Shown here: piece by piece, positions 1-64,000 of the stretch
Numbering within the stretch: the first letter of the stretch is position 1
Layout of the letters: the number at the start of each line of letters is the position of its first letter
Source: Phycisphaerae bacterium
GTDB taxonomy: Bacteria; Planctomycetota; Phycisphaerae; Sedimentisphaerales; Anaerobacaceae
Length of the DNA stretch: 64,000 bases
Direction of reading: 5' to 3'
Assembly (NCBI GenBank): GCA_012744475.1
Contig: JAAYBV010000039.1
Coordinates: 1-64,000, forward strand
Program-made: the position numbers and the translations under genes
The notes under the pieces: model-generated
What the model was told of the DNA's origin: nothing
The model's input: the letters and a program-made list of their open reading frames with translations, nothing else
Database searches by the model: none

Positions 1-1836
1 GCGATCTCTGCGTTCTGCCAGCGGGGCGGGGCCCGCGCGCTGGCCCTGGATCTGCTGTTCACCGAGTCCTCGGTCTACGGAGTTCCGGACGATGAGGCGA
101 TGGGACAGGCTCTGAAAGCCGGCACGCCGGCGGTCCTGGCCCTGATGCCCGGCGGAAGCGTGGAGGCCTGGCCGGATTACGTGCCGCGTCCGGATGCAGC
201 GACTCACACGGCGACGATGGCCGAGCCAGACCATCTACTGTTTCCGGTGCCGGAAGTGGCAGCAGGCGCTGTGGCTTTTGGACACGTTGCAGGCGTGCCG
301 GACGCTGATGGCGTGTTCCGGCGGGTTTCCCCATTCTGCCGCTTCGACAGGGTCGAGATCCCAGCGCTGGGGCTGGCAACGTACCTGGCCGCACAGCCAA
401 CGACGATCACCACCCACAACGGGCGGCTTCACGTCGGCGACAAGATCGTTCCTCTCGATACGCGGGGTGACGCCATCCTTAGGTTCCGAGGTCGCAACGG
501 CCTGCCGGAGGCGGTTTCCGCCGCCGCGGTCATCCAGTCGGAACTGCGCCTGCGCGACGGTGAGACGCCGGTGCTGTTACCCGAGACGTTGAAAGACTGC
601 TACGTCTTCGTAGGCTGTAGCGCGCCCGCCCTGCTGGATTTGCGGCCGACCCCGGTCAATCCCAAATGCCCTGGTGTCGTGCTGCACGGCGCATTCGTCG
701 ACAATCTCCTTACCGATTCCTTCATCGCCGAGGCCAACCTGCCGGTGGTCGCCCTGGTTGTGCTGGCCACCGCGGTCGGCGCGGCCCTGTCTCTGACCTA
801 CGGCGGTCGCTGGTGGCAGGCCGGGCCTCTGGCGGTCTTCTGGCTGGCGGTGCCGATTCTGGTCGGCTTCGCCGCATACGCCCGAGGATGGTGGTGGCCG
901 GTCGTCGCTCAAGGGAGCGCCTCGGCACTGGGCATGGTCGGCGCGCTGGTTGCGAATTACTGGATGGAGGGACGTCAGAAGGCGTTCATCAAGCAGGCAT
1001 TCCGTCACTACCTCAGCGGCGACGTGATCGAGAAGATCATCCGCGACCCCAAGCACCTCCAGCTCGGCGGCGAAAAACGCGAGCTGACGATCATGTTCAC
1101 CGATCTGGCCGGCTTCTCCAGCTTCTCCGAGAAATTGGGACCGGTTGAACTGACGACTCTTCTTAACGACTATCTCACCGAGATGACGGACATCATCATG
1201 GAAGAAGGCGGCACCCTCGACAAGTACGAGGGCGATGCGATCATCGCGTTCTGGAACGCGCCGCTGGGTCAGTCGGACCACGCGGTCCGGGCGTGCCGCG
1301 CGGCGATGCGCTGCCAGCGCCGCTTGGCCGAGCTTCGCGACGGTTTCCAGCAGCGGACCGGGGCCGTGCTGCGGATGAGGGTGGGACTGAACACCGGCGA
1401 CGTCGTCGTGGGCAACATGGGCTCGCGCAAGCGGTTCAACTACACAATCCTGGGTGACGCGGCGAATCTCGCCTCCCGCCTGGAGGGCGCCAACAAGGCC
1501 TTCGGCACCGAGACCATGGTTTCCGGCAGCACGTGGCGCCAGGCATCCTCCGAATTCCGGGGCCGCAAGCTGGCGGACCTGCGCGTGGTGGGACGCAAGA
1601 CCGCGGTGGAAGTATTCGAGCTGACGGGACTCGCAGCAGATCCCGCGCCGGCCGACTGGGAGACGTTCGCCGCCGGTCTGGCGCTCTTTGGCAAAGGCGA
1701 CTTCGCGGAGGCCAAGGCCGTCTTCGAGCAACTGCCCGACGACCCTGCCGCGAGGAACTACGCACAGCGATGTACGCACCTGGTCACCCATCCTCCGACC
1801 TCATGGGACGGGGTCTGGGGACTGACGGAGAAATGA
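1..1836 (+). CDS. CHASE2-domain adenylate/guanylate cyclase (5' end missing)
   Basis: The frame is open from base 1, so the N-terminus lies outside the window; 611 residues are visible. The visible start is a CHASE2-type extracytoplasmic sensor (GARALALDLLFTE), followed at residues ~245-320 by three hydrophobic segments and then a class III nucleotide cyclase domain. Metal-binding Asp is seen in FTDLAGFS (~368) and KYEGDA (~412), the base-selecting Lys at ~408, and YTILGDAANLASRLE carries the Asp and Asn/Arg typical of active cyclases (~481-495). A short TPR-like tail follows. It should make cAMP in the cytoplasm in response to an external signal. Its TGA overlaps the ATG of the next gene, so the two are probably translationally coupled. 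ATP rather than GTP as substrate is inferred from family residues. Confidence 0.9.
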   Translation, partial: AISAFCQRGGARALALDLLFTESSVYGVPDDEAMGQALKAGTPAVLALMPGGSVEAWPDYVPRPDAATHTATMAEPDHLLFPVPEVAAGAVAFGHVAGVPDADGVFRRVSPFCRFDRVEIPALGLATYLAAQPTTITTHNGRLHVGDKIVPLDTRGDAILRFRGRNGLPEAVSAAAVIQSELRLRDGETPVLLPETLKDCYVFVGCSAPALLDLRPTPVNPKCPGVVLHGAFVDNLLTDSFIAEANLPVVALVVLATAVGAALSLTYGGRWWQAGPLAVFWLAVPILVGFAAYARGWWWPVVAQGSASALGMVGALVANYWMEGRQKAFIKQAFRHYLSGDVIEKIIRDPKHLQLGGEKRELTIMFTDLAGFSSFSEKLGPVELTTLLNDYLTEMTDIIMEEGGTLDKYEGDAIIAFWNAPLGQSDHAVRACRAAMRCQRRLAELRDGFQQRTGAVLRMRVGLNTGDVVVGNMGSRKRFNYTILGDAANLASRLEGANKAFGTETMVSGSTWRQASSEFRGRKLADLRVVGRKTAVEVFELTGLAADPAPADWETFAAGLALFGKGDFAEAKAVFEQLPDDPAARNYAQRCTHLVTHPPTSWDGVWGLTEK

Positions 1837-2675
1837 GCATGCGGCTTTTCATCGGCGGAATGCGTGGCAGCCAGCCGGCAATCGGGAGCCGTTTCGACGA
1901 GTTCGGCGGTGACACGACCTCCCTGCTGGTGACAGGCTCGCATGGCGAACGGCTGGTGCTCGACGCCGGCACCGGGATGCGCGCCGTCGCGGGGCAACTG
2001 GCCCGGACAGAACCAGGCGAGGTGACGGTGCTGTTTTCGCATTATCATCTGGATCACCTGGCCGGACTGACGATGAACCCCCTGCTCTACAACAAGCAGT
2101 GGTCCTTCAAATTCGTCGGTCCCGCCTTCCCCGACGGCAACGTTTGCAGCGCCGTGACGGGTCTGTTGGCCCAGCCATACTGGCCCGTTTCCTGGAAGCA
2201 GATGAGTGCGCGGATCGAGTTCGCCGAATTTCCGGCCGAGGGAATCCGCGTCGGCAGCCTGCGCGTGCGGGGCTGTCGTGTGCCCCATCCCGGCGGCTGC
2301 GTCGCCTATCGCATCGAAGACGGCACGCGTGACGCCTCCGTGGTCTTCGCGACGGACATGGAATGGCGCCAGCGCACCGACGACGATGAGAAGTCGTTCA
2401 TGACAATGTGTTCCACTCCCCGACCGGCAGACCTGCTCATCATCGACGCCCACTTCGCCGAGGCGGAGAAGGACGCTTTCGCCGGATGGGGACACAGTTG
2501 CCGGGAGGACGACCTGGCGATGGCCCGCGCCGCGGGCATCCCGCGAGTGCTCCTCGGACACCACGCACCGAATGCCGACGACAGAACACTGCTGGCGGCG
2601 GAGGAGCAGGTGCGAAAGCTCTCGTCCGGCGCCCTGCTCGCACGGGCCGGACAATGGTTAACCATCTGTGGCTAA
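1833..2675 (+). CDS. metallo-beta-lactamase-fold hydrolase coupled to the cyclase
   Basis: A 280-residue MBL-fold protein. The zinc motif HYHLDH is at residues 70-75, an Asp lies in FATDME, and a C-terminal GHH (LLGHHAP) completes a two-metal site of the RNase Z/phosphodiesterase kind. The N-terminal GGDTTSLLV strand is also typical. The start ATG (1833) overlaps the upstream TGA as ATGA; a second ATG at 1839 is possible. Class II cyclic-nucleotide phosphodiesterases have this fold, and the position between a cyclase and a cNMP-binding channel makes cNMP hydrolysis an attractive inference. Sequence alone does not fix the substrate, and a nuclease or generic phosphodiesterase role is equally allowed. 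Confidence 0.85.
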   Translation: MSMRLFIGGMRGSQPAIGSRFDEFGGDTTSLLVTGSHGERLVLDAGTGMRAVAGQLARTEPGEVTVLFSHYHLDHLAGLTMNPLLYNKQWSFKFVGPAFPDGNVCSAVTGLLAQPYWPVSWKQMSARIEFAEFPAEGIRVGSLRVRGCRVPHPGGCVAYRIEDGTRDASVVFATDMEWRQRTDDDEKSFMTMCSTPRPADLLIIDAHFAEAEKDAFAGWGHSCREDDLAMARAAGIPRVLLGHHAPNADDRTLLAAEEQVRKLSSGALLARAGQWLTICG

Positions 2676-2684
2676 GGGGCAGTT

Positions 2685-4313
2685 ATGCTGAAGTGGCTCG
2701 AACCGATCTTGCCGTACATCCAGGTCATCGCCTTGGCGCTGGGAACGTTGTTCGGCGCCTACCTGCTGACGATTCCACTGCGCCGCCGCTACGCGCCTGC
2801 CGAGAGCATGGAACCGGCGCCTCGCTCCGGCCGCCAGTTTGCCGCGATCGTGCTGAACTACCTGGCGTTCGCACTGGTGGTGCTGGTCCTCTCCATCCCG
2901 GTGGTCCACTGGCTCAAACACAGCGAAACGCCGCTCCTGCTGAAATGGTCGCGCCACTATGAAGTCTGGCTGCTGTTCTGGGCCATGTACGCTGTCGTCC
3001 GGCTCGCGGAAGGGCTGCTGGTGGAGACCTTCGTGCAGATGCGAAGGCCCTGCCCGCTCAGCCGGCTGACTCGCGGCCTGCTGCGCCTGGCGATCATGCT
3101 GGGCATCACCTTCATGCTGATCCGGTTCTATCTGGGTCAGCCCATCGGCGTGCTGTTGACCTCGACCGCCATCGTCACCGGCGTCATCGGCTTCGCAATG
3201 CAGGGTGTCCTGGGCAACCTGCTGGCGGGCATATCCCTGCATGCCTGTCATTCCATGGCGGTGGGCGACTGGATTGAGGTCGACGGGACGATCGGGCAGG
3301 TGACCCTCGTGAGCTGGCGAGAGACACGTCTGCGCACCCGCAGCGGCCACATCGTGATTGTTCCCAACGGCAAACTCGCCGACGCGACCATTCGCAATTT
3401 CTCCTCCCCCACACCCCTGCGCCGACATCAAGTGATTGTGAGCGCCAGCTACAACGATCCGCCGGGCGACGTGATCGCCGCTCTGGAGGAGGCCGCGAAG
3501 GAAGCACCCCTGGTCGAGAAGGACCCGCCCCCGTCGGCACGCCTCGTCGCTTTCAAGGATTTCTGCATCGAGTACGTTCTTCGATTCTGGTCGACCCAGT
3601 ATCAGCGGCGCACGACGATCGAAGGCGGCGTGCAGCGGCTGATCTGGTACAAGTTCCAGCGCCGCGGGATCGAGATCCCGTTCCCGATGAGCGGCCGGCT
3701 GCTCGACAACTTCATGCAGGCGGTCCACGCCCAGCGGTTTGAGAAGCCGCTGGCCTCGGAGATCGAGCGCGCCGTCGACGACCTGGTCGGCAGCGATTTC
3801 GGGCGCAAGCTCATGGCCGATTCCGAGGGCGTTTGCCTGCTCAGCCGCGATGAACTCAGAAGCGTCGCCCGGGACGTGAAGCGCGTGCGTTTCACATACG
3901 GCGAGACCCTGATGCACCAGAACGACCAGGGAGAGTCGTTCTACGTCCTGGTTCAGGGGACCATCAAGGGCAGCATCGCGAACACCGACGCTGCCCGACC
4001 GATCGAGTTCGAATTGCGCCACGGGGCCCTGTTCGGCGAGATGAGCCTTCTGACCGGCCTGCCGCGAAGCGCGACCATGACCGCCGTGACGGACTGCGAA
4101 TTGCTCGAATTCGACCGGGCCGCCTTTGCCCACCTGCTCTCGCTGAGGGAGGAAATCCCCCACGTGCTCTCCGACCTGGCGGCCGCCCGCGCCGCGGAGA
4201 ACGCCCAGTCGCTGGAGAAGCTGCGGGCCTCGGCGGTGGTCCCGCCGGACCTGGCCAGGGACGGAATCCTGCACCGTCTCAAACGCATGTTGGGCGAATG
4301 GCGAGGCCGATGA
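2685..4313 (+). CDS. MscS-family channel with C-terminal cyclic-nucleotide-binding domain
   Basis: 542 residues. The N-terminal half has about five hydrophobic helices, followed by the MscS pore/beta domain (VIGFAMQGVLGNLLAG, then GDWIEVDGTIGQV and IVPNGKLADATIRNFS). From about residue 395 there is a CRP-like cNMP-binding domain; its phosphate-binding cassette FGEMSLLTGLPRSATM (~450) keeps the Gly-Glu and Arg that bind the cyclic phosphate. This architecture matches bacterial cyclic-nucleotide-gated (bCNG) MscS relatives in the inner membrane. It starts nine bases after the MBL gene and is surely in the same operon, so the local cyclase is the obvious ligand source. Gating by cAMP rather than by tension is inferred. 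Confidence 0.92.
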   Translation: MLKWLEPILPYIQVIALALGTLFGAYLLTIPLRRRYAPAESMEPAPRSGRQFAAIVLNYLAFALVVLVLSIPVVHWLKHSETPLLLKWSRHYEVWLLFWAMYAVVRLAEGLLVETFVQMRRPCPLSRLTRGLLRLAIMLGITFMLIRFYLGQPIGVLLTSTAIVTGVIGFAMQGVLGNLLAGISLHACHSMAVGDWIEVDGTIGQVTLVSWRETRLRTRSGHIVIVPNGKLADATIRNFSSPTPLRRHQVIVSASYNDPPGDVIAALEEAAKEAPLVEKDPPPSARLVAFKDFCIEYVLRFWSTQYQRRTTIEGGVQRLIWYKFQRRGIEIPFPMSGRLLDNFMQAVHAQRFEKPLASEIERAVDDLVGSDFGRKLMADSEGVCLLSRDELRSVARDVKRVRFTYGETLMHQNDQGESFYVLVQGTIKGSIANTDAARPIEFELRHGALFGEMSLLTGLPRSATMTAVTDCELLEFDRAAFAHLLSLREEIPHVLSDLAAARAAENAQSLEKLRASAVVPPDLARDGILHRLKRMLGEWRGR

Positions 4314-4354
4314 AAGCGACACGGAAGTCGCCGATTCCCATCCAAAACGGAATC

Positions 4355-4382
4355 CTTGCAATCGGGCGGCTTTGCCTATACT
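4355..4382 (+). promoter_or_regulatory. sigma-70 promoter of the TRAP operon
   Basis: A TATACT -10 hexamer at 4377-4382 is preceded by CTTGCA/TTGCAA around 4355-4361, giving a 15-16 base spacer. It lies after the end of the channel gene and about 130 bases before the dctP start. The -10 is strong and the -35 weak, so the call is moderate. Confidence 0.5.
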
Positions 4383-4410
4383 ATGGCAGGTGATTGGTGC
4401 GTGTGGATGC

Positions 4411-4475
4411 CGCTCGTTGTGATCCCGATGAATATCGGGATGAGGTGTCGTGCCCTCGCAGGCACGCGACGAGCG
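4411..4475 (+). promoter_or_regulatory. structured 5' leader (three-way junction) before dctP
   Basis: Three nested pairings are visible. The outer stem is CGCTCGT (4411-4417) with ACGAGCG (4469-4475). Inside it sit ATCCCGAT/ATCGGGAT around a GAAT loop (4422-4441) and CGTGCC/GGCACG around CTCGCA (4449-4466). The element lies between the promoter and the Shine-Dalgarno site GGGAGG (~4497-4502), so it would be in the mRNA leader. I do not recognise it as a named riboswitch. A related hairpin occurs at 49927-49942, so a dispersed repeat is an alternative. Confidence 0.5.
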
Positions 4476-4511
4476 CCGACTTACGGTGTGGGCTGCTGGG
4501 AGGTACCTTCA

Positions 4512-5552
4512 ATGAAATGGTGGAAAGTCGTCGTTTCGTTCGTGACCGTTGCGGTCGTGGCAACCGTCCTGTCGGGCTGCGGCAAATCGCGGGACCAGGA
4601 GAAGACCACGGAACTATCCTACAGCGTGTTCTTCCCGCCGACGCACATCCAGTGCCAGACCGCCGAGGCCTGGGCCCAGGAGATCGGCAAACGCACCAAC
4701 GGCAAGGTCAAGATCACCGTCTATCCCGGCGGCACGCTGACCAAGGCCGACCAGTGCTACGAAGGCGTCGTCAGCGGCGTCTCCGACATCGGCATGAGCT
4801 GCTTCGCCTACACGCGCGGACGCTTCCCCCTGCTCGAAGGGCTCGACCTGCCCCTTGGGTATCCTAACGGCCTGGTGGCCACACAGGTGGCGACGGAGAT
4901 GGTGCGCAAGTACCAACCGGCGGAAGTCGGCGACGTGCACGTGCTGTACGTTCACGCACACGGTCCGGGCATCCTGGCGACGCGGAAGCCGGTCCGCCGG
5001 CTGGAGGACCTGGCCGGCGTGAAGGTTCGCGCCACGGGCCTGTCCTCCAAGATCGTCCAGAGCCTGGGCGGCACGCCCCTGGCGATGAGCCAGGGCGAAA
5101 CCTACGAGAGCCTCCAGAAAGGCGTCGTCGAGGCCACGTTCTGTCCCATCGAGACGCTCAAGGGCTGGAAACAGGGCGAAGTCATCACCCACATCACGGA
5201 AACGTCGGCTATCGGTTACACGACCGCGATGTTCGTGGTGATCAACAAGAAAGCCTGGGAGGGCTTGAGCCCCGAGTTGCAGAAGGTGTTCACCGACGTG
5301 AGCAACGAGTTCGTCGCCAAACACGGCCAGGCGTGGGACCAGGCCGATCAGGAAGGCGCCGCCTTTGTCAAGGAGCTCCAGCGCGAGGTCATCACGTTGG
5401 ATGCTGCCGAGCAGCAGCGCTGGCAGTCAGCCGTCCAGCCGGTCCTCGATGAATACGTCAAGGCCGCGGCAGAAAAGAGCCTGCCCGGCCAGCAATTCCT
5501 CGACGACCTGCGAGCTTCCATTGCGAAACACTCTGAGGCCGCCGGCAGGTAA
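4512..5552 (+). CDS. dctP: TRAP transporter substrate-binding lipoprotein (DctP family)
   Basis: 346 residues, with a lipoprotein signal ending in the lipobox LSGC (Cys ~23), so it is probably tethered rather than free in the periplasm. The body is a DctP/TRAP solute receptor: [22 protein letters not shown], the [10 protein letters not shown] strand with the conserved ligand-carboxylate Arg, and the [21 protein letters not shown] hinge region. Start at 4512 was chosen because it gives the signal peptide and follows GGGAGG; in-frame codons further upstream give no signal. It feeds the DctQ/DctM permease immediately downstream. The ligand is probably an organic acid, but it cannot be named. Confidence 0.92.
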
Positions 5553-6086
5553 ATGGCTGAATCGACAGGGTTCATATCGCTCCTGAAGACCGGCTGGGCA
5601 GCCGGCGGTAAGGCGCTGCGTGCCTTGGTCTACGCGATGGCGATCGTCTCCGGGCTCAGCGTGCTGGCGATCATGCTGGTCACGTGCGCCGACGTGATTC
5701 TGCGCCTGCGGTGGGTCAACCACCCGTTCATAGGGGCCTACGACATCGTCAAGATCCTCGGGGCGCTGAGCCTGGCCACGGCGCTGCCCTACACCACGGC
5801 GGTCAAGGGCCACGTGGCAATCGAGTACTTCTTCCACAAGCTCAACCGTCGCGGCCGAATCATGGTTGACAGTGTGATGCGGCTGCTGACCATGGTCCTG
5901 TTCGCGTTCCTCACCTGGCGCAGCGTGCTCTACGGCCTCGATTTCTACCGCAACGGGCAGGTCAGCCAGACGCTCCAGTTGCCGGTCTTCTGGGTCCCGT
6001 ACGTCATCGGGTTCTGCTGTGCGGTTGTCGTACTGGTGGTCGGCCACAGCCTCATTCATCCGGACCGGGAGATGATCAAGCCATGA
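5553..6086 (+). CDS. dctQ: TRAP transporter small permease (DctQ family)
   Basis: 177 residues with four hydrophobic helices. It begins on the base after the dctP stop codon and ends in an ATGA overlap with dctM. The DctQ pattern is visible: a first helix near VLAIMLVTCADVILRL, then GAYDIVKILGALSLATALPYTTAVKGHVAIEYF, which matches the family's small-subunit signature. It is the membrane subunit that docks with DctM and the substrate-loaded receptor; transport is driven by an ion gradient. Confidence 0.9.
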   Translation: MAESTGFISLLKTGWAAGGKALRALVYAMAIVSGLSVLAIMLVTCADVILRLRWVNHPFIGAYDIVKILGALSLATALPYTTAVKGHVAIEYFFHKLNRRGRIMVDSVMRLLTMVLFAFLTWRSVLYGLDFYRNGQVSQTLQLPVFWVPYVIGFCCAVVVLVVGHSLIHPDREMIKP

Positions 6087-7384
6087 CGCCGATCCAGATT
6101 GGCATTGTCGGTTGCCTGTGCCTGCTGCTTCTGTTGACGGCCAGCCTGCCGGTGGCGTTCGCCATGGCCGTCGTCGGCTTCGTCGGGTTCGCGGTGGTGG
6201 TCTCGCCCGAGGCGGCCATGAGCATGATCACGATGGACCTGTACGACACGTTCAGCTCGTACGGCCTGACGGTGATCCCGCTGTTCGTGCTCATGGGGCA
6301 GGTGGCCTTTCACGCGGGAATCAGCCGGGGCTTGTTCAACGCCGCCTATCACTGGCTCGGCGCCCTGCCGGGCGGTCTGGCCATGGCCACGGTGGGCGCC
6401 TGCACCGCTTTCGGCGCCATTTGCGGGTCGGGACCGGCCACCTCGGCGACGATGGCCTCGGTCGCTTTGCCCGAGATGAAGCGATTCAAGTACAGCATGG
6501 AACTCGGCTGCGGGGCCGTCGCCGCCGGCGGCGGCATCGGCATGCTCATCCCGCCGAGTGTAGTCTTCATCGTCTACGGGATCATGACCGAACAGTCAGT
6601 GGGCAAGCTCTTCATCGCGGGGATCGTGCCGGGTTTGCTGATCGCGCTGCTGTTCTGCCTGACGATCTACGTCATTTGCAGGCGTCGACCCCAGCTCGGG
6701 CCGCCCGCCCCGCGCACGAGCTGGCCGGCCAAGTTCGCGTCGCTGACCGGGGTCCTTGAGACGCTGGTGCTGTTCGTTGCGGTCATGGGCGGCATGTTCG
6801 CCGGGTTCTTCACCCCCACCGAAGCGGCCGCCATCGGCGCCGCCGGCACGTTGGTCATCGGTCTGGTCAAGAGGCAGTTGACGATTCGCAAAGTGATCCG
6901 CTCTCTCCAGGAGACGGTTCGCACCTCGTGCATGGTCATGTTCATCGTCACCGGGGCGGTCATCTTCGGCCACTTCCTGGCGGTGACCCGCATCCCCGAT
7001 GAGCTGGCCAGGTGGCTGGCAAACCTCCCGCTGCCCGGCTGGAGCATCATGGCCCTGATCATCCTGTTCTATCTGCTGGCCGGCTGTTTCGTCGACGCCC
7101 TGGGCCTGATCATGCTGACGATCCCGATCTTCTACCCGGTCGTCATGGGATTGGGGTACGACCCGATCTGGTTCGGCGTGATCATCGTAGTGGTCACCAT
7201 GATGGGCGTAATCAGCCCGCCGGTGGGTGTGTGCGTGTACGTGGTCAGCGGGATCGAGCGCGATGTGCCGCTGCAAACCGTCTTTCGAGGGGCCCTGCCG
7301 TTCCTGGGGGCCCTGATCGTCGCCGCGATCCTCCTGATCCTGTTCCCGCAACTTTGCCTGTTCCTGCCGGAGGCGATGAGATAG
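6083..7384 (+). CDS. dctM: TRAP transporter large permease (DctM family)
   Basis: 433 residues and about 12 hydrophobic helices, the expected DctM length. Family features include the start PIQIGIVGCLCLLLLLTASLPVAFAM, the GSGPATSATMASVALPEMKRFKY helix-loop, GGGIGMLIPPSVVFIVYG, and FFTPTEAAAIGAAG. Start ATG overlaps the dctQ stop (ATGA). This subunit carries the substrate and the co-transported ion (usually Na+) across the inner membrane. Confidence 0.95.
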   Translation: MTPIQIGIVGCLCLLLLLTASLPVAFAMAVVGFVGFAVVVSPEAAMSMITMDLYDTFSSYGLTVIPLFVLMGQVAFHAGISRGLFNAAYHWLGALPGGLAMATVGACTAFGAICGSGPATSATMASVALPEMKRFKYSMELGCGAVAAGGGIGMLIPPSVVFIVYGIMTEQSVGKLFIAGIVPGLLIALLFCLTIYVICRRRPQLGPPAPRTSWPAKFASLTGVLETLVLFVAVMGGMFAGFFTPTEAAAIGAAGTLVIGLVKRQLTIRKVIRSLQETVRTSCMVMFIVTGAVIFGHFLAVTRIPDELARWLANLPLPGWSIMALIILFYLLAGCFVDALGLIMLTIPIFYPVVMGLGYDPIWFGVIIVVVTMMGVISPPVGVCVYVVSGIERDVPLQTVFRGALPFLGALIVAAILLILFPQLCLFLPEAMR

Positions 7385-7424
7385 AGGAAATCTGCTTCGC
7401 GAGCGACCTGAGGAGACAAGGACG

Positions 7425-7919
7425 ATGGACCCTCTCAAGCCAGACGAAACGACGTTTTCCCAGATCCTCTTCTGCACCGATTTTTCAGAGAACGCCGATT
7501 TTGCGTTTTCCTTTGCGGTCGACGCCGCCGGCCGGCGTCCGGGATGCCGGCTCCATCTGCTCCACGTGATCCCGGAAACCGAGGCCCAGTTCTGGAAGAC
7601 CTACATCTACGAGGTGGACGACGTTGACGCCAAGGCCAAGCGCGACGTCGACGAGCGCATCGAGACGTACCGCGCCAGAGTGCCCGAACAAGTCGAGTTC
7701 CACGTCGAGATTCGCATCGGCAAAGACGAACAGGAAATCCTCGCCTTTGCGCGTGAGCGGCAGGTCGATCTGATCGTCATGGGCCGCCAGGGCCGTGGCG
7801 CCCTCCAGAAGGTCCTGTTCGGCAAAGTCACGGAGAAGGTCGTCCGCAAGGCCGACTGCGCCGTCCTCGTCGTCCCGCTGAGCTACCGCCGCAGACGCGT
7901 GCATTCCTCCGACAAATGA
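7425..7919 (+). CDS. universal stress protein UspA family
   Basis: 164 residues, a single Usp domain. It opens with QILFCTDFSENADFAFSFAVDAA and contains LHLLHVIPE and VDLIVMGRQGRG. The ATP-binding signature G-2x-G-9x-G(S/T) appears as GRQG...FGK, with Lys where Ser/Thr usually stands, so ATP binding may be weakened. It lies 40 bases after dctM in the same direction. Known precedent: TeaD, a Usp encoded beside the TeaABC TRAP transporter, tunes that transporter; a similar role here is inferred. Confidence 0.9.
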   Translation: MDPLKPDETTFSQILFCTDFSENADFAFSFAVDAAGRRPGCRLHLLHVIPETEAQFWKTYIYEVDDVDAKAKRDVDERIETYRARVPEQVEFHVEIRIGKDEQEILAFARERQVDLIVMGRQGRGALQKVLFGKVTEKVVRKADCAVLVVPLSYRRRRVHSSDK

Positions 7920-7940
7920 CGTGAGATGCCAGGAAACGAA

Positions 7941-7970
7941 AGAGGTTCCCATCCGAAGATGGGAACCTCT
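7941..7970. terminator. bidirectional hairpin between converging usp and prepilin genes
   Basis: A perfect 13-bp inverted repeat, AGAGGTTCCCATC (7941-7953) and its complement (7958-7970), around a CGAA tetraloop. On the minus strand it is followed by a moderately T-rich tract. It lies between two converging genes, as expected for a shared terminator. Confidence 0.8.
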
Positions 7971-8040
7971 CGATGTTCGCAGGAATGAATCTCTTTCGCG
8001 CCGGGCCTTGCCCGGTCCCGGCGCTGCCACAGACCGCTCT

Positions 8041-8874
8041 TTAGTATCCCAGACGGCCCCAGGTGGCCACCTGCAATCGGTGGAGATCTTCGAAGTCGGC
8101 CTCCGACTCCGGCGCCCGGCTGTTGCTCGCGTGCGCCTTCTGCTGAAGCTTGCCGTACTTGATCGTGCCGGTGCCCCTCCACTTCCAGTATTCGACGTGA
8201 CCATCGGCGAAGGAGCCATTCATACCATCACCGTGCCGGACGGGAGCATCGTCCCACCAGGTCTCCTGCTGGTAGTACACGGCGTAGCTGTCGGGCGTCA
8301 CCCACCCCTCATCGATGAAGACCATGCGATAAGCCGGACCCGGGCTGACGATCTCGTCGAGCCGACGGAGCCACACCACCGTCTTGCCCACGCGCGTCCC
8401 CACCATCTTGCCGCCAATCGTCGTGGTGGTACCCGTGCGGTACAGCCCGTTGACCGAGTCCATCGCGGCATAGGTCAGAAGCTCGCCCTTCGTGCCGGTC
8501 GGACAACGATAGGGCCCCGTGTCCCTGACGTAGGTGTACAGAGCGCCCGCCCTGATGCCTTCCCTCTGCAAATCCTCGTCCAGGCTGACGCCTGTCTGGT
8601 AGCTGTCATGCCAGCACTTGCCGACCCAATACGGCCCCTGAGCCGCCTGAGAGCTATCGATGCCGCCGGTGCCGTTGACGATCTTGCCGTTGCTCTCGTC
8701 GGCGTACATCAACCAGGCCAGCGTCAACTGCTTGAGGTTGGCCAGACACGCGGCGCGGCGGCCCTGCTCGCGGGCGCGACCCAACGTCGGCATTAAGATG
8801 GCCATCAAGACCGCGATAATGGCAATGACCACCAGAAGTTCGATCAACGTGAAACCCTTTGTTCTTTTATCCAT
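8041..8874 (-). CDS. prepilin-like secreted protein with H-X9-DG tail (copy 1)
   Basis: 277 residues. The type IV pilin/type II pseudopilin leader [24 protein letters not shown] follows a short basic N-terminus, so PilD-type cleavage before Phe is expected. The C-terminal part carries the planctomycete H-X9-DG motif (RHGDG...FADGHVEYW). Start at 8874 was chosen because it sits right before the leader with AGGAG eight bases upstream. It lies about 100 bases downstream of a second prepilin gene and is likely co-transcribed with it. Its role in pili, secretion or surface assembly is not known. Confidence 0.88.
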
Positions 8875-8972
8875 AGTTGCGCTCCTACTTGTATCGCTGA
8901 TCTTCGTACGACCCGACAATCACAGCCACGTTACCGCGGCCGTCACCCGCCACACGCCACATGCTGCTCGGC

Positions 8973-9800
8973 TCAGTAGTCCTTGTACTTGCGCATCCAC
9001 TGAGGCCACTGTGTCGGATCGACTCCGCCGGCCTTCGTCCAGTAGTTGTTGACGTTGTACGTCTTGTGCCACTTCAGCGTCCACAGCTCTTTGAGACCGA
9101 CGGGCCGGGCCGTCCAGTCGGCAAAGAGCGAATTGACGAAGCCGTCGTGCCGATCGACACAGACACGGTTCATCTCGTTGGTTCCCGGCGTGTCGCCAGG
9201 CCCCGCATCCGTCTCCGGGGGCTGATCGGTCTCGAGCGGCCATGAATCAACCCACCAGCTTCCGGTGAATACAGGCACCTCATTGGAGTGCTGGCCCGGC
9301 GGCCGGCCCCAGTGCCGCGACCTTCCCTGCGCATCGAGATCGTTGCGTCCCCAGGCGGATGTCTTGGAGCCCCTGGCGTCACGAATGTTCAGGATCCAGC
9401 CGTTCAGACCGTAGCTGCCCACATCGCTGGCAACCTCCCAAGCCGTGTACGACCAGCCGCCGGAAGGGATGCCACCGGTCGGACGCGGTTTCATCGCCTG
9501 CGGGCACAGCCACATCTTGACGTCTTTCGAGTAAGGTCGCATCGTTATGCGCCAGAACGCGCCGGACCCCACGTCGGAGGTGCTGCCGCTGACCTCTCCG
9601 GTGAAGAACTTGCCGTCGTTGTCCTCGCAATAGAGGGCGAACGCCAAGCCCCACTGTTTCAGGTTGGCCAGGCAGGTGACCTTCCTGGCCTGCTTCCTCA
9701 CGCGGCTCAGAGCGGGCATCAGGATGCCCATCAGGATGGCGATGATGGCGATGACCACCAGAAGCTCGATCAGTGTGAAACCCTTGCGTCTACTACCCAT
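8973..9800 (-). CDS. prepilin-like secreted protein, degenerate H-X9-DG (copy 2)
   Basis: 275 residues, with leader [20 protein letters not shown] and the body plan of the neighbouring copy ([16 protein letters not shown]). The C-terminal motif is [13 protein letters not shown]: His and Asp are in register, but Trp replaces Gly. The tail [11 protein letters not shown] is shared with the distant copy at 40008-40847. The in-frame extension upstream is not coding-like and would bury the pilin leader, so 9800 is the start. Transcription probably comes from the promoter at 10112-10140 through a ~300-base leader. Confidence 0.87.
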
Positions 9801-10111
9801 GATCTCTTCTTTCTTCTCCTCTTGCCTCTCCAGACGCTCCAGAAATCGCGTACCACCCGCCTCTGCAACGGGAAAGGGCATCTGCGACTGCCGACAATCG
9901 CAGGCTCCGCGAGAGACGACCCGCCGCCGCAGAGCGCAGGCATCTGCGCAAACCACACCCGAATGGATGCGCACGCACCCTTGCCTGTTCCGTTCCCTCC
10001 GCCTCAAGAGCCATGGATTCTTCGCGCAAAACGCCAAGAGACCCGCACATGCGCCCAGCAGACCCTTCTGACCGCGCGGTACGGAGAGGGCAATATCACC
10101 AGAACACGTCA
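9801..10111 (-). promoter_or_regulatory. long 5' leader of the prepilin operon
   Basis: About 305 bases separate the predicted transcription start (near 10105 on the minus strand) from the prepilin start codon. I see GC-rich local inverted repeats but no recognisable riboswitch core; I looked for a c-di-GMP-I motif and did not find one. Just before the start codon the leader is purine-rich (GAGGAGAAG and AAGAAGAGA), which may provide the ribosome site. Confidence 0.4.
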
Positions 10112-10140
10112 ATTGTACCGCCAGATTGCGATCATGTCAA
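10112..10140 (-). promoter_or_regulatory. consensus sigma-70 promoter for the two prepilin genes
   Basis: Read on the minus strand: TTGACA (10140-10135), a 17-base spacer, TACAAT (10117-10112). This is a perfect -35, a good -10 and ideal spacing. It drives leftward transcription toward the prepilin at 9800. On the other side it abuts the 3' region of fucU. Confidence 0.75.
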
Positions 10141-10296
10141 GAAGGCGGCCGCTATTTATAGGACAAAGTGCCCTTCTTGGGCGCCGACAGCCCCTATCTC
10201 GCCCCAAGCCTCTTCAAAACACCGCCCTCGTCCTATGCAATCGGCGCGGGTTCCCTATGGCCCCCCGAAACGCGCCTATCCCCGGCGCTGTTGGAC
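10141..10296. other. GC-rich spacer between fucU and the prepilin promoter
   Basis: This 156-base stretch downstream of fucU has several TATAGG-like words and a long inverted pair, CTTGGGCG (10177-10184) with CGCCCCAAG (~10201-10209), that could fold as a weak terminator for fucU. There is no T-run, and I see no gene. Confidence 0.35.
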
Positions 10297-10722
10297 CTAT
10301 AAAACGCCCTTTTTCAGTATGACGTTTGCGTAGAGGGCCTTCTCGCTGGTCGCGACGACCGCGTAGGCCTTCCTGGCCCTCTCGTAGAAGTCAAACCGCT
10401 CGACGTACTCGAAATCGGAGAACTTCTCCCCGCTGGCAGCCACGATCTTGCGGTACTGCTCCCAGATCGTCGGCCTGGTCTTGTCGCCCGGGACGACCGC
10501 CATCAGGGCCACCGGCTGATCGACATAGATGTCCAGCGGGAAGAACTTCAGGATGGCCTCCAGGAGCACAGGCACACCATGGCCGTCGCAGCGGAGCAGC
10601 CGTTGGGCGACGCTGGCGGCCGGAAAGTTGCCGTCGGCCAGCACGATCTCGTCGCCGTGGCCCATTTCCATCAGAACCTTCATCAGTTCCGGCGAGATCA
10701 CTGGCGGGATGTTCTTGAGCAT
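10297..10722 (-). CDS. fucU: L-fucose mutarotase / RbsD-FucU family
   Basis: 141 residues, the normal length for FucU. The family core is clear: MGHGDEIVLADGNFPA near the N-terminus (catalytic-region His and Asp), LLEAILKFFPLD in the middle, and an aromatic-rich end with FYERARKAYAVVATSEKALYANVILKKG. FucU interconverts the alpha and beta anomers of L-fucose so that the isomerase or kinase can use it. Start chosen at 10722, with AAAGGAA just upstream; longer in-frame extensions lack family similarity. Other fucose genes lie far away in the window (28.6 and 41 kb), so this is a scattered regulon rather than an operon. Confidence 0.9.
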   Translation of the reverse strand: MLKNIPPVISPELMKVLMEMGHGDEIVLADGNFPAASVAQRLLRCDGHGVPVLLEAILKFFPLDIYVDQPVALMAVVPGDKTRPTIWEQYRKIVAASGEKFSDFEYVERFDFYERARKAYAVVATSEKALYANVILKKGVL

Positions 10723-10781
10723 GTCGTTCCTTTCTCCAGTCTGCCTGGTTCGGCGTTCCTCTTCCCACAACCTGCCGGTGA

Positions 10782-10809
10782 AGTATAGAAGTGCCATGCC
10801 GGATTTCAA
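10782..10809 (-). promoter_or_regulatory. fucU promoter
   Basis: On the minus strand TTGAAA (10809-10804), a 16-base spacer and TATACT (10787-10782), about 60 bases before the fucU start. It is divergent from the kdsB promoter at 10927. Confidence 0.55.
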
Positions 10810-10926
10810 GTCAGCGATGTGAATTTCCCCGCCCCGGACGAAATCGATTGAGCAGGCCTTCCAGCAGGTCTTTCGATCCTCCGACGCGACGATCACGAAT
10901 AATTTGAGGTCGGATCGGCGGCCGTG

Positions 10927-10955
10927 TTGACAACGCGGACCAGCCGGTCTATGAT
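10927..10955 (+). promoter_or_regulatory. consensus sigma-70 promoter for kdsB-pyrG
   Basis: TTGACA (10927-10932), a 17-base spacer, TATGAT (10950-10955). Transcription should begin near 10962, giving a ~110-base leader to kdsB. One of the best promoter matches in the window. Confidence 0.75.
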
Positions 10956-10960
10956 AAGGT

Positions 10961-11000
10961 CCCGTTGGCTATTTCAGTTGGGGCGCGTAGCCGCAACGGG
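10961..11000 (+). promoter_or_regulatory. hairpin at the 5' end of the kdsB leader
   Basis: CCCGTTGGCT (10961-10970) can pair with AGCCGCAACGGG (10989-11000), with one bulged region in between, immediately after the predicted transcription start. A pyrimidine-rich tract (GCCTTTCCTTTTCCC) follows. It could be an mRNA-stabilising stem or an attenuator; I do not recognise a known family. Confidence 0.4.
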
Positions 11001-11070
11001 GCCTTTCCTTTTCCCATAGGTACAGCCACTTGAGCCGGATGACTGTGTACACGTACGAGTTCGAGCGACG

Positions 11071-11901
11071 GTGAAGATCGTAGTCTGTATACCTGCGCGG
11101 TACGATTCGACCAGATTCCCCGGGAAAGTTCTCGCCCAAGACACCGGCAAATACCTCATCCAGCACACGTACGAGCAGGCCTGCAAGGCCAGGCTGCCCG
11201 AGAGCGTCTTGATTGCGGCCGACGACAAACGCGTCGTCAGAGCGGCCGAGAGCTTCGGGGCCGCCTGCGTCCTGACCCGCGCCGATCACCAGAGCGGCAC
11301 CGATCGCATCGCCGAGGCGGTGGCCGGTCTGGACGTCGATGTCGTCGTCAACGTCCAGGGCGACGAGCCCGAAATCGACCCGGATCACATCGACACCCTC
11401 GCCCGGCTCCTGGTCGAGAACCCCGACGTTCCCATGGCGACGCTGGCGACGCCGCTGCGACAGGCCGAGCAGGTCGCCGACCCCAACATCGTCAAGGCGG
11501 TCGTTTCGTCGCTCGTCGCTGGTCGCTCGTCGCTGGACAACAGAAGCGTAGCGGGCGCCGCAGCCGCAAGGGCGATCTACTTCTCGCGCAGTCCCATCCC
11601 GTACGACAGAGACAAAGGCGGTATCGGTCCGGCGGGCAACTACCTGCGCCACATGGGCATCTATGCCTACCGCAAGGCCTTCCTCGCCCAGATCACGAAG
11701 CTGCCCCAGAGTCCCCTGGAGAAACTCGAAAAACTCGAACAGCTTCGTGTCATCGAGAATGGGTATGCCATCCTCGTCAGCACGGTCGAGCACACCGCCG
11801 AAGGCATCGACACCCCCCAGCAATACGCCGCCTTCGTCAAACGATATCGTGCGCAGGACGCGAACGATCCATTTTGCAGGACCCCAGCATCGCAAGGATA
11901 G
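11071..11901 (+). CDS. kdsB: 3-deoxy-manno-octulosonate (CMP-Kdo) cytidylyltransferase
   Basis: 276 residues, GTG start. KdsB hallmarks are the CTP-binding IPARYDSTRFPGKVL at the N-terminus, DHQSGTDRIAEA, NVQGDEP and YFSRSPIPYDRD. The enzyme activates Kdo with CTP for lipid A-core synthesis, so the cell makes, or derives from makers of, Gram-negative lipopolysaccharide. An odd insertion of about 16 residues (SSLVAGRSSLDNRSVAG...) replaces the short hairpin before YFSRSPIP; it is encoded partly by an exact 14-base tandem duplication (11509-11536). Seven bases separate it from pyrG, whose product CTP is its substrate. Confidence 0.93.
   Translation: MKIVVCIPARYDSTRFPGKVLAQDTGKYLIQHTYEQACKARLPESVLIAADDKRVVRAAESFGAACVLTRADHQSGTDRIAEAVAGLDVDVVVNVQGDEPEIDPDHIDTLARLLVENPDVPMATLATPLRQAEQVADPNIVKAVVSSLVAGRSSLDNRSVAGAAAARAIYFSRSPIPYDRDKGGIGPAGNYLRHMGIYAYRKAFLAQITKLPQSPLEKLEKLEQLRVIENGYAILVSTVEHTAEGIDTPQQYAAFVKRYRAQDANDPFCRTPASQG
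11509..11536 (+). repeat. exact 14-bp tandem duplication inside kdsB
   Basis: TCGCTCGTCGCTGG occurs twice back to back (11509-11522 and 11523-11536). It encodes part of an insertion unusual for KdsB. Fourteen is not a multiple of three, so the duplication must have been combined with a compensating change to keep the frame. Confidence 0.85.
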
Positions 11902-11908
11902 GATTCCA

Positions 11909-13687
11909 ATGGCTGACAGCAAAGAGCTGCTGACGAAACTCAGTGACGCCTCGACGGAGAGCGAGTTCTTCTCGCCGGTTCCGGCAGGTTACAAGAAGGG
12001 CAAGACCAAGTACGTGTTCGTCATGGGCACGGTGATGAGCGGTCTGGGCAAGGGAATCTTCTCCTCGTGCCTGGCCAAGCTGCTCCAGGACAAGGGGCTG
12101 AAAGTCGCGCCGATCAAGCTGGAGGGCTACCTCAACGTCGACTCGGGCACGCTGAATCCGTTCCGCCACGGCGAGGTCTTCGTCCTCGACGACGGCATGG
12201 AAACGGACATGGACCTGGGCACCTACGAGCGGATGCTGGACCTGGACCTGAGCCGGACGAACTTCGCCACCAGCGGGCAGATCTTCAGCAGCGTGCTGAA
12301 CAAGGAGCGGCACGGCGATTACCTCGGCCGCGACGTCCAGATGATCCCGCATGTGACCGGCGAGGTGAAGCTCAAGCTGCGACAGCTCGCCACTGAGAGC
12401 AAGGCCGACGTCGTCTTCGTCGAGATCGGCGGCACCGTCGGCGACCTGGAGAACGCCTACTACCTCGAAGCGATGCGCGAGCTGGCCTACGAGGAAGGGC
12501 CCAACAGCAGTTGCTTCGTGGCGTTGACGTACGTGCTGGAGCCGCCGGCGTTGGGCGAGCAGAAATCCAAGGCCGCCCAACTCGGGATCAAGCAGGTGAT
12601 GCAGCTCGGGATCCAGCCGGACATCATCGCATGCCGGGCGACGAACCCGGTCAACGAGAAAGCGAGGCAGAAGATCAGCATCTACAGCAACGTCCCGGTC
12701 GAGCGGGTCGTCAGCCTGCACGACTCGGCCAGCATCTACATGATCCCGTCGATGCTGCGCGAACACGGGTTGGACTTCGAGGTGTTGCGGCTGCTGAAGA
12801 TCGAGGACCGCATCAACCTGCGGTACGAGCGAAAGGCCTGGGCCAAGTGGTGCGATTTCACGGACAAGATCGGTGCCGCCAAGTACAAGGCCGCCATCGG
12901 CATCACCGGCAAGTACACGGCGGTCCGAGACAGCTACGCGTCGATCATCAACGCGCTGGAGCACGCGGGCATCGCGCTGGGCTGCGACGTGGGCATCGAG
13001 TGGATCGACACAACGGACATCACCGACAAGAACGCCGGCGAGCGTCTGGCGAGCGTCGACGGCATCATCGTGCCCGGCGGGTTCGGCACCCGCGGCGCGG
13101 AAGGCAAGATCGTCTGCATTCGCTATGCCCGCGAGAACGACCTGCCGTACCTGGGCCTGTGCTTCGGGTTCCAGATGGCGGTAATCGAGTTCGCGCGGAA
13201 CGTCTGCGGTCTCAAGGGCGCCGGCAGCACCGAGCTCGACCCGAAGTGCGCCGAACCGGTGATCGACATTCTGCCCGAGCAGAAGAAGATCGAAGGCCTG
13301 GGAGGCAACATGCGTCTGGGCGGGCGCAATGTGGAGATCAAGCCGGAGACGGTGGCCTGGGACCTTTTCGGCCGCAAGGATTCGGTCCGGATGCGATTCC
13401 GGCACCGCTACGAGGTGGACCCGAAGTACATCGAGGCCCTCGAAGCCGGCGGCCTGGTCTTCTCGGGCAAGGCGCCCGACCAGCCGATCATGCAGATTCT
13501 GGAGTTGCCGAGCCACCCGTTCTTTATGGGGACTCAGGCCCATCCGTGCCTGACCAGTCGTCCGCTGCGGCCCAGCCCGATGTTCCTGGGCCTTGTCGCG
13601 GCCGCCATGAAACGCCGTCACGGCCAAGTCAACCTGCCCGACTGCCTCGAGGCCGTCAAACGAGTCCGCGTCACCGCCGAAGCATAG
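11909..13687 (+). CDS. pyrG: CTP synthase, divergent, with altered glutaminase triad
   Basis: 592 residues, longer than the usual ~545. The synthetase domain has GTVMSGLGKGIFSS (P-loop), IKLEGYLNVDSGTLNPFRHGEVFV and ETDMDLGTYERML; compared with the usual KLDPYINVDPGTM several positions differ. The C-terminal class I glutaminase domain keeps the oxyanion glycines (PGGFGTRG) and the nucleophile Cys418 in GLCFGF (usually GICLGMQ). The His-Pro-Glu end of the triad reads HPC (His545, Cys547), so the usual Glu is absent. It makes CTP from UTP with ammonia or glutamine. Its position right after kdsB suggests CTP supply for Kdo activation. Confidence 0.92.
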   Translation: MADSKELLTKLSDASTESEFFSPVPAGYKKGKTKYVFVMGTVMSGLGKGIFSSCLAKLLQDKGLKVAPIKLEGYLNVDSGTLNPFRHGEVFVLDDGMETDMDLGTYERMLDLDLSRTNFATSGQIFSSVLNKERHGDYLGRDVQMIPHVTGEVKLKLRQLATESKADVVFVEIGGTVGDLENAYYLEAMRELAYEEGPNSSCFVALTYVLEPPALGEQKSKAAQLGIKQVMQLGIQPDIIACRATNPVNEKARQKISIYSNVPVERVVSLHDSASIYMIPSMLREHGLDFEVLRLLKIEDRINLRYERKAWAKWCDFTDKIGAAKYKAAIGITGKYTAVRDSYASIINALEHAGIALGCDVGIEWIDTTDITDKNAGERLASVDGIIVPGGFGTRGAEGKIVCIRYARENDLPYLGLCFGFQMAVIEFARNVCGLKGAGSTELDPKCAEPVIDILPEQKKIEGLGGNMRLGGRNVEIKPETVAWDLFGRKDSVRMRFRHRYEVDPKYIEALEAGGLVFSGKAPDQPIMQILELPSHPFFMGTQAHPCLTSRPLRPSPMFLGLVAAAMKRRHGQVNLPDCLEAVKRVRVTAEA

Positions 13688-13711
13688 ACAGGCGCCGGGA
13701 GCGTTTCGCTC

Positions 13712-15094
13712 ATGACCAGGACGCAGGGGATCGCCGAAATTGTCAGCCGGCAGCGTCGATTCTTCGGTTCCGGGGCGACGCTGCCCTGCGAGGTGCGGCT
13801 CGAACGTCTGCGGCGTCTGCTCGATGCGATCGCGAAGCACGAGGACGCTCTGCATGTGGCCCTCGCGAAGGACCTGTGCAAGCCGCCATTCGAATCCTAC
13901 CTGACCGAGACGGGCTTCTCTCGCTATGATCTGCGGTACACGATCAAGCGCCTGAAGAAATGGATGAAGCCCAAGCGGGTCCGGACGCCGCTGCTTGCTC
14001 AGCCGGGACGTAGTTGGATTCTGTATTGCCCCCTCGGCGTGAACCTGATCGTCTCTCCGTTCAATTACCCGATCCAACTGGCTGTCGTTCCGCTGACCGC
14101 CGCCATCGCCGCCGGCAACACTGCCGTGGTCAAGACCTCGGAGCTGACCCCTGCGTGCAGCGAAGCAACGCGGCAACTGATCGAAGGAGTCTTTGACCCC
14201 GAGTACGCCGCGTGTGTGACCGGAGGGGTGGAGGAAAGCACTGCCCTGCTGAACCAGAAGTTCGATCACATCTTCTTCACGGGCAGTCCGCGCGTCGGCG
14301 CCATCGTCATGAGAGCCGCCGCCGAGCATCTGACACCTGTCACGCTGGAACTGGGCGGCAAGAGCCCTTGCATCGTCCACCACGATGCGAAGATGAGCGT
14401 CGCGGCCAACCGCATCGCCTTCGCGAAGTTCCTCAACGCCGGACAGACCTGTGTGGCGCCGGACTACGTGATGGTCCATCGCCGCGTGGAGAGGCAATTC
14501 ATCGACTGTCTCAAACAGCGTATCAGCGAAATGTATGGTCCGGACCCGGCGGCGAGCGGCGACTTCGCGCGGATCGTGAACGCTGAGCACTGTCGGCGCA
14601 TCGCATCACTGATCGATCCGGCCAAGGTCGTGATCGGCGGGCAGTATGATGTCGACAAGCGGTTCATCGCCCCGACAGTGATGTCCGGCGTAACAGTTGA
14701 TGACAAGGTTATGAGCGAGGAGATCTTCGGACCCGTATTGCCTGTGATGACCTACGACGAGCTCGATGAGGTCTATGAGACGATTGCCGGGCTGCCGCAG
14801 CATCCGCTGGCATTCTATGTCTTCAGCGAGAGCAAGACCGTCCAGCAGGAGCTGATTCAGCGGATTCCGTTCGGGGGTGGCTGCATCAACCATTGCATGC
14901 AGCATCTGGTCAACCCGAACCTGCCGTTCGGTGGCGTCGGCCAGAGCGGCATCGGCAGTTATCACGGATTCAGCGGCTTCGAACGCTTCTCGCACAAGAA
15001 GAGCATCCTCAAAGCCGCCACGCGCTTCGACCTGTCTCTGGTCTATCCCCCCTACCAGGGGAAACTCGCCAGGGTCCGGCGCATCATGAAGTGA
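13712..15094 (+). CDS. aldehyde dehydrogenase, class 3 type
   Basis: 460 residues, the compact class 3 ALDH length. Catalytic Cys247 in GQTCVAPDYV and general-base Glu213 in LELGGKSP are present, together with SPFNYPIQL and FFTGSPRVG of the NAD-binding fold. The C-terminus (LPFGGVGQSGIGSYHGFSGFERFSHKKS) matches fatty/aromatic aldehyde dehydrogenases such as ConiferylALDH/AlkH. It oxidises aldehydes to acids with NAD(P)+. It follows pyrG by 24 bases in the same direction; a functional link is not evident. Confidence 0.93.
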   Translation: MTRTQGIAEIVSRQRRFFGSGATLPCEVRLERLRRLLDAIAKHEDALHVALAKDLCKPPFESYLTETGFSRYDLRYTIKRLKKWMKPKRVRTPLLAQPGRSWILYCPLGVNLIVSPFNYPIQLAVVPLTAAIAAGNTAVVKTSELTPACSEATRQLIEGVFDPEYAACVTGGVEESTALLNQKFDHIFFTGSPRVGAIVMRAAAEHLTPVTLELGGKSPCIVHHDAKMSVAANRIAFAKFLNAGQTCVAPDYVMVHRRVERQFIDCLKQRISEMYGPDPAASGDFARIVNAEHCRRIASLIDPAKVVIGGQYDVDKRFIAPTVMSGVTVDDKVMSEEIFGPVLPVMTYDELDEVYETIAGLPQHPLAFYVFSESKTVQQELIQRIPFGGGCINHCMQHLVNPNLPFGGVGQSGIGSYHGFSGFERFSHKKSILKAATRFDLSLVYPPYQGKLARVRRIMK

Positions 15095-15105
15095 CGCCGT
15101 CTGAG

Positions 15106-15372
15106 CTAAGGTTCAGAAGGCTCGTCGGACAGATCGTCGAGGTCGTCGTCGAAGTCGTGCGATGACTGTTGGATTTCCGCGATAATCTCCTGGGCCTCTT
15201 CGGCGCGGGAGGCGGGAACGAGGACGCGGGGCGCCATGCCGTCGATGCTGTAGGCGGCCGAGACGTTCTCGTTGGCGATGTGGACCGCGATGCCGGCGTC
15301 CTCCAGATGCGCCTTGATCAGATAGGCCAGCGTGATATCGCCGGCAACATACACTTCCACCAACTTGTCCAT
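15106..15372 (-). CDS. DUF2007 family small protein
   Basis: 88 residues. The N-terminal two-thirds (EVYVAGDITLAYLIKAHLEDAGIAVHIANENVSAAY...RVLVPASRAEEAQEIIAEI) fits the DUF2007 ferredoxin-like fold, sometimes called putative signal-transducing protein. A very acidic tail (DFDDDLDDLSDE) follows. Start at 15372 is backed by AGGAGGT six bases upstream. Converges with the ALDH gene. Function is unknown in general. Confidence 0.8.
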   Translation of the reverse strand: MDKLVEVYVAGDITLAYLIKAHLEDAGIAVHIANENVSAAYSIDGMAPRVLVPASRAEEAQEIIAEIQQSSHDFDDDLDDLSDEPSEP

Positions 15373-15413
15373 GCGTCCACCTCCTGATACCGTTCTGTCA
15401 ATTCCTCCATCTG

Positions 15414-15442
15414 ATTGTACCGATCTCGGTCCCATCCGGCAA
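15414..15442 (-). promoter_or_regulatory. promoter of the DUF2007 gene
   Basis: On the minus strand TTGCCG (15442-15437), a 17-base spacer, TACAAT (15419-15414). It is divergent from the promoter at 15456. Confidence 0.5.
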
Positions 15443-15455
15443 ATGCACTGGGGCG

Positions 15456-15484
15456 GTGACAGCCATCGATATCCGTGGTATCAT
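15456..15484 (+). promoter_or_regulatory. promoter of the phosphoesterase gene
   Basis: GTGACA (15456-15461), a 17-base spacer, TATCAT (15479-15484), about 50 bases before the ATG at 15536. Confidence 0.5.
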
Positions 15485-15535
15485 TCACTCGTCGGACCGG
15501 AATTCACGCGGATTGTCAAGCAGGAGCACACGAGA

Positions 15536-16723
15536 ATGCAGACAAGAACAGCAAGAGCAGCGATCGTCCTCCTGGGATGGGCCATTCTGAACGGGCCGGC
15601 GGGTGCGGCCCGGATCGTCGTTGGGCCCTATCTTCAGGCGCCGTCGGAGACCTCGATGACCGTGATGTGGATCACCGACGCCAATTGCGTCAGTTGGGTC
15701 GAATATGGCCGGGACGAATCCCTCGACCAGAAAGCCCACCACAGCGAGCATGGGCTGATCGCGGCCAACCATACGATCCACAAAGTGACGATCGAGGGGC
15801 TCGTGCCGGGCGAGAAGTACCGCTATCGCGTCTGCTCCAGGGAGATCGTCGCGTTCAAACCCTACGAGGTCACCTACGGCGACACGGTCACGAGTGAAAT
15901 GCATTCTTTCACCACGCTCGACGACCGGAAGGACAACGTCTCCTTCATCGTCCTGAACGACATCCACGAGCAGAACGAAACCCTCATCACGGTGACGAAG
16001 CTTGCGCAGACGCGGCCCTTCGACCTCGTCTTCCTCAATGGCGACATCCTTGGCCATATCGAGGACCAGCAACAGATCATCAATCACGTGCTGGCGCCGT
16101 GCACGGAGCTGTTCGCCACGCGGACGCCGTTCGTCTACACGCGAGGCAATCATGAGACGCGCGGCAAGTTTGCCCGCCGGCTGCCGGACTATGTTGCCCT
16201 GCCCGACGGTCGCTATTACTACTCGTTCGATCACGGCCCGATTCACTTCGTCGTGATGGACGGCGGCGAGGACAAGCGCGACACCGACAAGGAATACAGC
16301 GGGCTGGTCGACTTCGACCGCTACCGGGCCGTGCAGCGGAAGTGGCTGGAAGCGGAGATTCAGTCGCAGGCGTTCCGAGAGGCGCCGTTTCGCGTGGTGG
16401 TGGTCCACATGCCGCCGCAGCCGTCGGAGCGATGGCACGGCCCGGACGACATGTACCAGACGTGGCGGCCGCTGTACAACGAGGGCAAGGTCGACCTGAT
16501 GATCTCCGGGCACACGCACCACTACGAGATCCGGCCGCCGGTCGAAGGGCAATGTGACTATCCGACGATCATCGGAGGCGCGCCCCAGAAGGGCGCCGCA
16601 ACCGTCATCCGCGTGGACGCCACCGCTGACCATCTCGGCGTCACGATGATGCGTGATGACGGCCAGGTCGTCGGAACGTACGCGATTCACCGGGTCAAGG
16701 CTGACTCGCCTGCTGCGCCTTGA
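15536..16723 (+). CDS. exported metallophosphoesterase with purple-acid-phosphatase-like N-domain
   Basis: 395 residues. A signal peptide (MQTRTARAAIVLLGWAILNG...AGAA) leads into an Fn3-like N-terminal domain of the purple acid phosphatase type (VGPYLQAPSETSMTVMWITD...). The calcineurin-like catalytic domain follows, with metal motifs LNDIHEQ, LNGDILG, TRGNHETRG, VVHMPP and ISGHTHHYE. It should hydrolyse phosphomonoesters or diesters outside the cytoplasm. Start at 15536 gives the signal peptide and has AGGAG upstream. Its last 29 bases overlap the converging gene at 16695. Confidence 0.9.
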   Translation: MQTRTARAAIVLLGWAILNGPAGAARIVVGPYLQAPSETSMTVMWITDANCVSWVEYGRDESLDQKAHHSEHGLIAANHTIHKVTIEGLVPGEKYRYRVCSREIVAFKPYEVTYGDTVTSEMHSFTTLDDRKDNVSFIVLNDIHEQNETLITVTKLAQTRPFDLVFLNGDILGHIEDQQQIINHVLAPCTELFATRTPFVYTRGNHETRGKFARRLPDYVALPDGRYYYSFDHGPIHFVVMDGGEDKRDTDKEYSGLVDFDRYRAVQRKWLEAEIQSQAFREAPFRVVVVHMPPQPSERWHGPDDMYQTWRPLYNEGKVDLMISGHTHHYEIRPPVEGQCDYPTIIGGAPQKGAATVIRVDATADHLGVTMMRDDGQVVGTYAIHRVKADSPAAP

Positions 16724-17096
16724 GCGCGACAATCTCCGCGCGGAGCGTTTCGATCTCTTTGCGCAGTCTGGCGTTCTCGTCCATCACGGCCGCCATGACG
16801 CTCTCGACCCGCGAGGCGATGCCTGCTTCAAGGTCCTCCTGAAGAGCCTCGACCTTCTTCTGACAAGCCGCCAGTTGCTCCTGCCGCTGCTCGATCTCTC
16901 TGGCGTGCCGGGCCTGGACTTTCTCCATCTCCGCATCGCGAGCGGCCAGTTGTTTCCTGAGCTGCATGCTCTCGGCGGCGATGAGCCGGGCCTGCTTCAC
17001 CTCCGGTGTCGCCTCCTGCCGACAGCCCGATCCCAATCCCAGCAGCAGCCCAACAGCGACCACAACGGCCAACATCCTGTGTTCTATCGGTCTCAC
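16695..17096 (-). CDS. small coiled-coil lipoprotein
   Basis: 133 residues from a GTG start with GAGGG seven bases upstream; an ATG at 17075 is the alternative. The hydrophobic signal ends in LGSGC, a lipobox. The rest is almost entirely heptad-rich coiled coil (MQLRKQLAARDAEMEKVQARHAREIEQ..., RLRKEIETLRAEIVALKAQQ). It is probably a membrane-anchored envelope spacer or scaffold. Its 3' end overlaps the converging phosphoesterase gene by 29 bases. Not assignable to a named family. Confidence 0.7.
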   Translation of the reverse strand: MRPIEHRMLAVVVAVGLLLGLGSGCRQEATPEVKQARLIAAESMQLRKQLAARDAEMEKVQARHAREIEQRQEQLAACQKKVEALQEDLEAGIASRVESVMAAVMDENARLRKEIETLRAEIVALKAQQASQP

Positions 17097-17131
17097 GGCA
17101 ACAGCCCTCGTTCTCGCGTCTCTTGTCAGGC

Positions 17132-18007
17132 CTACTCAAACAGCGGCGCCAACTGCTCCTTGCGGGCGGCGTCGATCTGCTTCGGATCGGTCCAGACCGC
17201 CATCTCCAGGCTCTTACGGCACGCGCAGTCTTCGCAGACCAGCGGCGTCTCGACCGCCAGAACCGCCTCGATGAGCCGCAGGCAGTTGTCAGTGGCCGTC
17301 CGGAGGTTCGAGACGATCTCCTGGATCAGGGTCTGCTTGCCCTTGGATGGGTCGTGCGGCCGCCAGCAGTCGTAGTCGCTCACCAGCGCCACCAGCGCGT
17401 AGCACATCTGCGCCTCGCGTGCCAGCCTGGCCTCGGGCATGGCGGTCATGCCGATCAGATCGCCGCCCCAGGCGCGGTGCATCTTCGATTCGGCGCGGGT
17501 CGAGAACTGCGGCCCTTCCATGCACACATATGTTCCCTGAGAATGAACCCGGATCCCGGCCGGCTTGGCGATGCGCAGCAGGGCTTCGCGAAGCCGGTCA
17601 CACGTCGGATCGGCCATCTCGCAGTGCACGGCGCCGTAGCCGGAAAAGAACGTGCCCGTCCGCCGGAACGTCTTGTCGATGAACTGATCGACCACGACCA
17701 GGTCGCCCGGCGAGATCGAGTCGCGAAGCGAGCCGACCGCGCCGCTGGCGATCACGGCGTGGACGCCCAGTTGCTTGAGGGCAAAGATATTGGCCGCGTA
17801 CGGCACGTCGCTTGGCCCGAACTGGTGCCCCGGCCCGTGCCGGTTGATGAACGCGACACGCCGCTCGCCGAGCGTGCCGACCAGAACAGGCCCGCTGGGC
17901 GCACCGAACGGCGTCTGCACTTCGCGCTGCTCGGCACCGGCGAGCTTCGCCGCCAGGTCGTCACCGAGCCCGGTGCCTCCGATCACACCGACCAATTCCT
18001 TCGCCAT
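17132..18007 (-). CDS. mtnP: S-methyl-5'-thioadenosine phosphorylase
   Basis: 291 residues. Family signatures are the phosphate-site GVIGGTGLGD, NRHGPGHQFGPSDVPYAANIFALKQLGV, the GAVGSL loop, the base-binding YVCMEGPQFSTRAES, and GMTAMPEARLAREAQMCYALVALVSDYD. MtnP cleaves methylthioadenosine to adenine and methylthioribose-1-phosphate in methionine salvage. Start at 18007 follows AAGGAG. The close family member, purine nucleoside phosphorylase, is the only serious alternative; the SDYDCW ending favours the MTA enzyme. Confidence 0.92.
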   Translation of the reverse strand: MAKELVGVIGGTGLGDDLAAKLAGAEQREVQTPFGAPSGPVLVGTLGERRVAFINRHGPGHQFGPSDVPYAANIFALKQLGVHAVIASGAVGSLRDSISPGDLVVVDQFIDKTFRRTGTFFSGYGAVHCEMADPTCDRLREALLRIAKPAGIRVHSQGTYVCMEGPQFSTRAESKMHRAWGGDLIGMTAMPEARLAREAQMCYALVALVSDYDCWRPHDPSKGKQTLIQEIVSNLRTATDNCLRLIEAVLAVETPLVCEDCACRKSLEMAVWTDPKQIDAARKEQLAPLFE

Positions 18008-18011
18008 ATGC

Positions 18012-18040
18012 TTGTTCTCCTTTCCAGGTCGGGCTATGAT
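18012..18040 (+). promoter_or_regulatory. promoter of the TIGR04076 gene
   Basis: TTGTTC (18012-18017), a 17-base spacer, TATGAT (18035-18040), some 88 bases before the ATG at 18128. It overlaps the mtnP ribosome-binding region on the opposite strand. Confidence 0.5.
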
Positions 18041-18127
18041 AACCGGCGCGCGTGCCGATGTCATCCTCGAATGGCAGACGTGTGGCAGCCACCTGCAACG
18101 CGAGATTGGCCAAAGGAGCCTGGAAAT

Positions 18128-18415
18128 ATGGACTTACTGGTGACGGTCAAAGAGGTCAAGGGGCACTGCCCCGTGCACAAGGTGGGCGATTCCTTCACGC
18201 TGAAAGCTTGCTATCAACTGGTCAGCGAGATTCCCGTCTGCATGCACGGGCTGGCGTCGCTGATGCCGTGGTACAATGCCCTGCGCGTCTCCGAGCCGGC
18301 CGCCTGGGGCCTCGACGGCAAAGAGGACAAGACCAAAGCCTACGTCCAGTGCCCCGACGTCTGCCAGTACACCGGCGGCGGCACCGTCGTCTACGAAATC
18401 AGCAAGGTTCGCTGA
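18128..18415 (+). CDS. TIGR04076 family small protein
   Basis: 95 residues. The conserved layout of the family is visible: VTVKEVKGHCPVHKVGDSFTL, then a Cys-rich C-terminal half (CMHGLASLMPWYNALR, VQCPDVCQYTGGGTVVYEI). The four-Cys arrangement may bind a metal or form a redox site. Start has AGGAG nine bases upstream. The family is often annotated only as hypothetical. It converges with the MATE gene after a 19-base gap. Confidence 0.85.
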   Translation: MDLLVTVKEVKGHCPVHKVGDSFTLKACYQLVSEIPVCMHGLASLMPWYNALRVSEPAAWGLDGKEDKTKAYVQCPDVCQYTGGGTVVYEISKVR

Positions 18416-18434
18416 GTCCCCATGGACTGACGCC

Positions 18435-19889
18435 CTACAGGTCGCGGGGTTCGTGGAAATCGTGGTCGTGGTCGGTGGCGAGCAGCTCGGCCTGGGTGCG
18501 GACCATGCGGATCGTCCGCCATTTCCCGCCGCGGTAGCGTCCGTAGAACACAAACGAAAACGATAGGAACGACAGCACGACTCCCGTCCAGGCGACCTCC
18601 GGCGAGAGCCTCAGCACGTAGAGGATGACGATCAGGATTCCCAGCATCAGCCAGTGCAGCACTACCGAGACGCACATCGCCCAGACGGTGTCGCCTGCGC
18701 CGCGAAGGGTTCCGCTGAAGACCACGAGAGCCGCTTCGAGCATCACGTAGATCGATGCGATCCGAATCATCCGCACCGCGATCGGCGCCGCTTCGCGGAA
18801 GATGGCGTCGACCTGCTCCGGACGGAACACCGCGACCAGGTCTTTCGGGAAGCCGACGAAGAGAATGAGGATGATGAGCGAATAGAGCGATCCGCACTTG
18901 AGCCCGGACATGGCGGCGCGGTGGGCGATGTCGGGCTGGCCGGCGCCCATGTAGCGTCCGACGAGGCTCATGACGCCGATCTGGATGCCGACCAGCGGGA
19001 CGAACGAGACCATGTCCCAGTTGAACATGACCGTCACGGCGGTGGCCGTGGCCGGACTGTGGGCGTGGAACGCGACGATCATGGCGTTGAAGGCCATGAG
19101 GTTCAGAAACATTTCGACGCCAGCCGGATAGCCGAACCGCAGCAGCTTGGCCATGGCGTCCCGGTCGAACCGCAGCGAGTGCCACACACGGAACGTCTGA
19201 CGCGTCTGCCCGCTGAGATAGGCGGTCAGAAGAACCCCCAGCCCGAAGACACCCCCGATGACCGTGCCATAGGCAGCCCCGCGAACGCCCAGAGCGGGAG
19301 AACCCAGCTTGCCGTAGATCAGGATGTAGTTCATCCCGACGTTGACCAGCATCGCGGTTGCGGCGCTGACCATGACGATTCGCGTCCGCCCGATGCCCGA
19401 GAAGAAGCTGCTCAGGCAGTTGCGCAGCAGGCCGACCACGGCCGCATAGATCACGATGTCGAAGTATTCGATCTGCGGGGCGAGTTGCCCGGCGGAGATC
19501 CCCGTTCTCGCAAACACCACGTGGACCAGCGGGCGGGCCAGCAGGATCAGTGGATAAGCGGTCAGGGCGATCAGCATCGCCTGCGTGGTCGCCGTCGCGC
19601 AGCGGTCCTTGCGGCCGGCGCCGAGATACTGGGCCACCAGCGCCGTCGAGTAGCCCGTCAATCCGAGGAAGAACGTCATCAGCATGTAGCAGGTCAGCCC
19701 GCCGGCCATCGAGGCGTTCATCTGCTCCGGACCCAGCTTCGACAGGAAGAGGCGGTCGGTGAACATCATGACCGTATCGCAGGCGTGCGAGATCACCATC
19801 GGCAGCGCGATCGCCAGCAGCTCGTGCATCCCGCCGGCCGCCGCGGCCTGCGAGGGGGCCCTCCGTTCAAGTTCTTCAACCCGCGTCAT
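18435..19889 (-). CDS. MATE family efflux transporter
   Basis: 484 residues with 12 hydrophobic segments in two similar halves. The N-half has LLAIALPMVISHACDTVMMFTDRLFLSKLGPEQMNAS and the C-half LLRFGYPAGVEMFLNLMAFNAMIVAF, the duplicated MATE start. Inner-membrane drug or metabolite exporter driven by Na+ or H+. Substrate unknown. Near the N-terminus an Asp within the first helix (SHACDTVMMFTDR) is a candidate ion site. Confidence 0.92.
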   Translation of the reverse strand: MTRVEELERRAPSQAAAAGGMHELLAIALPMVISHACDTVMMFTDRLFLSKLGPEQMNASMAGGLTCYMLMTFFLGLTGYSTALVAQYLGAGRKDRCATATTQAMLIALTAYPLILLARPLVHVVFARTGISAGQLAPQIEYFDIVIYAAVVGLLRNCLSSFFSGIGRTRIVMVSAATAMLVNVGMNYILIYGKLGSPALGVRGAAYGTVIGGVFGLGVLLTAYLSGQTRQTFRVWHSLRFDRDAMAKLLRFGYPAGVEMFLNLMAFNAMIVAFHAHSPATATAVTVMFNWDMVSFVPLVGIQIGVMSLVGRYMGAGQPDIAHRAAMSGLKCGSLYSLIILILFVGFPKDLVAVFRPEQVDAIFREAAPIAVRMIRIASIYVMLEAALVVFSGTLRGAGDTVWAMCVSVVLHWLMLGILIVILYVLRLSPEVAWTGVVLSFLSFSFVFYGRYRGGKWRTIRMVRTQAELLATDHDHDFHEPRDL

Positions 19890-19940
19890 AACCCCTGCTC
19901 ACAGCCTTGCATCGCCTTGACCTGCCGATCCATAAAAGAA

Positions 19941-19971
19941 AAGCCCTTCGGTTCCAGTTCCGAAAGGCCTT
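19941..19971 (-). terminator. terminator of the 892-residue exported protein gene
   Basis: On the minus strand AAGGCCTTTCGG (19971-19960) pairs with CCGAAGGGCTT (19951-19941), one mismatch, 8-base loop, followed by TTCTTTTATG. Stem plus T-rich tract fits a Rho-independent terminator for the gene ending at 20165. Confidence 0.75.
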
Positions 19972-20164
19972 GGCATCGTTCTGACAAGTCCCGCCGGTGC
20001 ATCTTGCACACACCGCCCTTCCACGACGGGATTTCGTTCTCGTCTTGTTTCACAGCCCGCGTACTGTACACGACAGATCACTCGCGGTCAACAGCACCCT
20101 GCAGATCGGGCCGCACACCCGCAGCGGACATCGCAAGGCAAAGGCTATCTTCAGCAAGGGGGTC

Positions 20165-22843
20165 TCACCAGCGCAGTTGGATTTCGGATGGCCCGGACAG
20201 GGTGAGGGTCAGCAGCTTTTGCTCGCGGCTGAAATGCGTCGTGGTTTCGCCTGCGCCACCATCGGTCCGGCGGACCATCACGCCGGAAGGCTCGTTTGGG
20301 ACGCCGGAGACCAGAACGGTGAAAGCGGCGTCGCCCCAGCCAGCGACCTCGAAGCTCACCATGTCATCTGACTGCTGCAATGCCTCAATCTCGCACGGCG
20401 CGTGGATGAACCAGTTCCGCCCCTCTATCCTGCCGACGTTGTACAGCCGGCCCTGTCCATACAGCTCGGGCAGATGTGCCTGGACGGTGCCGGGATTGAT
20501 GGCGGGCCCGTCGCTGATCTGCGCCCTGAGGTGGAAGAAATCGGGCAACAGGCCCTGGCGCTTCTCGTCGCTCTGAGGCCATGTCATCTGGAGACCCGTT
20601 GCGGTGATGGCCTTGGCGAGCATCCGCCAGGGTCCGGACGAGTCATACTGAGCGAGTTGATGCAGCGCCGAACCGTATACGAGGCCGCACCACTGGACCG
20701 GCTGGCCAAACCAGATCGGCGCTTTCCAGTTCGTCGCGCCCAGCACCGCAATCGTCGCATAGGGACCCACCTCGCCCTTTGTCGGATTCGCCAGATAGAC
20801 AAACGGTACACCCGTCCAGGCCCAGTATCGAGCCTGTTCGAGATAGTCGGGCCTGCCCGAGAGAACGAAACCCAGCGTATAAGCTTTGACCATATAGGCG
20901 GAGGCGAGGATGTCCGGCGTGTGCAGAGGCACTTCCCAGGTCTGCGCCCCGCGCGGAACCGTGCCGGCATAGAGGTCCGTCTGCTTGTCCAGCAGCCCCA
21001 GACCCTGCTCGATGAGCGCCGAATCAGCCGACAGGGTCGCCGCTTCGAGGATCCACGCCACGTCGGCCGCCGCCAGACCGTTGGCGTGGTAGGTGAAGTG
21101 TCCCCTGGAATAGTCCACCTTGCCCGGCTGATAATGCTTGATCCCCTGCGCATCGAAATTCTTGAGCAAGGCGACGGCTTCAGACTGCCTGGACTGAACG
21201 TAGACCTCCACATCGCCCAGAACCAGCGCCGGCGTCGGGGTCCGCACATGGGAAACCGTACCCCAGTAGGGCTGTCCGGCCGGGCGCCTGCTCAGCGCCA
21301 GGTCCCGACCGTCGTTCAGCCGCGCAGCCAGATCGGCATCGCCGCAGTGACGTGCGAGCCAGTCCATGTACACCGGTGCGTCAGAGGCGGGCTGGGCCCC
21401 GAAGGCAGTCCCCCAGACTGCGTGGCGGAACAGGCCACCCTCGTTGATAGCCGAATCGAGCCAGCCATGTGAAAGCAACATCACGGCGGCGTCGAATCCG
21501 CCCTCGAACACGGGGACGGGCAGGAACCCTCGAACCTGAACATATTTCTCGACGGCAGGGATAATCGTCTGCCCTTCTCCGGCGATGATTATGGCGCGCG
21601 ACCGGACCGGCCGATCCGCGAGGAGTCGGAACGGCGTGTGCGCCGCCAGGTCGTTCTCGAAGCGAAGGTCCCCCACCGCCGGCGCGGTCAGCGCCATCAC
21701 GTGGGCGCCGCTGCCGTAGATCGTATCGGGCGAGTCGAAGACGGGCGCTGCCAGGTCGGACGGCTCCCAGATCAGTCCGATGTAGCGATCCTCGTGAGCG
21801 ACGGCCATCAGCGGAAACGTGATCTTGACGGGATCGGGCACGCGGCGGACGTGCTCGGGGGTCGTGATGTCGGCCTGGCTGCTGCTCGGTTCATCCTCAA
21901 GGTATTCCAGGCCCGCCAGAAGCCCCTGGGTCTTGCGAAGGCCGAAGGTGTCGAGTCCCGCAAACAGGGTCAGCCAAGGCAGATAGACCACTTCGCGGTC
22001 CTGATCGGTCGCGAATTCTGTGTCTACCACGAGCGTTCCAGGGACTCGTCCCGGCGAGACCCGCCTCGTCAGTCGCCATTGGCCGCCTGCGGGATCGGTC
22101 AGACTCGCAACGCATGTGAGAGCGCCTGATGTCACACTGCAGGAGAATCGGGAGGACGACAGATCGAGCCAGTGGGGCTGCCCATCGAGCATGATCCCGA
22201 CGATCTCCGACCCGTGCCCCGCCGCCATTTCGACACTACCGCATTCGATCAAGAAGTCGCCCCAGCGCGCGGGCGAATGCCTCAGAAGCAGGTCACCGGA
22301 CTGAACCACCGCCAGGTCGGCCCGGGCTGCATCGAGGCGTTGCGGCTTCTTCAGCGGCGGTTGAGCCACAGCGGCCAGAGACTCCACGCGGATGGAACGG
22401 ACCACGATCGAGCCCGGCCCTGTAGCCGGGTCGAGGCGAAATCGCGTGCCCGGTCCAAGCGGTTCACGGATCATCAGCGCGTAGTCATGCCATTGTCCAT
22501 CGTTAGCCACCATGAACCGGACAGAGCGGCTCGCCTCGAAATGCCGGCCGTAGAAGAGTTCCCCACCGGCGTCGGCGTCGGACTTCATCGTCACGGTGAC
22601 GCGCGTCATGGTCCCCCCGGGCAGGTCCACCGCTGGCCCTTCGATCCATGGATCGATCCCCGTCGAGACAAACGCCAGACCGTCGGAACTGGCGGTCAGG
22701 CCCGTAACAAAGCTGTTTCCGATCCAACCTCCAGTTCCCTGGGTGAAGTCCCACGTCACGATGGCGTCGGCCCACACCGAAGACGCAAGACACACCAGGA
22801 TCACTCCGATCGTACCTGCCGATATTCCGCTGCTGTTCTTCAT
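20165..22843 (-). CDS. large exported protein of unknown function, probably carbohydrate-active
   Basis: 892 residues. Start at 22843 follows GGAGG and gives a clean signal peptide (KNSSGISAGTIGVILVCLASSVWA). An N-terminal domain of ~170 residues (VTWDFTQGTGGWIGN..., FRLDPATGPGSIVVRSIRVES) looks like a carbohydrate-binding jelly roll. The middle resembles a galactose-mutarotase-like beta domain. The C-terminal half (HFTYHANGLAAADVAWILEAATL, LYAGTVPRGAQTWEVPLHTPDILASAYMVKAYTLGFVLSG) has the helical hairpins of an (alpha/alpha) barrel. This layout is common in glycoside hydrolases and lyases, but I cannot assign a family or catalytic residues. Confidence 0.75.
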   Translation of the reverse strand: MKNSSGISAGTIGVILVCLASSVWADAIVTWDFTQGTGGWIGNSFVTGLTASSDGLAFVSTGIDPWIEGPAVDLPGGTMTRVTVTMKSDADAGGELFYGRHFEASRSVRFMVANDGQWHDYALMIREPLGPGTRFRLDPATGPGSIVVRSIRVESLAAVAQPPLKKPQRLDAARADLAVVQSGDLLLRHSPARWGDFLIECGSVEMAAGHGSEIVGIMLDGQPHWLDLSSSRFSCSVTSGALTCVASLTDPAGGQWRLTRRVSPGRVPGTLVVDTEFATDQDREVVYLPWLTLFAGLDTFGLRKTQGLLAGLEYLEDEPSSSQADITTPEHVRRVPDPVKITFPLMAVAHEDRYIGLIWEPSDLAAPVFDSPDTIYGSGAHVMALTAPAVGDLRFENDLAAHTPFRLLADRPVRSRAIIIAGEGQTIIPAVEKYVQVRGFLPVPVFEGGFDAAVMLLSHGWLDSAINEGGLFRHAVWGTAFGAQPASDAPVYMDWLARHCGDADLAARLNDGRDLALSRRPAGQPYWGTVSHVRTPTPALVLGDVEVYVQSRQSEAVALLKNFDAQGIKHYQPGKVDYSRGHFTYHANGLAAADVAWILEAATLSADSALIEQGLGLLDKQTDLYAGTVPRGAQTWEVPLHTPDILASAYMVKAYTLGFVLSGRPDYLEQARYWAWTGVPFVYLANPTKGEVGPYATIAVLGATNWKAPIWFGQPVQWCGLVYGSALHQLAQYDSSGPWRMLAKAITATGLQMTWPQSDEKRQGLLPDFFHLRAQISDGPAINPGTVQAHLPELYGQGRLYNVGRIEGRNWFIHAPCEIEALQQSDDMVSFEVAGWGDAAFTVLVSGVPNEPSGVMVRRTDGGAGETTTHFSREQKLLTLTLSGPSEIQLRW

Positions 22844-22893
22844 AAACGACCTCCGATTCCTGTCCGTCGTGTCGAACTCTGATCCGCCCGTAG

Positions 22894-22899
22894 TATAAT
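22894..22899 (+). promoter_or_regulatory. TATAAT -10 box immediately before queG (leaderless start)
   Basis: A perfect TATAAT at 22894-22899 overlaps the first possible ATG (22898) and ends eight bases before the second ATG (22907). A weak -35 (GTCGAA) lies 17 bases upstream at 22871-22876. Transcription would begin at or next to 22907, which argues for the second ATG and a leaderless mRNA. Confidence 0.55.
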
Positions 22900-22906
22900 G
22901 GCGCCC

Positions 22907-23860
22907 ATGACCCTCGAACAGGAGATTAAGGATCGGGCGCTCCAACTCGGCTTCGATGCCGCGGGAATCACCGATGCGTCGCCGATCACCGACACAGACG
23001 TCGCACGGATTCAGACGTGGCTGCGGACCGGTCACGCCGGCCGGATGCAGTACATGCATCGCAACGTCGAGAAACGCATCCATCCGGCGGCCTTGCTTGA
23101 AGGGGCGCAGTCGGTAATCGTTGTGGCTCTGAACTACAAGCCGGACGGTTCATCCACGCCGCTGCAAGATCCTCCGCGAACAGGGGCCGTTGCCCAATAC
23201 GCCTGGTATGAAGATTATCACCAGTTCATGAAACCACTCTTGTTCGAACTGGCGGATTTCCTTCGCGCGCGGACGGACCGGAGACACCGATTCAAAGCCT
23301 GCGTGGACTCGGTCCCGCTGGCCGAACGGGCCTTGGCGGTCCGCGCAGGTCTGGGCTTTGTCGGAACCAATCACATGCTGATCCACCCAGCGCTCGGGCC
23401 TCAGGTCTTCCTGGGGGAACTGGTGACCACCGTCGAGCTTGAACCTGACCGGGCAAGACCCGGATCGTGCGCCGCCTGCGACCGCTGCGTTCGAGCCTGC
23501 CCCACCGGCGCACTTGGGGCGGAGGGCACGTTCGACGCCCGCAAATGCATCAGCTACCTGACCATCGAACACAAAGGAGACATCCCGCCAGAGTTGGCGG
23601 CAAAGATCGGTGACAGGGTCTTCGGCTGCGACGCCTGCGTCCTGGCATGTCCCCATCAGCACGCCGCACCACCTCGTGCGAACAGGAGACTCCGATTCCA
23701 TCCGGAGAACGTGCGACTGAACCTGGAGGAGTTGCTCGCGCTGAGTGCGGAATCGTTCGAGATCCGATTTGGCGATTCACCTGTCCAACGGGCCGGCCTC
23801 GACGCGCTTCAGCGCCACGCGCGCGTCTGTCTGAACAACGAGCGCCGCCGGGATATGTGA
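22907..23860 (+). CDS. queG: epoxyqueuosine reductase
   Basis: 317 residues. QueG removes the epoxide of epoxyqueuosine in tRNA, the last step of queuosine synthesis, with a cobalamin and two [4Fe-4S] clusters. Visible features: KPDGSS.../AQYAWYEDYH in the cobalamin domain, ACVDSVPLAERALAVRAGLGFVGTNH (the usual motif has WIGKN), and ferredoxin motifs CAACDRCVRACP (Cys188, 191, 194, 198) and GCDACVLACPHQ. The HEAT-like C-terminal extension found in longer homologues is absent. Start at 22907 rather than 22898 because a TATAAT box covers the earlier ATG and there is no Shine-Dalgarno site. Confidence 0.92.
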   Translation: MTLEQEIKDRALQLGFDAAGITDASPITDTDVARIQTWLRTGHAGRMQYMHRNVEKRIHPAALLEGAQSVIVVALNYKPDGSSTPLQDPPRTGAVAQYAWYEDYHQFMKPLLFELADFLRARTDRRHRFKACVDSVPLAERALAVRAGLGFVGTNHMLIHPALGPQVFLGELVTTVELEPDRARPGSCAACDRCVRACPTGALGAEGTFDARKCISYLTIEHKGDIPPELAAKIGDRVFGCDACVLACPHQHAAPPRANRRLRFHPENVRLNLEELLALSAESFEIRFGDSPVQRAGLDALQRHARVCLNNERRRDM

Positions 23861-23900
23861 CACCCTCCCCTGTGGCTCGATCCGCATCGCATCCCACCGC

Positions 23901-24947
23901 TCAGGGAGCGACGAACGCGTCTTTCTCGGAGCAGGGCCGTTCATAGCCGCGCATCTCGCAACCGTCGGTGATCTCCGCCGGCGTGAAAATATCGTCCTCG
24001 GAGAGACTGGTGTGCCGCTGCCGAAGGAATTGAATGCTGCCGTCACTGAACGCGACATTCTGTCCGCGTCCGCCGTGGTTTCGGCTGTTTGCCCTCAGGA
24101 ACTCTTCATCCACACGCAGCCGGAACTCCGCAGAATAGTCCGCCGGGAGCCTTTCGGCGAGGGGATTCTGGTCGGCCATGAGCACCCTGCGCGTCCCGGA
24201 GTTGGTCTCTCTCGATTGCGGACAACCGATTCGAATGCTGAAAGAGATGAAGCTGCGCTCGGGGAAGTCGCTGTAGTCTTCCACCTTCAGATTCTCGAAG
24301 GAAACCTGGCCGTCGACGGGCCTGGCCGGACAGAGGAACTTGTCCAGCGACACGTATCCCTCTCTGACAAGCTTATAACCGCGACGCGTGTTGGAGTAGT
24401 TCTCGGGCCCCTGATAGCTCACTTTCCACCATGGCGCGCCGGCGTCCATCGGCACGCTGGGAAACTGCCCGTCGTGGTCGCCGGCATACCTGACCATTCC
24501 CTCCTGAACCGCGCCCAGATTGGTCTGGCACCGGGATTGCCAATACTGCTGCCTGGCAAAACTCAGCGTCGGCAACAGGACCCCGACCGTCAGGACCAGG
24601 ACCGCCGCCACCGCGGCGATATCCCCCCAGTTCCTCCAGAAGGGAATCCGGATCGTCGAGAGGCCGATCTGTCCGACCGGGAGCAGCTCTTCGGCCCGGT
24701 CCGGCTGCAAGGCGGCTTGCGAAACCTCCTTCAGACGCAGAACCGTTCTGGCGGCCAGCTCCTCAGGACACGGCTCGACTTCCAGGGCGTCCAGTGGAGA
24801 TAGGACGCTTCGTAGCGTGTCGTAAAGGCCTACTGCTTCCTGAGACTGGGCCAACAACCTCTCGGCTTCCACCGTCTCGCTTTCGGATGTCAGACCCAGA
24901 GAGTAATCAAACAACAGTTCTCGATGCTGATCAGTGAACGACGTCAT
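23901..24947 (-). CDS. anti-sigma-like protein fused to a prepilin-like exported domain
   Basis: 348 residues. The N-terminal ~105 residues (FTDQHRELLFDYSLGLTSESETVEAERLLAQSQEAVGLYDTLR) look like a cytoplasmic anti-sigma helical region without zinc ligands. One membrane helix follows (IAAVAAVLVLTVGVLLPTLSFARQQ). The outer part copies the body of planctomycete prepilins: CQTNLGAVQEGMVRYAGDHDGQFP, a FLCPARP motif and a NHGGRGQNVAFSDG ending of the H-Xn-DG type. Start ATG overlaps the sigma factor stop (ATGA), so the pair is translationally coupled. The likely role is to hold the sigma factor until an envelope signal is sensed; this is inference. Confidence 0.75.
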   Translation of the reverse strand: MTSFTDQHRELLFDYSLGLTSESETVEAERLLAQSQEAVGLYDTLRSVLSPLDALEVEPCPEELAARTVLRLKEVSQAALQPDRAEELLPVGQIGLSTIRIPFWRNWGDIAAVAAVLVLTVGVLLPTLSFARQQYWQSRCQTNLGAVQEGMVRYAGDHDGQFPSVPMDAGAPWWKVSYQGPENYSNTRRGYKLVREGYVSLDKFLCPARPVDGQVSFENLKVEDYSDFPERSFISFSIRIGCPQSRETNSGTRRVLMADQNPLAERLPADYSAEFRLRVDEEFLRANSRNHGGRGQNVAFSDGSIQFLRQRHTSLSEDDIFTPAEITDGCEMRGYERPCSEKDAFVAP

Positions 24948-25555
24948 TTGACCTCTTGACTCCCTGCAAATGCTTTCCAATCTTTGGCAAACCGGGCTAT
25001 GGCCGCATGCAAGCGGCTCTTGACAGTCCCTATGGGTATACTGAGGGCGTCGGCCATTTGTTTGTACGAAAACCTCTGGAAATAGGCCATCAGCAGGATC
25101 TGACGGAGGTTCTCGGGCATGCTCCCGATAACCTCGTTGACGCGGGCCGCGGTTTCGTTCCTTTCCAGCTCATCGTAAGGGATGCTGTTATTGGACGATA
25201 GGGTGTTGAGCATCTCGTCGAACGACATATCCTGTTCGTCGGAGATGGCTCCGATGGGTACGGCGCTGGTCCGCTGGGCCTTGCGAAGGGCATCCTTGGC
25301 CTTGTTGGCCGCGATCGTGAACAGCCACGGCCTCAAGGGCCGTTCCGGATCGAAGCTCTCACGGCTGTTGAAAAGCTGGAGGAACGTCTCCTGAAAGACG
25401 TCTTCGACGAGGTCCATGCGATTGAGAAACTGCCGCAGAAACGCGTACAGGCTGTTTTTGTACCGGTTGACGATCTCGGCAAATGCGGCTTCGTCGCCCT
25501 CGATGTAGTGCAGGAGAAGCTCGGAATCCGTCAATTTCTCATGCTTTGGCTTCAT
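24944..25555 (-). CDS. ECF RNA polymerase sigma factor
   Basis: 203 residues. Region 2 is clear (DEAAFAEIVNRYKNSLYAFLRQFLNRMDLVEDVFQETFLQLF...RPWLFTIAANKAKDALR), and region 4 has the helix-turn-helix NLRQILLMAYFQRFSYKQMADALSIPIGTVKSRLHAAIARF. The SSNNSIPYDELE linker is typical of planctomycete ECFs. It should direct transcription of a small envelope regulon. It is preceded by AAGGAA, a short leader and a TATAAT box. Its stop overlaps the start of the anti-sigma-like gene. Confidence 0.93.
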   Translation of the reverse strand: MKPKHEKLTDSELLLHYIEGDEAAFAEIVNRYKNSLYAFLRQFLNRMDLVEDVFQETFLQLFNSRESFDPERPLRPWLFTIAANKAKDALRKAQRTSAVPIGAISDEQDMSFDEMLNTLSSNNSIPYDELERNETAARVNEVIGSMPENLRQILLMAYFQRFSYKQMADALSIPIGTVKSRLHAAIARFAKDWKAFAGSQEVK

Positions 25556-25578
25556 ACTTCCTTCCAGAATAGCATCTT

Positions 25579-25584
25579 ATTATA
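25579..25584 (-). promoter_or_regulatory. TATAAT -10 box before the ECF sigma gene
   Basis: Perfect -10 hexamer on the minus strand, about 24 bases before the ATG at 25555. No matching TTGACA at 17 bases, so it may need an activator or be the -10 of an extended element. Confidence 0.45.
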
Positions 25585-25833
25585 GACGATCAAGAAACGA
25601 CTGGATACTCCCTATTGCCGCGATCCAGACGAGGAACCTGGTCTGCCGGCCCGGGTATCCCTGGCGTCCCGCCATCCTGAGCGCCGGCGGCCGCACGAAA
25701 TCCGCACGAAAAACCGGAGAATTACTGAACTGCAACTTCGAGTTCGCAGTAGTACGATCTTCAAGTAAGGCGCATAGAGTCTCTAACAGAGCAATGGGGA
25801 AGAAAAATACACCTCTCTGAGTCTCCAATCCGC
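25585..25833. other. non-coding stretch before the mscS relic
   Basis: About 250 bases between the ECF promoter region and the recognisable mscS remnant. I see no coding pattern, hairpin terminator or repeat in it. It may be the eroded 5' part of the relic. Confidence 0.4.
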
Positions 25834-26233
25834 ATGTGTAAGCCGTGCGTACCGGTTCGCATCCTGATCGGCCAACGACCCGTTCAAGGCGATCATACGA
25901 TCAATGCGACCCGGCGTGTGGACATGGCCATCGGCATTTCCTATGAACATGATATGAAAAAGGCCAAGAAGGTCATCGATGGCGTCTCGGCCGCAGATCG
26001 GCGGATTCTGCCCGATCCGGCTCCCGTGGTGGAGGTCTCGGAGCTGGCCGAGCAGCGTGAACCGCGTGGTCCGGCCTCGGGGCACCTGCGCCGACTACTG
26101 GCCTGCCTATTTTGACTTGACCACCAATATTAGACTTGCACTCGGGGAAAATGGGCTTACAATACCATTCCCGCAGCGTGATGTGCATCTCAAGAACGGC
26201 AATTTGGTGGCCGCCGCAGGACGAAGAACGTGA
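25834..26233 (+). pseudogene. C-terminal relic of a small mechanosensitive channel gene (mscS), frameshifted
   Basis: Two adjacent frames join into the MscS C-terminal domain. Frame 1 (from ~25860) reads VQGDHTINATRRVDMAIGIS, then a KKAKKVIDGVSAADRRILPD segment, then DPAPVVEVSELA. At about 26050 it shifts to SSVNRVVRPRGTCADYWPAY, FDLTTNIRLALGENGLTIPF and PQRDVHLKNG. Known MscS proteins have the same order: NYSATGTRRVDL, DPAPTVAVSELADSSVNFVVRPW, then IPFPQRDVHL. The Asp codon between ELA and SSVN is missing two bases. The pore helices upstream are gone. The relic cannot make a channel; an intact MscS-like gene exists at 2685. Confidence 0.85.
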
Positions 26234-26306
26234 GGGCGAGAAGAATAGTCCGGCTGATGCGCCGTGCGATGTCTGCCATTTGAACTGACTGAAAGGAGAC
26301 CCGAGA

Positions 26307-27335
26307 ATGTATCGTACCCTGATATTAGCAGCAATCTGCCTTGGCCTGCTGTCGGCAGTGGTGCAGGCCGACGAGCTCTACCTGAAGAACGGAGACCGCC
26401 TTACCGGCACGCTCGTCAAGCTCACCGAAGGCAAGCTCGTCTTCAAGGCAGACGCCGCGGGCGAGGTGACCGTCGCCCTGGCGGATGTCCTGACCTTCAG
26501 CACAACTGCACCCGCGGAGGTTCACCTCAATGACGGCACCGTCCTGAACCAGCCCGTGATGGCAGCCGAAGCCGGCACCTTCGCCATCGACACCGGCACG
26601 GCCTTGAGAGCCCAGACCTTCCGACTGTCGGACCTGGCTTCCATGAACCCGCCGCCCAAGCCCCCGGTGAAGTGGACGGGAAGCATCTCTGCCGGCGTGA
26701 CCGCCACCAGTGGAAACACCTCGACCGAGGCCGTCAACGCCAACATCAGCGTCGCGCGGCGCAGCGAAAAGGACCGCACCACTGCCAGCGCCAACTATGC
26801 CAGGGGAAAACAGGAGGATCCGGACAGCGGCGAGGAGAGGACCACCGAAGACTGGTGGCGGGCCAAGGCCCAGTATGACTACTTCTTCTCGAAGAAGTTC
26901 TTCGGCTTCATCAACGGCAGCTATGAGAAGGACGCGATCGCCGAGCTGGATCGACGCGTTGTACTCGGCGGCGGTGCCGGTTATCAGTGGATCGAATCCC
27001 CCAGGACGAATTTCTCCACCTCGCTCGGTCTGGCGTCGCTCTACGAGAAATTCGACAACGAGACCGACAGCAACAGCGAGCTGTCCGCCCAGGCGGGGTA
27101 CAACTTCGATCACCAACTGAACGACAGCGTCAAGTTCCTGCACGACCTGACGTACTATCCGGCCCTCGAGAAGTTCTCGGACTATTATCTGACCACCACC
27201 GCCGAGATTCGGGCCAGCCTGACCAAGAGCATGTTTGCCAGCTTCAAGACCATCTTTAATTACGACGCCACGCCGGCCGAAGGCCGCAGCAGCACCGACG
27301 TGAAGTATCTTTTCAGCGTCGGCATGACCTTTTGA
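26307..27335 (+). CDS. DUF481 outer-membrane beta-barrel protein (YdiY-like)
   Basis: 342 residues with signal peptide (MYRTLILAAICLGLLSAVVQA) and AGGAG before the ATG. An N-terminal region, DELYLKNGDRLTGTLVKL, is the small SH3-like repeat often found ahead of DUF481. The DUF481 barrel follows from about residue 125 (SISAGVTATSGNTSTEAVNANISVAR) with alternating strands and a terminal Phe, the outer-membrane insertion signal. Known family members are salt- or acid-inducible outer-membrane proteins of unclear function. Confidence 0.88.
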   Translation: MYRTLILAAICLGLLSAVVQADELYLKNGDRLTGTLVKLTEGKLVFKADAAGEVTVALADVLTFSTTAPAEVHLNDGTVLNQPVMAAEAGTFAIDTGTALRAQTFRLSDLASMNPPPKPPVKWTGSISAGVTATSGNTSTEAVNANISVARRSEKDRTTASANYARGKQEDPDSGEERTTEDWWRAKAQYDYFFSKKFFGFINGSYEKDAIAELDRRVVLGGGAGYQWIESPRTNFSTSLGLASLYEKFDNETDSNSELSAQAGYNFDHQLNDSVKFLHDLTYYPALEKFSDYYLTTTAEIRASLTKSMFASFKTIFNYDATPAEGRSSTDVKYLFSVGMTF

Positions 27336-27356
27336 GCCCGCGTCCGATACGCCACA

Positions 27357-27388
27357 GCCGGTCGGGACCTTTCCAGGCCCCGACCGGC
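27357..27388 (+). terminator. GC-rich hairpin after the DUF481 gene
   Basis: GCCGGTCGGG (27357-27366) pairs perfectly with CCCGACCGGC (27379-27388) across a 12-base loop. There is no T-run downstream, so it could be a weak terminator or a stabilising 3' stem. Confidence 0.5.
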
Positions 27389-27425
27389 CGGCGAGCTGCC
27401 CTGGCAAATGCATGGCCGGATGCGC

Positions 27426-27454
27426 TTGACAGAATCGCGCCGGTATGCTATGCT
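27426..27454 (+). promoter_or_regulatory. consensus sigma-70 promoter of an unannotated small transcript
   Basis: TTGACA (27426-27431), exact 17-base spacer, TATGCT (27449-27454). The predicted start is at 27461-27463, directly on an ATG. Only about 200 bases downstream is a textbook terminator. Confidence 0.75.
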
Positions 27455-27462
27455 GAGCAGCA

Positions 27463-27624
27463 ATGAGCAGGAATTCTCGAAACAACAGGACCGAACAAGT
27501 GAAGAGTTCATCCAGAGCCGTCTTTGAGCCGATCCGGACGACAACGTCCGGAGCGGCCGCTGCGCCGGCTGTTCCGTGTTGGCGGCCGGATTGCACCTGT
27601 CTGCTCTACGGGTGGAACCTCTGA
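27463..27624 (+). CDS. possible leaderless 53-residue small protein
   Basis: The ATG at 27463 lies nine bases after the -10 box, at the predicted first base of the transcript, and stays open for 53 codons until TGA at 27622. The protein starts MSRNSRNNRTEQVKSSS and ends CWRPDCTCLLYGWNL, with three Cys and two Trp near its end. No Shine-Dalgarno site exists, which is expected of a leaderless mRNA. The same RNA also folds well, so it may be non-coding instead; I hold this call weakly. Confidence 0.3.
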   Translation: MSRNSRNNRTEQVKSSSRAVFEPIRTTTSGAAAAPAVPCWRPDCTCLLYGWNL

Positions 27625-27651
27625 CGGTCGGCGAATACTCTTGCAGGTACA

Positions 27652-27680
27652 AGCCGGCCTTCAACGCCGGCTTTTTTTTT
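27652..27680 (+). terminator. Rho-independent terminator with nine-T tail
   Basis: GCCGGC (27653-27658), loop CTTCAAC, GCCGGC (27666-27671), followed by nine T residues. A textbook intrinsic terminator, located about 28 bases after the possible 53-codon ORF. Confidence 0.9.
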
Positions 27681-27769
27681 GCCGGCACACATAAAGAGAA
27701 ACGATTTACGGAAATGACGGCGCCACAGGGACCGCCGGGACAATGTCTGCTGTTGGAAGGATAAGGATC

Positions 27770-28468
27770 ATGACTTCGAAAGAACTGCGAGAGATCCTGA
27801 CGCAAACGATTGACGACCGCCCCAGAGAGGGTCGACAGTACTTTCACGTGTGCTGGTGGAACGATGGGCTGTGCTGCCTGCCCACGATGCACACCACGGA
27901 GAAGCACGACATCTTCTTCATGGCGCCGGACACGGTTCTCGACGCCGGCCTGTCGGAACGCCAGATGGAGCTGATCGGCGAGCGCGTGACTGACTTTTGC
28001 AGCCGGCGGCGGATTCGATTGACCCAGATTCGTCGACGTCCCGTGCCGGCTTCCGGCCCTTCGGCACAGCAGGGGCTGCAGATCACGGACTTCGACCGTG
28101 CCCGCCTTCAGACCCTGCTGGGGCAACTGGACCGCCACGACGCTTCCCGGCGCAAAGAGGCCGCACGCCTTCAGATGCTTCTGAAGAAAGCCGATGTCGT
28201 CCCCTCCCGCGAGATCCCCCAGGATGTGGTCACGCTGAATTCAAAGGTCCGCGTCAAAGACGGTCGCAACAACCGATCCATGGTCCTCTCCCTCGCCTTC
28301 CCGACGGAGACCCCCTCGAAGGAAACCACCGACGAGGAGAACGTCTCGATTCTGAGCCGCGTAGGCCTGTCGCTCCTCGGACGGCGCGTGGGCGAGCAAA
28401 TTGACGGGCGTATGAAGGTGGACGAGCTGCTCTATCAACCCGAAGCGGCGGGCGATTACCACCTGTGA
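27770..28468 (+). CDS. Rnk/GreA-C-type RNA polymerase-binding protein with extra N-domain
   Basis: 232 residues. From about residue 100 the sequence matches Rnk and the GreA/GreB C-terminal domain: RARLQTLLGQLD, AARLQMLLKKADVVPSREIPQDVVTLNSKVRVKD, and the end SILSRVGLSLLGRRVGEQIDG. The first ~95 residues (GRQYFHVCWWNDGLCCLPTMHTTEKHDIFFMAPDTVL) are not a Gre coiled coil or the short Rnk head and I do not recognise them. GreA-type proteins bind RNA polymerase's secondary channel. Start 27770 has GGAAGGATAAGGA just upstream; ATG 27743 is less likely. Confidence 0.8.
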   Translation: MTSKELREILTQTIDDRPREGRQYFHVCWWNDGLCCLPTMHTTEKHDIFFMAPDTVLDAGLSERQMELIGERVTDFCSRRRIRLTQIRRRPVPASGPSAQQGLQITDFDRARLQTLLGQLDRHDASRRKEAARLQMLLKKADVVPSREIPQDVVTLNSKVRVKDGRNNRSMVLSLAFPTETPSKETTDEENVSILSRVGLSLLGRRVGEQIDGRMKVDELLYQPEAAGDYHL

Positions 28469-28497
28469 CGAAGCGTCCGGCCCCGATGAGGACGACA

Positions 28498-28536
28498 CGT
28501 CTGACCTGTTCGAATCGACCTCGGACAGGTCAGACG
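28498..28536. terminator. bidirectional hairpin between converging rnk-like and fucP-like genes
   Basis: CGTCTGACCTGT (28498-28509) pairs perfectly over 12 bp with ACAGGTCAGACG (28525-28536), 15-base loop. No clear T-tract, but the position between converging genes supports termination. Confidence 0.6.
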
Positions 28537-28589
28537 CGTCGATGCAGGCCGAAACAAGCGCTGTTCAATCCGCCCTTATGTGGAACACG

Positions 28590-29933
28590 TCAATACGTGT
28601 GACCGTGGACCTTCGAGGTCCGGAAGCCGAAAATGGCGATGACCACGAAGCAAATCAGCGGCAGCACAAACGACGCTCGCGTGCTTGACAGAGTCATGAA
28701 GCCCAGGTTGAAGGCGTTCATGTCCATGATGGCGCCCTGCATGGGGGGCATGAGGCAGCCGCCGCCGATGGCCATGATCAGGCCCGCCGCACCCAGCTTG
28801 GCGTCGTCCCCCAGTCCCTTTAGAGCAATCCCGTAGATCGTCGGGAACATCAACGACATGCAGGCGGAGACGCCGACAAGGCAGTACAGGCCCGGCATGC
28901 CCTTGACGAAGATGGTGCCGAAGACCAGCCAGAAGCCGCCGATGGCCAGTGTCATGAGCAGGCCGCCCGGACTGAAGTACTTCAACAGGAAGGTGCAAAC
29001 GAACCGGCTGCTCACGAAAATGACCATCGCGACCATGTTGTACATCTGCGCGGTCGTCTTGGCCATGCCCAGTTCATTCTCCGCGTATTGGATGATGAAC
29101 GTCCAGCACATGATCTGGACGCCGACGTAAAAGGCCTGCGCCACGACGCCCTCGATGTACTTGCGGTTGGCCAGCAGGCGTTTCAACGTCGGCAACAGAT
29201 CGATCCGGTTATCCTCCTCACCTTTGACCTTCGGCAGCCTGGCGACCGCAAAGACCACCAGGACAGCCAGAACTACCAGACCCAGAACCATGTAGGGACC
29301 GATGATGACGTTGAGATCGTGCTGTTGAAGGGAGGCGAACTGTTCCGGGCTCGCATCGCGCATCACGATACGTGCGGCCTCGTCGGCTTTGTCGAGTTTG
29401 GCCAGAATGAAGTTTCTGGCAACCAGCATACCGATCAACGACCCCATCGGGTTGAACGACTGGGCAAAGTTCAGACGACGGGTAGCGGTTTCCTCCGGTC
29501 CCATGGCCAGGACGTAGGGATTGGCGCTGGTTTCGAGGAAGGATAGGCCGCAGGTCATGACAAAATAGGAAATCAAGAAGGCCCAGAAGGCCATCATCCA
29601 GCCCGAGGGGATGAACAGCAGACAGCCGGTGGCATAGAGCGCCAGCCCCAGAAGGATGCCCGTCTTGTAGCTGAATCGCTTGATGAACAGCGCGGCCGGG
29701 ATCGCCATCACGCAGTAGCCGCCATAGAAGGCGAACTGAACCAGCGAACTCTCGAAATTGCTGATCAGCAGGATGTTCTTGAACGCCGCCACCATCGGGT
29801 TGGTGATGTCGTTGGCGAAACCCCACAATGAGAAGAGACTGGTCACCAGGACGAAGGCCCAGAGGATGTTCGGGGGAATCACTCGTGGTTTCTGCGTGCC
29901 ATCCTGGAAGTCGCGAGGCGAGGTCTCTGCCAT
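28590..29933 (-). CDS. fucP: L-fucose:H+ symporter-type MFS sugar permease
   Basis: 447 residues with 12 hydrophobic helices. Matches the FucP branch of the major facilitator superfamily: LFSLWGFANDITNPMVAAFKN in helix 1 (the Asn-Asp around the proton/sugar site), FYGGYCVMAIPAALFIKRFSYKTGILLGLALYATG, and SFLETSANPYVLAMGP. FucP relatives import L-fucose, galactose, glucose or mannose with protons. Start at 29933 (MAETSPR) has AGGA upstream; an earlier GTG at 29987 is possible. Divergent from the sugar ABC operon. Fucose as substrate is an inference supported by FucU and the fucosidase fusion in the same window. Confidence 0.82.
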   Translation of the reverse strand: MAETSPRDFQDGTQKPRVIPPNILWAFVLVTSLFSLWGFANDITNPMVAAFKNILLISNFESSLVQFAFYGGYCVMAIPAALFIKRFSYKTGILLGLALYATGCLLFIPSGWMMAFWAFLISYFVMTCGLSFLETSANPYVLAMGPEETATRRLNFAQSFNPMGSLIGMLVARNFILAKLDKADEAARIVMRDASPEQFASLQQHDLNVIIGPYMVLGLVVLAVLVVFAVARLPKVKGEEDNRIDLLPTLKRLLANRKYIEGVVAQAFYVGVQIMCWTFIIQYAENELGMAKTTAQMYNMVAMVIFVSSRFVCTFLLKYFSPGGLLMTLAIGGFWLVFGTIFVKGMPGLYCLVGVSACMSLMFPTIYGIALKGLGDDAKLGAAGLIMAIGGGCLMPPMQGAIMDMNAFNLGFMTLSSTRASFVLPLICFVVIAIFGFRTSKVHGHTY

Positions 29934-30124
29934 GGGTTGCGTCCTGTTCTTGAAACGAACATTGCCTTTCAGCATCGGCCCGGTCACATTCCAGGCCGTT
30001 GAAAGTCACCATAGAATGGCGTGCGGGACCTCGCTCGTCAAGCGTCTACTGCCGGTAGATCGGGCGTTTCCATCCGCCGGGCCGCACACGTCGATCCTGG
30101 CCCCGCGCCGGGATCGGTAAAAGG

Positions 30125-30153
30125 TTGCACACCCGCCGGAAAGCGACTATCCT
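30125..30153 (+). promoter_or_regulatory. promoter of the sugar ABC operon
   Basis: TTGCAC (30125-30130), 17-base spacer, TATCCT (30148-30153), about 70 bases before the binding-protein start. The intergenic region 29934-30221 also must serve the divergent fucP-like gene; I see no clear operator. Confidence 0.5.
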
Positions 30154-30221
30154 GAGACACAATCGTGGGCGGGCTGGGCCACGCGGTGCGCATGTGACAG
30201 GATTGGATGGGAGCGCAGATC

Positions 30222-31193
30222 ATGAAGAACGCGGTGTGGATTGTCCTATTGGTCGTGCTGGCTGGAATCCTCGTGACCGTGGGTCTGCTTCGCAAGGGCG
30301 GCGCCGACGGGTCGCGCAAGATCGGCGTGATTCCCAAGGAAACGGTCTCGGTCTACTGGGAAGGCGTTCGACAGGGCGCGTTGAAGGCCGGCGAAGAAGA
30401 AGGCTTCGACATTCTGTGGAACGGGCCCGAAGTCGAGACCGACCGCGAGAAGCAGCTCCAGATCATCGAGGACATGATCGCGCAGAAGGTCGCCGGCATC
30501 GTCCTGGCGCCCAGCGATCGCAAGGCGCTCGTTCCCGTGGTGGAGAAGGTCCACGAGCGAGGGATTCCCTGCGTGATCGTCGACTCCGGCGTCGACACGG
30601 ACAAGATCCTCTCGTATATGGCCACCGACAACTACAAAGGCGGAGTCCTGGCCGCCCAGCGCATGGGCGAGATTCTCGGCGGCAAGGGAAAGGTCATCAT
30701 CGTCCGCTGGACGCCCAACTCCGGATCGACCGACGCCAGGCTGGCCGGCTTCACCGAAACGCTCGCCAAGGAGTCTCCCGGGATCGAGATCGTCGACGCC
30801 CAGTACCCCAGCCCGCCTACGACGGACAAGGCCCGCGACGTCACCGACGACATGCTGACGAGAAACCCCGCAATCGACGGTATCTTCGCCTGCAACGCCA
30901 CCACCGCCGGCGGCGCCCTCACGGCGCTGCGCAACGCGGACCAGGGACAGAAACGGATCAAGATGATCGGGTTCGACGCTTGGCCCATGGTCGTGGACGG
31001 GCTGGAAAAGGGCGACCTCGACAGCCTGATCATTCAGAACCCGTTCAAGATGGGCTACGAAGGGGTCAAGGCGATCGTTCGTCACCAGAAGGGCCAGACC
31101 GTCCCCAAAGAGGTCGACACCGGCGTCGAACTGATCACGCAGGATCGGCTCAAAGACCCGAAGGTCCGGGAGCTGCTCGACTCGCAGATATGA
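30222..31193 (+). CDS. sugar ABC transporter substrate-binding protein (RbsB-like)
   Basis: 323 residues. An N-terminal hydrophobic segment (KNAVWIVLLVVLAGILVTVGLL) without a lipobox acts as signal or anchor. The periplasmic-binding-protein-like type 1 fold follows: IGVIPKETVSVYWEGVRQGALKAGEEEG, LAPSDRKALVPVVEK, GIPCVIVDSGVD, NPAIDGIFACNATTAGG and IKMIGFDA. This resembles RbsB/XylF-type receptors. Start at 30222 is preferred over 30207 because GGGAG sits before it. Stop overlaps the ATPase start as ATGA. Sugar specificity cannot be read. Confidence 0.9.
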   Translation: MKNAVWIVLLVVLAGILVTVGLLRKGGADGSRKIGVIPKETVSVYWEGVRQGALKAGEEEGFDILWNGPEVETDREKQLQIIEDMIAQKVAGIVLAPSDRKALVPVVEKVHERGIPCVIVDSGVDTDKILSYMATDNYKGGVLAAQRMGEILGGKGKVIIVRWTPNSGSTDARLAGFTETLAKESPGIEIVDAQYPSPPTTDKARDVTDDMLTRNPAIDGIFACNATTAGGALTALRNADQGQKRIKMIGFDAWPMVVDGLEKGDLDSLIIQNPFKMGYEGVKAIVRHQKGQTVPKEVDTGVELITQDRLKDPKVRELLDSQI

Positions 31194-32716
31194 ACGCCCC
31201 TTTGCCACAGGCTGTTGCCGATCGCGACGCGGCGCTGCGCATGACGGGGATCTCAAAGCGCTTCGGCCCGGTCCAGGCGCTCTGCGAGGTGACGTTCCAC
31301 ACGCGCGCCGGCAGCGTCCACGCCCTGGTCGGCGAAAACGGCGCGGGCAAGTCCACGCTCATGAAGATCCTTGCGGGTGTCTACCAGCCTGACAGCGGCT
31401 CCATCGAGATCCACGGAAAGCCCCAGATCCTGGCAAACCCGGCCCAAGCCATCGAAGCGGGCGTCTCGATGATCTACCAGGAACTGGACCTGGCCGAGCA
31501 TCTGACCGTGGCCGAGAACATCTTCCTGGGGGCCGAACCACAGGGTCCCCTGCCTTTCACGGTCAGCCACCACCAAATGGCCGCCCAGACGCGGCGTCTC
31601 GCCGAGCAGTACAACTTCCGCATTCCTCCGGACGCAAAGGTTGAAGACCTCTCCACGGGCGACTGCCAGATCGTCGAGATACTGAAGTCTCTGCGCCGAA
31701 ACGCTTCCATTATCGTGATGGATGAGCCGACGTCGTCACTGTCGGAACGCGAGACCGTCCGGCTTTTCGAAGTCGTGCGGCAGCTCCGCAAGCGCGGCCT
31801 CTCCATCATCTACATCTCGCACCGGCTCGAAGAGATCGTCGAGCTGGCCGACGAGGTGAGCGTCCTGCGGGATGGGCAGCTCGTCCACTCCGAGTCCATC
31901 ACCCAACTGGATATCCCCAAGATCGTGCACCACATGGTCGGCCGCGAGCTGACGGACTTCTTCCCCCAGCGCAAGGCCAACATCGGCGACGTGATCCTCG
32001 AAGTCGCCGGCTTGTCGTCCGAGGCGGGCGTTCGCGACGTGGCGTTCCAGATTCGGCGAGGCGAGATCGTCGGCATGGCCGGCCTGGTCGGCGCCGGACG
32101 CACCGAGATCGCCCGGGCCATCTTCGGCGTGGACGCCAGGACTTCGGGCCGCATCGTTCTGGAGGGCCGGGAATTGGACGTCACCTGCCCCGCCGACGCC
32201 ATCGCCAGCGGGATCGCCCTGCTGACCGAAGACCGAAAGCGAACAGGTCTGTGCCTGCAACTGCCTTGTAGCTGGAACATCACGCTGCCCAACCTCGCCC
32301 AGATCGGGATGAAATCCCTGATCTGTCCGGCGCAGGAGCACCGGATCGCGGCCGAGGCGGGGGCGCGCATGGCGGTCAAGTGGGCCGGGCCCGAGGCCCC
32401 GACCGATTCCCTCTCGGGCGGCAATCAGCAGAAGCTGCTCATCGCCCGGTGGCTGCTGGCCCATTCGACGTTCATGATCTTCGACGAGCCGACGCGCGGC
32501 ATCGACGTCGGAGCGAAGGCCGAGGTCTACGGCCTGCTCAACCGCCTCGCCGAACAGGGCAAGGCCCTGCTGTTCATCTCGTCGGAATTGCCGGAGCTGT
32601 TCGGCATCGCCGACCGGATTCTCGTGATGCGGCGGGGAAAGCTCGTCGGAAACCTCGTGACGAAACAGACGACACCCGAAGAAGTCATGCACCTGGCGGC
32701 CGTCGAGGAGAATTGA
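31190..32716 (+). CDS. sugar ABC transporter ATP-binding protein (RbsA/MglA type)
   Basis: 508 residues with two fused nucleotide-binding domains, typical of carbohydrate uptake transporter class 2. Domain 1 has Walker A GENGAGKST (~residue 48), Walker B IIVMDEPTSSLSE and a degenerate signature (LSTGDCQ). Domain 2 has the degenerate Walker A GLVGAGRTEIAR usual for this family, EDRKRTGL, signature LSGGNQQKLLIARWLL and FDEPTRGIDVGAKAEVY. It powers import through the permease that begins on the base after its stop codon. Confidence 0.95.
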   Translation: MNAPLPQAVADRDAALRMTGISKRFGPVQALCEVTFHTRAGSVHALVGENGAGKSTLMKILAGVYQPDSGSIEIHGKPQILANPAQAIEAGVSMIYQELDLAEHLTVAENIFLGAEPQGPLPFTVSHHQMAAQTRRLAEQYNFRIPPDAKVEDLSTGDCQIVEILKSLRRNASIIVMDEPTSSLSERETVRLFEVVRQLRKRGLSIIYISHRLEEIVELADEVSVLRDGQLVHSESITQLDIPKIVHHMVGRELTDFFPQRKANIGDVILEVAGLSSEAGVRDVAFQIRRGEIVGMAGLVGAGRTEIARAIFGVDARTSGRIVLEGRELDVTCPADAIASGIALLTEDRKRTGLCLQLPCSWNITLPNLAQIGMKSLICPAQEHRIAAEAGARMAVKWAGPEAPTDSLSGGNQQKLLIARWLLAHSTFMIFDEPTRGIDVGAKAEVYGLLNRLAEQGKALLFISSELPELFGIADRILVMRRGKLVGNLVTKQTTPEEVMHLAAVEEN

Positions 32717-33670
32717 ATGAGCAAGTTCGTCAGACAACTGCTGCCCTTTGCCACCCTGGCGATCATCGTCGCGGCGCTGGCGGCGCTGGAGCCGGACACA
32801 TTCCTGACCACGGAGAACTTCCTCAACGTGCTGAGCCGCTCCAGTGTCAACGGGATCATCGCGATGGGCATGACCGCGGTCATCATCTCCGGTGGCATCG
32901 ATCTGTCCGTCGGCTCGATGCTGGCGCTGGCGGGTATGGTCGGCGCGGGCGTCATGCTCAAGGCCGGCGGTCCTGACGCAGGCGCCGCCGCGATGGTCCT
33001 CGGAACGCTCGTCGGCATCGGCGCCGGGTTTCTGTGCGGCCTGCTCAACGGCGTCCTGATCACCAAGCTCAAGCTGCCCCCCTTCATCGTGACCCTCGGA
33101 ACCATGAGCGCCTTCCGAGGCCTCTCGTACATCATCAACAACAGCAAGATGTACGATGTCCCGACGTACACGTTTCTCGGCCAGAGCCATCTGTTCGGCG
33201 TCCCCGTCAGCGTGCTGATCCTGGCGCTCGTGGTGTTGTTCGGCTTCTTCGTGCTGCGGTACACGCCGCTGGGCCGGTACACGTACGCCATCGGCTCGAA
33301 CCGCGAGGCGGCGTTCCACGCGGGCGTCAACGTGGACCGCAACCTGATCGCCATCTACAGCATGATGGGACTGTTCGTCGGGCTGGCCGCGATGATCCAG
33401 GCCAGCCGGACGATCTCCGCCCAGCCGACTGCGGGCATCAGCCTGGAACTCGATATCATCGCGGCGGTTGTCATCGGAGGCGCCAGCCTCGCGGGCGGAC
33501 GCGGCACCGTCGTCGGAACCATCGTCGGAACACTGCTGATCAGCTTCCTGCGCAACGGGTGCACCCTGTTGGGCATCTCTACCAATATCCAGCTCGTCGT
33601 CATCGGAGCGATCATCATCGGCGCCGTGGCCCTGGACCAGATCGCGCGATCCAAGGCCGAGGCAAGTTAG
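32717..33670 (+). CDS. sugar ABC transporter permease (RbsC type)
   Basis: 317 residues, about eight to ten hydrophobic helices. RbsC signatures are TAVIISGGIDLSVGSMLALAGMVGA, LPPFIVTLGTMSAFRGLSYIINNS, RYTYAIGSNREAAFHAGVNV, and SLELDIIAAVVIGGASLAGGRGTVVGTIVG. It presumably works as a homodimer with the double-ATPase protein upstream. It starts directly after the ATPase stop codon. Confidence 0.95.
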   Translation: MSKFVRQLLPFATLAIIVAALAALEPDTFLTTENFLNVLSRSSVNGIIAMGMTAVIISGGIDLSVGSMLALAGMVGAGVMLKAGGPDAGAAAMVLGTLVGIGAGFLCGLLNGVLITKLKLPPFIVTLGTMSAFRGLSYIINNSKMYDVPTYTFLGQSHLFGVPVSVLILALVVLFGFFVLRYTPLGRYTYAIGSNREAAFHAGVNVDRNLIAIYSMMGLFVGLAAMIQASRTISAQPTAGISLELDIIAAVVIGGASLAGGRGTVVGTIVGTLLISFLRNGCTLLGISTNIQLVVIGAIIIGAVALDQIARSKAEAS

Positions 33671-33727
33671 TCGTAGGACTGCCATGCGGCTCGAACGGCA
33701 AGCAAGAATGCGTAAGGAGGATTTGCC

Positions 33728-34666
33728 ATGTCTGAAATGCTATCACGCAGACGATTTCTCGAAATGGGGATCACGACAGCCGGCGCTTTGTCTGTGCCCG
33801 GCGTGGCCGCAGCGGCCGTCGGCGACGCCGCCGCGCGTCCGGAGCTACCTTTCAAGATCTCGCTGGCGGAGTGGTCGCTCAATCAGAGCCTCTTCGGGCG
33901 GACCGACCTGAAGATCACCAACCTCGATTTCCCGCGCATCGCACGCCGGCTCGGGATCGAGGGGCTCGAATACGTCAACCAGTTCTTCATGGACAAGGCC
34001 AGGGACCAGAGCTACCTGGCCGAGCTGAACCAGCGCGTCAAGGACAACGACTGCAAGTCGGTCCTGATCATGTGCGACAACGAAGGGGCCATCGGCGCGG
34101 CCGACAAGGCCAAGCGTCTCGAAACGATCGAGAACCACATCAAGTGGCTGGAGGCCGCCAAGACGCTCGGCTGCCATTCGATCCGGGTCAACGCCCAGTC
34201 AGAGGGCAGCTACGAAGAGCAGCAGAAGCTGGCCGCCGACGGGCTGCGCGGGCTGTGCGAGCGCGCGGTGCCGTACAGCCTGAACGTCGTCGTCGAGAAT
34301 CACGGGGGTCTATCGTCCAACGGCGAATGGCTCGTCGGCGTGATCAAGCTCGTGGACCTGCCCAACTGCGGCACGCTGCCTGACTTCGGCAACTTCGGCG
34401 ACTACGACCGCTACAAGGGCGTAGCCGAAATGATGCCCTACGCCAAAGGCGTCAGCGCCAAGGCCACGCGGTTCGACGACGAAGGGAATGTTCTGGACAC
34501 GGATTTCCCCCGCATGATGAAGATCGTCCTGGACGCCGGCTATCACGGCTACGTCGGAATCGAATCGGGCGGCAGGGACCAGATGAGCGAAATCGACGCC
34601 ATCCGGGCGACCAAACGCGTGCTCGAACGCATCCAGCGCGAGCATCGGGCGAGCGCTCCGGCCTGA
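33728..34666 (+). CDS. Tat-exported sugar phosphate isomerase/epimerase-like TIM-barrel protein
   Basis: 312 residues. A twin-arginine signal (SRRRFLEMG...[13 protein letters not shown]) precedes a xylose-isomerase-like TIM barrel. Candidate metal ligands are seen in [12 protein letters not shown] (Glu, His), LPDFGNFGD and YVGIESGG. The protein follows the sugar ABC operon by 57 bases with AGGAGG before the ATG. Tat export suggests a folded, cofactor- or metal-bound enzyme acting on sugars outside the cytoplasm; the substrate is unknown. Such barrels are very common in planctomycetes. Confidence 0.88.
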
Positions 34667-34731
34667 CCCAAAGACCGCGCCCTGTTCCTCGCTTGTCAGG
34701 ACGTCATTTAGCCTGGCGACATGGGTGGCAG

Positions 34732-34752
34732 CCTCAAGGCGCAGCCTTGGGG
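34732..34752. repeat. short inverted repeat in the spacer before the second ECF gene
   Basis: CCTCAAGGC and GCCTTGGGG around GCA, with one mismatch. It lies in the ~220-base gap 34667-34890, where I see no gene. Confidence 0.4.
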
Positions 34753-34890
34753 ATGGTGGGCGCGGCTTGTCCACGGGCGACGGGCCGCCAACCGTAGCCG
34801 TCTTCTGTACCAGCGATCGTGATTTTCCCCAACAGGAGCCACCTCCCGCGCGTTAAGGTAGATGAAGAGTCCCGGTGCACGGGAGGTCAG

Positions 34891-35457
34891 GTGCGGATTG
34901 TGGCAACGGAAAACGCAGAGTCGACAGGGTCGTCTGACAACCGGGCAGCTCGCGTGAGACCTGCCGAGGTGTTCCTGGCAGAGACGGACCTGTTGAGAAA
35001 GGTCATCGCCGGCATGGGCTTGCGCAGCGGTGATGCCGAGGACGTCCTCCAGACCGTGTCGATCAAGTGCCTCGACCACGCTTCTGCGTTCGCCGAGCCA
35101 TCCCAATGCCGCCGATGGCTGATCCGCGTGACGATGAACGAGTGCGTCACGGAACATCGGCGTCGCCGGCGATTTCGCCGGCACGCAACAGGCATTGCCA
35201 AGCACGGGCGCGGGCTCGCCGCAAAGGACCCCGCTCAGGATGCCATCTCTTCGGAACAACGGGACGCCGTACAAGGTGCCTTGCACGACCTGGCCGATGA
35301 GTTGCTCCAGCCGCTGGTGTTGAGGTACTTGTGCGACCAGAGTTCCGCACAGATCGGCGAGATTCTGAGCCTGCCGGCCTCGACGGTGCGCAGCGCGCTG
35401 TGCAAGGGGCGAATGGCCCTGGCCAGAGCCTTGATGAAACGAGGGATAGAACGATGA
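34891..35457 (+). CDS. ECF RNA polymerase sigma factor (second)
   Basis: 188 residues from a GTG start with GGAGG four bases upstream. Region 2 is LRKVIAGMGLRSGDAEDVLQTVSIKCL...CRRWLIRVTMNECVTEHRRRRRF, and region 4 is LLQPLVLRYLCDQSSAQIGEILSLPASTVRSALCKGRMALARAL. Stop overlaps the anti-sigma ATG (ATGA). A longer GTG start at 34819 would add residues with no family similarity. Together with the next two genes it forms a three-gene signalling operon. Confidence 0.88.
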   Translation: MRIVATENAESTGSSDNRAARVRPAEVFLAETDLLRKVIAGMGLRSGDAEDVLQTVSIKCLDHASAFAEPSQCRRWLIRVTMNECVTEHRRRRRFRRHATGIAKHGRGLAAKDPAQDAISSEQRDAVQGALHDLADELLQPLVLRYLCDQSSAQIGEILSLPASTVRSALCKGRMALARALMKRGIER

Positions 35458-35960
35458 ATCGCGATTCCTGCCAGATCACTGGAGAGCTGCTCGTCGATTT
35501 CGCGGACGACACGCTGAGTTGCGAAGAAGCTGCTCGGGTCCGCGAGCACGTCGAGCAGTGTCCGCAGTGTCGCGCGACAGTCGAAGCCCTGAAGCAATCG
35601 CTGGAGACGGCCCAGGCGATCTGGCGGGACAACGCGTGTCCCGCAAGCAGCGCCCGGACGCTGCCACTGCACTGGCGGCGTTACGCCGCCGTCGCCGCAA
35701 CGGTCCTGCTGGCTGCGGGTGCGCTAATGTACCGGCCTGCACGCCAGCCGGCGCGGGCCGATGCGCCGACGCTCGCGGAGATCGAGAATCGCATGACGCA
35801 GTCGGCCCAAGCGGCGCGCCTGCTGGTCACCGTCGAGCAATTGGAATCGCAGGCGTCGTTGCGAGACGTTGCGAAAAGTCAGTATCGCTACATCCTGGCA
35901 GAGTACCCCGAAACCAGCGCCGCGAAAGCGGCACGATTGAAACTCGAGTCCTTTCGATAG
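35454..35960 (+). CDS. zinc-finger anti-sigma factor
   Basis: 168 residues. The cytoplasmic N-terminus has the ZAS zinc motif HVEQCPQC (His-X3-Cys-X2-Cys), followed by one membrane helix (RYAAVAATVLLAAGALMY) at about residues 75-95 and a periplasmic helical tail (SLRDVAKSQYRYILAEYPETSAAKAARLKLES) that looks like a TPR-type helix pair. It should bind and inhibit the adjacent sigma factor and release it on an envelope signal. Translationally coupled to the sigma gene. Confidence 0.88.
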   Translation: MNRDSCQITGELLVDFADDTLSCEEAARVREHVEQCPQCRATVEALKQSLETAQAIWRDNACPASSARTLPLHWRRYAAVAATVLLAAGALMYRPARQPARADAPTLAEIENRMTQSAQAARLLVTVEQLESQASLRDVAKSQYRYILAEYPETSAAKAARLKLESFR

Positions 35961-35974
35961 AAGGAGAACCGACC

Positions 35975-37024
35975 ATGACCCGGAAATCCGCTCTTGTGTT
36001 GCTTCTGTCCCTGGCAACCACAGCTTTCTCCACCTCTGCCCCGACCGAGCCCAACGAGACACCGGAGTTGGAGTTTCAGATGAGCAACGAAACCACACGG
36101 TGGACCATTGAGGCAGTCGTCAACGACACATCCGTCTACTACGACGACCCTGGATCGATCCGGCCCCGGTATGCGGCTCAGCTCATCCTGCCCCGCCACA
36201 GTTGGTTTAATAGCACGTGGGTTCTGGAGCTGGCGATGAACAGTCCGCTAGCCCAGAAGCTCTCACCGGCACAAAAGGAGTTTCTCGCCCAGGGTTTCGG
36301 CACCCGGGTCGATAAGAGCGCTGCCAACATCCCGAACTATTACTCGATCTACCTCTATGCCGTCAGCGAAGAGGATGCCAAGATCATGGCCCGGGCCGCC
36401 ATGGACGGTCTCACCACGCTGGCAAGAAAGAACCTTGCCACGGGATTGCGTGGTTGGGAGAAATGGAAGCAGGACTTCGAACGCAGCCGTCGCGAGCTGG
36501 TCGAGAAGCAGGAACAACTCAAGAAGGTCGAGCCCCAATATGACAACCTGAAGATGCGCCTTCATCCGGGCCTGGGCGACGATAACGCAGAGCAACTGGC
36601 CAGGGAACTCATCTTTCAGATGAACAAGGAAGGCAATACGCTCGACATCGAACTGGCCGGTATCCGCGCCAAGCTCCAGATCATCGACGACTACCGCAGG
36701 CGATCGGACTTGGACAAGAACGTCAGCGACCGGCTCGAAGCCATGAGAATCGATCAATTGATCGAACTGAGCAGTCTCGAAGCCCGCCGGAAAGCCATCG
36801 AGAGAATTCTCGCGGCGGAGCAGGAATTCTGCCGCCTTTACGGTGAGAAGAAGGAACTCCGTGAGACTATCCCCAGACACGTCGAGAACATCCGAGATGG
36901 CGAAGAGAGACTCAAGGGGGAGCCGGAAATCCTCAAACAGAAACGGGAAGCACACGCCACACCGCGGATCTACAACGACACCGTCATCCTCTATCCCATC
37001 GCGGACAGCGAGGTGAAGAACTGA
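35975..37024 (+). CDS. exported coiled-coil protein of unknown function in the ECF operon
   Basis: 349 residues with signal peptide (TRKSALVLLLSLATTAFSTSA) and AAGGAG before the ATG. After a beta-rich N-terminal part (RWTIEAVVNDTSVYYDDPGSIRPRYAAQLILP) most of the chain is charged coiled coil (KWKQDFERSRRELVEKQEQLKKVEPQYDNLK, then LDIELAGIRAKLQIIDDYRRRSDLDKN). No family recognised. As the last gene of an ECF/anti-sigma operon it could be the envelope sensor or the main output of the sigma factor. Confidence 0.72.
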   Translation: MTRKSALVLLLSLATTAFSTSAPTEPNETPELEFQMSNETTRWTIEAVVNDTSVYYDDPGSIRPRYAAQLILPRHSWFNSTWVLELAMNSPLAQKLSPAQKEFLAQGFGTRVDKSAANIPNYYSIYLYAVSEEDAKIMARAAMDGLTTLARKNLATGLRGWEKWKQDFERSRRELVEKQEQLKKVEPQYDNLKMRLHPGLGDDNAEQLARELIFQMNKEGNTLDIELAGIRAKLQIIDDYRRRSDLDKNVSDRLEAMRIDQLIELSSLEARRKAIERILAAEQEFCRLYGEKKELRETIPRHVENIRDGEERLKGEPEILKQKREAHATPRIYNDTVILYPIADSEVKN

Positions 37025-37079
37025 CTGCTGCAGGCTGTCCCGGTCCCGGCGCATCTCGGGTTTGAGCATTGAGGATTGC

Positions 37080-37117
37080 GGATTTCGGATTCGCCGAGGC
37101 ACCTCAGTCCGAAATCC
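37080..37117. repeat. perfect 10-bp inverted repeat downstream of the ECF operon
   Basis: GGATTTCGGA (37080-37089) and TCCGAAATCC (37108-37117) with an 18-base loop. It could act as a terminator for the upstream operon, but there is no T-run; the surrounding sequence is AT-richer than average and contains GGATT-like words. Confidence 0.5.
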
Positions 37118-37169
37118 GAGATCGCCAATCCGGCGGTCAATCCTCCATCCGCCACCGCGAACGATCCGC

Positions 37170-37198
37170 TTGGCTTTCGGCTTCGGCTGTGGTATCCT
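37170..37198 (+). promoter_or_regulatory. promoter of the P-type ATPase gene
   Basis: TTGGCT (37170-37175), 17-base spacer, TATCCT (37193-37198), 55 bases before the ATG at 37253. Confidence 0.45.
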
Positions 37199-37252
37199 TC
37201 TGCCCGATTGACCCTGTAATCAATCACCGATAGTCAATTGAGAACCGCGTCC

Positions 37253-39931
37253 ATGAGCCATCTGGCATCGACGACCGACATCTACAGGCTCTTGAACGTC
37301 CATCCGGGGGGCCTCTCGGAGGCCCAGGTCAGAGACCGGCTGAATCAGTACGGCCCGAACGAGCTCCAGAGCGTTGCCCGGTTCAAGCTGCTGACGATGA
37401 TCGTCTCGCAGTTCTCGAACATGTTCCTCATCCTGCTGTTGTTCGCCAGCCTCGTTTCCTGGCTGACCGGCGCCGGGTCCGACGCGATGATTATCGCCGC
37501 CATCGTCCTGGCCAACGCCACGATCAGCTTCATCCAGGAATACAAGGCCGAACAGGCGCTCAAATCCCTCCAGAGCATGATGGCGGACCTTACCCACGTC
37601 GTGCGCGGCGGGTCCGTCCGGCGAATCCCCGCCAGGCTCATCGTGCCGGGCGACATCGTCCAGGTCGAAGCCGGCGACCGCATCCCCGCCGACGGCGTCA
37701 TCCTCGAATGCATCAACGGCATGGTCAACGAGTCGTCGCTCACCGGCGAATCGGTCCCGGTCTCCAAGAGAGCGGTCCGGTCGGCGCAGGCGCCCGTGGA
37801 TGAGGAGAAGGTGTTCGCCGGAACGACGCTCAGCTACGGCCGCCTGACTTTTCTGGTATGCCAGACGGGCATGAACACGCGGATCGGCAGCATCGCCCGC
37901 GTGACGACCGACATCGCCGTGGAGAAAGGCCCGCTCCAGGTGGAGCTGGACGCCATCGGCCGGCGGATCGCGCGGGTCGCGGCGGGCATCTGCCTGGCCG
38001 TCTTCCTCATCATGGCCATTCGCTACGATCTGACGGTCACCTCGCTGCGCGACGCCTTCCTGTTCGCCATCGCGCTGGCGGTGGCCATCGTTCCCGAGGG
38101 GCTGCCGGCGACGGTAACCATCGGCCTGGCCTTCGGCATGAGGAAGATGGCCCGCGAGAACGCGATCATTCGCAAACTCTCGGCCGTTGAGACGCTCGGC
38201 TGCACCACGGTGATCTGCACCGACAAGACGGGCACCCTGACGAAGAACGAGATGACCGTCCGGGCGGTGTACGCCGGCGGCGAGTACCTTCACGTTTCGG
38301 GAGCCGGCTACGGGAAGGAAGGCGACTATACGGACGCGTCGGGTCGCGCCGTCGAATCGGCCGACGAGCGCCTCAGCCAACTGCTGCGGCTGGCGGTGCT
38401 GTGCAACAATGCCCACTACACCGACCACACCGCGCTGGGAGACCCCACGGAGATCGCCCTGCTCGTCGCCGCCGTCAAGGCCGATCCCGGCGCGCCGGGA
38501 GCCCTTCGCACGCACTACCCCCGTCTCGACGAGCTGCCCTTCGACTCGGACCGGCGCATGATGACCACCGTCCACGAGCATGTGGGCCATCGCGGGTTCT
38601 TCTCGGCCACGAAGGGCGCCCCCGACCGTATTCTCGACCATTGCACGCACTACTTCGACCCCAAGGGACGTCGGGACCGCGTTCGGCCCCTCGATGAGGA
38701 AACCCTCAAGGACCTTCGGACGGTACGCTCACGGATGGCCACCGGCGCGATGCGCGTGCTCGGGTTCGCCTACAAGGATCTCTCCAGCCCCGATCCGGCA
38801 CATCGCGGGAATCTGGAAGAGGGTATGGTCTTCGCCGGATTCATGGGCATGGCCGACCCGCCGAGACCGGACGTCGAGGAGGCCATCCGGCTGTGCAAGC
38901 AGGCCGGAATACGCGTCATCATGACCACCGGCGATCAGAAGGAAACCGCACTGGCCGTCGCGAGGGAAACCGGCATCATCCCGATGGACGAGGAACGGGT
39001 GATCCTGGCCGATGAGCTGCACCGCATGGACGACGCGACGCTCGATCGCGCCCTGGAGCAGGTCAACATCTTCGCCCAGATCTCCCCTGAGGACAAGATG
39101 AGGCTGGTCGAGAGCCTCAAGAGAGACGGCGAGATCGTCGCCATGACCGGGGACGGGGTCAACGACGCTCCGGCCCTGAAGCGGGCCGACATCGGTGTCG
39201 CCATGGGCAGGAGCGGCACGGACATCGCCAAGGACGCCTCGAAGATGGTCATCGCCGACGACTCGTTCTCTTCGATCGTCACCGCGGTCATGGAAGGCCG
39301 GGCCATCTACGACAACATCAAGAAGTTCATCCTGTACGCCTTCTCGGGCATCACGGCCGAGTTCTTCGTCGTGTGCTTCTCCCTCCTGCCGGGCGTCGGG
39401 CAATTGCTCTCGGCGATTCAAATCCTCTGGATCGATCTGGGAACCGAGGTGCTGCCCGCCCTGTCGCTGAGTCTGGACCCGGCGGCGCCCGACATCATGT
39501 TCCGAAAGCCCCGCAAGCGACAGGACCGCCTGATCGACAAAGAGCTGCTGCTGCACGTCGGCTTCAACAGCGTGGTCATCGCCATCGGCGCGGTCCTGCT
39601 GTACTTCGGTTACCGCGCCGGCGGCTGGCCCGAGAAGGCCGTGACGGTTCCGTTCGTATCCATTATCCTGTTCCAGATGTTCAACATCTTCAACTGCCGT
39701 GACTCCCGAGGGTCGATCCTCCATATATCGCTCTGGAAGAATCCCTACGTTCTCGGCGCCGTCGGCATCTCGACCGTCGCCACAATCCTGCTGGTGTCGC
39801 TGCCATCGTCGGCCCGGCTGTTTCACATCGAGCCTCTGTCCATCCTCGACTGGGCCATCCTGGCCGTGGTGTCCGGCTCGATCATCGTGCTGAACGAGAT
39901 CGCCAAACGCCTCTACTGGAAGACCCCGTAA
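37253..39931 (+). CDS. P2-type cation-transporting ATPase with Na,K-ATPase-like ion site
   Basis: 892 residues with the full P-type plan: actuator TGES (~163), M4 PEGLPAT, phosphorylation DKTGTLTKNE (~323), MTGDGVNDAP (~631) and six C-terminal membrane segments. Most bacterial relatives are annotated as Ca2+ pumps. In M6, however, the sequence is LWIDLGTEVLPALSLSLDPAAPDIM; the spacing and wording (IDLGT..-PA-SL-..-DIM) match animal Na,K-ATPase rather than SERCA (LWVNLVTDGLPA). The ion is therefore uncertain: Na+/K+-type or Ca2+. Start at 37253 is the first ATG with a cytoplasmic cation-ATPase N-domain; a TTG at 37238 is possible. Confidence 0.93.
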   Translation: MSHLASTTDIYRLLNVHPGGLSEAQVRDRLNQYGPNELQSVARFKLLTMIVSQFSNMFLILLLFASLVSWLTGAGSDAMIIAAIVLANATISFIQEYKAEQALKSLQSMMADLTHVVRGGSVRRIPARLIVPGDIVQVEAGDRIPADGVILECINGMVNESSLTGESVPVSKRAVRSAQAPVDEEKVFAGTTLSYGRLTFLVCQTGMNTRIGSIARVTTDIAVEKGPLQVELDAIGRRIARVAAGICLAVFLIMAIRYDLTVTSLRDAFLFAIALAVAIVPEGLPATVTIGLAFGMRKMARENAIIRKLSAVETLGCTTVICTDKTGTLTKNEMTVRAVYAGGEYLHVSGAGYGKEGDYTDASGRAVESADERLSQLLRLAVLCNNAHYTDHTALGDPTEIALLVAAVKADPGAPGALRTHYPRLDELPFDSDRRMMTTVHEHVGHRGFFSATKGAPDRILDHCTHYFDPKGRRDRVRPLDEETLKDLRTVRSRMATGAMRVLGFAYKDLSSPDPAHRGNLEEGMVFAGFMGMADPPRPDVEEAIRLCKQAGIRVIMTTGDQKETALAVARETGIIPMDEERVILADELHRMDDATLDRALEQVNIFAQISPEDKMRLVESLKRDGEIVAMTGDGVNDAPALKRADIGVAMGRSGTDIAKDASKMVIADDSFSSIVTAVMEGRAIYDNIKKFILYAFSGITAEFFVVCFSLLPGVGQLLSAIQILWIDLGTEVLPALSLSLDPAAPDIMFRKPRKRQDRLIDKELLLHVGFNSVVIAIGAVLLYFGYRAGGWPEKAVTVPFVSIILFQMFNIFNCRDSRGSILHISLWKNPYVLGAVGISTVATILLVSLPSSARLFHIEPLSILDWAILAVVSGSIIVLNEIAKRLYWKTP

Positions 39932-39963
39932 GCCCCGCTCGACCCTTCTCCGAGGCGGATGTG

Positions 39964-39991
39964 GTAGGGGCGAATCATCATTCGCCCCTAC
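39964..39991. repeat. 28-bp perfect palindrome, dispersed family copy 1
   Basis: GTAGGGGCGAAT, spacer CATC, ATTCGCCCCTAC. The same half-sites recur at 44376-44403, 49882-49909 and (decayed) 60889-60916. It sits between the ATPase and the converging prepilin gene. Confidence 0.9.
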
Positions 39992-40007
39992 GTCAGGTCT
40001 TCCGGAG

Positions 40008-40847
40008 CTACGGCAACTCCAGTTCCGCTACCGGAGTGAATTGTCGGTGCCACTTGTACCGGCACACTTTCTCCAGCGCCACGCGCTGGACGTGCGCCCC
40101 CTTGAACAGGATGTTGATGCCTCGTCCATGGCGTTCCAGAAGGATGCGCGTGAGCTGGTTGGGGCTCATGCGATAGGGTGCTCCGGGGATGCCGGAACCC
40201 TTCAGGTCCAGGAACCTCGGTGTCTCGGTCACGTGCGAATCGTCCGGCCACGCGTCCACCCACCCGCCGTCCGAGATCAAGGGGCTGTCGCCGCGAGCGC
40301 CATCGTACTTGAAGCAGTGCTTTTGCACTTCCGCGGCGGGATAGCTCGATTTGCGTTCGGCGCTGAGGTCCTGCATCCAGCCGTTGAGCGTGTAGCTGCC
40401 TTCGTGCACCTCTTCCCGTCCCTCGGCGTTCACCTGCGACTGCCATCGCCAAGCCAGGTCGTGCGCCCCGTACAGAGGTGAGGTGTCATTGTATGGATTG
40501 CGCCACACGGCGGCCCCTGGACACCGCAGAACCTTCAACACGCCGCTGCGGGTGTCGCCCCGACCCTTGGCGAATTCCTTGGCGCTGAAATACGGCCCCA
40601 ACTGATAGAACCAGAACCCGCCGCTGGCCCACTGCGAGGAGGGCGCGTATTCGATATTGAAACCGTTGTTGTCGCCGGCGTATTGGTCCCAGGCCAGCCC
40701 GTACTGCCGCAGTTGAGCCGAACAGGCCGCCATCCGCGCTTGGCCCCTGGCCCGACTCAGCGCCGGCATCAGGATGCCCATCAGCAACGCGATGATGGCG
40801 ATGACGACCAGCAGCTCGATCAAGGTAAAGCCGTCTTGTGTGCGCAT
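40008..40847 (-). CDS. prepilin-like secreted protein (copy 3)
   Basis: 279 residues. Leader [39 protein letters not shown] is nearly the same as in the pair at 8-9.8 kb. The H-X9-DG site has decayed to [13 protein letters not shown]. The tail [11 protein letters not shown] parallels [11 protein letters not shown] of copy 2. GGAG lies eight bases before the ATG. Expected to be processed by a prepilin peptidase and exposed on the outer side of the inner membrane or beyond. Confidence 0.87.
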
Positions 40848-40923
40848 GACGTTAGCTCCAACAACCGACCGCCGCGATTCGTCTGCGTCTCAAAGAGCCT
40901 CATGGGCCTCGAATCCATCACCT

Positions 40924-40952
40924 ATTGTAGGACGGCGGCGGGCGAGATGCAA
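40924..40952 (-). promoter_or_regulatory. promoter of prepilin copy 3
   Basis: On the minus strand TTGCAT (40952-40947), 17-base spacer, TACAAT (40929-40924). The -10 is identical to that of the promoter at 10112-10140, which also serves a prepilin gene. Confidence 0.6.
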
Positions 40953-41041
40953 ATATTCCTGTGTATTGGCCTTAGGCACCTGTTATGCTGGTTCGGACAA
41001 TAAGGAAGAGCATCCGCACCCTGACCTTGAGGAGACCTGCG

Positions 41042-44000
41042 ATGAGAATGGCTCTGCTGCTCGCCTGGAGCATATGCCTGTGCGGTTCCGTGGCGTTCGG
41101 ACGGGACTATTATGTCGCGACCGATGGCGACGACGCCAATCCGGGAACAATCGAGAAACCCTTTGCCACGCTGGAGAAGGCCCGTGACGCGATCCGCCAG
41201 CAGAGATCCGAAGGTGCGACGGTCATCCTTCGCGGTGGCAAGTACTTCCGCACGGAGTCCTTCACCCTGACCGAGCAGGACTCCGGCCAAACGGACCACC
41301 CCATCGTCTATCGCGCCTATCCGGGCGAAACCGTCCAAATCATCGGCGGATGGCAGCTTGCCGCAACGGATCTTGTACCGGTCTTGCCGGCGGATCCCAT
41401 CTGGAACCGACTCGATCCGAGCGCTCGTGGCAAATGCGTTCGTAGTGACGCCGTAAGGCGTTACGGACAACAGGCTCCGCTGCGATTGGAGCTGAGCGTC
41501 GACGGCAAGCTGATGCCGTTGGCCCGCTGGCCCAACGAAGGGTTCGTGCGCACGACGTCAGCCGCCAACGACATCGCGTTCGGCTACGACGATCCGCGTC
41601 CCGAACGCTGGCTGGATGCGCCCGATGCGCACGCCGTTGGCTACTGGTGCCACGGCTGGTCCAACCAGATCGTGAAGATCGCGAAGATCGACACGACCAA
41701 CAAGACAATCACCGCAGATAAGACCCCGCCGTACGGGATTCGAGCGAAGAAACCCTACTACGTCGTCAACCTCGTCGAAGAGATCGACCGGCCGGACGAA
41801 TGGTACTTCGACCGAGAGGCGGGGAGTCTCTATCTCTGGCCACCCGACGATTTCGGCAAGGGCGACATTCTGATCTCCACCCTGGATGCGCCGATCATCG
41901 CATTGAAGAACGCATCGCACGTTCGGCTCGAAGGGCTGACCGTCGAGATGGGCGTCGGCGACGGGATCGAGGTTTCGGGCGGCAGCAACGTCATGATCGA
42001 GCGTTGTACGGTCCGCAACATGCGAGGCAACGGCATCGAGATCAGCGGCACGAACCACGGCGTGGCCCACTGCACCATCCACGGCATCGGTCAGACGGGC
42101 GTCGGCGTCTCCGGCGGAGACCGCGCCAAGCTCACGCCGGGCAACAACGTTGTGCGTCACTGCACGATTCACGATTTCGGCCGCTGGCAACGAACCTATG
42201 CACCGGCGATTCGCATCAACGGCGTGGGCAACATCGTGGCCAACAACCGGCTCTACGATGCCCCGCACTCAGCGATTCTCTTCAACGGCAACGAGCACCG
42301 GATCGAGCTCAACGAAATCTACGGCGTCTGCTACGAGGTCGATGACGCCGGCTCGGTCTACGCCGGACGCGACTGGGGCCTGCGCGGCAATGTGATCGAG
42401 AAAAACTTCTTCCACGATATCGAAAGCCATCTGACCGGCAGCAACGGCGTCCACGCAGTCTACCTCGACGACTGCGCCAGCGGCATCACCGTCATCGGCA
42501 ACGTCTTCTACCGCATCAGCGGGCGGGCCATCATGTGCGGCGGCGGACGCGACAACACCATCGACAACAACGTCATCGCCAGGTGCGGCTCAGCCCACTT
42601 CACCGACCGGCGCGGCAAGGCCTGGATAGACAAGGACAACAGTTGGAAGCTCCTCGACAAGATCAAGCGGTACAACTACACGCAGCCGCCGTGGAGCGAG
42701 CGCTACCCGCGACTGGCCCACATCCTCGACAACGGTCTCGAGATGGCCAAGGAACCTGAAGGCTGCATCATCGCACGCAACATCGGCTGGAAGAACGAAC
42801 GCTGGCTGGAGAAGAACTGCCTCGGCGCCTGCGGCGGATTCGATTTCTACACCTTCCAGGACAATATCGAGGACCAGGACCCGAAGTTCGTCGATGAGGC
42901 GAACCTGAAGCTCGCGCTGCGCGACGATTCGCCCGCGTATTCAATCCCGGGCTTCAAGCGGATTCCATTCGAGAAGATCGGCCCGCAAGAGAGCAACAGC
43001 AAGCTGGGCGGCTACACCATTGACCCCGCGTGGATGGCTGAGGCGATGAAGGTCTTCAACGCTCCCAAGCCGAAGCTCGAATTCCCGACGAGGCACCCCG
43101 ACGCCCAGTGGTTTCCCGAGGCCAGTTTCGGCCTGTTCCTTCATTGGGGAATCCACAGCGTCGCGGGAATCGATCCATCGTGGTCGATGATGAAGGGTTG
43201 TCCCTGGCATGGCAGCTCCGATCCCTACAAGGACTACAACCAGGATCAGTCGAAATATTACGGGCTGGCGGAGAAGTTCAATCCGACGCAGTACGACCCG
43301 GACAAATGGATGGCGGCGGCGAAGAAGGCGGGCTTCACCTATGCGGTGCTGACGACGAAACACCACGACGGCTACGCGCTGTGGCCCACCAACTTCGGCG
43401 ACTTCAGCACGAAGCAGCACATGGCAGGCCGGGACCTGCTCAAGCCCTACGTCGACGCCTGCCGCAAGCACGGCCTGAAGGTCGGCTTCTACTTCTCGCC
43501 CCGCGACTGGCACTATCCGGGCTACCCGCAGGCGATGGAGTACCGGGCGGAGTATCCGCTGCCGCCGGCCGAAGAGAACTTCGAGAACTTCAAGGCGTTC
43601 TACGCCTACACGCTCGGCCAGATCCACGAGCTGTTGACCCGCTACGGCAGGATCGACCTGCTCTGGTTTGACGGCATGGGCTGGAGCGGCGTCGGCGACA
43701 TGCGCGCCGAGCAGACGCTGGCCTGGGTGCGATCGCTCCAGCCGGGCATCGTGATCAATCCGCGCTGGAGCGGGTTCGGCGATTTCGCCACCACCGAGTG
43801 TACGCCGGGCAAGCCCGAGCACTGGAAACCCGGCCAGTGGTGGGAGGCCTGCGACATCTGGCCCACCGGCCACTGGGGCTACGTCCCGAGCGAACGGTTC
43901 AAGCCGCTCTCGTGGGTCTTCGACCGCCTGGCCAACTGCCGTGCGTGGGGAGGCAATTTCCTGTGCAACGTGGGCCCGCGCCCCGACGGCACGATGCCCG

Positions 44001-44317
44001 ACGTGTTCTATGACCGCTGCGAGCTCCTGGCGGGGTGGATGGCCCACAGCGGCGCGTCGGTCATCGGCGCCGGCCCCGCGCCCGGTGAGGACCGCGCCAA
44101 CGTGCCAATCACCACGCGCGACGACGCATGGTACCTGCACATGCTGCCCTCGCACGAGGGCCCAGTGGTGCTGTCCGGCGTGCCCGAGCCCAGGGCGATC
44201 ACGCTGCTGCGCACCGGCCGGACGCTCCCCTGCCGGCGCCAGGGCGATGACCTGACCATCGCCATCCCCGCGGAGCTGCGCACCGATCTCGACGACGTCA
44301 TCGCCGTCCGCTTCTGA
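41042..44317 (+). CDS. exported two-domain fusion: right-handed beta-helix (GH141-like) plus GH29 alpha-L-fucosidase
   Basis: 1091 residues. Start at 41042 has GAGGAGA upstream and gives a signal peptide (MRMALLLAWSICLCGSVAFG). Residues ~20-660 form a right-handed parallel beta-helix with an N-terminal DYYVATDGDDANPGTIEKPFATLEKARDAI strand, VDGKLMPLARWPNEGF and repeated NxI-type coils (VMIERCTVRNMRGNGIEISG). This resembles GH141, a family with a known alpha-L-fucosidase. From ~683 a GH29 domain follows: RHPDAQWFPEASFGLFLHWGIHS, VLTTKHHDGYALWPT, and LLWFDG with the likely nucleophile Asp at ~877. One polypeptide would combine two fucose- or pectin-directed activities. The GH141 assignment is tentative; GH29 is firm. 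Confidence 0.87.
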   Translation: MRMALLLAWSICLCGSVAFGRDYYVATDGDDANPGTIEKPFATLEKARDAIRQQRSEGATVILRGGKYFRTESFTLTEQDSGQTDHPIVYRAYPGETVQIIGGWQLAATDLVPVLPADPIWNRLDPSARGKCVRSDAVRRYGQQAPLRLELSVDGKLMPLARWPNEGFVRTTSAANDIAFGYDDPRPERWLDAPDAHAVGYWCHGWSNQIVKIAKIDTTNKTITADKTPPYGIRAKKPYYVVNLVEEIDRPDEWYFDREAGSLYLWPPDDFGKGDILISTLDAPIIALKNASHVRLEGLTVEMGVGDGIEVSGGSNVMIERCTVRNMRGNGIEISGTNHGVAHCTIHGIGQTGVGVSGGDRAKLTPGNNVVRHCTIHDFGRWQRTYAPAIRINGVGNIVANNRLYDAPHSAILFNGNEHRIELNEIYGVCYEVDDAGSVYAGRDWGLRGNVIEKNFFHDIESHLTGSNGVHAVYLDDCASGITVIGNVFYRISGRAIMCGGGRDNTIDNNVIARCGSAHFTDRRGKAWIDKDNSWKLLDKIKRYNYTQPPWSERYPRLAHILDNGLEMAKEPEGCIIARNIGWKNERWLEKNCLGACGGFDFYTFQDNIEDQDPKFVDEANLKLALRDDSPAYSIPGFKRIPFEKIGPQESNSKLGGYTIDPAWMAEAMKVFNAPKPKLEFPTRHPDAQWFPEASFGLFLHWGIHSVAGIDPSWSMMKGCPWHGSSDPYKDYNQDQSKYYGLAEKFNPTQYDPDKWMAAAKKAGFTYAVLTTKHHDGYALWPTNFGDFSTKQHMAGRDLLKPYVDACRKHGLKVGFYFSPRDWHYPGYPQAMEYRAEYPLPPAEENFENFKAFYAYTLGQIHELLTRYGRIDLLWFDGMGWSGVGDMRAEQTLAWVRSLQPGIVINPRWSGFGDFATTECTPGKPEHWKPGQWWEACDIWPTGHWGYVPSERFKPLSWVFDRLANCRAWGGNFLCNVGPRPDGTMPDVFYDRCELLAGWMAHSGASVIGAGPAPGEDRANVPITTRDDAWYLHMLPSHEGPVVLSGVPEPRAITLLRTGRTLPCRRQGDDLTIAIPAELRTDLDDVIAVRF

Positions 44318-44760
44318 GAAGATCGAAAGCCAAAAAGCAAAGATCAAAACAGCGGAGTCCGCCTTCTGCGGATGAGTACGGGCGAATAGTCATTCGCCCC
44401 TACGGCCTTTTTGCACTCTGCGACCTGATCTCTGCTTACATCTTGCCATTTCATTCGCGGCCCAGCCGGCGGAGCGAATTCCGGGGTTTCCCCTTGCGTG
44501 AAGGCCGGGGATGTGGTATGAATTGATGGTGCTGGAAGCCCGTATCTCGGGCGTCGAATCGTGCCCTCGCCGGACGGAGACAAAGCGGCGGCCAGGGGCA
44601 CAAGTGGGTCCGGAGGCACACGTCGAGTCGGAGGCACTGATGCAGTCCGCCGCAGGCGGGCGGTCGAGGGAGTTTGAAGTCTCAAGTCTGAAGTGTCGAG
44701 CCGCAGACTTCCCACTTCAAACTTGACACTTCACACGTCAAACTGGGAAGGAGGACCGTC
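44318..44760. other. 443-base intergenic stretch with repeats, no gene
   Basis: It holds palindrome copy 2 (44376-44403), a GCCCG/CGGGC hairpin (~44538-44552), and, near 44670-44745, imperfect inverted runs built from GAAGTCT/AAGTGTC words that can fold back on each other. Just before the next gene GGAAGGAGG gives a ribosome site. I see no coding pattern. Confidence 0.6.
44376..44403. repeat. dispersed palindrome copy 2
   Basis: GTACGGGCGAAT, spacer AGTC, ATTCGCCCCTAC. One base differs from the perfect palindrome (C for G at position 4). It lies downstream of the fucosidase fusion. Confidence 0.88.
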
Positions 44761-47139
44761 ATGGACAAGAAACTGGTTTTCCTGATCTGTTTCGCATCGA
44801 TGCTGGTCTGGATCGCCCCGATGGACCTCGGGGCCGCAACCCTTCACTGGACCGGCGCCGGCGGCGACAAGCTCTGGGACAATCCGGCCAATTGGGAAAC
44901 GGGCACGGTCCCCACCGCCGGCGATGAAGCATACGTCGACGTTCCTGCGGCGGCCGCACCGAACGGCCCGGTGATTCAGGACGGCATGGCCGCCAAGGTC
45001 TCCGGCCTGGCGTGCGAGGTCGCCGGCGAACCGACGATGACGATGACCGGCGGCACGCTCGACGTCGCAAGCTGGATCTGGTGGGGCGACGGGGCCAACT
45101 GCCACGGCACGTTCACGATGACCGGCGGGACCATCACCACCGGCGCCGAGTTCGAACTCGGATGGGGAGGCGGCGAGGGGACGTGGATCATGACGGGCGG
45201 CACGGTCAATGCGAAGGAACTTGTCATTCCCACCGCGACCGGCCGGGCCGGACAACTGTACCTCCACGGCGGCGCCGTCAACGTCGGCAGCGATGGGCTG
45301 AGAATGTCGCCCGCCGGGCTGATCGACATCACCGTGGGCACGCTGACGCTCGAAGGCGATCTGCGCGCGGAAATCGAGACCTTCATCCGCGCCGATCAGA
45401 TCACCCCCTACGCCGGGGCGGGACGCTTCGATATCGACTTTGACCTGAGAAATCCCGGCCTGACCACCGTGACCGCCATCGCGCCGATCACGGAGAAGGC
45501 ATACGCGCCCCTCGACCCCACGGACGGCCAGACCGACGTGTACCGCGACACGAATCTGACCTGGGTTCCCGGACTCTACGCCGATACGCACGATGTGTAC
45601 CTCGGAACAGCGTTCGAGGATGTCAACAACGCCACTCGGGCCAATCCGCTCGGCGTGCTCGTCAGCGAGGGACAGAAGGCCGACACATACGACCCGCCCG
45701 GACACCTGGAGCTTGGCCGGACGTACTACTGGCGGATCGACGAAGTCAACGGACCGCCCGACCACACGATCTTCAAGGGAGACGTCTGGAGCTTCACGAC
45801 CGAGCCGTACGCCTACGCCATCGAGAACATCATCGCGACCAGCAACACCACATCCGAGGCGGGCGCAGGTCCCGAGAACACGATTAACGGGTCCGGCCTG
45901 GACGCCGACGACGGGCACTCGACCAAGAGCACCGACATGTGGCTCGGCCTGCCTTCGGGCGGCGAGCCGGTCTGGATTCAGTACGAGTTCAGCCGGGTCT
46001 ATCAACTGCACGAGATGTGGGTGTGGAACTATAACGTCGAGTTCGAGCGAGTCCTCGGCTTCGGGCTCAGGCTCGTCACGCTTGAGTACTCCGCCGACGG
46101 CACGAGCTGGACGGCGCTGGGCGATATCGAGTTCGGCCAGGGATCGGCAACGAGCGGATACGCGCACAATACGACCGTCGATTTCGGCGGCGCGCCGGCG
46201 AAATACGTCCGGCTCACCGTCCACAGTGGCTGGGGCGCGCTGCCCCAGTACGGGCTGAGCGAGGTCCGGTTCTTCCAGGTCCCCGCCCACGCGCGGGCGC
46301 CGCAGCCGGCGTCGCAGGAAACGGGCGTGACGCCGGACGTCGTGCTGAGCTGGCGAGCGGGACGCGAAGCCGCACGGCATGAAGTGTACTTCAGCGCCGA
46401 CGAGCAGGCGGTCATTGACGGCACGGCCCAAATCGATACGGTCACGGAGAATCGCTATCCTCTCGACGAACTCGCGATCACTCTGGGAACAACGTACTAC
46501 TGGAGGATCGATGAAGTCAACGACGCCGAGAGCCCCGCTGTGTGGGAAGGCGACCTCTGGAGCTTCACCACCAGTGCGTACCTCGTCGTGGACGACTTCG
46601 AGAGTTACACCGACGACGTCGACGCCGGCCAGGCCATCTTCCAGACCTGGATCGACGGGTGGACCAATGGGACCGGTTCCATGGCCGGCTATCTGGACGC
46701 TCCCTTCGTCGAGAGGATGGTTGTACACGAAGGCAGGCAGTCCATGCCGGTGTCCTACGACAACCAGGTGTCCCCGTGGTATTCCGAGATCGAACGCGCC
46801 TGGTGGGAGCCTCAGAACTGGACCGTCGGCGGCGCCGAGGCTCTGGTGCTCTACGTCCGGGGCGATGCGGACAACGATCCCGAAACGCTGTACATCGCCC
46901 TCGAAGACGACCGTGGACGGACCGCCACCGTCACGCACCCCAATGCTGACGTGCTCACGACCGGCGAATGGCAAGCGTGGCAGATTCCGCTGGACGCGCT
47001 CGGTGCGAACGGTGTGGATGTGACGAACGTCGCGAAATTGTACATTGGCGCAGGCGACCGAGAGCATCCGACGGCGGGCGGCGCCGGCCAATTCTATCTC
47101 GACGACATCCGGGTGGGCCTTGCAATGCCGGAGGAATGA
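44761..47139 (+). CDS. secreted multi-domain surface protein A (discoidin-like, tandem paralogue)
   Basis: 792 residues with signal peptide (VFLICFASMLVWIAPMDLGA) and GGAAGGAGG before the ATG. Residues ~26-240 are repeats of the TMTGGT kind (autotransporter/beta-helix-like). Then come an Fn3-like module with TYYWRIDEVN (~245-355), an F5/8 discoidin-like domain (~360-510; PVWIQYEFSRVYQLHEMWVWNYN), a second TYYWRIDEVN module and a C-terminal jelly roll that ends FYLDDIRVG. No anchor is visible. Probably binds polysaccharide. From residue ~245 on it is closely similar to the next gene. Confidence 0.82.
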   Translation: MDKKLVFLICFASMLVWIAPMDLGAATLHWTGAGGDKLWDNPANWETGTVPTAGDEAYVDVPAAAAPNGPVIQDGMAAKVSGLACEVAGEPTMTMTGGTLDVASWIWWGDGANCHGTFTMTGGTITTGAEFELGWGGGEGTWIMTGGTVNAKELVIPTATGRAGQLYLHGGAVNVGSDGLRMSPAGLIDITVGTLTLEGDLRAEIETFIRADQITPYAGAGRFDIDFDLRNPGLTTVTAIAPITEKAYAPLDPTDGQTDVYRDTNLTWVPGLYADTHDVYLGTAFEDVNNATRANPLGVLVSEGQKADTYDPPGHLELGRTYYWRIDEVNGPPDHTIFKGDVWSFTTEPYAYAIENIIATSNTTSEAGAGPENTINGSGLDADDGHSTKSTDMWLGLPSGGEPVWIQYEFSRVYQLHEMWVWNYNVEFERVLGFGLRLVTLEYSADGTSWTALGDIEFGQGSATSGYAHNTTVDFGGAPAKYVRLTVHSGWGALPQYGLSEVRFFQVPAHARAPQPASQETGVTPDVVLSWRAGREAARHEVYFSADEQAVIDGTAQIDTVTENRYPLDELAITLGTTYYWRIDEVNDAESPAVWEGDLWSFTTSAYLVVDDFESYTDDVDAGQAIFQTWIDGWTNGTGSMAGYLDAPFVERMVVHEGRQSMPVSYDNQVSPWYSEIERAWWEPQNWTVGGAEALVLYVRGDADNDPETLYIALEDDRGRTATVTHPNADVLTTGEWQAWQIPLDALGANGVDVTNVAKLYIGAGDREHPTAGGAGQFYLDDIRVGLAMPEE

Positions 47140-47207
47140 TGACACAATAGCGTTGGCCCGTGCAGCCGACACACAGACATAGGGTTTCTTTCTGAAGGAG
47201 GACTGTC

Positions 47208-49577
47208 ATGTCGAAAAAACTGATGCTTCTCGCTTTTGCCGTGCTGTTGCCGATTCCGGCCTTTGGCGCGGTCAATCTCGGCACCGACCCGGACCTCGTC
47301 ATCTACTTTTCCTACAACGACGAGTTCACGGACATGGTCATGGACCAGTCCGGCAAGGGCCGCAACGGGACCGTAGAAGGCGAGATCACATTCGAACCGC
47401 TGGGGCTCTATGGCGGGGCCGCCAAATTCACCAAAACCTCGTACCTCGACCTGGACGGTCCGAGTGTCCCGCCCGAGTACATTCCCACCTCTGCGATCAC
47501 CCTGGCGGCCTGGGCCAAGTGCGAGAACACGGGCGACCATCACGCGATCTTCAACGCCCGCGCCAACGACTCGACCTGGCTGGTCCACCCCGAATTTCGT
47601 AGCGGAGGCAACTTCCGCTGGCTGCTGCGGGCCGCCGGCGGAACCGGCATGTTCGATATTCAGGCCGGCACTGTGATCTGGGATGAATGGATGCACTACG
47701 CGGGCACCTACGACAAGGCGGTCGCCAAAGGCACTCTGCACATCAATGGAGAGATCATCCAAACCGCCAACGTCACGGCGGGCGCCGAGATTGCCGGCGA
47801 CTGGGGCTTGGGTGCGCGCGTCGGATACAACATCGACAACGCACGTCCCTTCACCGGTCTGATGGACGAATTCTGCCTGTTCACCAGGGCGCTGAGTCAG
47901 GAGGAGATTCAGGTGCTGATGGAGGGCATCCGTCTGACGCCGGCCGAACTGGCCAGCAATCCCAATCCCGCACACGAGGCCAACGACGTGTCGTGCCAGA
48001 CGGCCCTGAGCTGGACGCCCGGCGAATACGCCGCGACCCATGACGTCTATCTGGGAACGGTGCTGGATGACGTCAACAACGCCAGCCGGACCGATCCGCG
48101 AGGTGTCCTGGTCAGTCAGGGACAGAGCGAGGCAACGTACGTGCCACAGACCCCGCTGGAATACGGCCAGATGTACTACTGGCGAATCGACGAAGTCAAC
48201 GCCGCGCCCGATTCGACCATTTTCAAAGGGCTTCTCTGGAGCTTCGCCACCGAGCCGTTTGCCTACCCGGTCGAGGACATCGTCGTGACCACCAACGCGG
48301 TTTCGGCCGCCGGATCCGGGCCAGAGAAGACCATCGACGGCTCCGGGCTCAACGAAAACGATGAACACTCCACCAAGATCCCGGATATGTGGCAGGCCAC
48401 ACCAGGCGACGAAACCCCCGTCTGGATTCAGTATGACTTTGGCCGCACGGTGAAGCTGCACCAGATGCTCGTCTGGAACTACAACGTCGAGTTCGAGCTC
48501 GTGCTCGGGTTCGGGTTCAAGGATGTCACCGTCGAGTTCTCCGCCGACGGCGAAACCTGGACGACGCTCGGCGACGTGGAGTTTGCCCAGGCGATCGCCA
48601 AGGCCAACTACACCGCCAACACCGCCGTCGATTTCGCCGGCGCTGCTGTCCGCTCCGTGCGGCTGACCGCCAACAGCACGTGGGGCGGCATGCCGCAACA
48701 CGGCCTCAGCGAGGTGCGCTTCCTCTACATTCCCATACAAGCCAGGTATCCCGAGCCGGCCGACGGCGCGACGGACGTGAGCGTCGAACCGACCCTGGCC
48801 TGGCGTCCCGGCCGGGACGCGGCGACGCACAATGTCTACTTCGGCGCCGATGCGTCGGCCGTCACCGACGGAACCGCGCTGCTCGGCTCGACGGCGGAGA
48901 ATCAGTATGCGACCGAGGGGCTTGATCTCGGCACGACGTACTACTGGAGAGTCGATGAGGTCAACGACGCCGAGAGCACCCCGACATGGGAAGGCGCAAT
49001 GTGGAGTTTCGTCACGCAGGAGTACTTCGTCGTCGATGACTTTGAAGGCTATACCGACAACGTCGACGCCGGCGAGACGATCTACCAGACCTGGATCGAC
49101 GGATGGACCAACGATACCGGCTCCATGGTCGGGTACGTCGACGCGCCGTTCGCCGAGCGGAAGATCGTCCACGACGGTCGCCAGTCGATGCCTCTGGCCT
49201 ATGACAACACCGATGCGCCGCTCTACTCCGAAGCGTCCCGAACGTTTGCAGCCGATCAGGACTGGACCATCGGAGCGGCCGACACGCTGACCCTGTACGT
49301 CCAGGGCAAGGCGACCAACGCGCCCGCGATACTCTACGTGGCTTTGGAGGACAGCGCCGGGCACGCTGGCGCCGCCTCGCACTCGAACCCGGACGCGACC
49401 CTTGCGGTCGAATGGCAGGAATGGCAGATCCCGCTGAGCGCCTTTAGCTCGGCCGGCGTGAATCTGGCGAAAGTCAGCACGATCTACATCGGCGTGGGCG
49501 ACCGCAACAGCCCGAGCGCCGGGGGAACCGGCACGCTCTACATCGACGACATCCTCGTCGGCCGGCCGGTCCGGTAG
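47208..49577 (+). CDS. secreted multi-domain surface protein B (LamG plus discoidin-like, tandem paralogue)
   Basis: 789 residues with signal peptide (KLMLLAFAVLLPIPAFGA) and AAGGAGG upstream. N-terminal LamG/concanavalin-like domain (~25-245: DLVIYFSYNDEFTDMVMDQSGKGRNGTV, ending GLMDEFCLFTRALSQEEIQVLMEG), then the same module order as the preceding gene: TYYWRIDEVN-type module, discoidin-like domain, second module and C-terminal jelly roll (LYIDDILVG). The two genes differ in their N-terminal ~240 residues, as if a shared scaffold received different binding heads. Probable glycan-binding protein at the cell surface. Confidence 0.85.
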   Translation: MSKKLMLLAFAVLLPIPAFGAVNLGTDPDLVIYFSYNDEFTDMVMDQSGKGRNGTVEGEITFEPLGLYGGAAKFTKTSYLDLDGPSVPPEYIPTSAITLAAWAKCENTGDHHAIFNARANDSTWLVHPEFRSGGNFRWLLRAAGGTGMFDIQAGTVIWDEWMHYAGTYDKAVAKGTLHINGEIIQTANVTAGAEIAGDWGLGARVGYNIDNARPFTGLMDEFCLFTRALSQEEIQVLMEGIRLTPAELASNPNPAHEANDVSCQTALSWTPGEYAATHDVYLGTVLDDVNNASRTDPRGVLVSQGQSEATYVPQTPLEYGQMYYWRIDEVNAAPDSTIFKGLLWSFATEPFAYPVEDIVVTTNAVSAAGSGPEKTIDGSGLNENDEHSTKIPDMWQATPGDETPVWIQYDFGRTVKLHQMLVWNYNVEFELVLGFGFKDVTVEFSADGETWTTLGDVEFAQAIAKANYTANTAVDFAGAAVRSVRLTANSTWGGMPQHGLSEVRFLYIPIQARYPEPADGATDVSVEPTLAWRPGRDAATHNVYFGADASAVTDGTALLGSTAENQYATEGLDLGTTYYWRVDEVNDAESTPTWEGAMWSFVTQEYFVVDDFEGYTDNVDAGETIYQTWIDGWTNDTGSMVGYVDAPFAERKIVHDGRQSMPLAYDNTDAPLYSEASRTFAADQDWTIGAADTLTLYVQGKATNAPAILYVALEDSAGHAGAASHSNPDATLAVEWQEWQIPLSAFSSAGVNLAKVSTIYIGVGDRNSPSAGGTGTLYIDDILVGRPVR

Positions 49578-49624
49578 GCGGCATCGCAGCAACCGGCCTT
49601 GTCGCCGGACAATGCAGACCATCG

Positions 49625-49666
49625 CGGCGGGCCGTGGATCACGTCCACGGCCCGCCGTTGCTTTTT
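49625..49666 (+). terminator. strong Rho-independent terminator after the secreted paralogues
   Basis: CGGCGGGCCGTGGA (49625-49638) pairs perfectly over 14 bp with TCCACGGCCCGCCG (49644-49657), 5-base loop, followed by TTGCTTTTT. Confidence 0.92.
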
Positions 49667-49704
49667 GTGGGCCCTCCACTTTTCACGTCCCAGGGTTTTT
49701 CTGG

Positions 49705-49733
49705 TTGACGGACGCACTGTCCCCGGGTATACT
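49705..49733 (+). promoter_or_regulatory. near-consensus sigma-70 promoter before a truncated gene
   Basis: TTGACG (49705-49710), 17-base spacer, TATACT (49728-49733). The next clear start is the 49-codon membrane ORF at 50007, so the leader would be ~270 bases and include two palindromic repeats. Confidence 0.7.
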
Positions 49734-49881
49734 GTGACCCAGAGACATGGAGGGTCGTGCGGCGGGATCAGCGTGGATTTTTACTTCGCATGTCGCATCA
49801 CAGGAGGGATTCCCTGCTCTGGAGGAGCCCGTGGGACACGCGTGGCTCCCGGGGTTTGTAGTGTACCCGTAAGGGCATATG

Positions 49882-49909
49882 GTAGGGGCGAATGATTATT
49901 CGCCCCTAC
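49882..49909. repeat. dispersed palindrome copy 3
   Basis: GTAGGGGCGAAT, spacer GATT, ATTCGCCCCTAC: perfect 12-bp arms identical to copy 1. It lies inside the putative leader of the ORF at 50007. Confidence 0.9.
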
Positions 49910-49926
49910 GTGAAGGCAACGCCTTG

Positions 49927-49942
49927 TCCCGATGCGTCGGGA
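49927..49942. repeat. small hairpin related to the dctP leader
   Basis: TCCCGA/TCGGGA around TGCG. On the minus strand the surrounding GTGATCCCGA...TCGGGA matches 4419-4440 in the dctP leader. It is immediately adjacent to palindrome copy 3. Confidence 0.6.
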
Positions 49943-50006
49943 TCACTACGAACCTAAGCGTCTCAACGACACGCCAGGAAGGCGCAGATAAGGAAAGGCG
50001 GAGTTG

Positions 50007-50156
50007 ATGGCGAGACGACATCTTGATTGGCGATTGGGAATCGTTCTGATCCTTGCGACCACGATTCTTGTGACGGCCGTGTACCTTCTCCAGCGATGGG
50101 AGCGCCACACGCGCCCGTCCCAACGTCACTCCACCATCCAATCCTCCATCCGGTGA
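50007..50156 (+). pseudogene. truncated N-terminus of a membrane protein, 49 codons
   Basis: ATG at 50007 with GGCGGAG just upstream opens a 49-residue protein: RRHLDWRLGIVLILATTILV forms one membrane helix, then a short basic tail ends at TGA 50154. The start resembles the N-terminal anchor of large TPR-containing exported proteins common in planctomycetes, but the TPR part is missing and the next gene (rmuC) runs in from the other strand. It may be a truncation relic or a real small membrane protein; I favour a relic. Confidence 0.45.
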
Positions 50157-50177
50157 CCGTAACGCAGCGATGTGGAC

Positions 50178-51629
50178 TTATGTCCCTCCGGCCTCGGGCG
50201 GCGTTTCCGGCGGCGCGGGAAGAGACGCCGGCGCCTCGGCCTCGGCGCCCTGAACGGCTCGGGCCCGTGCGTCGACCGTGCGCGGGACATCCAGTTCGGG
50301 GCCGCCGACGGCGCCAAGTTCCTTGAACTTACGGGCCGAGACGAGGACGCGGCTTTCCATCGATCCGACCGCCTTGTTGTACGCTTCGGTGGCGCGGTCA
50401 AGGTTCCGGCCGATTTCGTCGAAGTAGCCGACAAGCACGCGAATCCGGTCGTACAGCTCCTTGCCCAGATCGCTGATCGCCTGGGCGTTCCGCGCGATCC
50501 GCTGCTGCTGCCAGCCGTACGAGACGGCGCGGAGCAGCGCGATCAACGTCGTCGGCGTCGCGAGGATGACTTTCTTCTCGACGCCCATCTCGATCAGTCG
50601 CGGCTCCTGCTCGAGCGCGGCGCTGAAGAACATCTCGCCCGGCAGGAACATCACGACAAACTCGGGCGCCTGGGCGAACTGGTCCCAGTAGCCTTTGGCG
50701 CCGAGGTTCTGCATCTGGGTCAGCACGTGGCCCGCGTGACGCTTGAGCTGCTCTTTCCGCGTCACCTCGTCCACCGCTTCGATCGACGCCAGGTACGCAT
50801 CGAGCGGCGTCTTCGAATCCACCACCACGATGCGCTCGTTCGGCAGGCGCACAATCATGTCGGGCCGGATGCGTCCGGCGCCGACCGGCGCGGACTCCTG
50901 CGTCACGAAATCGCAGTACTCCACCATGCCCGCGATCTCGACCACGCGCTTCAACTGAATCTCGCCCCAACGGCCGCGCACATCGGGCCGCCGCAGCGCC
51001 GTGACCAGGTTGGCCGTCTCCCTCTTGAGGTCGGCCTCGCTCGTGGCCAGCGACTTGATCTGCTCGGTCAACGCCGCAAAACCGCTGGCGCGAGCCTTCT
51101 CGATCAGCCCGAGCTTGTCGTCGACCTTGGTCAGTGACTCCTTCAACGGCTTGACCAGCTCGTCGATGGCCTTTTGGCGTTTCTCCAGCTCGCTCTTGGC
51201 GCCTTCCTGGTACTTGTCGAGATTGGTTCTGGCCAGCTCCAGGAACTGGGTGCTGTTGCTCTTGAGGGCCTCCTGCGAAAGGGCCTTGAAGGCATCGGAG
51301 AGCTTCTGCCGGGCCTCGTCCAGCAGAGCGAGCTTGTCCTTGGCGGCTTTCTCCTGCTCTTCGAGCCGCGTGGCCAGTCCGACGCGCTCGGCCTTCTGCG
51401 TCGAGCATTCCTGCTGCAACTCGGCGATCTGCCGGTCCCGCGTGGCGATCTGCGTCTCCAGTTCGGGAATCCTGGCGTTGCGTTCCTCCGCGACGGCGCG
51501 GGCCTGGGCCTCGGCCATGTGCTGCTGCGCCAGCGCGCCGATCCTGCGTCGAAGGAGGCTGTAGACAACCAGAGCGGCGAGGGCGGCGCCGACGATGACA
51601 CTGGCGATGGCAATCAGGACGTATTCCAT
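50178..51629 (-). CDS. rmuC: DNA recombination protein RmuC
   Basis: 483 residues. Membrane anchor at the N-terminus ([23 protein letters not shown]), a long coiled coil (~30-190), then the RmuC nuclease-like domain: [55 protein letters not shown], and [48 protein letters not shown]. RmuC limits inversion-type rearrangements at short inverted repeats. Start at 51629 places the anchor at the N-terminus; ATG preceded by GCAGGT. Confidence 0.95.
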
Positions 51630-51760
51630 GAGCGGACCTGCAAAACGAACTCGATTCGCCGCGATTATACGCGCCGGGCATCCCAATGTACATCGCGATC
51701 ACAAATCGGTAGGATGGTCACGTTGCAGAGCGCGTAGCTCTGCCGTGCTGGTGGTGTGCG

Positions 51761-52372
51761 ATGGAACGAATCGAGGCGATCCTGTTGGACTGGGGTGGCG
51801 TCCTGATCGACAATCCGGCGCCCGGACTGATGGCGTACTGCGCCGAGGCGCTGCGGGTCAGCGTCGCGGACTACCAGCAGGCGCACAACCGTCACGGCGA
51901 ACCCTTTCAGAAAGGCCTGATTCCCGAGGCCGTGTTCTGGCAGCGCGTCTGCGCCGACCTGCACCGCCTGCTGCCCGAGGTCCCATCGCTGTGGGGCCAG
52001 GCCTTCCGCGCGGTCTACTCGCCCAGGCCGGACGTCTTCGCCTGGGCCAGACAACTGCGACAGCAGGGCTACAAGACCGCCCTGCTGTCGAACACGGAAC
52101 AGGCTGCGATGGAGTTCTTCCAGGAGCTGCTATACGACGTGTTCGACGCGGCGGTCTTCTCCTGTTCTGAAGGAACGATCAAGCCGGAGCAAGAAATATA
52201 CGAGGTCGCCGCACGCAAGCTCGGCCTGTCCCTGCCGCAATGCGTATTCATCGACGACAAGCAGTTGTTCGTCGATGGCGCGATCCAGGCCGGAATGAAG
52301 GCGGTCCTCTACGAGAACCTCGACCAGGTCAAGCAAGCACTGAAGTCGCTCGGCGTCTGCGACGGTGCATAA
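51761..52372 (+). CDS. HAD-superfamily hydrolase (subfamily IA, YihX-like)
   Basis: 203 residues. Motif I is LLDWGGVL (Asp nucleophile; the usual second Asp is Gly, as in the DxGGV subgroup), motif II LLSNTE, motif III Lys near GTIKPEQEIYEVAARKLG, motif IV VFIDDK. The C1 cap is helical. Likely a phosphatase for sugar phosphates such as alpha-D-glucose-1-phosphate (YihX type) or an epoxide-hydrolase-like HAD. Its last bases overlap only the longest possible start of the next gene. Confidence 0.88.
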   Translation: MERIEAILLDWGGVLIDNPAPGLMAYCAEALRVSVADYQQAHNRHGEPFQKGLIPEAVFWQRVCADLHRLLPEVPSLWGQAFRAVYSPRPDVFAWARQLRQQGYKTALLSNTEQAAMEFFQELLYDVFDAAVFSCSEGTIKPEQEIYEVAARKLGLSLPQCVFIDDKQLFVDGAIQAGMKAVLYENLDQVKQALKSLGVCDGA

Positions 52373-52397
52373 CTTGCCCTCAGACGAAAGGATCACC

Positions 52398-53306
52398 GTG
52401 GGTTTCCTGAGTCTGCTCAAGAGCAAACCTGTCGTCCTCCTGGACGGCGCCATGGGCACCGAACTGGACAAGAGTGGTCTCATGGGCCGGGGGCGGACGA
52501 ATTTGGAGTCACCCGACGCCGTCGTTGAAATCCATCAGGCTTATTCCCGGTGCGGCTGCGATGCGCTGACGACCAACACGCTGACCATGAATCGCATTTA
52601 TATCGAGACACACAACGTGGGTGTCTCGGTCGAGCAGGTCAATCGGGCCGGCGTCCAACTGGCCGATCGGGCCGCCGGCTGCGCCCAATACATTCTCGGC
52701 AACATGAGTTCGACGGGCCAGCTTCTGCAACCCTACGGCACGTACAGCGAGACGCAGTTCTGCGACGCGTTTCGCGAGCAGGCCAAGGTCCTGGCTGAGG
52801 CCGGAGTCGACGGCTTCCTCATCGAAACGGTTTTCGACCTGCGAGAGGCGGTCGTCGCACTGCGGGCGTGCAAGGAGGTTTCGTCGCTTCCGGCGATCGT
52901 GTCCATCGCGTTCCAGACCGAGGACAAGGGCGGGCGAACCATGATGGGCGACACCGCCGAACAGTGCGCCAGACAGTTGACCGAGGCCGGCGCCGACGTC
53001 ATCGGCGCCAATTGCGGGGACCTTGACCCGAGCCAGATGGCCAAGGTCGTGGCCCTTCTCAGACAGGCCACCGACCGGCCGATCCTGGCCCAGCCCAACG
53101 CGGGCAGGCCCAAGCTCGTCGGCGACAGGACGGTCTTCGACATGGCGCCGGGACCCTTTGCGGAAGGCATCGCCGAGTGCGTCCGCGCCGGCGCCCGAAT
53201 CGTGGGCGGCTGTTGCGGCACGGGCCCCGAGCACATTCGCGCCGTCGCCGATATGATCCGGGCAACGAACCCAGCCGGCTCGACGCCGTGCAGCAGAAGG
53301 CAGTAA
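52398..53306 (+). CDS. homocysteine S-methyltransferase family protein
   Basis: 302 residues with GTG start and AAAGGA six bases before it. The family fold is seen in VVLLDGAMGTELDKSGL, DALTTNTLTMNR and DGFLIETVFDLREAVVAL, with zinc Cys in GANCGDLDP and GGCCGTGPEHIRAV. The barrel also matches the N-terminal module of cobalamin-dependent methionine synthase and betaine-homocysteine methyltransferases. It transfers a methyl group to homocysteine or a related thiol. Methyl donor is not evident. MtnP at 17 kb is another methionine-cycle gene in the window. Confidence 0.9.
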   Translation: MGFLSLLKSKPVVLLDGAMGTELDKSGLMGRGRTNLESPDAVVEIHQAYSRCGCDALTTNTLTMNRIYIETHNVGVSVEQVNRAGVQLADRAAGCAQYILGNMSSTGQLLQPYGTYSETQFCDAFREQAKVLAEAGVDGFLIETVFDLREAVVALRACKEVSSLPAIVSIAFQTEDKGGRTMMGDTAEQCARQLTEAGADVIGANCGDLDPSQMAKVVALLRQATDRPILAQPNAGRPKLVGDRTVFDMAPGPFAEGIAECVRAGARIVGGCCGTGPEHIRAVADMIRATNPAGSTPCSRRQ

Positions 53307-53397
53307 CCTGCCTTGCTCTCCAGCCACTATGGGGGTGGATGTGCCGAAGGCCGGAACGCCCGTGCTAAAGGCAACCATGTGGAAAGGAGCAAATACC

Positions 53398-54126
53398 ATG
53401 TCGCGACGAATGATGATCGGTGTAACGGGAGCAACGTTGTTGATCGCCGCTGGACTACTCCTGGCCCAACCCGGACCGGGCGGCAGACGCCGACCCGGAG
53501 GCCCTGGGTTTGGCCCCCCAGGGGGACGGGGCATGGAGAGCAAGCCGCCCCTGGCCAAAGGCCCTGCCGAGCAGAAGATTCTGGACATGCTGAACGATAT
53601 GAACCGGAACGAACGCGGCGGCAACATGAACGTGCCCATCGAAGACGGCCGCCTGCTACGACTGCTGGCCGAGTCGATCGGCGCCAAGCACGTTGTCGAG
53701 ATCGGCACCTCCAACGGATACTCCGGGATCTGGCAGGCCCTCGCGCTGAAAGCCACCGGGGGCAAGCTCACGACGTTTGAGATCGACGAGGGTCGAGCGG
53801 CAATGGCCCGACAGAACTTCCAGCGGGCCGGCGTCCAGGACATTGTCACGCTCGTTCTCGGAGACGCCCACGAGAAGGTGGCGGACGTGGTCGGGCCCGT
53901 CGACATGGTCTTCATCGACGCCGACAAGGAGGGCTATGTGGACTACCTGAACAAGCTGCTGCCCAAGGTGCGGCCAGGTGGACTGATCGTCGCGCACAAC
54001 ATCACGCCCGGCATGGCCGACGCCGAGTACGTCGCCGCCATCACGACCAATCCCGAGCTGGAAACCGTTTTCTACAGCCAAGGCGGCGGCGTGAGTGTTA
54101 CACTGAAGAAGCGCGCCCTGAATTAG
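53398..54126 (+). CDS. putative exported SAM-dependent O-methyltransferase
   Basis: 242 residues, start at 53398 with AAAGGAG upstream. A signal-like N-terminus (SRRMMIGVTGATLLIAAGLLLA) is followed by a Pro/Gly-rich linker (GRRRPGGPGFGPPGG) and a complete class I methyltransferase of the catechol O-methyltransferase group: VEIGTSNGYSG (SAM site), TTFEIDEGRAAMARQNFQRAGV, LGDAHE, FIDADKEGYVDYLNKLLPKVRPGGLIVAHN. SAM is cytoplasmic, so export would be puzzling; an N-terminal membrane anchor with a cytoplasmic domain is the simpler reading. The acceptor is unknown. Confidence 0.85.
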   Translation: MSRRMMIGVTGATLLIAAGLLLAQPGPGGRRRPGGPGFGPPGGRGMESKPPLAKGPAEQKILDMLNDMNRNERGGNMNVPIEDGRLLRLLAESIGAKHVVEIGTSNGYSGIWQALALKATGGKLTTFEIDEGRAAMARQNFQRAGVQDIVTLVLGDAHEKVADVVGPVDMVFIDADKEGYVDYLNKLLPKVRPGGLIVAHNITPGMADAEYVAAITTNPELETVFYSQGGGVSVTLKKRALN

Positions 54127-54193
54127 AGCGGCCCGCGCGAAGTCGGCAGAGAACGGCACAGAAGAACAGCAGGCTCCGGTCAGGAGGACAGGA

Positions 54194-55558
54194 ATGCCGA
54201 AAGAGGATCTGCAACGAGCGTATGGCTTGTCGACCTCGACCTACGTCGTGATCGCCAGCATGATGGGCACAGGCATCCTGGTCTCGCCGGGTTATATGAT
54301 GGCCTCGCTCGGCAACTACCCCGTCATCTTCGGGCTCTGGGCCCTCGGAGGACTGCTGGCCCTTTGCGGGGCGCTCTGCGTGGCGGAGCTGGCGGCGGCT
54401 CTGCCTCGCGCGGGCGGGGAGTACGTCTACCTTCGCGAGGCATACGGTCCGATGCCGGCGTTCCTGTCCGGCTGGACTTCGTTCTTCGTCGGCTTCTCCG
54501 CCCCGCTGGCTGTCGCAAGCTATATCGCCGCATCCTACCTTCTGACACCATTCGGCCTCGACACGCAGGGGAATCGCTACACGCTCAAGGTCGCGGCGGC
54601 GGTCATCATCCTGGCGGTGACGCTGCCCAATCTCATTGGCCATCGTCATTCCGCTCGAACGCAGAGCCTGACCACGATTCTCAAGCTCGGGTTGTTTGCG
54701 GCGCTGGTTGCAGGCGCCTTTCTGCGGGGCACAGGCCGATTGGCGTATCTCGGACAAGGCCGCGCTCTCGGCACTGTCGGATTGGGCACGGCGGCAACCC
54801 AACTGTTCTATGTGATGTTCGCCTACAGCGGGTGGAACGCGGCCAGCTACCTGGCCGGCGAGGTCAAGAACCCCGCCCGAACGCTACCCCGGTCCCTGCT
54901 GCTCGGCACCGGCGTGGTGGTCGTGCTGTATCTGGCCCTCAATCTCGTCTTCGCCTGCGCGGTGCCGCTGACCGACGTGGGATTCGACAACGCCGAACAG
55001 GTGCCCCAACTGGCGGTCGCGAATCTGTTCGGATCCGGAATCGGCAGCGTCTTCTCCGTGCTGCTGGGATTGACGTTTCTGGCCACGGTCAGCGCCTTTG
55101 TCATCACCGGTCCGAGGGTGTACTATGCGATGGCCTGTGACGGCTTGTTCCCCGCGATCGCCGGACGCACCAGCCGGCAAGGGGTCCCCGTCCGTGCCAT
55201 GATTCTTCAGAGCCTTTGCGCGGTCATCATCCTGTTCGCGACGGACTTCCAGAACTTGTACCAGTATGCCGCCGTGGGCCTGTCGCTATTTGCACTGCTC
55301 TTCATCGGAGCAGTCTATGTTCTGCGCTGGCGACAGCCGGAAATGGAAAGGCCCTTCCGCATGCCCGGCTATCCGCTCACCCCGGCGATCTTCATGGCGG
55401 TGACGCTGTTCATGGCCGTCTACGCCTTCAAGCAGTGGCGAACCCCGTCGCTCTGGAGCGTCGGCAGCATCCTTCTGGGCATCCCGGTCTACTACATCTG
55501 GGGGTTCGCCCGTCGTCGGCTGGACGCGATGGGGCAAACCAGGCGATCCGTCAATTGA
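54194..55558 (+). CDS. APC-family amino acid permease
   Basis: 454 residues with 12 hydrophobic segments and AGGAGG before the ATG. Helix 1 has the unwound-region motif VIASMMGTGILVSPG, and helix 6 AYSGWNAASYLAGEVKNPARTLPRSLLLGT, both typical of the APC superfamily (LAT/AAT type). Cation-coupled uptake or exchange of amino acids across the inner membrane. Specificity cannot be read. Confidence 0.92.
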   Translation: MPKEDLQRAYGLSTSTYVVIASMMGTGILVSPGYMMASLGNYPVIFGLWALGGLLALCGALCVAELAAALPRAGGEYVYLREAYGPMPAFLSGWTSFFVGFSAPLAVASYIAASYLLTPFGLDTQGNRYTLKVAAAVIILAVTLPNLIGHRHSARTQSLTTILKLGLFAALVAGAFLRGTGRLAYLGQGRALGTVGLGTAATQLFYVMFAYSGWNAASYLAGEVKNPARTLPRSLLLGTGVVVVLYLALNLVFACAVPLTDVGFDNAEQVPQLAVANLFGSGIGSVFSVLLGLTFLATVSAFVITGPRVYYAMACDGLFPAIAGRTSRQGVPVRAMILQSLCAVIILFATDFQNLYQYAAVGLSLFALLFIGAVYVLRWRQPEMERPFRMPGYPLTPAIFMAVTLFMAVYAFKQWRTPSLWSVGSILLGIPVYYIWGFARRRLDAMGQTRRSVN

Positions 55559-55628
55559 CGTGGGCAATGCGAAGGTCGGAAGGCTTGTGACGAGGTGCCG
55601 TGCGCGCAGATCGTGCGGGGCGCCGGCA

Positions 55629-56177
55629 CTACTGGACGTCGCGAGGAAGATGAACGGCTTCGGGAGAGATGTCGAACTTGCGGCACAGCGATTCCAGCAG
55701 CATCTCCAGCCGCTTCAACTGGTAATCGGTCGGTAGCGACGAAACGCCGTTTCCCACCAGGCATATGCGGATCGTCTGCTCGTCGCCCCGCCATGCGGCA
55801 GCGGGCCGAATCCGACATTGGCTCAGCCAGTTCTCCGTGGTCTGGATCTCGCCGTCGCCGGCGCCGACGCCGTTGCCGACGAGGAAATGGCAATCCAGAT
55901 CCGCCGGATTGGTCAGCCCTCGAACGGTCGCCAGACGTTGAATGTTTCCGCCTTTGGTCCCGCTGAAAGCGATGTCGATGCTGCTCCAATGACTCCGCGA
56001 TGAGTCGATCCTGCATCGCAGCGCGTGATCGACGGAGTCGAGTCGGTAGTAGGCAGACAAACAGAACAGAGGTTTGGAAGGGGGATTATCCCCGAGGGCC
56101 ATCAACATGACCGCACCGGTCGTCATGGAGATCAGCAGTGCGGCTAAGACCTTAACTACCCTTGGCTGGTTCGACAT
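55629..56177 (-). CDS. amidase_2/PGRP-like domain protein with an N-terminal anchor, probably catalytically degenerate
   Basis: 182 residues. One membrane helix near the N-terminus (VVKVLAALLISMTTGAVMLMAL), then a domain that follows N-acetylmuramoyl-L-alanine amidase: NPADLDCHFLVGNGVGAGDGEIQTTENW, TIRICLVGNGVS, LKRLEMLLESLCRKFDISPEAVHLPRD. The first zinc His (usually an IHHT motif) seems replaced: the strand reads IDIAFSGTKGGN. The second His is kept (CHFLVG). It may bind peptidoglycan without cutting it. Converges with the permease gene after 70 bases. Confidence 0.65.
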   Translation of the reverse strand: MSNQPRVVKVLAALLISMTTGAVMLMALGDNPPSKPLFCLSAYYRLDSVDHALRCRIDSSRSHWSSIDIAFSGTKGGNIQRLATVRGLTNPADLDCHFLVGNGVGAGDGEIQTTENWLSQCRIRPAAAWRGDEQTIRICLVGNGVSSLPTDYQLKRLEMLLESLCRKFDISPEAVHLPRDVQ

Positions 56178-56243
56178 CCGTCTTCGACTACTTCCCACAT
56201 GTCCATCCGGGTGTTGCACCCTACACCCTGCAAGTTGAGCAGG

Positions 56244-56272
56244 TTCACAAAAGGGCCTGCTTCTTATATACC
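56244..56272 (+). promoter_or_regulatory. possible promoter upstream of the DUF4954 gene
   Basis: TTCACA (56244-56249), 17-base spacer, TATACC (56267-56272), about 265 bases before the GTG at 56539. The rest of the 361-base gap 56178-56538 contains a GGGTG-TTG-CACCC palindrome (56209-56221) and nothing coding-like. Confidence 0.35.
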
Positions 56273-56538
56273 ACTACATCGACTCTTGCCAGCGTGTTAC
56301 TTCAAAATTTCTGCGAATTTGCCCAGGCTACACCTGCGTGACATTCAGTTTGTCTCTCGGCTTGCCGAAAAGAAGAAGGTGAAGCCCGGCGTGCGGTCGC
56401 CGGAACACCTTGACCATCACCGGCGGCCGGACTACAGCGCGCAGCTTCCGGCAGGCGCCGCGCGGCTCGACCTCGTCGTTTCATGGATGTCACCGTGGCG
56501 TCGAATGCGCGGCTCGCAATGGAAAAAGGAGCGTCACA

Positions 56539-58536
56539 GTGTCACACTGGCGATGTTTATCGGCCGAAGAGATCTCCCAGCTCACCACGCAGGGTTGCTT
56601 CTGTGAGGATTGGTCGCGCGTTCAGGTAGCCGAAGAGTTCCGGCCCGAGCGCGTCCGCGACGCGCACTTCTCCGGAAACGTAAAATTGGGCAAGTTCGAC
56701 GGTTACGTCTCGTTCTTTGGCGGCGTCCGCAAACCCACCGGGGTCTATCGCGTCACGCTTCATAACTGCATCGTCGGCGACAATGCCTACCTCGGCCACG
56801 CGCGCAGCTACATCGCCAATTATCTCATCGAAAACGACGTGGTGATCGACAACGTTGACCTGCTGGCCGTCGAAGGAGACTGTTCGTTCGGCAACGGCAA
56901 GGCCGTGTCGGTTGTCAACGAAGGCGGTGGTCGGGAAATTCCCATCTACGATCGTCTTTCGGCGCACACGGGCTACATCCTGGCCGTCTATCGCCATCGG
57001 CCCGCGGCGATCGGAAGACTCCAGGAGATGATCCGGCAGTACGCCGCGTCTGTAACGTCGTCGATGGGGCGCATTGGACGAGGGGCCCGGATCACGAATT
57101 GCGGCATTCTCAAGAACATCAAGGTCGGGCCGGCCGCCGTCATCGAGGGCGCCAATCGACTGGAGAACGGATCGATCAACAGCAGCACCGAAGACCCGGT
57201 TTATATCGGACCCGGCGTCTATGCCGAAGACTTCATTGTCGCCAGTGGAGCGAAGATCACCGACGGAGCCATCCTCTGCGACTGCTTCGTCGGACAGGGC
57301 ACGGTTCTGGCCAAGGAGTATTCGGCCGAGAACTCGGTCTTCTTCGCCAATTGCGGCGGCTTTCACGGCGAGGCCTGTTCGATCTTCGCCGGACCGTACA
57401 CGGTAACGCACCACAAGTCCACGATACTGATCGCCGGGCTGTTCTCGTTCGTCAACGCCGGAAGCGGAACCAATCAGAGCAACCACCACTACAAGCTCGG
57501 GCCCGTCCACCAGGGCGTCGTGGAACGCGGCTGCAAGACCGCCAGCGACTCGTACATGCTCTGGCCCGCCAAAGTCGGCGCCTTCACGGTGGTCATGGGC
57601 CGGCACTACCGCAACTCCGATACCTCCGATCTGCCCTTCTCCTACCTCATCGAGAGCGAGGATCAGAGCGTTCTGGCGCCCGGCGTCAACCTGCGCAGCG
57701 TAGGAACGGTCCGTGACGCTCGCAAGTGGCCGCATCGCGACCGCCGCAAGGACTCCAAGAAGCTGGACCACATCAATTTCAAGCTGCTCAGCCCGTTCAC
57801 CATCCAGAAGATGATCAACGGCCGCGACCTGCTCGGTAAGCTCAAGGCCACCTCCGGTCCGACCAGCGACTACTTCACCTACCACAGCGTCAAGATTCCC
57901 AGTGCCGCTCTCGAACGTGGCATCACCCTTTACCAGACCGGGATCGACAAGTACCTCGGCAACTGCCTGCTCAAGCGTCTCGAAGGCCGGAAACTGCATT
58001 CCGGGGAAGACCTGCGGGCAGCGCTGCGACCGGATACCGACGTCGGACAGGGCAGGTGGATCGACTTAGGCGGCATGTTCGCCCCGGAGCAGACCGTCGA
58101 GCAGTTGCTCGACGACATCGAGAGCGGCCGAATCGATACGCTCGACCAACTCGAAGCCCGATTCGCGTCCATCCACGAGAACTATCCCACCTACGAATGG
58201 ACGTGGGCCGCCGAGGTGATCGCCGGGCAGACCGGCAAAGCCATCGACGCTCTGACGCCCGAGGACATCATCGCCCTGACGAACCGCTGGAGAGAAGCGG
58301 TTTTGGACCTCGACCGCCAGCTCCACACAGACGCCAGGAAGGAATTCGCCGCGACCGTTCAGATCGGCTTCGGCCTTGACGGGGATCAAGAAGTCCGGCG
58401 AAAGGACTTCGAGGCGGTGCGGGGCTCGTTCGAGGCCGACAACTTTGTTGGAGAGATCGAAAAGCACATGGCGGCAAAGAACGCTCTGGCCGATGAGTTG
58501 ATCCGCCGGATCGAGCCACTGCGAGGCCAAGTGTAG
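56539..58536 (+). CDS. DUF4954 left-handed beta-helix protein
   Basis: 665 residues from a GTG start with AAGGAG nine bases upstream. The central half is a hexapeptide-repeat beta-helix of the acyl/nucleotidyl-transferase kind (VTLHNCIVGDNAYLGHARSYIANYLIENDVVIDNVDLL, TNCGILKNIKVGPAAVIEGANRLENGSI, KITDGAILCDCFVGQGTV). Conserved DUF4954 landmarks are HGEACSIFAGPYTVTHHKSTLL-like (here STILIAGLFSFVNAGSGTNQSNHHYKLGPVHQG) and MGRHYRNSDTSDLPFSYLIE. The C-terminal third is helical. The family is known mainly from Bacteroidota and is unannotated functionally; a sugar-nucleotide or acyl transferase role is plausible. Confidence 0.88.
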   Translation: MSHWRCLSAEEISQLTTQGCFCEDWSRVQVAEEFRPERVRDAHFSGNVKLGKFDGYVSFFGGVRKPTGVYRVTLHNCIVGDNAYLGHARSYIANYLIENDVVIDNVDLLAVEGDCSFGNGKAVSVVNEGGGREIPIYDRLSAHTGYILAVYRHRPAAIGRLQEMIRQYAASVTSSMGRIGRGARITNCGILKNIKVGPAAVIEGANRLENGSINSSTEDPVYIGPGVYAEDFIVASGAKITDGAILCDCFVGQGTVLAKEYSAENSVFFANCGGFHGEACSIFAGPYTVTHHKSTILIAGLFSFVNAGSGTNQSNHHYKLGPVHQGVVERGCKTASDSYMLWPAKVGAFTVVMGRHYRNSDTSDLPFSYLIESEDQSVLAPGVNLRSVGTVRDARKWPHRDRRKDSKKLDHINFKLLSPFTIQKMINGRDLLGKLKATSGPTSDYFTYHSVKIPSAALERGITLYQTGIDKYLGNCLLKRLEGRKLHSGEDLRAALRPDTDVGQGRWIDLGGMFAPEQTVEQLLDDIESGRIDTLDQLEARFASIHENYPTYEWTWAAEVIAGQTGKAIDALTPEDIIALTNRWREAVLDLDRQLHTDARKEFAATVQIGFGLDGDQEVRRKDFEAVRGSFEADNFVGEIEKHMAAKNALADELIRRIEPLRGQV

Positions 58537-58541
58537 CCGAT

Positions 58542-58575
58542 CCCCACAGAACTGTGGGGTGTGCATCGCACACCC
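58542..58575. terminator. two overlapping hairpins between converging genes
   Basis: CCCCACAG/CTGTGGGG around AA (58542-58559) overlaps GGGTGTGC/GCACACCC around ATC (58557-58575). They share GGG and cannot form fully together. They sit between the converging DUF4954 and PpiC genes and probably terminate both. Confidence 0.65.
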
Positions 58576-58617
58576 TACGAGTCTTTGCTGTGCCGCACAG
58601 CCGACAGGCGGCGAAAA

Positions 58618-59820
58618 TCAGTTTCCCGTCGGCGCCGGAGTGGCGGGCGCCGCGGTCGTTGGCGCCGGCCTGGGAGCGGGCGGCTCAAAGCCCGGCGCAT
58701 ACACGATCGTCGCCGTGTCCTTCAGACCCTCGACATACTCCTGAAAGGCCTGTTGCTTCTTCTGGTTGCTCAGTCTCTGGATGATGCCCGCCTTCGCCTC
58801 GTCGAGAGCAACCGTCTGCGCATCCGTGTGCTCGGTCGTCTTGATGACGTGGTAGCCGAACTGGGTCTCCACTACGTCGCTGACCTCACCCGGCTTCAGG
58901 GCGAACGCCGCATCCCCGAACGGCTTGACCATCCTGTCCCGCCCGAACGTGCCCAGGTCGCCTCCCTTGGCCTTCGACGGGCAGCTCGAATTCGCCCTGG
59001 CCAACTCGGCAAAGTCAGCACCACCCTTGACTTGCGCCAGCAGCGCCTCGGCTTTTGCCTTGGCCGCCGCTTTGGCTTCGTTCGGATCGGCCGCGTTGGG
59101 GTCCGGAGAGATGAGGATGTGGCTGGCGCGAACCGTCTCGGGCTTCACGAATTCCTTCGGATGCCCCTCGTAGTACGCCTGTGCATCGGCATCGTTGACG
59201 TCGATCTTGCCGGCCCACTGGGTCTCCATGAACTTCTGGCGCGCCAGACCCGTCCGGTATTGGGTCTTGAACTCGTCGAAATTGCCTCCTTGCGATTCGA
59301 CCATTTCCTGGATCTTCTCGACGGTGATCGGTGGGTTCTCCTGGGCGCCGCGTTCGGCAATATAGGCCAGCGCCTCGGCCTCCGTCACCTCGATGTGGGC
59401 CGCCTTGACCTGCTGGTCGAGCAGGGTCTGCTTGACGAGCGAGTCGAGGGTATTCTGCCGGATCGTCTTCTTGAACTGCTCGAGATACGCCGGCGGCAGG
59501 TTCCCCATCTGCGCCCCGGCTGCCTTGACCTGCCGTTCGACGGCCTCATCCACCTGCCCTCTGGTGATCTTCTCTCCGTTGATCGTGACGGCCACCGCAT
59601 TCGGATCGGCCTTCGGCTCCGGCTGGGCCGCGACCGGCTCGATCGCGCTGGGTGCGGGCGTCGCCGGCGCCTGGTCGGTGGCTTGGACCGCCGCCTGGTC
59701 TGCGTCCGGCGTCTCGGAATCCTTCTTCCCACAGCCAACCACAACCAGGACGAAAACAAGCGCCAAGCCCACCGCGAAGGCGACGACGTTGAGGTTCCTG
59801 CATTCTGTCATACTCTTCAT
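58618..59820 (-). CDS. PpiC/SurA-type peptidyl-prolyl isomerase lipoprotein
   Basis: 400 residues, start at 59820 with GGAG upstream (an ATG at 59826 is close behind). Signal ends with VVVGC, a lipobox. After an Ala/Pro-rich linker comes a SurA-like N-domain (VAVTINGEKITRGQVDEAVERQVK..., QNTLDSLVKQTLLDQQVKAAHIEVTEAEALAYI). A parvulin domain follows: VRASHILISPDPN, KGGADFAELARANSSCPSKAKGGDLGTFGRDRMVKPFGDAAFALKPGEVSDVVETQFGYHVIKT. A folding helper for exported or outer-membrane proteins; the many exported proteins in this window are plausible clients. Confidence 0.9.
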   Translation of the reverse strand: MKSMTECRNLNVVAFAVGLALVFVLVVVGCGKKDSETPDADQAAVQATDQAPATPAPSAIEPVAAQPEPKADPNAVAVTINGEKITRGQVDEAVERQVKAAGAQMGNLPPAYLEQFKKTIRQNTLDSLVKQTLLDQQVKAAHIEVTEAEALAYIAERGAQENPPITVEKIQEMVESQGGNFDEFKTQYRTGLARQKFMETQWAGKIDVNDADAQAYYEGHPKEFVKPETVRASHILISPDPNAADPNEAKAAAKAKAEALLAQVKGGADFAELARANSSCPSKAKGGDLGTFGRDRMVKPFGDAAFALKPGEVSDVVETQFGYHVIKTTEHTDAQTVALDEAKAGIIQRLSNQKKQQAFQEYVEGLKDTATIVYAPGFEPPAPRPAPTTAAPATPAPTGN

Positions 59821-60140
59821 AAACATCTCCAAGACAAGACTGTTGTCCATTCTGATCGATGATGGCGACAGGCTCAATACCCGCTGAGGAAGGCCATGTG
59901 GGGCCTATTGTTTCACAGACCCACAGGCAAGTCAAGAAATTCACTCCTCTTCGACGACCGTGTGTGTGTCCAGATTTCAGGGCACCGGCATTTCTGAGCC
60001 ATTGAAGTGGCTGGGTGGCGGCCTCATCCGCCGGAGGGCGTTTTCACGAACGACGGATGAAGGCGCCGTGTACGAGCGACGCACGCCGCCGTCCGCGGCG
60101 CCCTGTCGCGTTTTTTTCTTTCGAAGAAGACGCTTTTCTA
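59821..60140. other. spacer between the PpiC gene and the TetR promoter
   Basis: About 320 bases. I see no coding pattern. GCGTTTTTTTC followed by GAAGAAGACGC near 60107-60133 is a loose fold-back, but not a convincing terminator. Confidence 0.4.
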
Positions 60141-60168
60141 TTGACTAATTCAATTGCTTAGTTAAACT
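60141..60168 (+). promoter_or_regulatory. TetR-type operator overlapping the efflux operon promoter
   Basis: The dyad TTGACTAA (60141-60148) and TTAGTTAA (60158-60165) has the form TTnACTAA-N9-TTAGTnAA. It covers the -35 TTGACT (60141-60146) and reaches the -10 TAAACT (60163-60168; 16-base spacer). A TetR dimer bound here would block RNA polymerase, consistent with autorepression of the regulator and the efflux genes behind it. Confidence 0.7.
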
Positions 60169-60203
60169 ATGTGAATGACTTGTTGTTGCGAAAGGGCCGG
60201 CGC

Positions 60204-60902
60204 ATGAAGAAAAGGATACGAAAGGACGCGCAGGAAACGCGGGGACGCCTGTTGGCGGCGGCGGCCGAGGTCTTCGCCGAGAAGGGGTTCTGGGAAGCGA
60301 CGCACGCGGAGATCTGCGAGAAGGCCCAGGCCAATACGGCGTCGGTGAACTACCACTTCGGCAGCAAGGAGAACCTGTACGTCGAGGCGTGGAAGGACTG
60401 CCACGCCGAATCGATGAAGGCTCACCCGCCGGACGGCGGCCTGTCGCCCGATGCACCGCCGGAGAAAAGGCTCTACGGCCGGATTCTGGCCTTCATGCAC
60501 CGAATCGCCGACCCGGACAACCACGAGATCGAAATCGTCCATAAAGAAATGGCCAATCCCACGGGGCTCCTGATGCACGCGATGCATTCCACCATCGAGT
60601 CCGAACGTCAGACCACGCTGGCCCTCGTCCGGGAATTGCTGGGCGAGAACGCGAGCGAGCAAGCGGTGTGTCTTTGCGAAATGAGCCTGATGAGCCAGTG
60701 TTTCGGCCCGATGCTGCACTTGCGGCGGGGCAAGATGCCGCCCGGCGCGCCGCGTCCGCCCGCCCCGCTCGCCGAATTGAGCGTCGAGCAACTGGCCAAT
60801 CACATCGTGCAATTCACTCTGGCGGGAATCCGAGGGATTCGCGAGAACCTCAACAATCCCAAGAAGAGCAGCAAGAGACGACGTTCGCGCAGGGGTGAAT
60901 GA
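60204..60902 (+). CDS. TetR-family repressor, CerR/YbiH-type C-terminal domain
   Basis: 232 residues. The N-terminal helix-turn-helix reads RGRLLAAAAEVFAEKGFWEATHAEICEKAQANTASVNYHFGSKENLYVEAW. The C-terminal part (HEIEIVHKEMANPTGLLMHAMHSTIESERQTTLALVRELLG) matches the DUF1956 ligand domain of YbiH/CecR-type regulators, which control MDR efflux operons of the same composition. Start at 60204 follows AAAGGG; a GTG at 60171 falls at the promoter -10. It is the first gene of the operon and its TGA lies within palindrome copy 4. Confidence 0.88.
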   Translation: MKKRIRKDAQETRGRLLAAAAEVFAEKGFWEATHAEICEKAQANTASVNYHFGSKENLYVEAWKDCHAESMKAHPPDGGLSPDAPPEKRLYGRILAFMHRIADPDNHEIEIVHKEMANPTGLLMHAMHSTIESERQTTLALVRELLGENASEQAVCLCEMSLMSQCFGPMLHLRRGKMPPGAPRPPAPLAELSVEQLANHIVQFTLAGIRGIRENLNNPKKSSKRRRSRRGE

Positions 60903-60916
60903 CTATTCGCCCTTGC
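60889..60916. repeat. dispersed palindrome copy 4 (decayed) between tetR and the outer-membrane efflux gene
   Basis: GCAGGGGTGAAT, spacer GACT, ATTCGCCCTTGC. Arms retain 10-11 of 12 positions of the family. The repeat covers the last codons and stop of the regulator gene, so here the element contributes coding sequence. Confidence 0.7.
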
Positions 60917-60934
60917 TCCAGACAGGAGTAATCC

Positions 60935-62401
60935 ATGCGTGTTGCATTCAAGGCAGGTTTCGTCAAGCGGTCGTTGCAGCGGTATGGGGTAGTGGCGATG
61001 GTGCTGCTGGCCGGCTGCAAGGTCGGGCCCGACCACACTGAGCCCGAACTCCCTGCGTCGGCGGCCTGGCACAGCGAGCTGGCGGAGGGTCTGACCGCCG
61101 CACCGACGGACCCCGACGTGCTGGCATCATGGTGGACGACGCTGGGCGATCCGCAACTGTCCGCCCTGATCGAACGCGCCGTAGCGGGCAATCTGGACCT
61201 GAAGACCGCACAATCGCGGATTCGAGAATCGCGGGCGCGGCGGAGCATCGCCAAGGGCGCGATGTTTCCGACCCTGAACGCCTCCGGCTCGGCCACATCG
61301 AGACGGACCGACACAAACGTGGGCTTCGACTCACACGGCGAGGTCTACTCGGCCGGCTTCGACGCGGGCTGGGAGCTGGGTCTTTTCGGCGGAGTCCGTC
61401 GGTCCATCGAGGCGGCCCAAGCCGACCTGGAGGGCACCGAGGAGAATCTGCGCGACGTGCTCGTCTCCCTGCTGGCGGAAACGGCGCTGAACTACGTGGA
61501 GGTGCGAACGTTTCAGTCGCGCCTTGCGGCGGCGCAGGCGAGCCTGGCGACGCAGAGCGAAACCTACGAGCTGACCGCGTGGCGATCGCAGGCGGGACTC
61601 GATGACGAGCTGGCGGTGTACCAGGCCCGGTACAATCTCGAGAGCACGCGTTCTCAGATCCCCACGCTTCGCGCGGGACTGGAAGAGGCGATGAACCGCC
61701 TGGCGGTGCTGCTGGGCGAGGCGCCGGGCAACCTTCATCGCGAATTGGCCGAACCACGGGCGATTCCGCTGCCGCCGGACGAGATCGCCGTCGGTGTGCC
61801 GGCCGATACGCTGCGACGACGTCCCGATGTGCGGCGCGCCGAGCGGGAGCTGGCGGCCCAGACGGCGCGCGTCGGCGTCGCCACGGCGAACCTGTATCCG
61901 CAACTGACGCTGAACGGCTCGATTGGATTGGAGACCACGTCGCTGCGCGATCCCTTGTCGGAGCGGACCTGGACCATCAGCGGCGGCCCGCGTCTCTCGT
62001 GGCCCATCTTCGATCCGACCATCCGCCCGAACATCGAGGTGCAGTCGGCTCTCCAGGAGCAGGCCCTGATCCAATACGAGGCGACGGTCCTGGCGTGCCT
62101 GGAAGAGGTCGAGAATGCCCTGGTCGCCTACGGCCAGGAATTGCAGCGACGGGACAATCTGCGGCAGGCGACCGAGGCGGCGCAGGCAGCGGCTTCGCTG
62201 GCGCAGTACAAGTATCAGGCGGGCCTGACGGATTTCAGCAACGTCCTCGACGCGGAGCGCTCGCTCCTGTCGTTCCAGGACCAGTTGCACCAGAGCGATG
62301 GGACTGTGACATCCAACCTGATCCGGCTCTACAAGGCGCTCGGCGGCGGATGGACTTCGTTGGCGGTGGTCCCAGAGCCGAAGACCGCGAAACAGCATTG
62401 A
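60935..62401 (+). CDS. outer-membrane efflux lipoprotein (NodT/OprM family)
   Basis: 488 residues with AGGAG before the ATG and the lipobox LLAGC. TolC-type repeats are visible twice: LSALIERAVAGNLDLKTAQSRIRESRARRSIAKGAMFPTLNASGSA, and RRRPDVRRAERELAAQTARVGVATANLYPQLTLNGSIG. It should form the outer-membrane exit duct of the tripartite pump made by the following genes. Confidence 0.94.
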   Translation: MRVAFKAGFVKRSLQRYGVVAMVLLAGCKVGPDHTEPELPASAAWHSELAEGLTAAPTDPDVLASWWTTLGDPQLSALIERAVAGNLDLKTAQSRIRESRARRSIAKGAMFPTLNASGSATSRRTDTNVGFDSHGEVYSAGFDAGWELGLFGGVRRSIEAAQADLEGTEENLRDVLVSLLAETALNYVEVRTFQSRLAAAQASLATQSETYELTAWRSQAGLDDELAVYQARYNLESTRSQIPTLRAGLEEAMNRLAVLLGEAPGNLHRELAEPRAIPLPPDEIAVGVPADTLRRRPDVRRAERELAAQTARVGVATANLYPQLTLNGSIGLETTSLRDPLSERTWTISGGPRLSWPIFDPTIRPNIEVQSALQEQALIQYEATVLACLEEVENALVAYGQELQRRDNLRQATEAAQAAASLAQYKYQAGLTDFSNVLDAERSLLSFQDQLHQSDGTVTSNLIRLYKALGGGWTSLAVVPEPKTAKQH

Positions 62402-62417
62402 GAATTGGAGAGAGCGA

Positions 62418-63710
62418 ATGAGTGCGAAATCCCATGCACAATCCGATATCGCCGAGACGCTGGGCGTTGGCCACGCCGCACGTCGCGGCAGACGCTTGAA
62501 ACGATGGCTGCTCGTCATCCTCCTGATCGTCGCGGTGGTCGCGGTCCTGGCCATGCGAAAGAGATCGAGCCCGTCCGGAGCAGTGCGTTTCGAGGCCCAG
62601 GAGATCCGGCGAGGCAACCTGGTCGTTCTCGTCACCGCCACCGGCACGCTGGAGCCTACCAACCAGGTCGAAGTGGGCAGCGAGATCTCGGGCATCGTCA
62701 AGAGCGTCGAGGCCGACTACAACGACAAGGTGAAGGTCGGCCAGGTCCTGGCCCGGCTCGACACCTCCAAGCTCGAGGCCCAGGAGACGCAACACAAGGC
62801 CGCTCTCGAAGCGGCCAAGGCCAGGGTCCTCCAGGCCAAGGCAACCCTCAGCGAGACGCAAACGAAACTCGCGCAGCTTCAGCGCGTACGCGAGCTGAGC
62901 GGCGGGAAGGTGCCGTCACAGACCGAATTCGACGCGGCCCAGGCGGCGTTCGAGCGGGCCAAGGCCGACGACGCCAGCGCCGCCGCCGCCGTCGCCCAGG
63001 CCCAGGCCACCCTCGAAGCCACCCAGACAGACATCGGCAAGGCCGTGATCCGTTCGCCGATCGACGGGGTCGTGCTGACGCGCAGCATCGAGCCGGGTCA
63101 GACCGTGGCGGCCGCGTTCCAGGCCCCCGTGCTCTTCACCCTGGCGGAAGACCTGACTCAGATGGAGCTGCACGTGGACGTCGATGAGGCTGACGTCGGC
63201 CAAGTGAAGGAAGGCCAGGACGCGGAGTTCAACGTCGCCGCCTATCTGGATCGGCTCTTCCAGGCCAAGATCGTGCAGACCCGCTTCGGGTCCCAGACCG
63301 TGGACGGCGTGGTCACCTATGAAACCGTGCTGGAGGTGGACAACGCCGACCTATCGCTGCGTCCCGGCATGACCGCGACGGCGAATATCACGGTCCACAA
63401 AGTCGAGAACGCGCTGCTGGTTCCCAACGCGGCCCTGCGGTTCTCGCCACCTGCGCAGGAGCAGAAGCAGTCTTCTCGCGGCCTAGTGGGCATGTTGCTG
63501 CCGCGGCCCCCGCGTTTTGACATGCCGCAGGAAACGGTGGACACGAACAAGAGACAGCAGACCGTGTGGGTCCTCCGGGAGGAGCAGCCGGTGGCGGTGC
63601 CCGTGACCATCGGGGCCTCGGACGGGATCATGACGGAAATCGTCTCGGGCGAACTGACGCCGGGAATGTCGGCAATCGTCGACACGATCAATCCAGGAAG
63701 ACCAGCATGA
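62418..63710 (+). CDS. periplasmic adaptor (MacA/HlyD type membrane fusion protein)
   Basis: 430 residues. N-terminal membrane anchor ([19 protein letters not shown]), then the lipoyl/barrel-sandwich half ([42 protein letters not shown]), an alpha-helical hairpin (~110-200), and the second half ([27 protein letters not shown]). This is the MacA layout. It connects the ABC transporter to the outer-membrane duct. ATGA overlap with the next gene shows coupling. Confidence 0.93.
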
Positions 63711-64000
63711 CAGCCTCCACCGAAACAAGCCGTACGCCTTTGATCGAGCTTCAGGGCGTCACCAAGGTCTATGGCGAGGGCCAGGCGGCCATGCAGGCCC
63801 TGGCCGGTATCGACCTGCGCATCGAACAGGGTGACTTCGTGGCGATCATGGGCCACAGCGGCTCGGGCAAGTCCACCTGCCTGAACATCCTCGGCTGTCT
63901 GGACTCGCCCACCAGTGGCTCGTATCGCTTTCGGGGCGTCGAGGTCTCGCAACTGACCCGCGACCAACGGGCGAAGCTGCGCCGCTTCTACCTGGGCTTC
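63707..64000 (+). CDS. MacB-type ABC transporter ATP-binding domain (3' end missing)
   Basis: 98 residues are visible before the window ends. [46 protein letters not shown] contains the Walker A motif (GHSGSGKST), and [18 protein letters not shown] is typical of the LolD/MacB group. Start overlaps the adaptor stop as ATGA. Together with the preceding two genes it forms a MacAB-TolC-like efflux pump under the TetR regulator. Confidence 0.92.

Follow-up and report, generated by a model that had tools for sequence, protein, structure and literature searches.

We describe a five-gene operon that encodes an SH3 protein, an M48 metallopeptidase, a CHASE2 class III cyclase, a metallo-beta-lactamase (MBL)-fold hydrolase and an MscS-type channel with a cyclic-nucleotide-binding (CNB) domain, and which we think, with some reserve, is probably a self-contained cAMP circuit with an ion channel as its output. 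Its recurrence in distantly related bacteria gives it the appearance of a complete and private bacterial route from cAMP to an ion channel. In the proposed circuit, sensing of an envelope or external cue would fall to the extracytoplasmic CHASE2 domain together with the SH3 and M48 proteins of the periplasm, and the cytoplasmic class III domain would then make cAMP. Binding of cAMP to the CNB domain would alter gating of the channel, and the MBL hydrolase, translated together with cyclase and channel, would hydrolyse cAMP and so reset the system. The cAMP product, its hydrolysis by the MBL protein and its control of conductance are each predicted from the properties of characterised relatives.

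An earlier note on this DNA had read three genes at the start of the window (the whole stretch of 64,000 nucleotides analysed, from a Phycisphaerae bacterium) as a self-contained module that could make, break and sense a cyclic nucleotide. Our analysis supports this interpretation, with the biochemical activity of every part predicted from sequence. The linkage of the three genes stood, but SH3 and M48 genes upstream bring the module to five genes, and its channel is facultative.

The operon and its gene boundaries

Reading frames and Pfam domains confirmed the presence of the three adjacent genes, and both junctions that had been reported were found: the cyclase and MBL genes share an ATGA overlap created by the MBL start codon at 1833, and nine bases separate the MBL stop at 2675 from the channel ATG at 2685. 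The stop codon of the channel gene ends at 4313. The cyclase frame is open at base 1 of the window and has its stop at 1836; contig C11 ends within the gene, and positions 1–127 of the window are also the end of contig C27. Joining C27 to the window gave a cyclase of 696 amino acids that starts at window position -254. The SH3 and M48 genes, which overlap one another by ATGA, were found upstream on C27, and the unit is therefore SH3-M48-cyclase-MBL-channel. Pfam matches all exceeded the curated cut-offs (CHASE2, E = 8.7e-30; Guanylate_cyc, 6.8e-21; Lactamase_B_2, 4.5e-12; MS_channel_2nd, 1.7e-17; cNMP_binding, 1.7e-19). The features are listed below by window position, with negative positions lying on C27.

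-1738..-1250, same strand as the cyclase: SH3 protein with signal peptide, periplasmic; upstream, outside the window
-1253..-327, same strand as the cyclase: M48 metallopeptidase with lipoprotein-like N-terminus; upstream, outside the window
1..1836, + strand: 3' part of the gene for the CHASE2 class III cyclase, a likely adenylyl cyclase; first 85 codons on C27, full protein 696 amino acids
16..750, + strand: part inside the window of the extracytoplasmic CHASE2 domain, a putative sensor (PF05226, 104.6 bits, residues 6-250 of P0001), followed by transmembrane helices
1078..1605, + strand: cyclase catalytic domain (PF00211, 75.1 bits) with two metal Asp, a base-reading Lys (not Glu), Thr, Asn and Arg
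1833..2675, + strand: MBL-fold hydrolase that is probably an atypical class II cyclic-nucleotide phosphodiesterase; gene overlaps that of the cyclase by ATGA
2040..2057, + strand: HxHxDH metal-binding motif (HYHLDH) of the hydrolase, invariant in 56 sequences
2685..4313, + strand: MscS-type channel with C-terminal CNB domain, of bCNG architecture
3207..3404, + strand: MscS beta domain of the channel (PF00924)
3885..4139, + strand: CNB domain of the channel (PF00027), the only match in the genome
4032..4076, + strand: phosphate-binding cassette of the channel, FGEMSLLTGLPRSAT; Gly, Glu, Arg and Ala invariant in 31/31 ungapped channels

The channel and its cyclic-nucleotide-binding domain

The channel has the bCNG architecture, in which the MscS pore and cage are followed by a CNB domain at the C-terminus. 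Alignment with MscS extends over ~200 residues of the pore and cage, and a structural model (pLDDT 87.6, pTM 0.45) matches MscS in both the open and closed forms and, in its CNB part, CRP. The phosphate-binding cassette is intact, as the earlier note had observed. Three MscS-type genes are present in the window genome (5.75 Mb, 99.6% complete), two of them elsewhere, and the operon channel is the only PF00027 (cNMP-binding) match; the same search of control genomes found CNB proteins in 10 of 14. A CRP-type protein was not found in the window genome. The channel is also the sole CNB protein of at least six other genomes (G466, G549, G654, G763, G787 and G998).

Approximately 18 operons have the cyclase and MBL genes without an adjacent channel, indicating that the channel is the usual, and not the only, output. 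Inspection by eye of the forward open reading frames listed downstream in these operons revealed no evident replacement effector. No CNB protein at all was found in three genomes with the four-gene form (G621, G779 and G892, MAG-sized assemblies of 2.1–3.0 Mb), and hence either another cAMP receptor is present there or the assemblies are incomplete.

The channel could alternatively be a mainly tension-gated osmotic valve that cAMP only tunes, by closing or sensitising it, in which case the operon would be an envelope-stress rheostat. We regard this as doubtful, while recognising that the alignment with MscS and the fit of the model to both MscS forms agree with it, that the SH3 and M48 neighbours suggest a cell-envelope setting, and that one bCNG channel is reported as tension-gated in the title of Malcolm 2012, cited in PMC4560390. 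The CNB cassette, however, is conserved as strictly as the pore, and the ligand must therefore matter in whichever direction the channel is gated.

The MBL-fold hydrolase

The HxHxDH motif that had been noticed in the hydrolase occurs as SHYHLDH, which conforms to the [T/S]HxHxDH signature of the atypical class II phosphodiesterases Rv1339, YhfI and CpdA (PMC9293780). The HxHxDH residues together with H152, D175 and H221 are invariant in 56/56 sequences, and H243 is kept in all 54 sequences that are ungapped at this position. A structural model of high confidence (pLDDT 95.8) had BA1088 and YhfI as its best Foldseek matches; alignment of the model with VIA-align produced a tie between RNase Z (Z 28.8) and YhfI (27.9), such that overall fold scores do not separate these two families. 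Profile alignment showed that ~45 residues between motifs III and IV of Bacillus subtilis RNase Z (1y44), which we take to be the exosite arm, are absent from the MBL protein, and the spacing from the motif III His to the motif IV Asp is 21–23 residues in 56/56 operon MBLs. The curated NCBIfam cut-off for RNase Z was not reached (42 bits versus 293), and an RNase Z identity was ruled out on the absent arm and this cut-off. The cut-off for NF041851 (cyc_nuc_deg_phdiest) was likewise not reached (42 bits versus 400), and so the protein is not filed as an equivalog of that family. Because the scores with the RNase Z and mycobacterial phosphodiesterase models are equal and both far below their cut-offs, family assignment rests on the motif, the fold, the missing arm and the gene context.

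These features point to an atypical class II cyclic-nucleotide phosphodiesterase as the probable identity of the hydrolase. Like Rv1339, B. subtilis YhfI and Corynebacterium glutamicum CpdA (PMC9293780, PMC9117128), it has an MBL fold, the [T/S]HxHxDH signature and no RNase Z arm, and belongs to the Lactamase_B_2 family; it differs from them in having only ~21% identity to YhfI, in forming a separate clade linked to CHASE2 cyclases and in that its function is predicted. YhfI has a preference for cAMP/cGMP, and these nucleotides are substrates of the closest armless relatives assayed, YhfI among them (PMC9117128). The expectation that the relatives of this protein would not be nucleases was therefore borne out for its nearest armless characterised homologues, which are YhfI-type cAMP/cGMP phosphodiesterases (PMC9117128, PMC9293780), but not for overall fold, by which RNase Z is equally close.

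It is unlikely, in our assessment, that the hydrolase is not an off-switch and instead acts on another substrate (RNA ends, linear dinucleotides or other phosphodiesters) in the role of an effector or of a processing enzyme that shares its regulation with the cyclase and channel. Such a role would accord with RNase Z profile and fold scores as good as those of YhfI and with the promiscuity of MBL-fold proteins as phosphodiesterases. It would also accord with loci in seven Gemmatimonadota, where a separate CNB gene lies directly upstream of the MBL homologue and a cyclase homologue was not detected in the stretch fetched, an arrangement that would fit an MBL under cAMP control and not one that hydrolyses it. 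Against such a role stand the missing exosite arm, the activity of the closest armless relatives on cAMP/cGMP (PMC9117128) and the presence, in almost all genomes with this clade, of a cyclase gene linked to it.

The cyclase and its predicted product

The cyclase combines CHASE2 (PF05226) and class III catalytic (PF00211) domains, both above cut-off. The metal residues reported previously are present as two Asp, accompanied by the base-reading Lys (K493) and the transition-state Asn and Arg; these residues are kept in 55/55 operon cyclases, with either Thr or Ser at the second base position. The Synechocystis CHASE2 cyclase Cya2 has Glu at the Lys position and is a guanylyl cyclase, which an E488K change turns into an adenylyl cyclase (PMC5995499). 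As the Lys is invariant here, cAMP is the likely product of the operon cyclase, by analogy with the altered Cya2. The window genome has no PF00211 (class III cyclase) match other than the operon cyclase, which is the sole PF00211 protein in 48 of 55 genomes.

Pairing of a cyclase with a CNB effector is also found in Pycsar (PMC11224242), and the operon could be imagined as a similar anti-phage system, wherein the cyclase signal opens a membrane-disrupting CNB effector and the MBL protein serves as a brake. With PADLOC, the cyclase domain is matched by PycC models (112 bits) and the CNB domain by a Pycsar TIR-effector model; a cyclase is likewise joined to a membrane effector in Pycsar (PMC11224242), and the MBL enzymes include Apyc1 (PMC9117128). 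We nevertheless consider an anti-phage function highly improbable. The PADLOC matches are confined to the shared catalytic and CNB domains, and Pycsar lacks a CHASE2 sensor, has a pyrimidine signal and a TIR or transmembrane killer effector, and acts against phages (PMC11224242). The operons, in contrast, have an external CHASE2 sensor, an adenylyl-cyclase-like base site (Lys/Thr or Lys/Ser) in all cases, a cyclase that is usually the only one of class III in its genome, and a pattern of inheritance along one clade with two envelope genes recurring in most operons.

Conservation and distribution

The earlier note had suggested a search for conserved neighbourhoods, and these were found. Among 67 loci (one per genome, excluding the window), the order SH3-M48-cyclase-MBL-channel was present with all five genes in 26 other genomes and with the first four in 41, while the cyclase, MBL and MscS/CNB genes were consecutive in 30. 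A cyclase and/or channel gene adjoins the MBL gene in 55 of the 67. The operon occurs in Verrucomicrobiota, Krumholzibacteriota and Planctomycetota, and a genome-contig scan with two phylum searches detected MBL orthologues in 47/388 genomes of the phylum Verrucomicrobiota and 18/80 of the phylum Krumholzibacteriota. All five genes occur in this order in Phycisphaerales UBA2218 (L100), at 74–82% identity, and in another family within the phylum of the window (L040); for Krumholzibacteriia CSMAG_177 the channel comes next on an overlapping contig. Junctions are mostly overlapping or within tens of bases, with ≤10 bases between cyclase and MBL genes in most operons and with an overlap or <61 bases between MBL and channel genes in 28/28 measured. 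Distribution is patchy, since only one of 198 genomes in the window's own class, that of the window itself, has the operon. This rarity is the one point in favour of a chance adjacency of three unrelated genes, which is refuted by conservation of the order in dozens of genomes from several phyla and has next to no probability given a sole cyclase beside a sole CNB protein.

When 202 MBL proteins were placed in a tree, the 55 from operons (that of the window and 54 others, with the Ensifer MBL set apart) all fell in one clade together with four non-operon entries; 137 entries had no cyclase or CNB neighbour according to the labels used. Association with the cyclase thus belongs to one clade and has undergone few losses.

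Comparison with known systems

Bacterial cAMP is usually viewed as a route to CRP and transcription, and to our knowledge there is no settled view of what bCNG (MscS-CNB) channels do in physiology or of where their natural signal comes from. With the sole class III cyclase and the sole CNB receptor of a genome in one operon, both the purpose of the channel and a role of cAMP without CRP become directly testable. Whether the operon is a complete bacterial counterpart of the vertebrate cascade of cyclase, phosphodiesterase and CNG channel seems to us evenly balanced; on that view sensor, maker, destroyer and gated channel would be combined in one operon, forming in some genomes the entire CNB-based cyclic-nucleotide system with no CRP, and an envelope cue would be turned straight into ion flux, not transcription. 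A concrete hypothesis also becomes available for the SH3-M48 envelope pair, which is widespread, and for a large clade of MBL proteins.

The architecture of an MscS pore and cage with a C-terminal CNB domain is shared with bCNG channels (Caldwell 2010 and Malcolm 2012, as cited in PMC4560390), but here the channel shares an operon with its own cyclase and a probable phosphodiesterase, whereas a bCNG-like channel of Azospirillum (L290) has neither as a neighbour. The Sinorhizobium meliloti CHASE2 cyclases CyaD1, CyaD2 and CyaK work with the envelope partner NsrA (PMC13001267). Their system, with NsrA and Clr, resembles the proposed circuit in that an external cue, relayed by an envelope partner, leads a CHASE2 cyclase to raise cAMP; it differs in that its output is a CRP-family regulator (PMC13001267), a type of protein that was not found in the window genome.

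A close parallel in gene content is from the Campylobacterota, in which CHASE2 cyclases cluster with cAMP phosphodiesterase, FecR and TPR genes (PMC9239204). In both arrangements a CHASE2 class III cyclase, which in the Campylobacterota tends to be the sole cyclase type, is grouped with extracytoplasmic partners and a known or probable cAMP phosphodiesterase, and the pairing of cyclase and phosphodiesterase is therefore known in kind. The Campylobacterota clusters have FecR and TPR in place of SH3 and M48, whereas the operons here come from different phyla and usually add the channel; whether the Campylobacterota phosphodiesterase has an MBL fold is not stated in the main text of PMC9239204. 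The literature searched, to which most subscription journals did not belong, yielded nothing that combined CHASE2, adenylate cyclase and metallo-beta-lactamase and no description of the five-gene operon. The earlier impression that the unit was undescribed consequently holds for the five genes in that literature, but must be qualified for the cluster of CHASE2 cyclase and cAMP phosphodiesterase that PMC9239204 reports. What is new is the SH3-M48 partners, the channel and the distribution.

Relatives of the hydrolase outside the operon

A general linkage of the MBL superfamily to cyclases was considered and rejected, as most Planctomycetota paralogues (24–38% identity) have no cyclase within 6 kb. 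MBL genes elsewhere in the superfamily do adjoin cyclase or CNB genes in Ensifer, Fusibacter and Desulfovibrio, as well as in the seven Gemmatimonadota. The Ensifer locus (L035) consists of TPR, FecR, CHASE2 cyclase and MBL genes and looks like a bridge to the Campylobacterota cluster. On Rhizobium plasmids, an MBL homologue lies beside pca genes with a cyclase ~4 kb away and no operon. Five weak relatives of the MBL protein were observed on viral contigs.

Architecture of the window operon and its surroundings

The operon of SH3, M48, CHASE2 cyclase, MBL hydrolase and MscS-CNB channel genes is cut in two because the ends of the neighbouring contig (C27) and of the window fall inside it, sharing 127 identical bases (positions 1-127 of each), a pattern usual for a k-mer assembler. 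The channel gene is followed immediately by a TRAP transporter operon. Prepilin-type pseudopilin-like proteins, of which the window has two, are frequent among PVC bacteria.

Features of the window
1798-1833: WDGVW-LTEK-like C-terminus of the cyclase
4356-7384: operon for a TRAP transporter, encoding its solute-binding protein and both membrane subunits, the small and the large
7425-7919: UspA-like gene
8041-8919, minus: pseudopilin-like protein, prepilin-type (13 protein letters not shown)
8973-10112, minus: second such protein, prepilin-type (13 protein letters not shown)

A tail of this WDGVW-LTEK-like kind closes many operon cyclases, the strict motif occurring in 21 of 54; the CHASE2 cyclase Cya2 of Synechocystis requires its native C-terminus for activity (PMC5995499).

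Variation in other genomes

No CNB protein was detected in three genomes (G621, G779 and G892) despite their SH3-M48-cyclase-MBL operons (L258, L263 and L282), reflecting either incomplete assemblies or another cAMP receptor. In Krumholzibacteriia locus L181 (2303-3268, minus strand), the MBL reading frame runs about 160 residues beyond its usual end as a C-terminal extension.

A separate CNB-domain gene lies immediately 5' of the MBL homologue in seven Gemmatimonadota (L126, L135, L139, L141, L158, L159, L162); all seven homologues fall in a single tree clade, and the stretches fetched around these loci yielded no cyclase homologue. On an Ensifer plasmid, a cyclase-MBL pair with divergent TPR and FecR genes adjoins NHLP bacteriocin export genes.

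Feature of the Ensifer plasmid
L035 3424-6819: CHASE2 cyclase-MBL pair with divergent TPR and FecR genes

This arrangement is similar to the Campylobacterota cluster of CHASE2 cyclase, cAMP phosphodiesterase, FecR and TPR genes.

Follow-up and report, generated by a model that had tools for sequence, protein, structure and literature searches.

Does the compact transcription unit that precedes an Rnk/GreA-like gene in this genome yield a product of its own, or is it the leader through which that gene is controlled? The unit lies in the window, the 64-kb stretch of DNA analysed here (coordinates refer to it, and the parts of the unit and the gene are on the plus strand), and a preliminary description had offered three readings: a new small RNA, a leaderless small protein, or an attenuated leader of the gene. 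The parts listed there were all borne out. The promoter, TTGACA-N17-TATGCT with an extended -10 (27426-27454), matches the consensus at 10 of 12 positions, with its -35 at 27426-27431, a 17-nt spacer and its -10 at 27449-27454, preceded by TG. The intrinsic terminator (27651-27680) is formed by a GC-rich hairpin, AAGCCGGCC-loop-GCCGGCTT, of 8 pairs with a loop of 7 (27651-27673), and by a run of nine T (27672-27680); it is the sole terminator with a strong hairpin and T-run within the window, and 27426-27680 is the sole unit there that combines a strict promoter (at least 10/12) with a terminator. A 53-codon ORF begins at an ATG ~9 nt past the -10, and the gene said to lie ~90 bases on is separated from the terminator by 89 nt. 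The stable stems also reported held up only in part, as the transcript does fold (-87.9 kcal/mol), though with a stability only modestly above that of shuffled sequences (z -1.87; equalled by 10 of 200). Searching the unit against Rfam gave no match at the gathering threshold, and the weak matches at E up to 5 were to unrelated families only.

The presumed regulated gene (27770-28468, with a further in-frame ATG at 27743) encodes a protein with a GreA_GreB C-terminal domain (Pfam, E 4.4e-7) and a Rnk_N match that misses the Pfam cut-off (E 0.006). Close orthologs (63-65% identical in protein sequence) are found in exactly two of the five other genomes of the genus, G005 and G004, and these same two carry the unit. 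The locus order is shared by the three genomes, namely an MscS-like gene, a gene for a DUF481 protein, the unit, the Rnk/GreA-like gene and a transporter gene on the opposite strand. Conservation in near relatives, the test proposed in the preliminary description, is thus seen: from promoter to terminator the unit is ~70% identical in both congeners, in the same place and with a length of 254-255 nt in all three, while the spacers flanking it vary at the three loci, from 48 to 132 nt before it and from 89 to 478 nt after it. As the whole unit is conserved in two congeners, with alignment-score z values of 18-26, it is beyond chance. The conserved blocks are the -35 and -10 (the promoter reads TTGACG-N17-TATAGT in both congeners), CCGTCT..GCCGA within the ORF, a 15-base stretch over the stop codon (CTCTGACGGTCGGCG, 27619-27633, invariant in the alignment of the three) and the terminator, 27 of whose 30 positions are identical throughout. 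A pattern scan across collections of genomes and viral sequences returned one match, which was G004 itself (LVBB01000016, Phycisphaerales bacterium Planc_01); past the genus, direct DNA and small-peptide searches gave chance-level matches only, and a sequence-only model (R1) run on 89 genomes of the family recovered the three true copies and no others, its remaining matches being rejected as chance, for example when located inside coding sequence. Within the window, the MscS-like channel gene is a remnant whose fragments lie in different frames (25834-26233), while at the equivalent place in G004 and G005 it appears intact.

At all three loci, the unit's promoter is the sole promoter-like site on the strand of the Rnk/GreA-like gene from the DUF481 gene onwards, which makes it most likely that the terminator belongs to the leader of the Rnk/GreA-like gene. 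That the unit is a stand-alone sRNA acting in trans, placed here incidentally while the gene uses a promoter of its own that went unseen, is quite unlikely, although the transcription unit is complete, its conserved internal stretches could be seeds, and the spacer between it and the gene is long and variable, the terminator lying 485 nt from the gene in G005. The unit also diverges faster than the gene: between G005 and G004 (loci L031 and L107) the DNA of the gene is 93% identical and the adjoining leader 69%, a disparity hinting at gene exchange or at very different constraint. Against such an sRNA stand the missing second promoter, the lack of an Rfam match and the recurrence of the unit before homologs of the gene in other genera, each time with a stop codon set against an antiterminator (15 of 15, described below). 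An aborted transcript would indeed be a leader RNA of ~220 nt, and to this extent the small RNA first proposed is retained; nothing indicates a function in trans.

The ORF (27463-27624) ends in ...LLYGWNL at a TGA (27622-27624), with a GTG at 27499 as a possible in-frame alternative start. Its ATG sits close to the first base predicted to be transcribed, G005 has an ATG at the matching place, and the frame is open to the same stop in all three genomes, as would be expected of a leaderless mRNA for a functional, Cys/Trp-rich protein of 53 residues with its own terminator. Such an mRNA is nonetheless very improbable. G004 has a GTG in place of the 5' ATG, in a frame other than that of the ORF and closed by a stop, leaving only an internal start in frame with the ORF; an internal start with an AGG-like sequence ahead is present in all three genomes. 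The substitutions among the three are spread evenly over the codon positions (61/52/54), with no synonymous excess and hence no sign of purifying selection on the encoded peptide, and two closer pairs of leader ORFs offered too few changes for a codon test. Likeness between the peptides is confined to their last residues (YGWNL, YGRVL and YGRLL), where the nucleotides past the stop are conserved as well. Given the even substitutions and the out-of-frame GTG, selection is unlikely to act on a protein product, and the small-protein reading of the preliminary description finds no support; the ORF data would look like this if translation of the leader, and not its peptide, were what matters.

What such translation could control is suggested by the sequence that follows the stop codon. 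One nucleotide past it lies GGUCGGC (27626-27632), a putative antiterminator strand complementary over 7-8 bp to GCCGGCC in the 5' arm of the terminator (27653-27659); the arm is common to both hairpins and the two pairings are mutually exclusive. The two hairpins have similar predicted energies, which in the window are -16.5 kcal/mol for the local antiterminator hairpin and -13.5 for the terminator, and across the three genomes they range from -14.5 to -17.4 and from -13.5 to -13.9 kcal/mol, respectively. Compared to shuffled sequences, the complementarity yielded p 0.04 for the window alone and about 0.02-0.04 for the three genomes, or 0.07-0.18 with another scoring; GC-rich arms pair easily, and within the genus alone these values argue only weakly for an antiterminator. 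A protector strand for the untranslated state, equivalent to region 1 of the trp type, gave p 0.011, and so a strand enforcing termination without translation is only weakly indicated.

A survey of homologous loci covered 79 regions upstream of homologous genes, 39 from this planctomycete order (the three loci of the genus among them) and 40 from the other orders of the class, and a unit was counted where a promoter with at least 10/12 matches was followed by a terminator 110-260 nt on. Fifteen of the 79 regions hold such a unit, 12 of them in other genera and families, and all lie within the order (families f1, f2, f5 and f7); none turned up in the controls, which comprised 395 Markov shuffles, 79 antisense strands and 78 other genomic stretches. 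The strict unit was absent from the other 64 regions, including all 40 of the other orders, and from the region upstream of a paralog in the window's own genome. Leaders measure 140-219 nt, and the distance from terminator to gene reaches 977 nt in G012. In all 15, the stop codon of an ORF of at least 10 codons falls 0-5 nt ahead of the antiterminator strand, compared to 1.6 expected, and the 45 nt ahead of the terminator are more complementary to its 5' arm than shuffled sequences are (Fisher p 1.8e-13), two leaders (G137 and G142) having weak antiterminators by the ungapped test. One further locus, G111, fits the layout by eye with a longer leader. Antiterminator and terminator strands also covary, with double-sided changes at two positions that preserve pairing, as in GCCGGC/GCCGGC (G023), GCTGAC/GTCAGC (G042) and GCTGGC/GCCAGC (G033); 96.7% of the cells are paired, and this falls to at most 48% when the strands are slid by one to three columns. 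Since the alignment is small and its register was chosen manually, and since the 15 loci share ancestry and are not phylogenetically independent, the covariation and enrichment figures support the switch and do not prove it.

Taken together, the unit probably (we put it at about 0.7) serves the Rnk/GreA-like gene as its 5' leader and as a transcription attenuator controlled by the ribosome, as argued by synteny, by the missing second promoter, by the conserved antiterminator and by the same architecture before homologs in other genera and families; among the readings in the preliminary description it is the attenuated leader that is well supported. RNA polymerase would start at the unit's promoter and make ~220 nt carrying the short ORF. 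With a stop codon in the A site, a ribosome shields some ten bases past that codon, which is where the antiterminator lies, and full translation of the leader should therefore favour termination: the ribosome at the stop would mask GGUCGGC, the terminator would form and only the leader RNA would be made. If the ribosome stalled early or the leader went untranslated, the antiterminator could form and polymerase would read through into the gene. We infer this direction of control from the geometry, and the most natural guess for the physiological signal is slow or uncoupled translation, since the gene is related to a factor of the RNA polymerase secondary channel. An attenuator whose antiterminator is governed by another factor, be it the GreA/Rnk-like protein itself, pausing factors, a ligand or an RNA-binding protein, with the ORF dispensable, would accord with the lack of a coding signature in the window ORF and with E. 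coli, where GreA feeds back on its GraL leader and no leader peptide is involved (PMC6829880). We consider it unlikely, as it leaves the placement of the stop codon in all 15 leaders and the recurrent Pro-stop ends of their ORFs (see below) unaccounted for.

The ribosome-controlled attenuator has counterparts of several kinds. In trp-type attenuators, the position of the stop codon lets a terminating ribosome cover the strand needed for the antiterminator, and the window leader likewise sets its stop codon against the antiterminator strand; unlike them, it has no run of one regulatory codon in its ORF and no biosynthetic operon behind it, and the evidence for a protector strand is weak. Attenuators commonly precede the greA/rnk-family genes of Proteobacteria, bacilli and Clostridia, in each case together with an antiterminator; these leaders have no common feature among themselves, and the short RNAs made from them may have a trans-acting role as well (Naville and Gautheret 2010, PMC2965389). 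The unit in the window resembles them in placing an intrinsic terminator ahead of a GreA/Rnk-family gene, within its 5' leader, and in having a mutually exclusive antiterminator, and differs in its short ORF ending at the antiterminator; a leader ORF goes unmentioned in that paper's section on the greA- and rnk-leaders, as do planctomycetes in the paper (PMC2965389). None of the Rfam matches of the window (E up to 5) or of 11 relatives (E up to 0.5) was to the published greA- or rnk-leaders, the sole matches in the relatives being to a group II intron and to a tRNA; the intron match (RF02005) lies at L124:594-820, near the G132 locus. In E. coli, GreA is autoregulated by way of GraL, which shares the order of promoter, short leader RNA, terminator and GreA-type gene, and whose leader controls read-through; GraL is 37-59 nt long, has no leader ORF described and is reported to have an effect in trans (PMC6829880), whereas the window leader is ~220 nt long and holds an ORF. 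Because the layout is alike, the ORF ends on the switch and no Rfam family matches, we take the unit as a new form of known attenuators: attenuators before greA/rnk-type genes occur in other phyla, and the leader-peptide type seen here in Planctomycetota looks new. If so, leader-peptide attenuation would join the ways in which GreA/Rnk-type RNA polymerase factors are regulated, the range of such attenuators would come to include Planctomycetota, and there would be a testable case in which a factor acting on the elongating polymerase is made or not according to how a short leader is translated.

Whether the peptides themselves take part is a more tentative matter. Among the 15 leader ORFs, seven have a Pro codon just before the stop (FIP, FYP, FYP, SIP, HIP, HIP and HVP), as has the longer G111 leader (SVP). 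The stalling leader peptide TnaC also ends in Pro-stop and works through Rho; the window peptide, unlike TnaC, ends in NL-stop. Leader ORFs could accordingly be nascent-chain sensors, with the conserved C-terminus and Pro-stop of the relatives pausing the terminating ribosome over the antiterminator, a doubtful but not negligible possibility. If true, the leader would directly sense the coupling of translation to transcription, and a polymerase accessory factor would be made only when leader translation falters.

Related short ORFs occur elsewhere in the group. Paralogs of the Rnk/GreA-like gene (L048 G004:C6, L049 G005:C2 and L050 G000:C117; also G001:C222) have a strong promoter ~880-890 nt upstream and no strong terminator in their upstream regions; after the promoter come a short ORF with an invariant IDWCFF-stop at its end and then a second small ORF, NC.YPCNP...KHPH.PRNED. 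Conservation of the first ORF at its C-terminus only suggests a leader peptide of the stalling type. At L031 (G005) and L107 (G004), a 38-codon ORF between terminator and gene ends in LDWYFF-stop or LDWSFF-stop, resembling the IDWCFF of the paralogs, and the 89-nt spacer of the window has no such ORF. In another genome, five Rnk/GreA-like genes stand in tandem behind a single leader (G013:C2:9412-12004).
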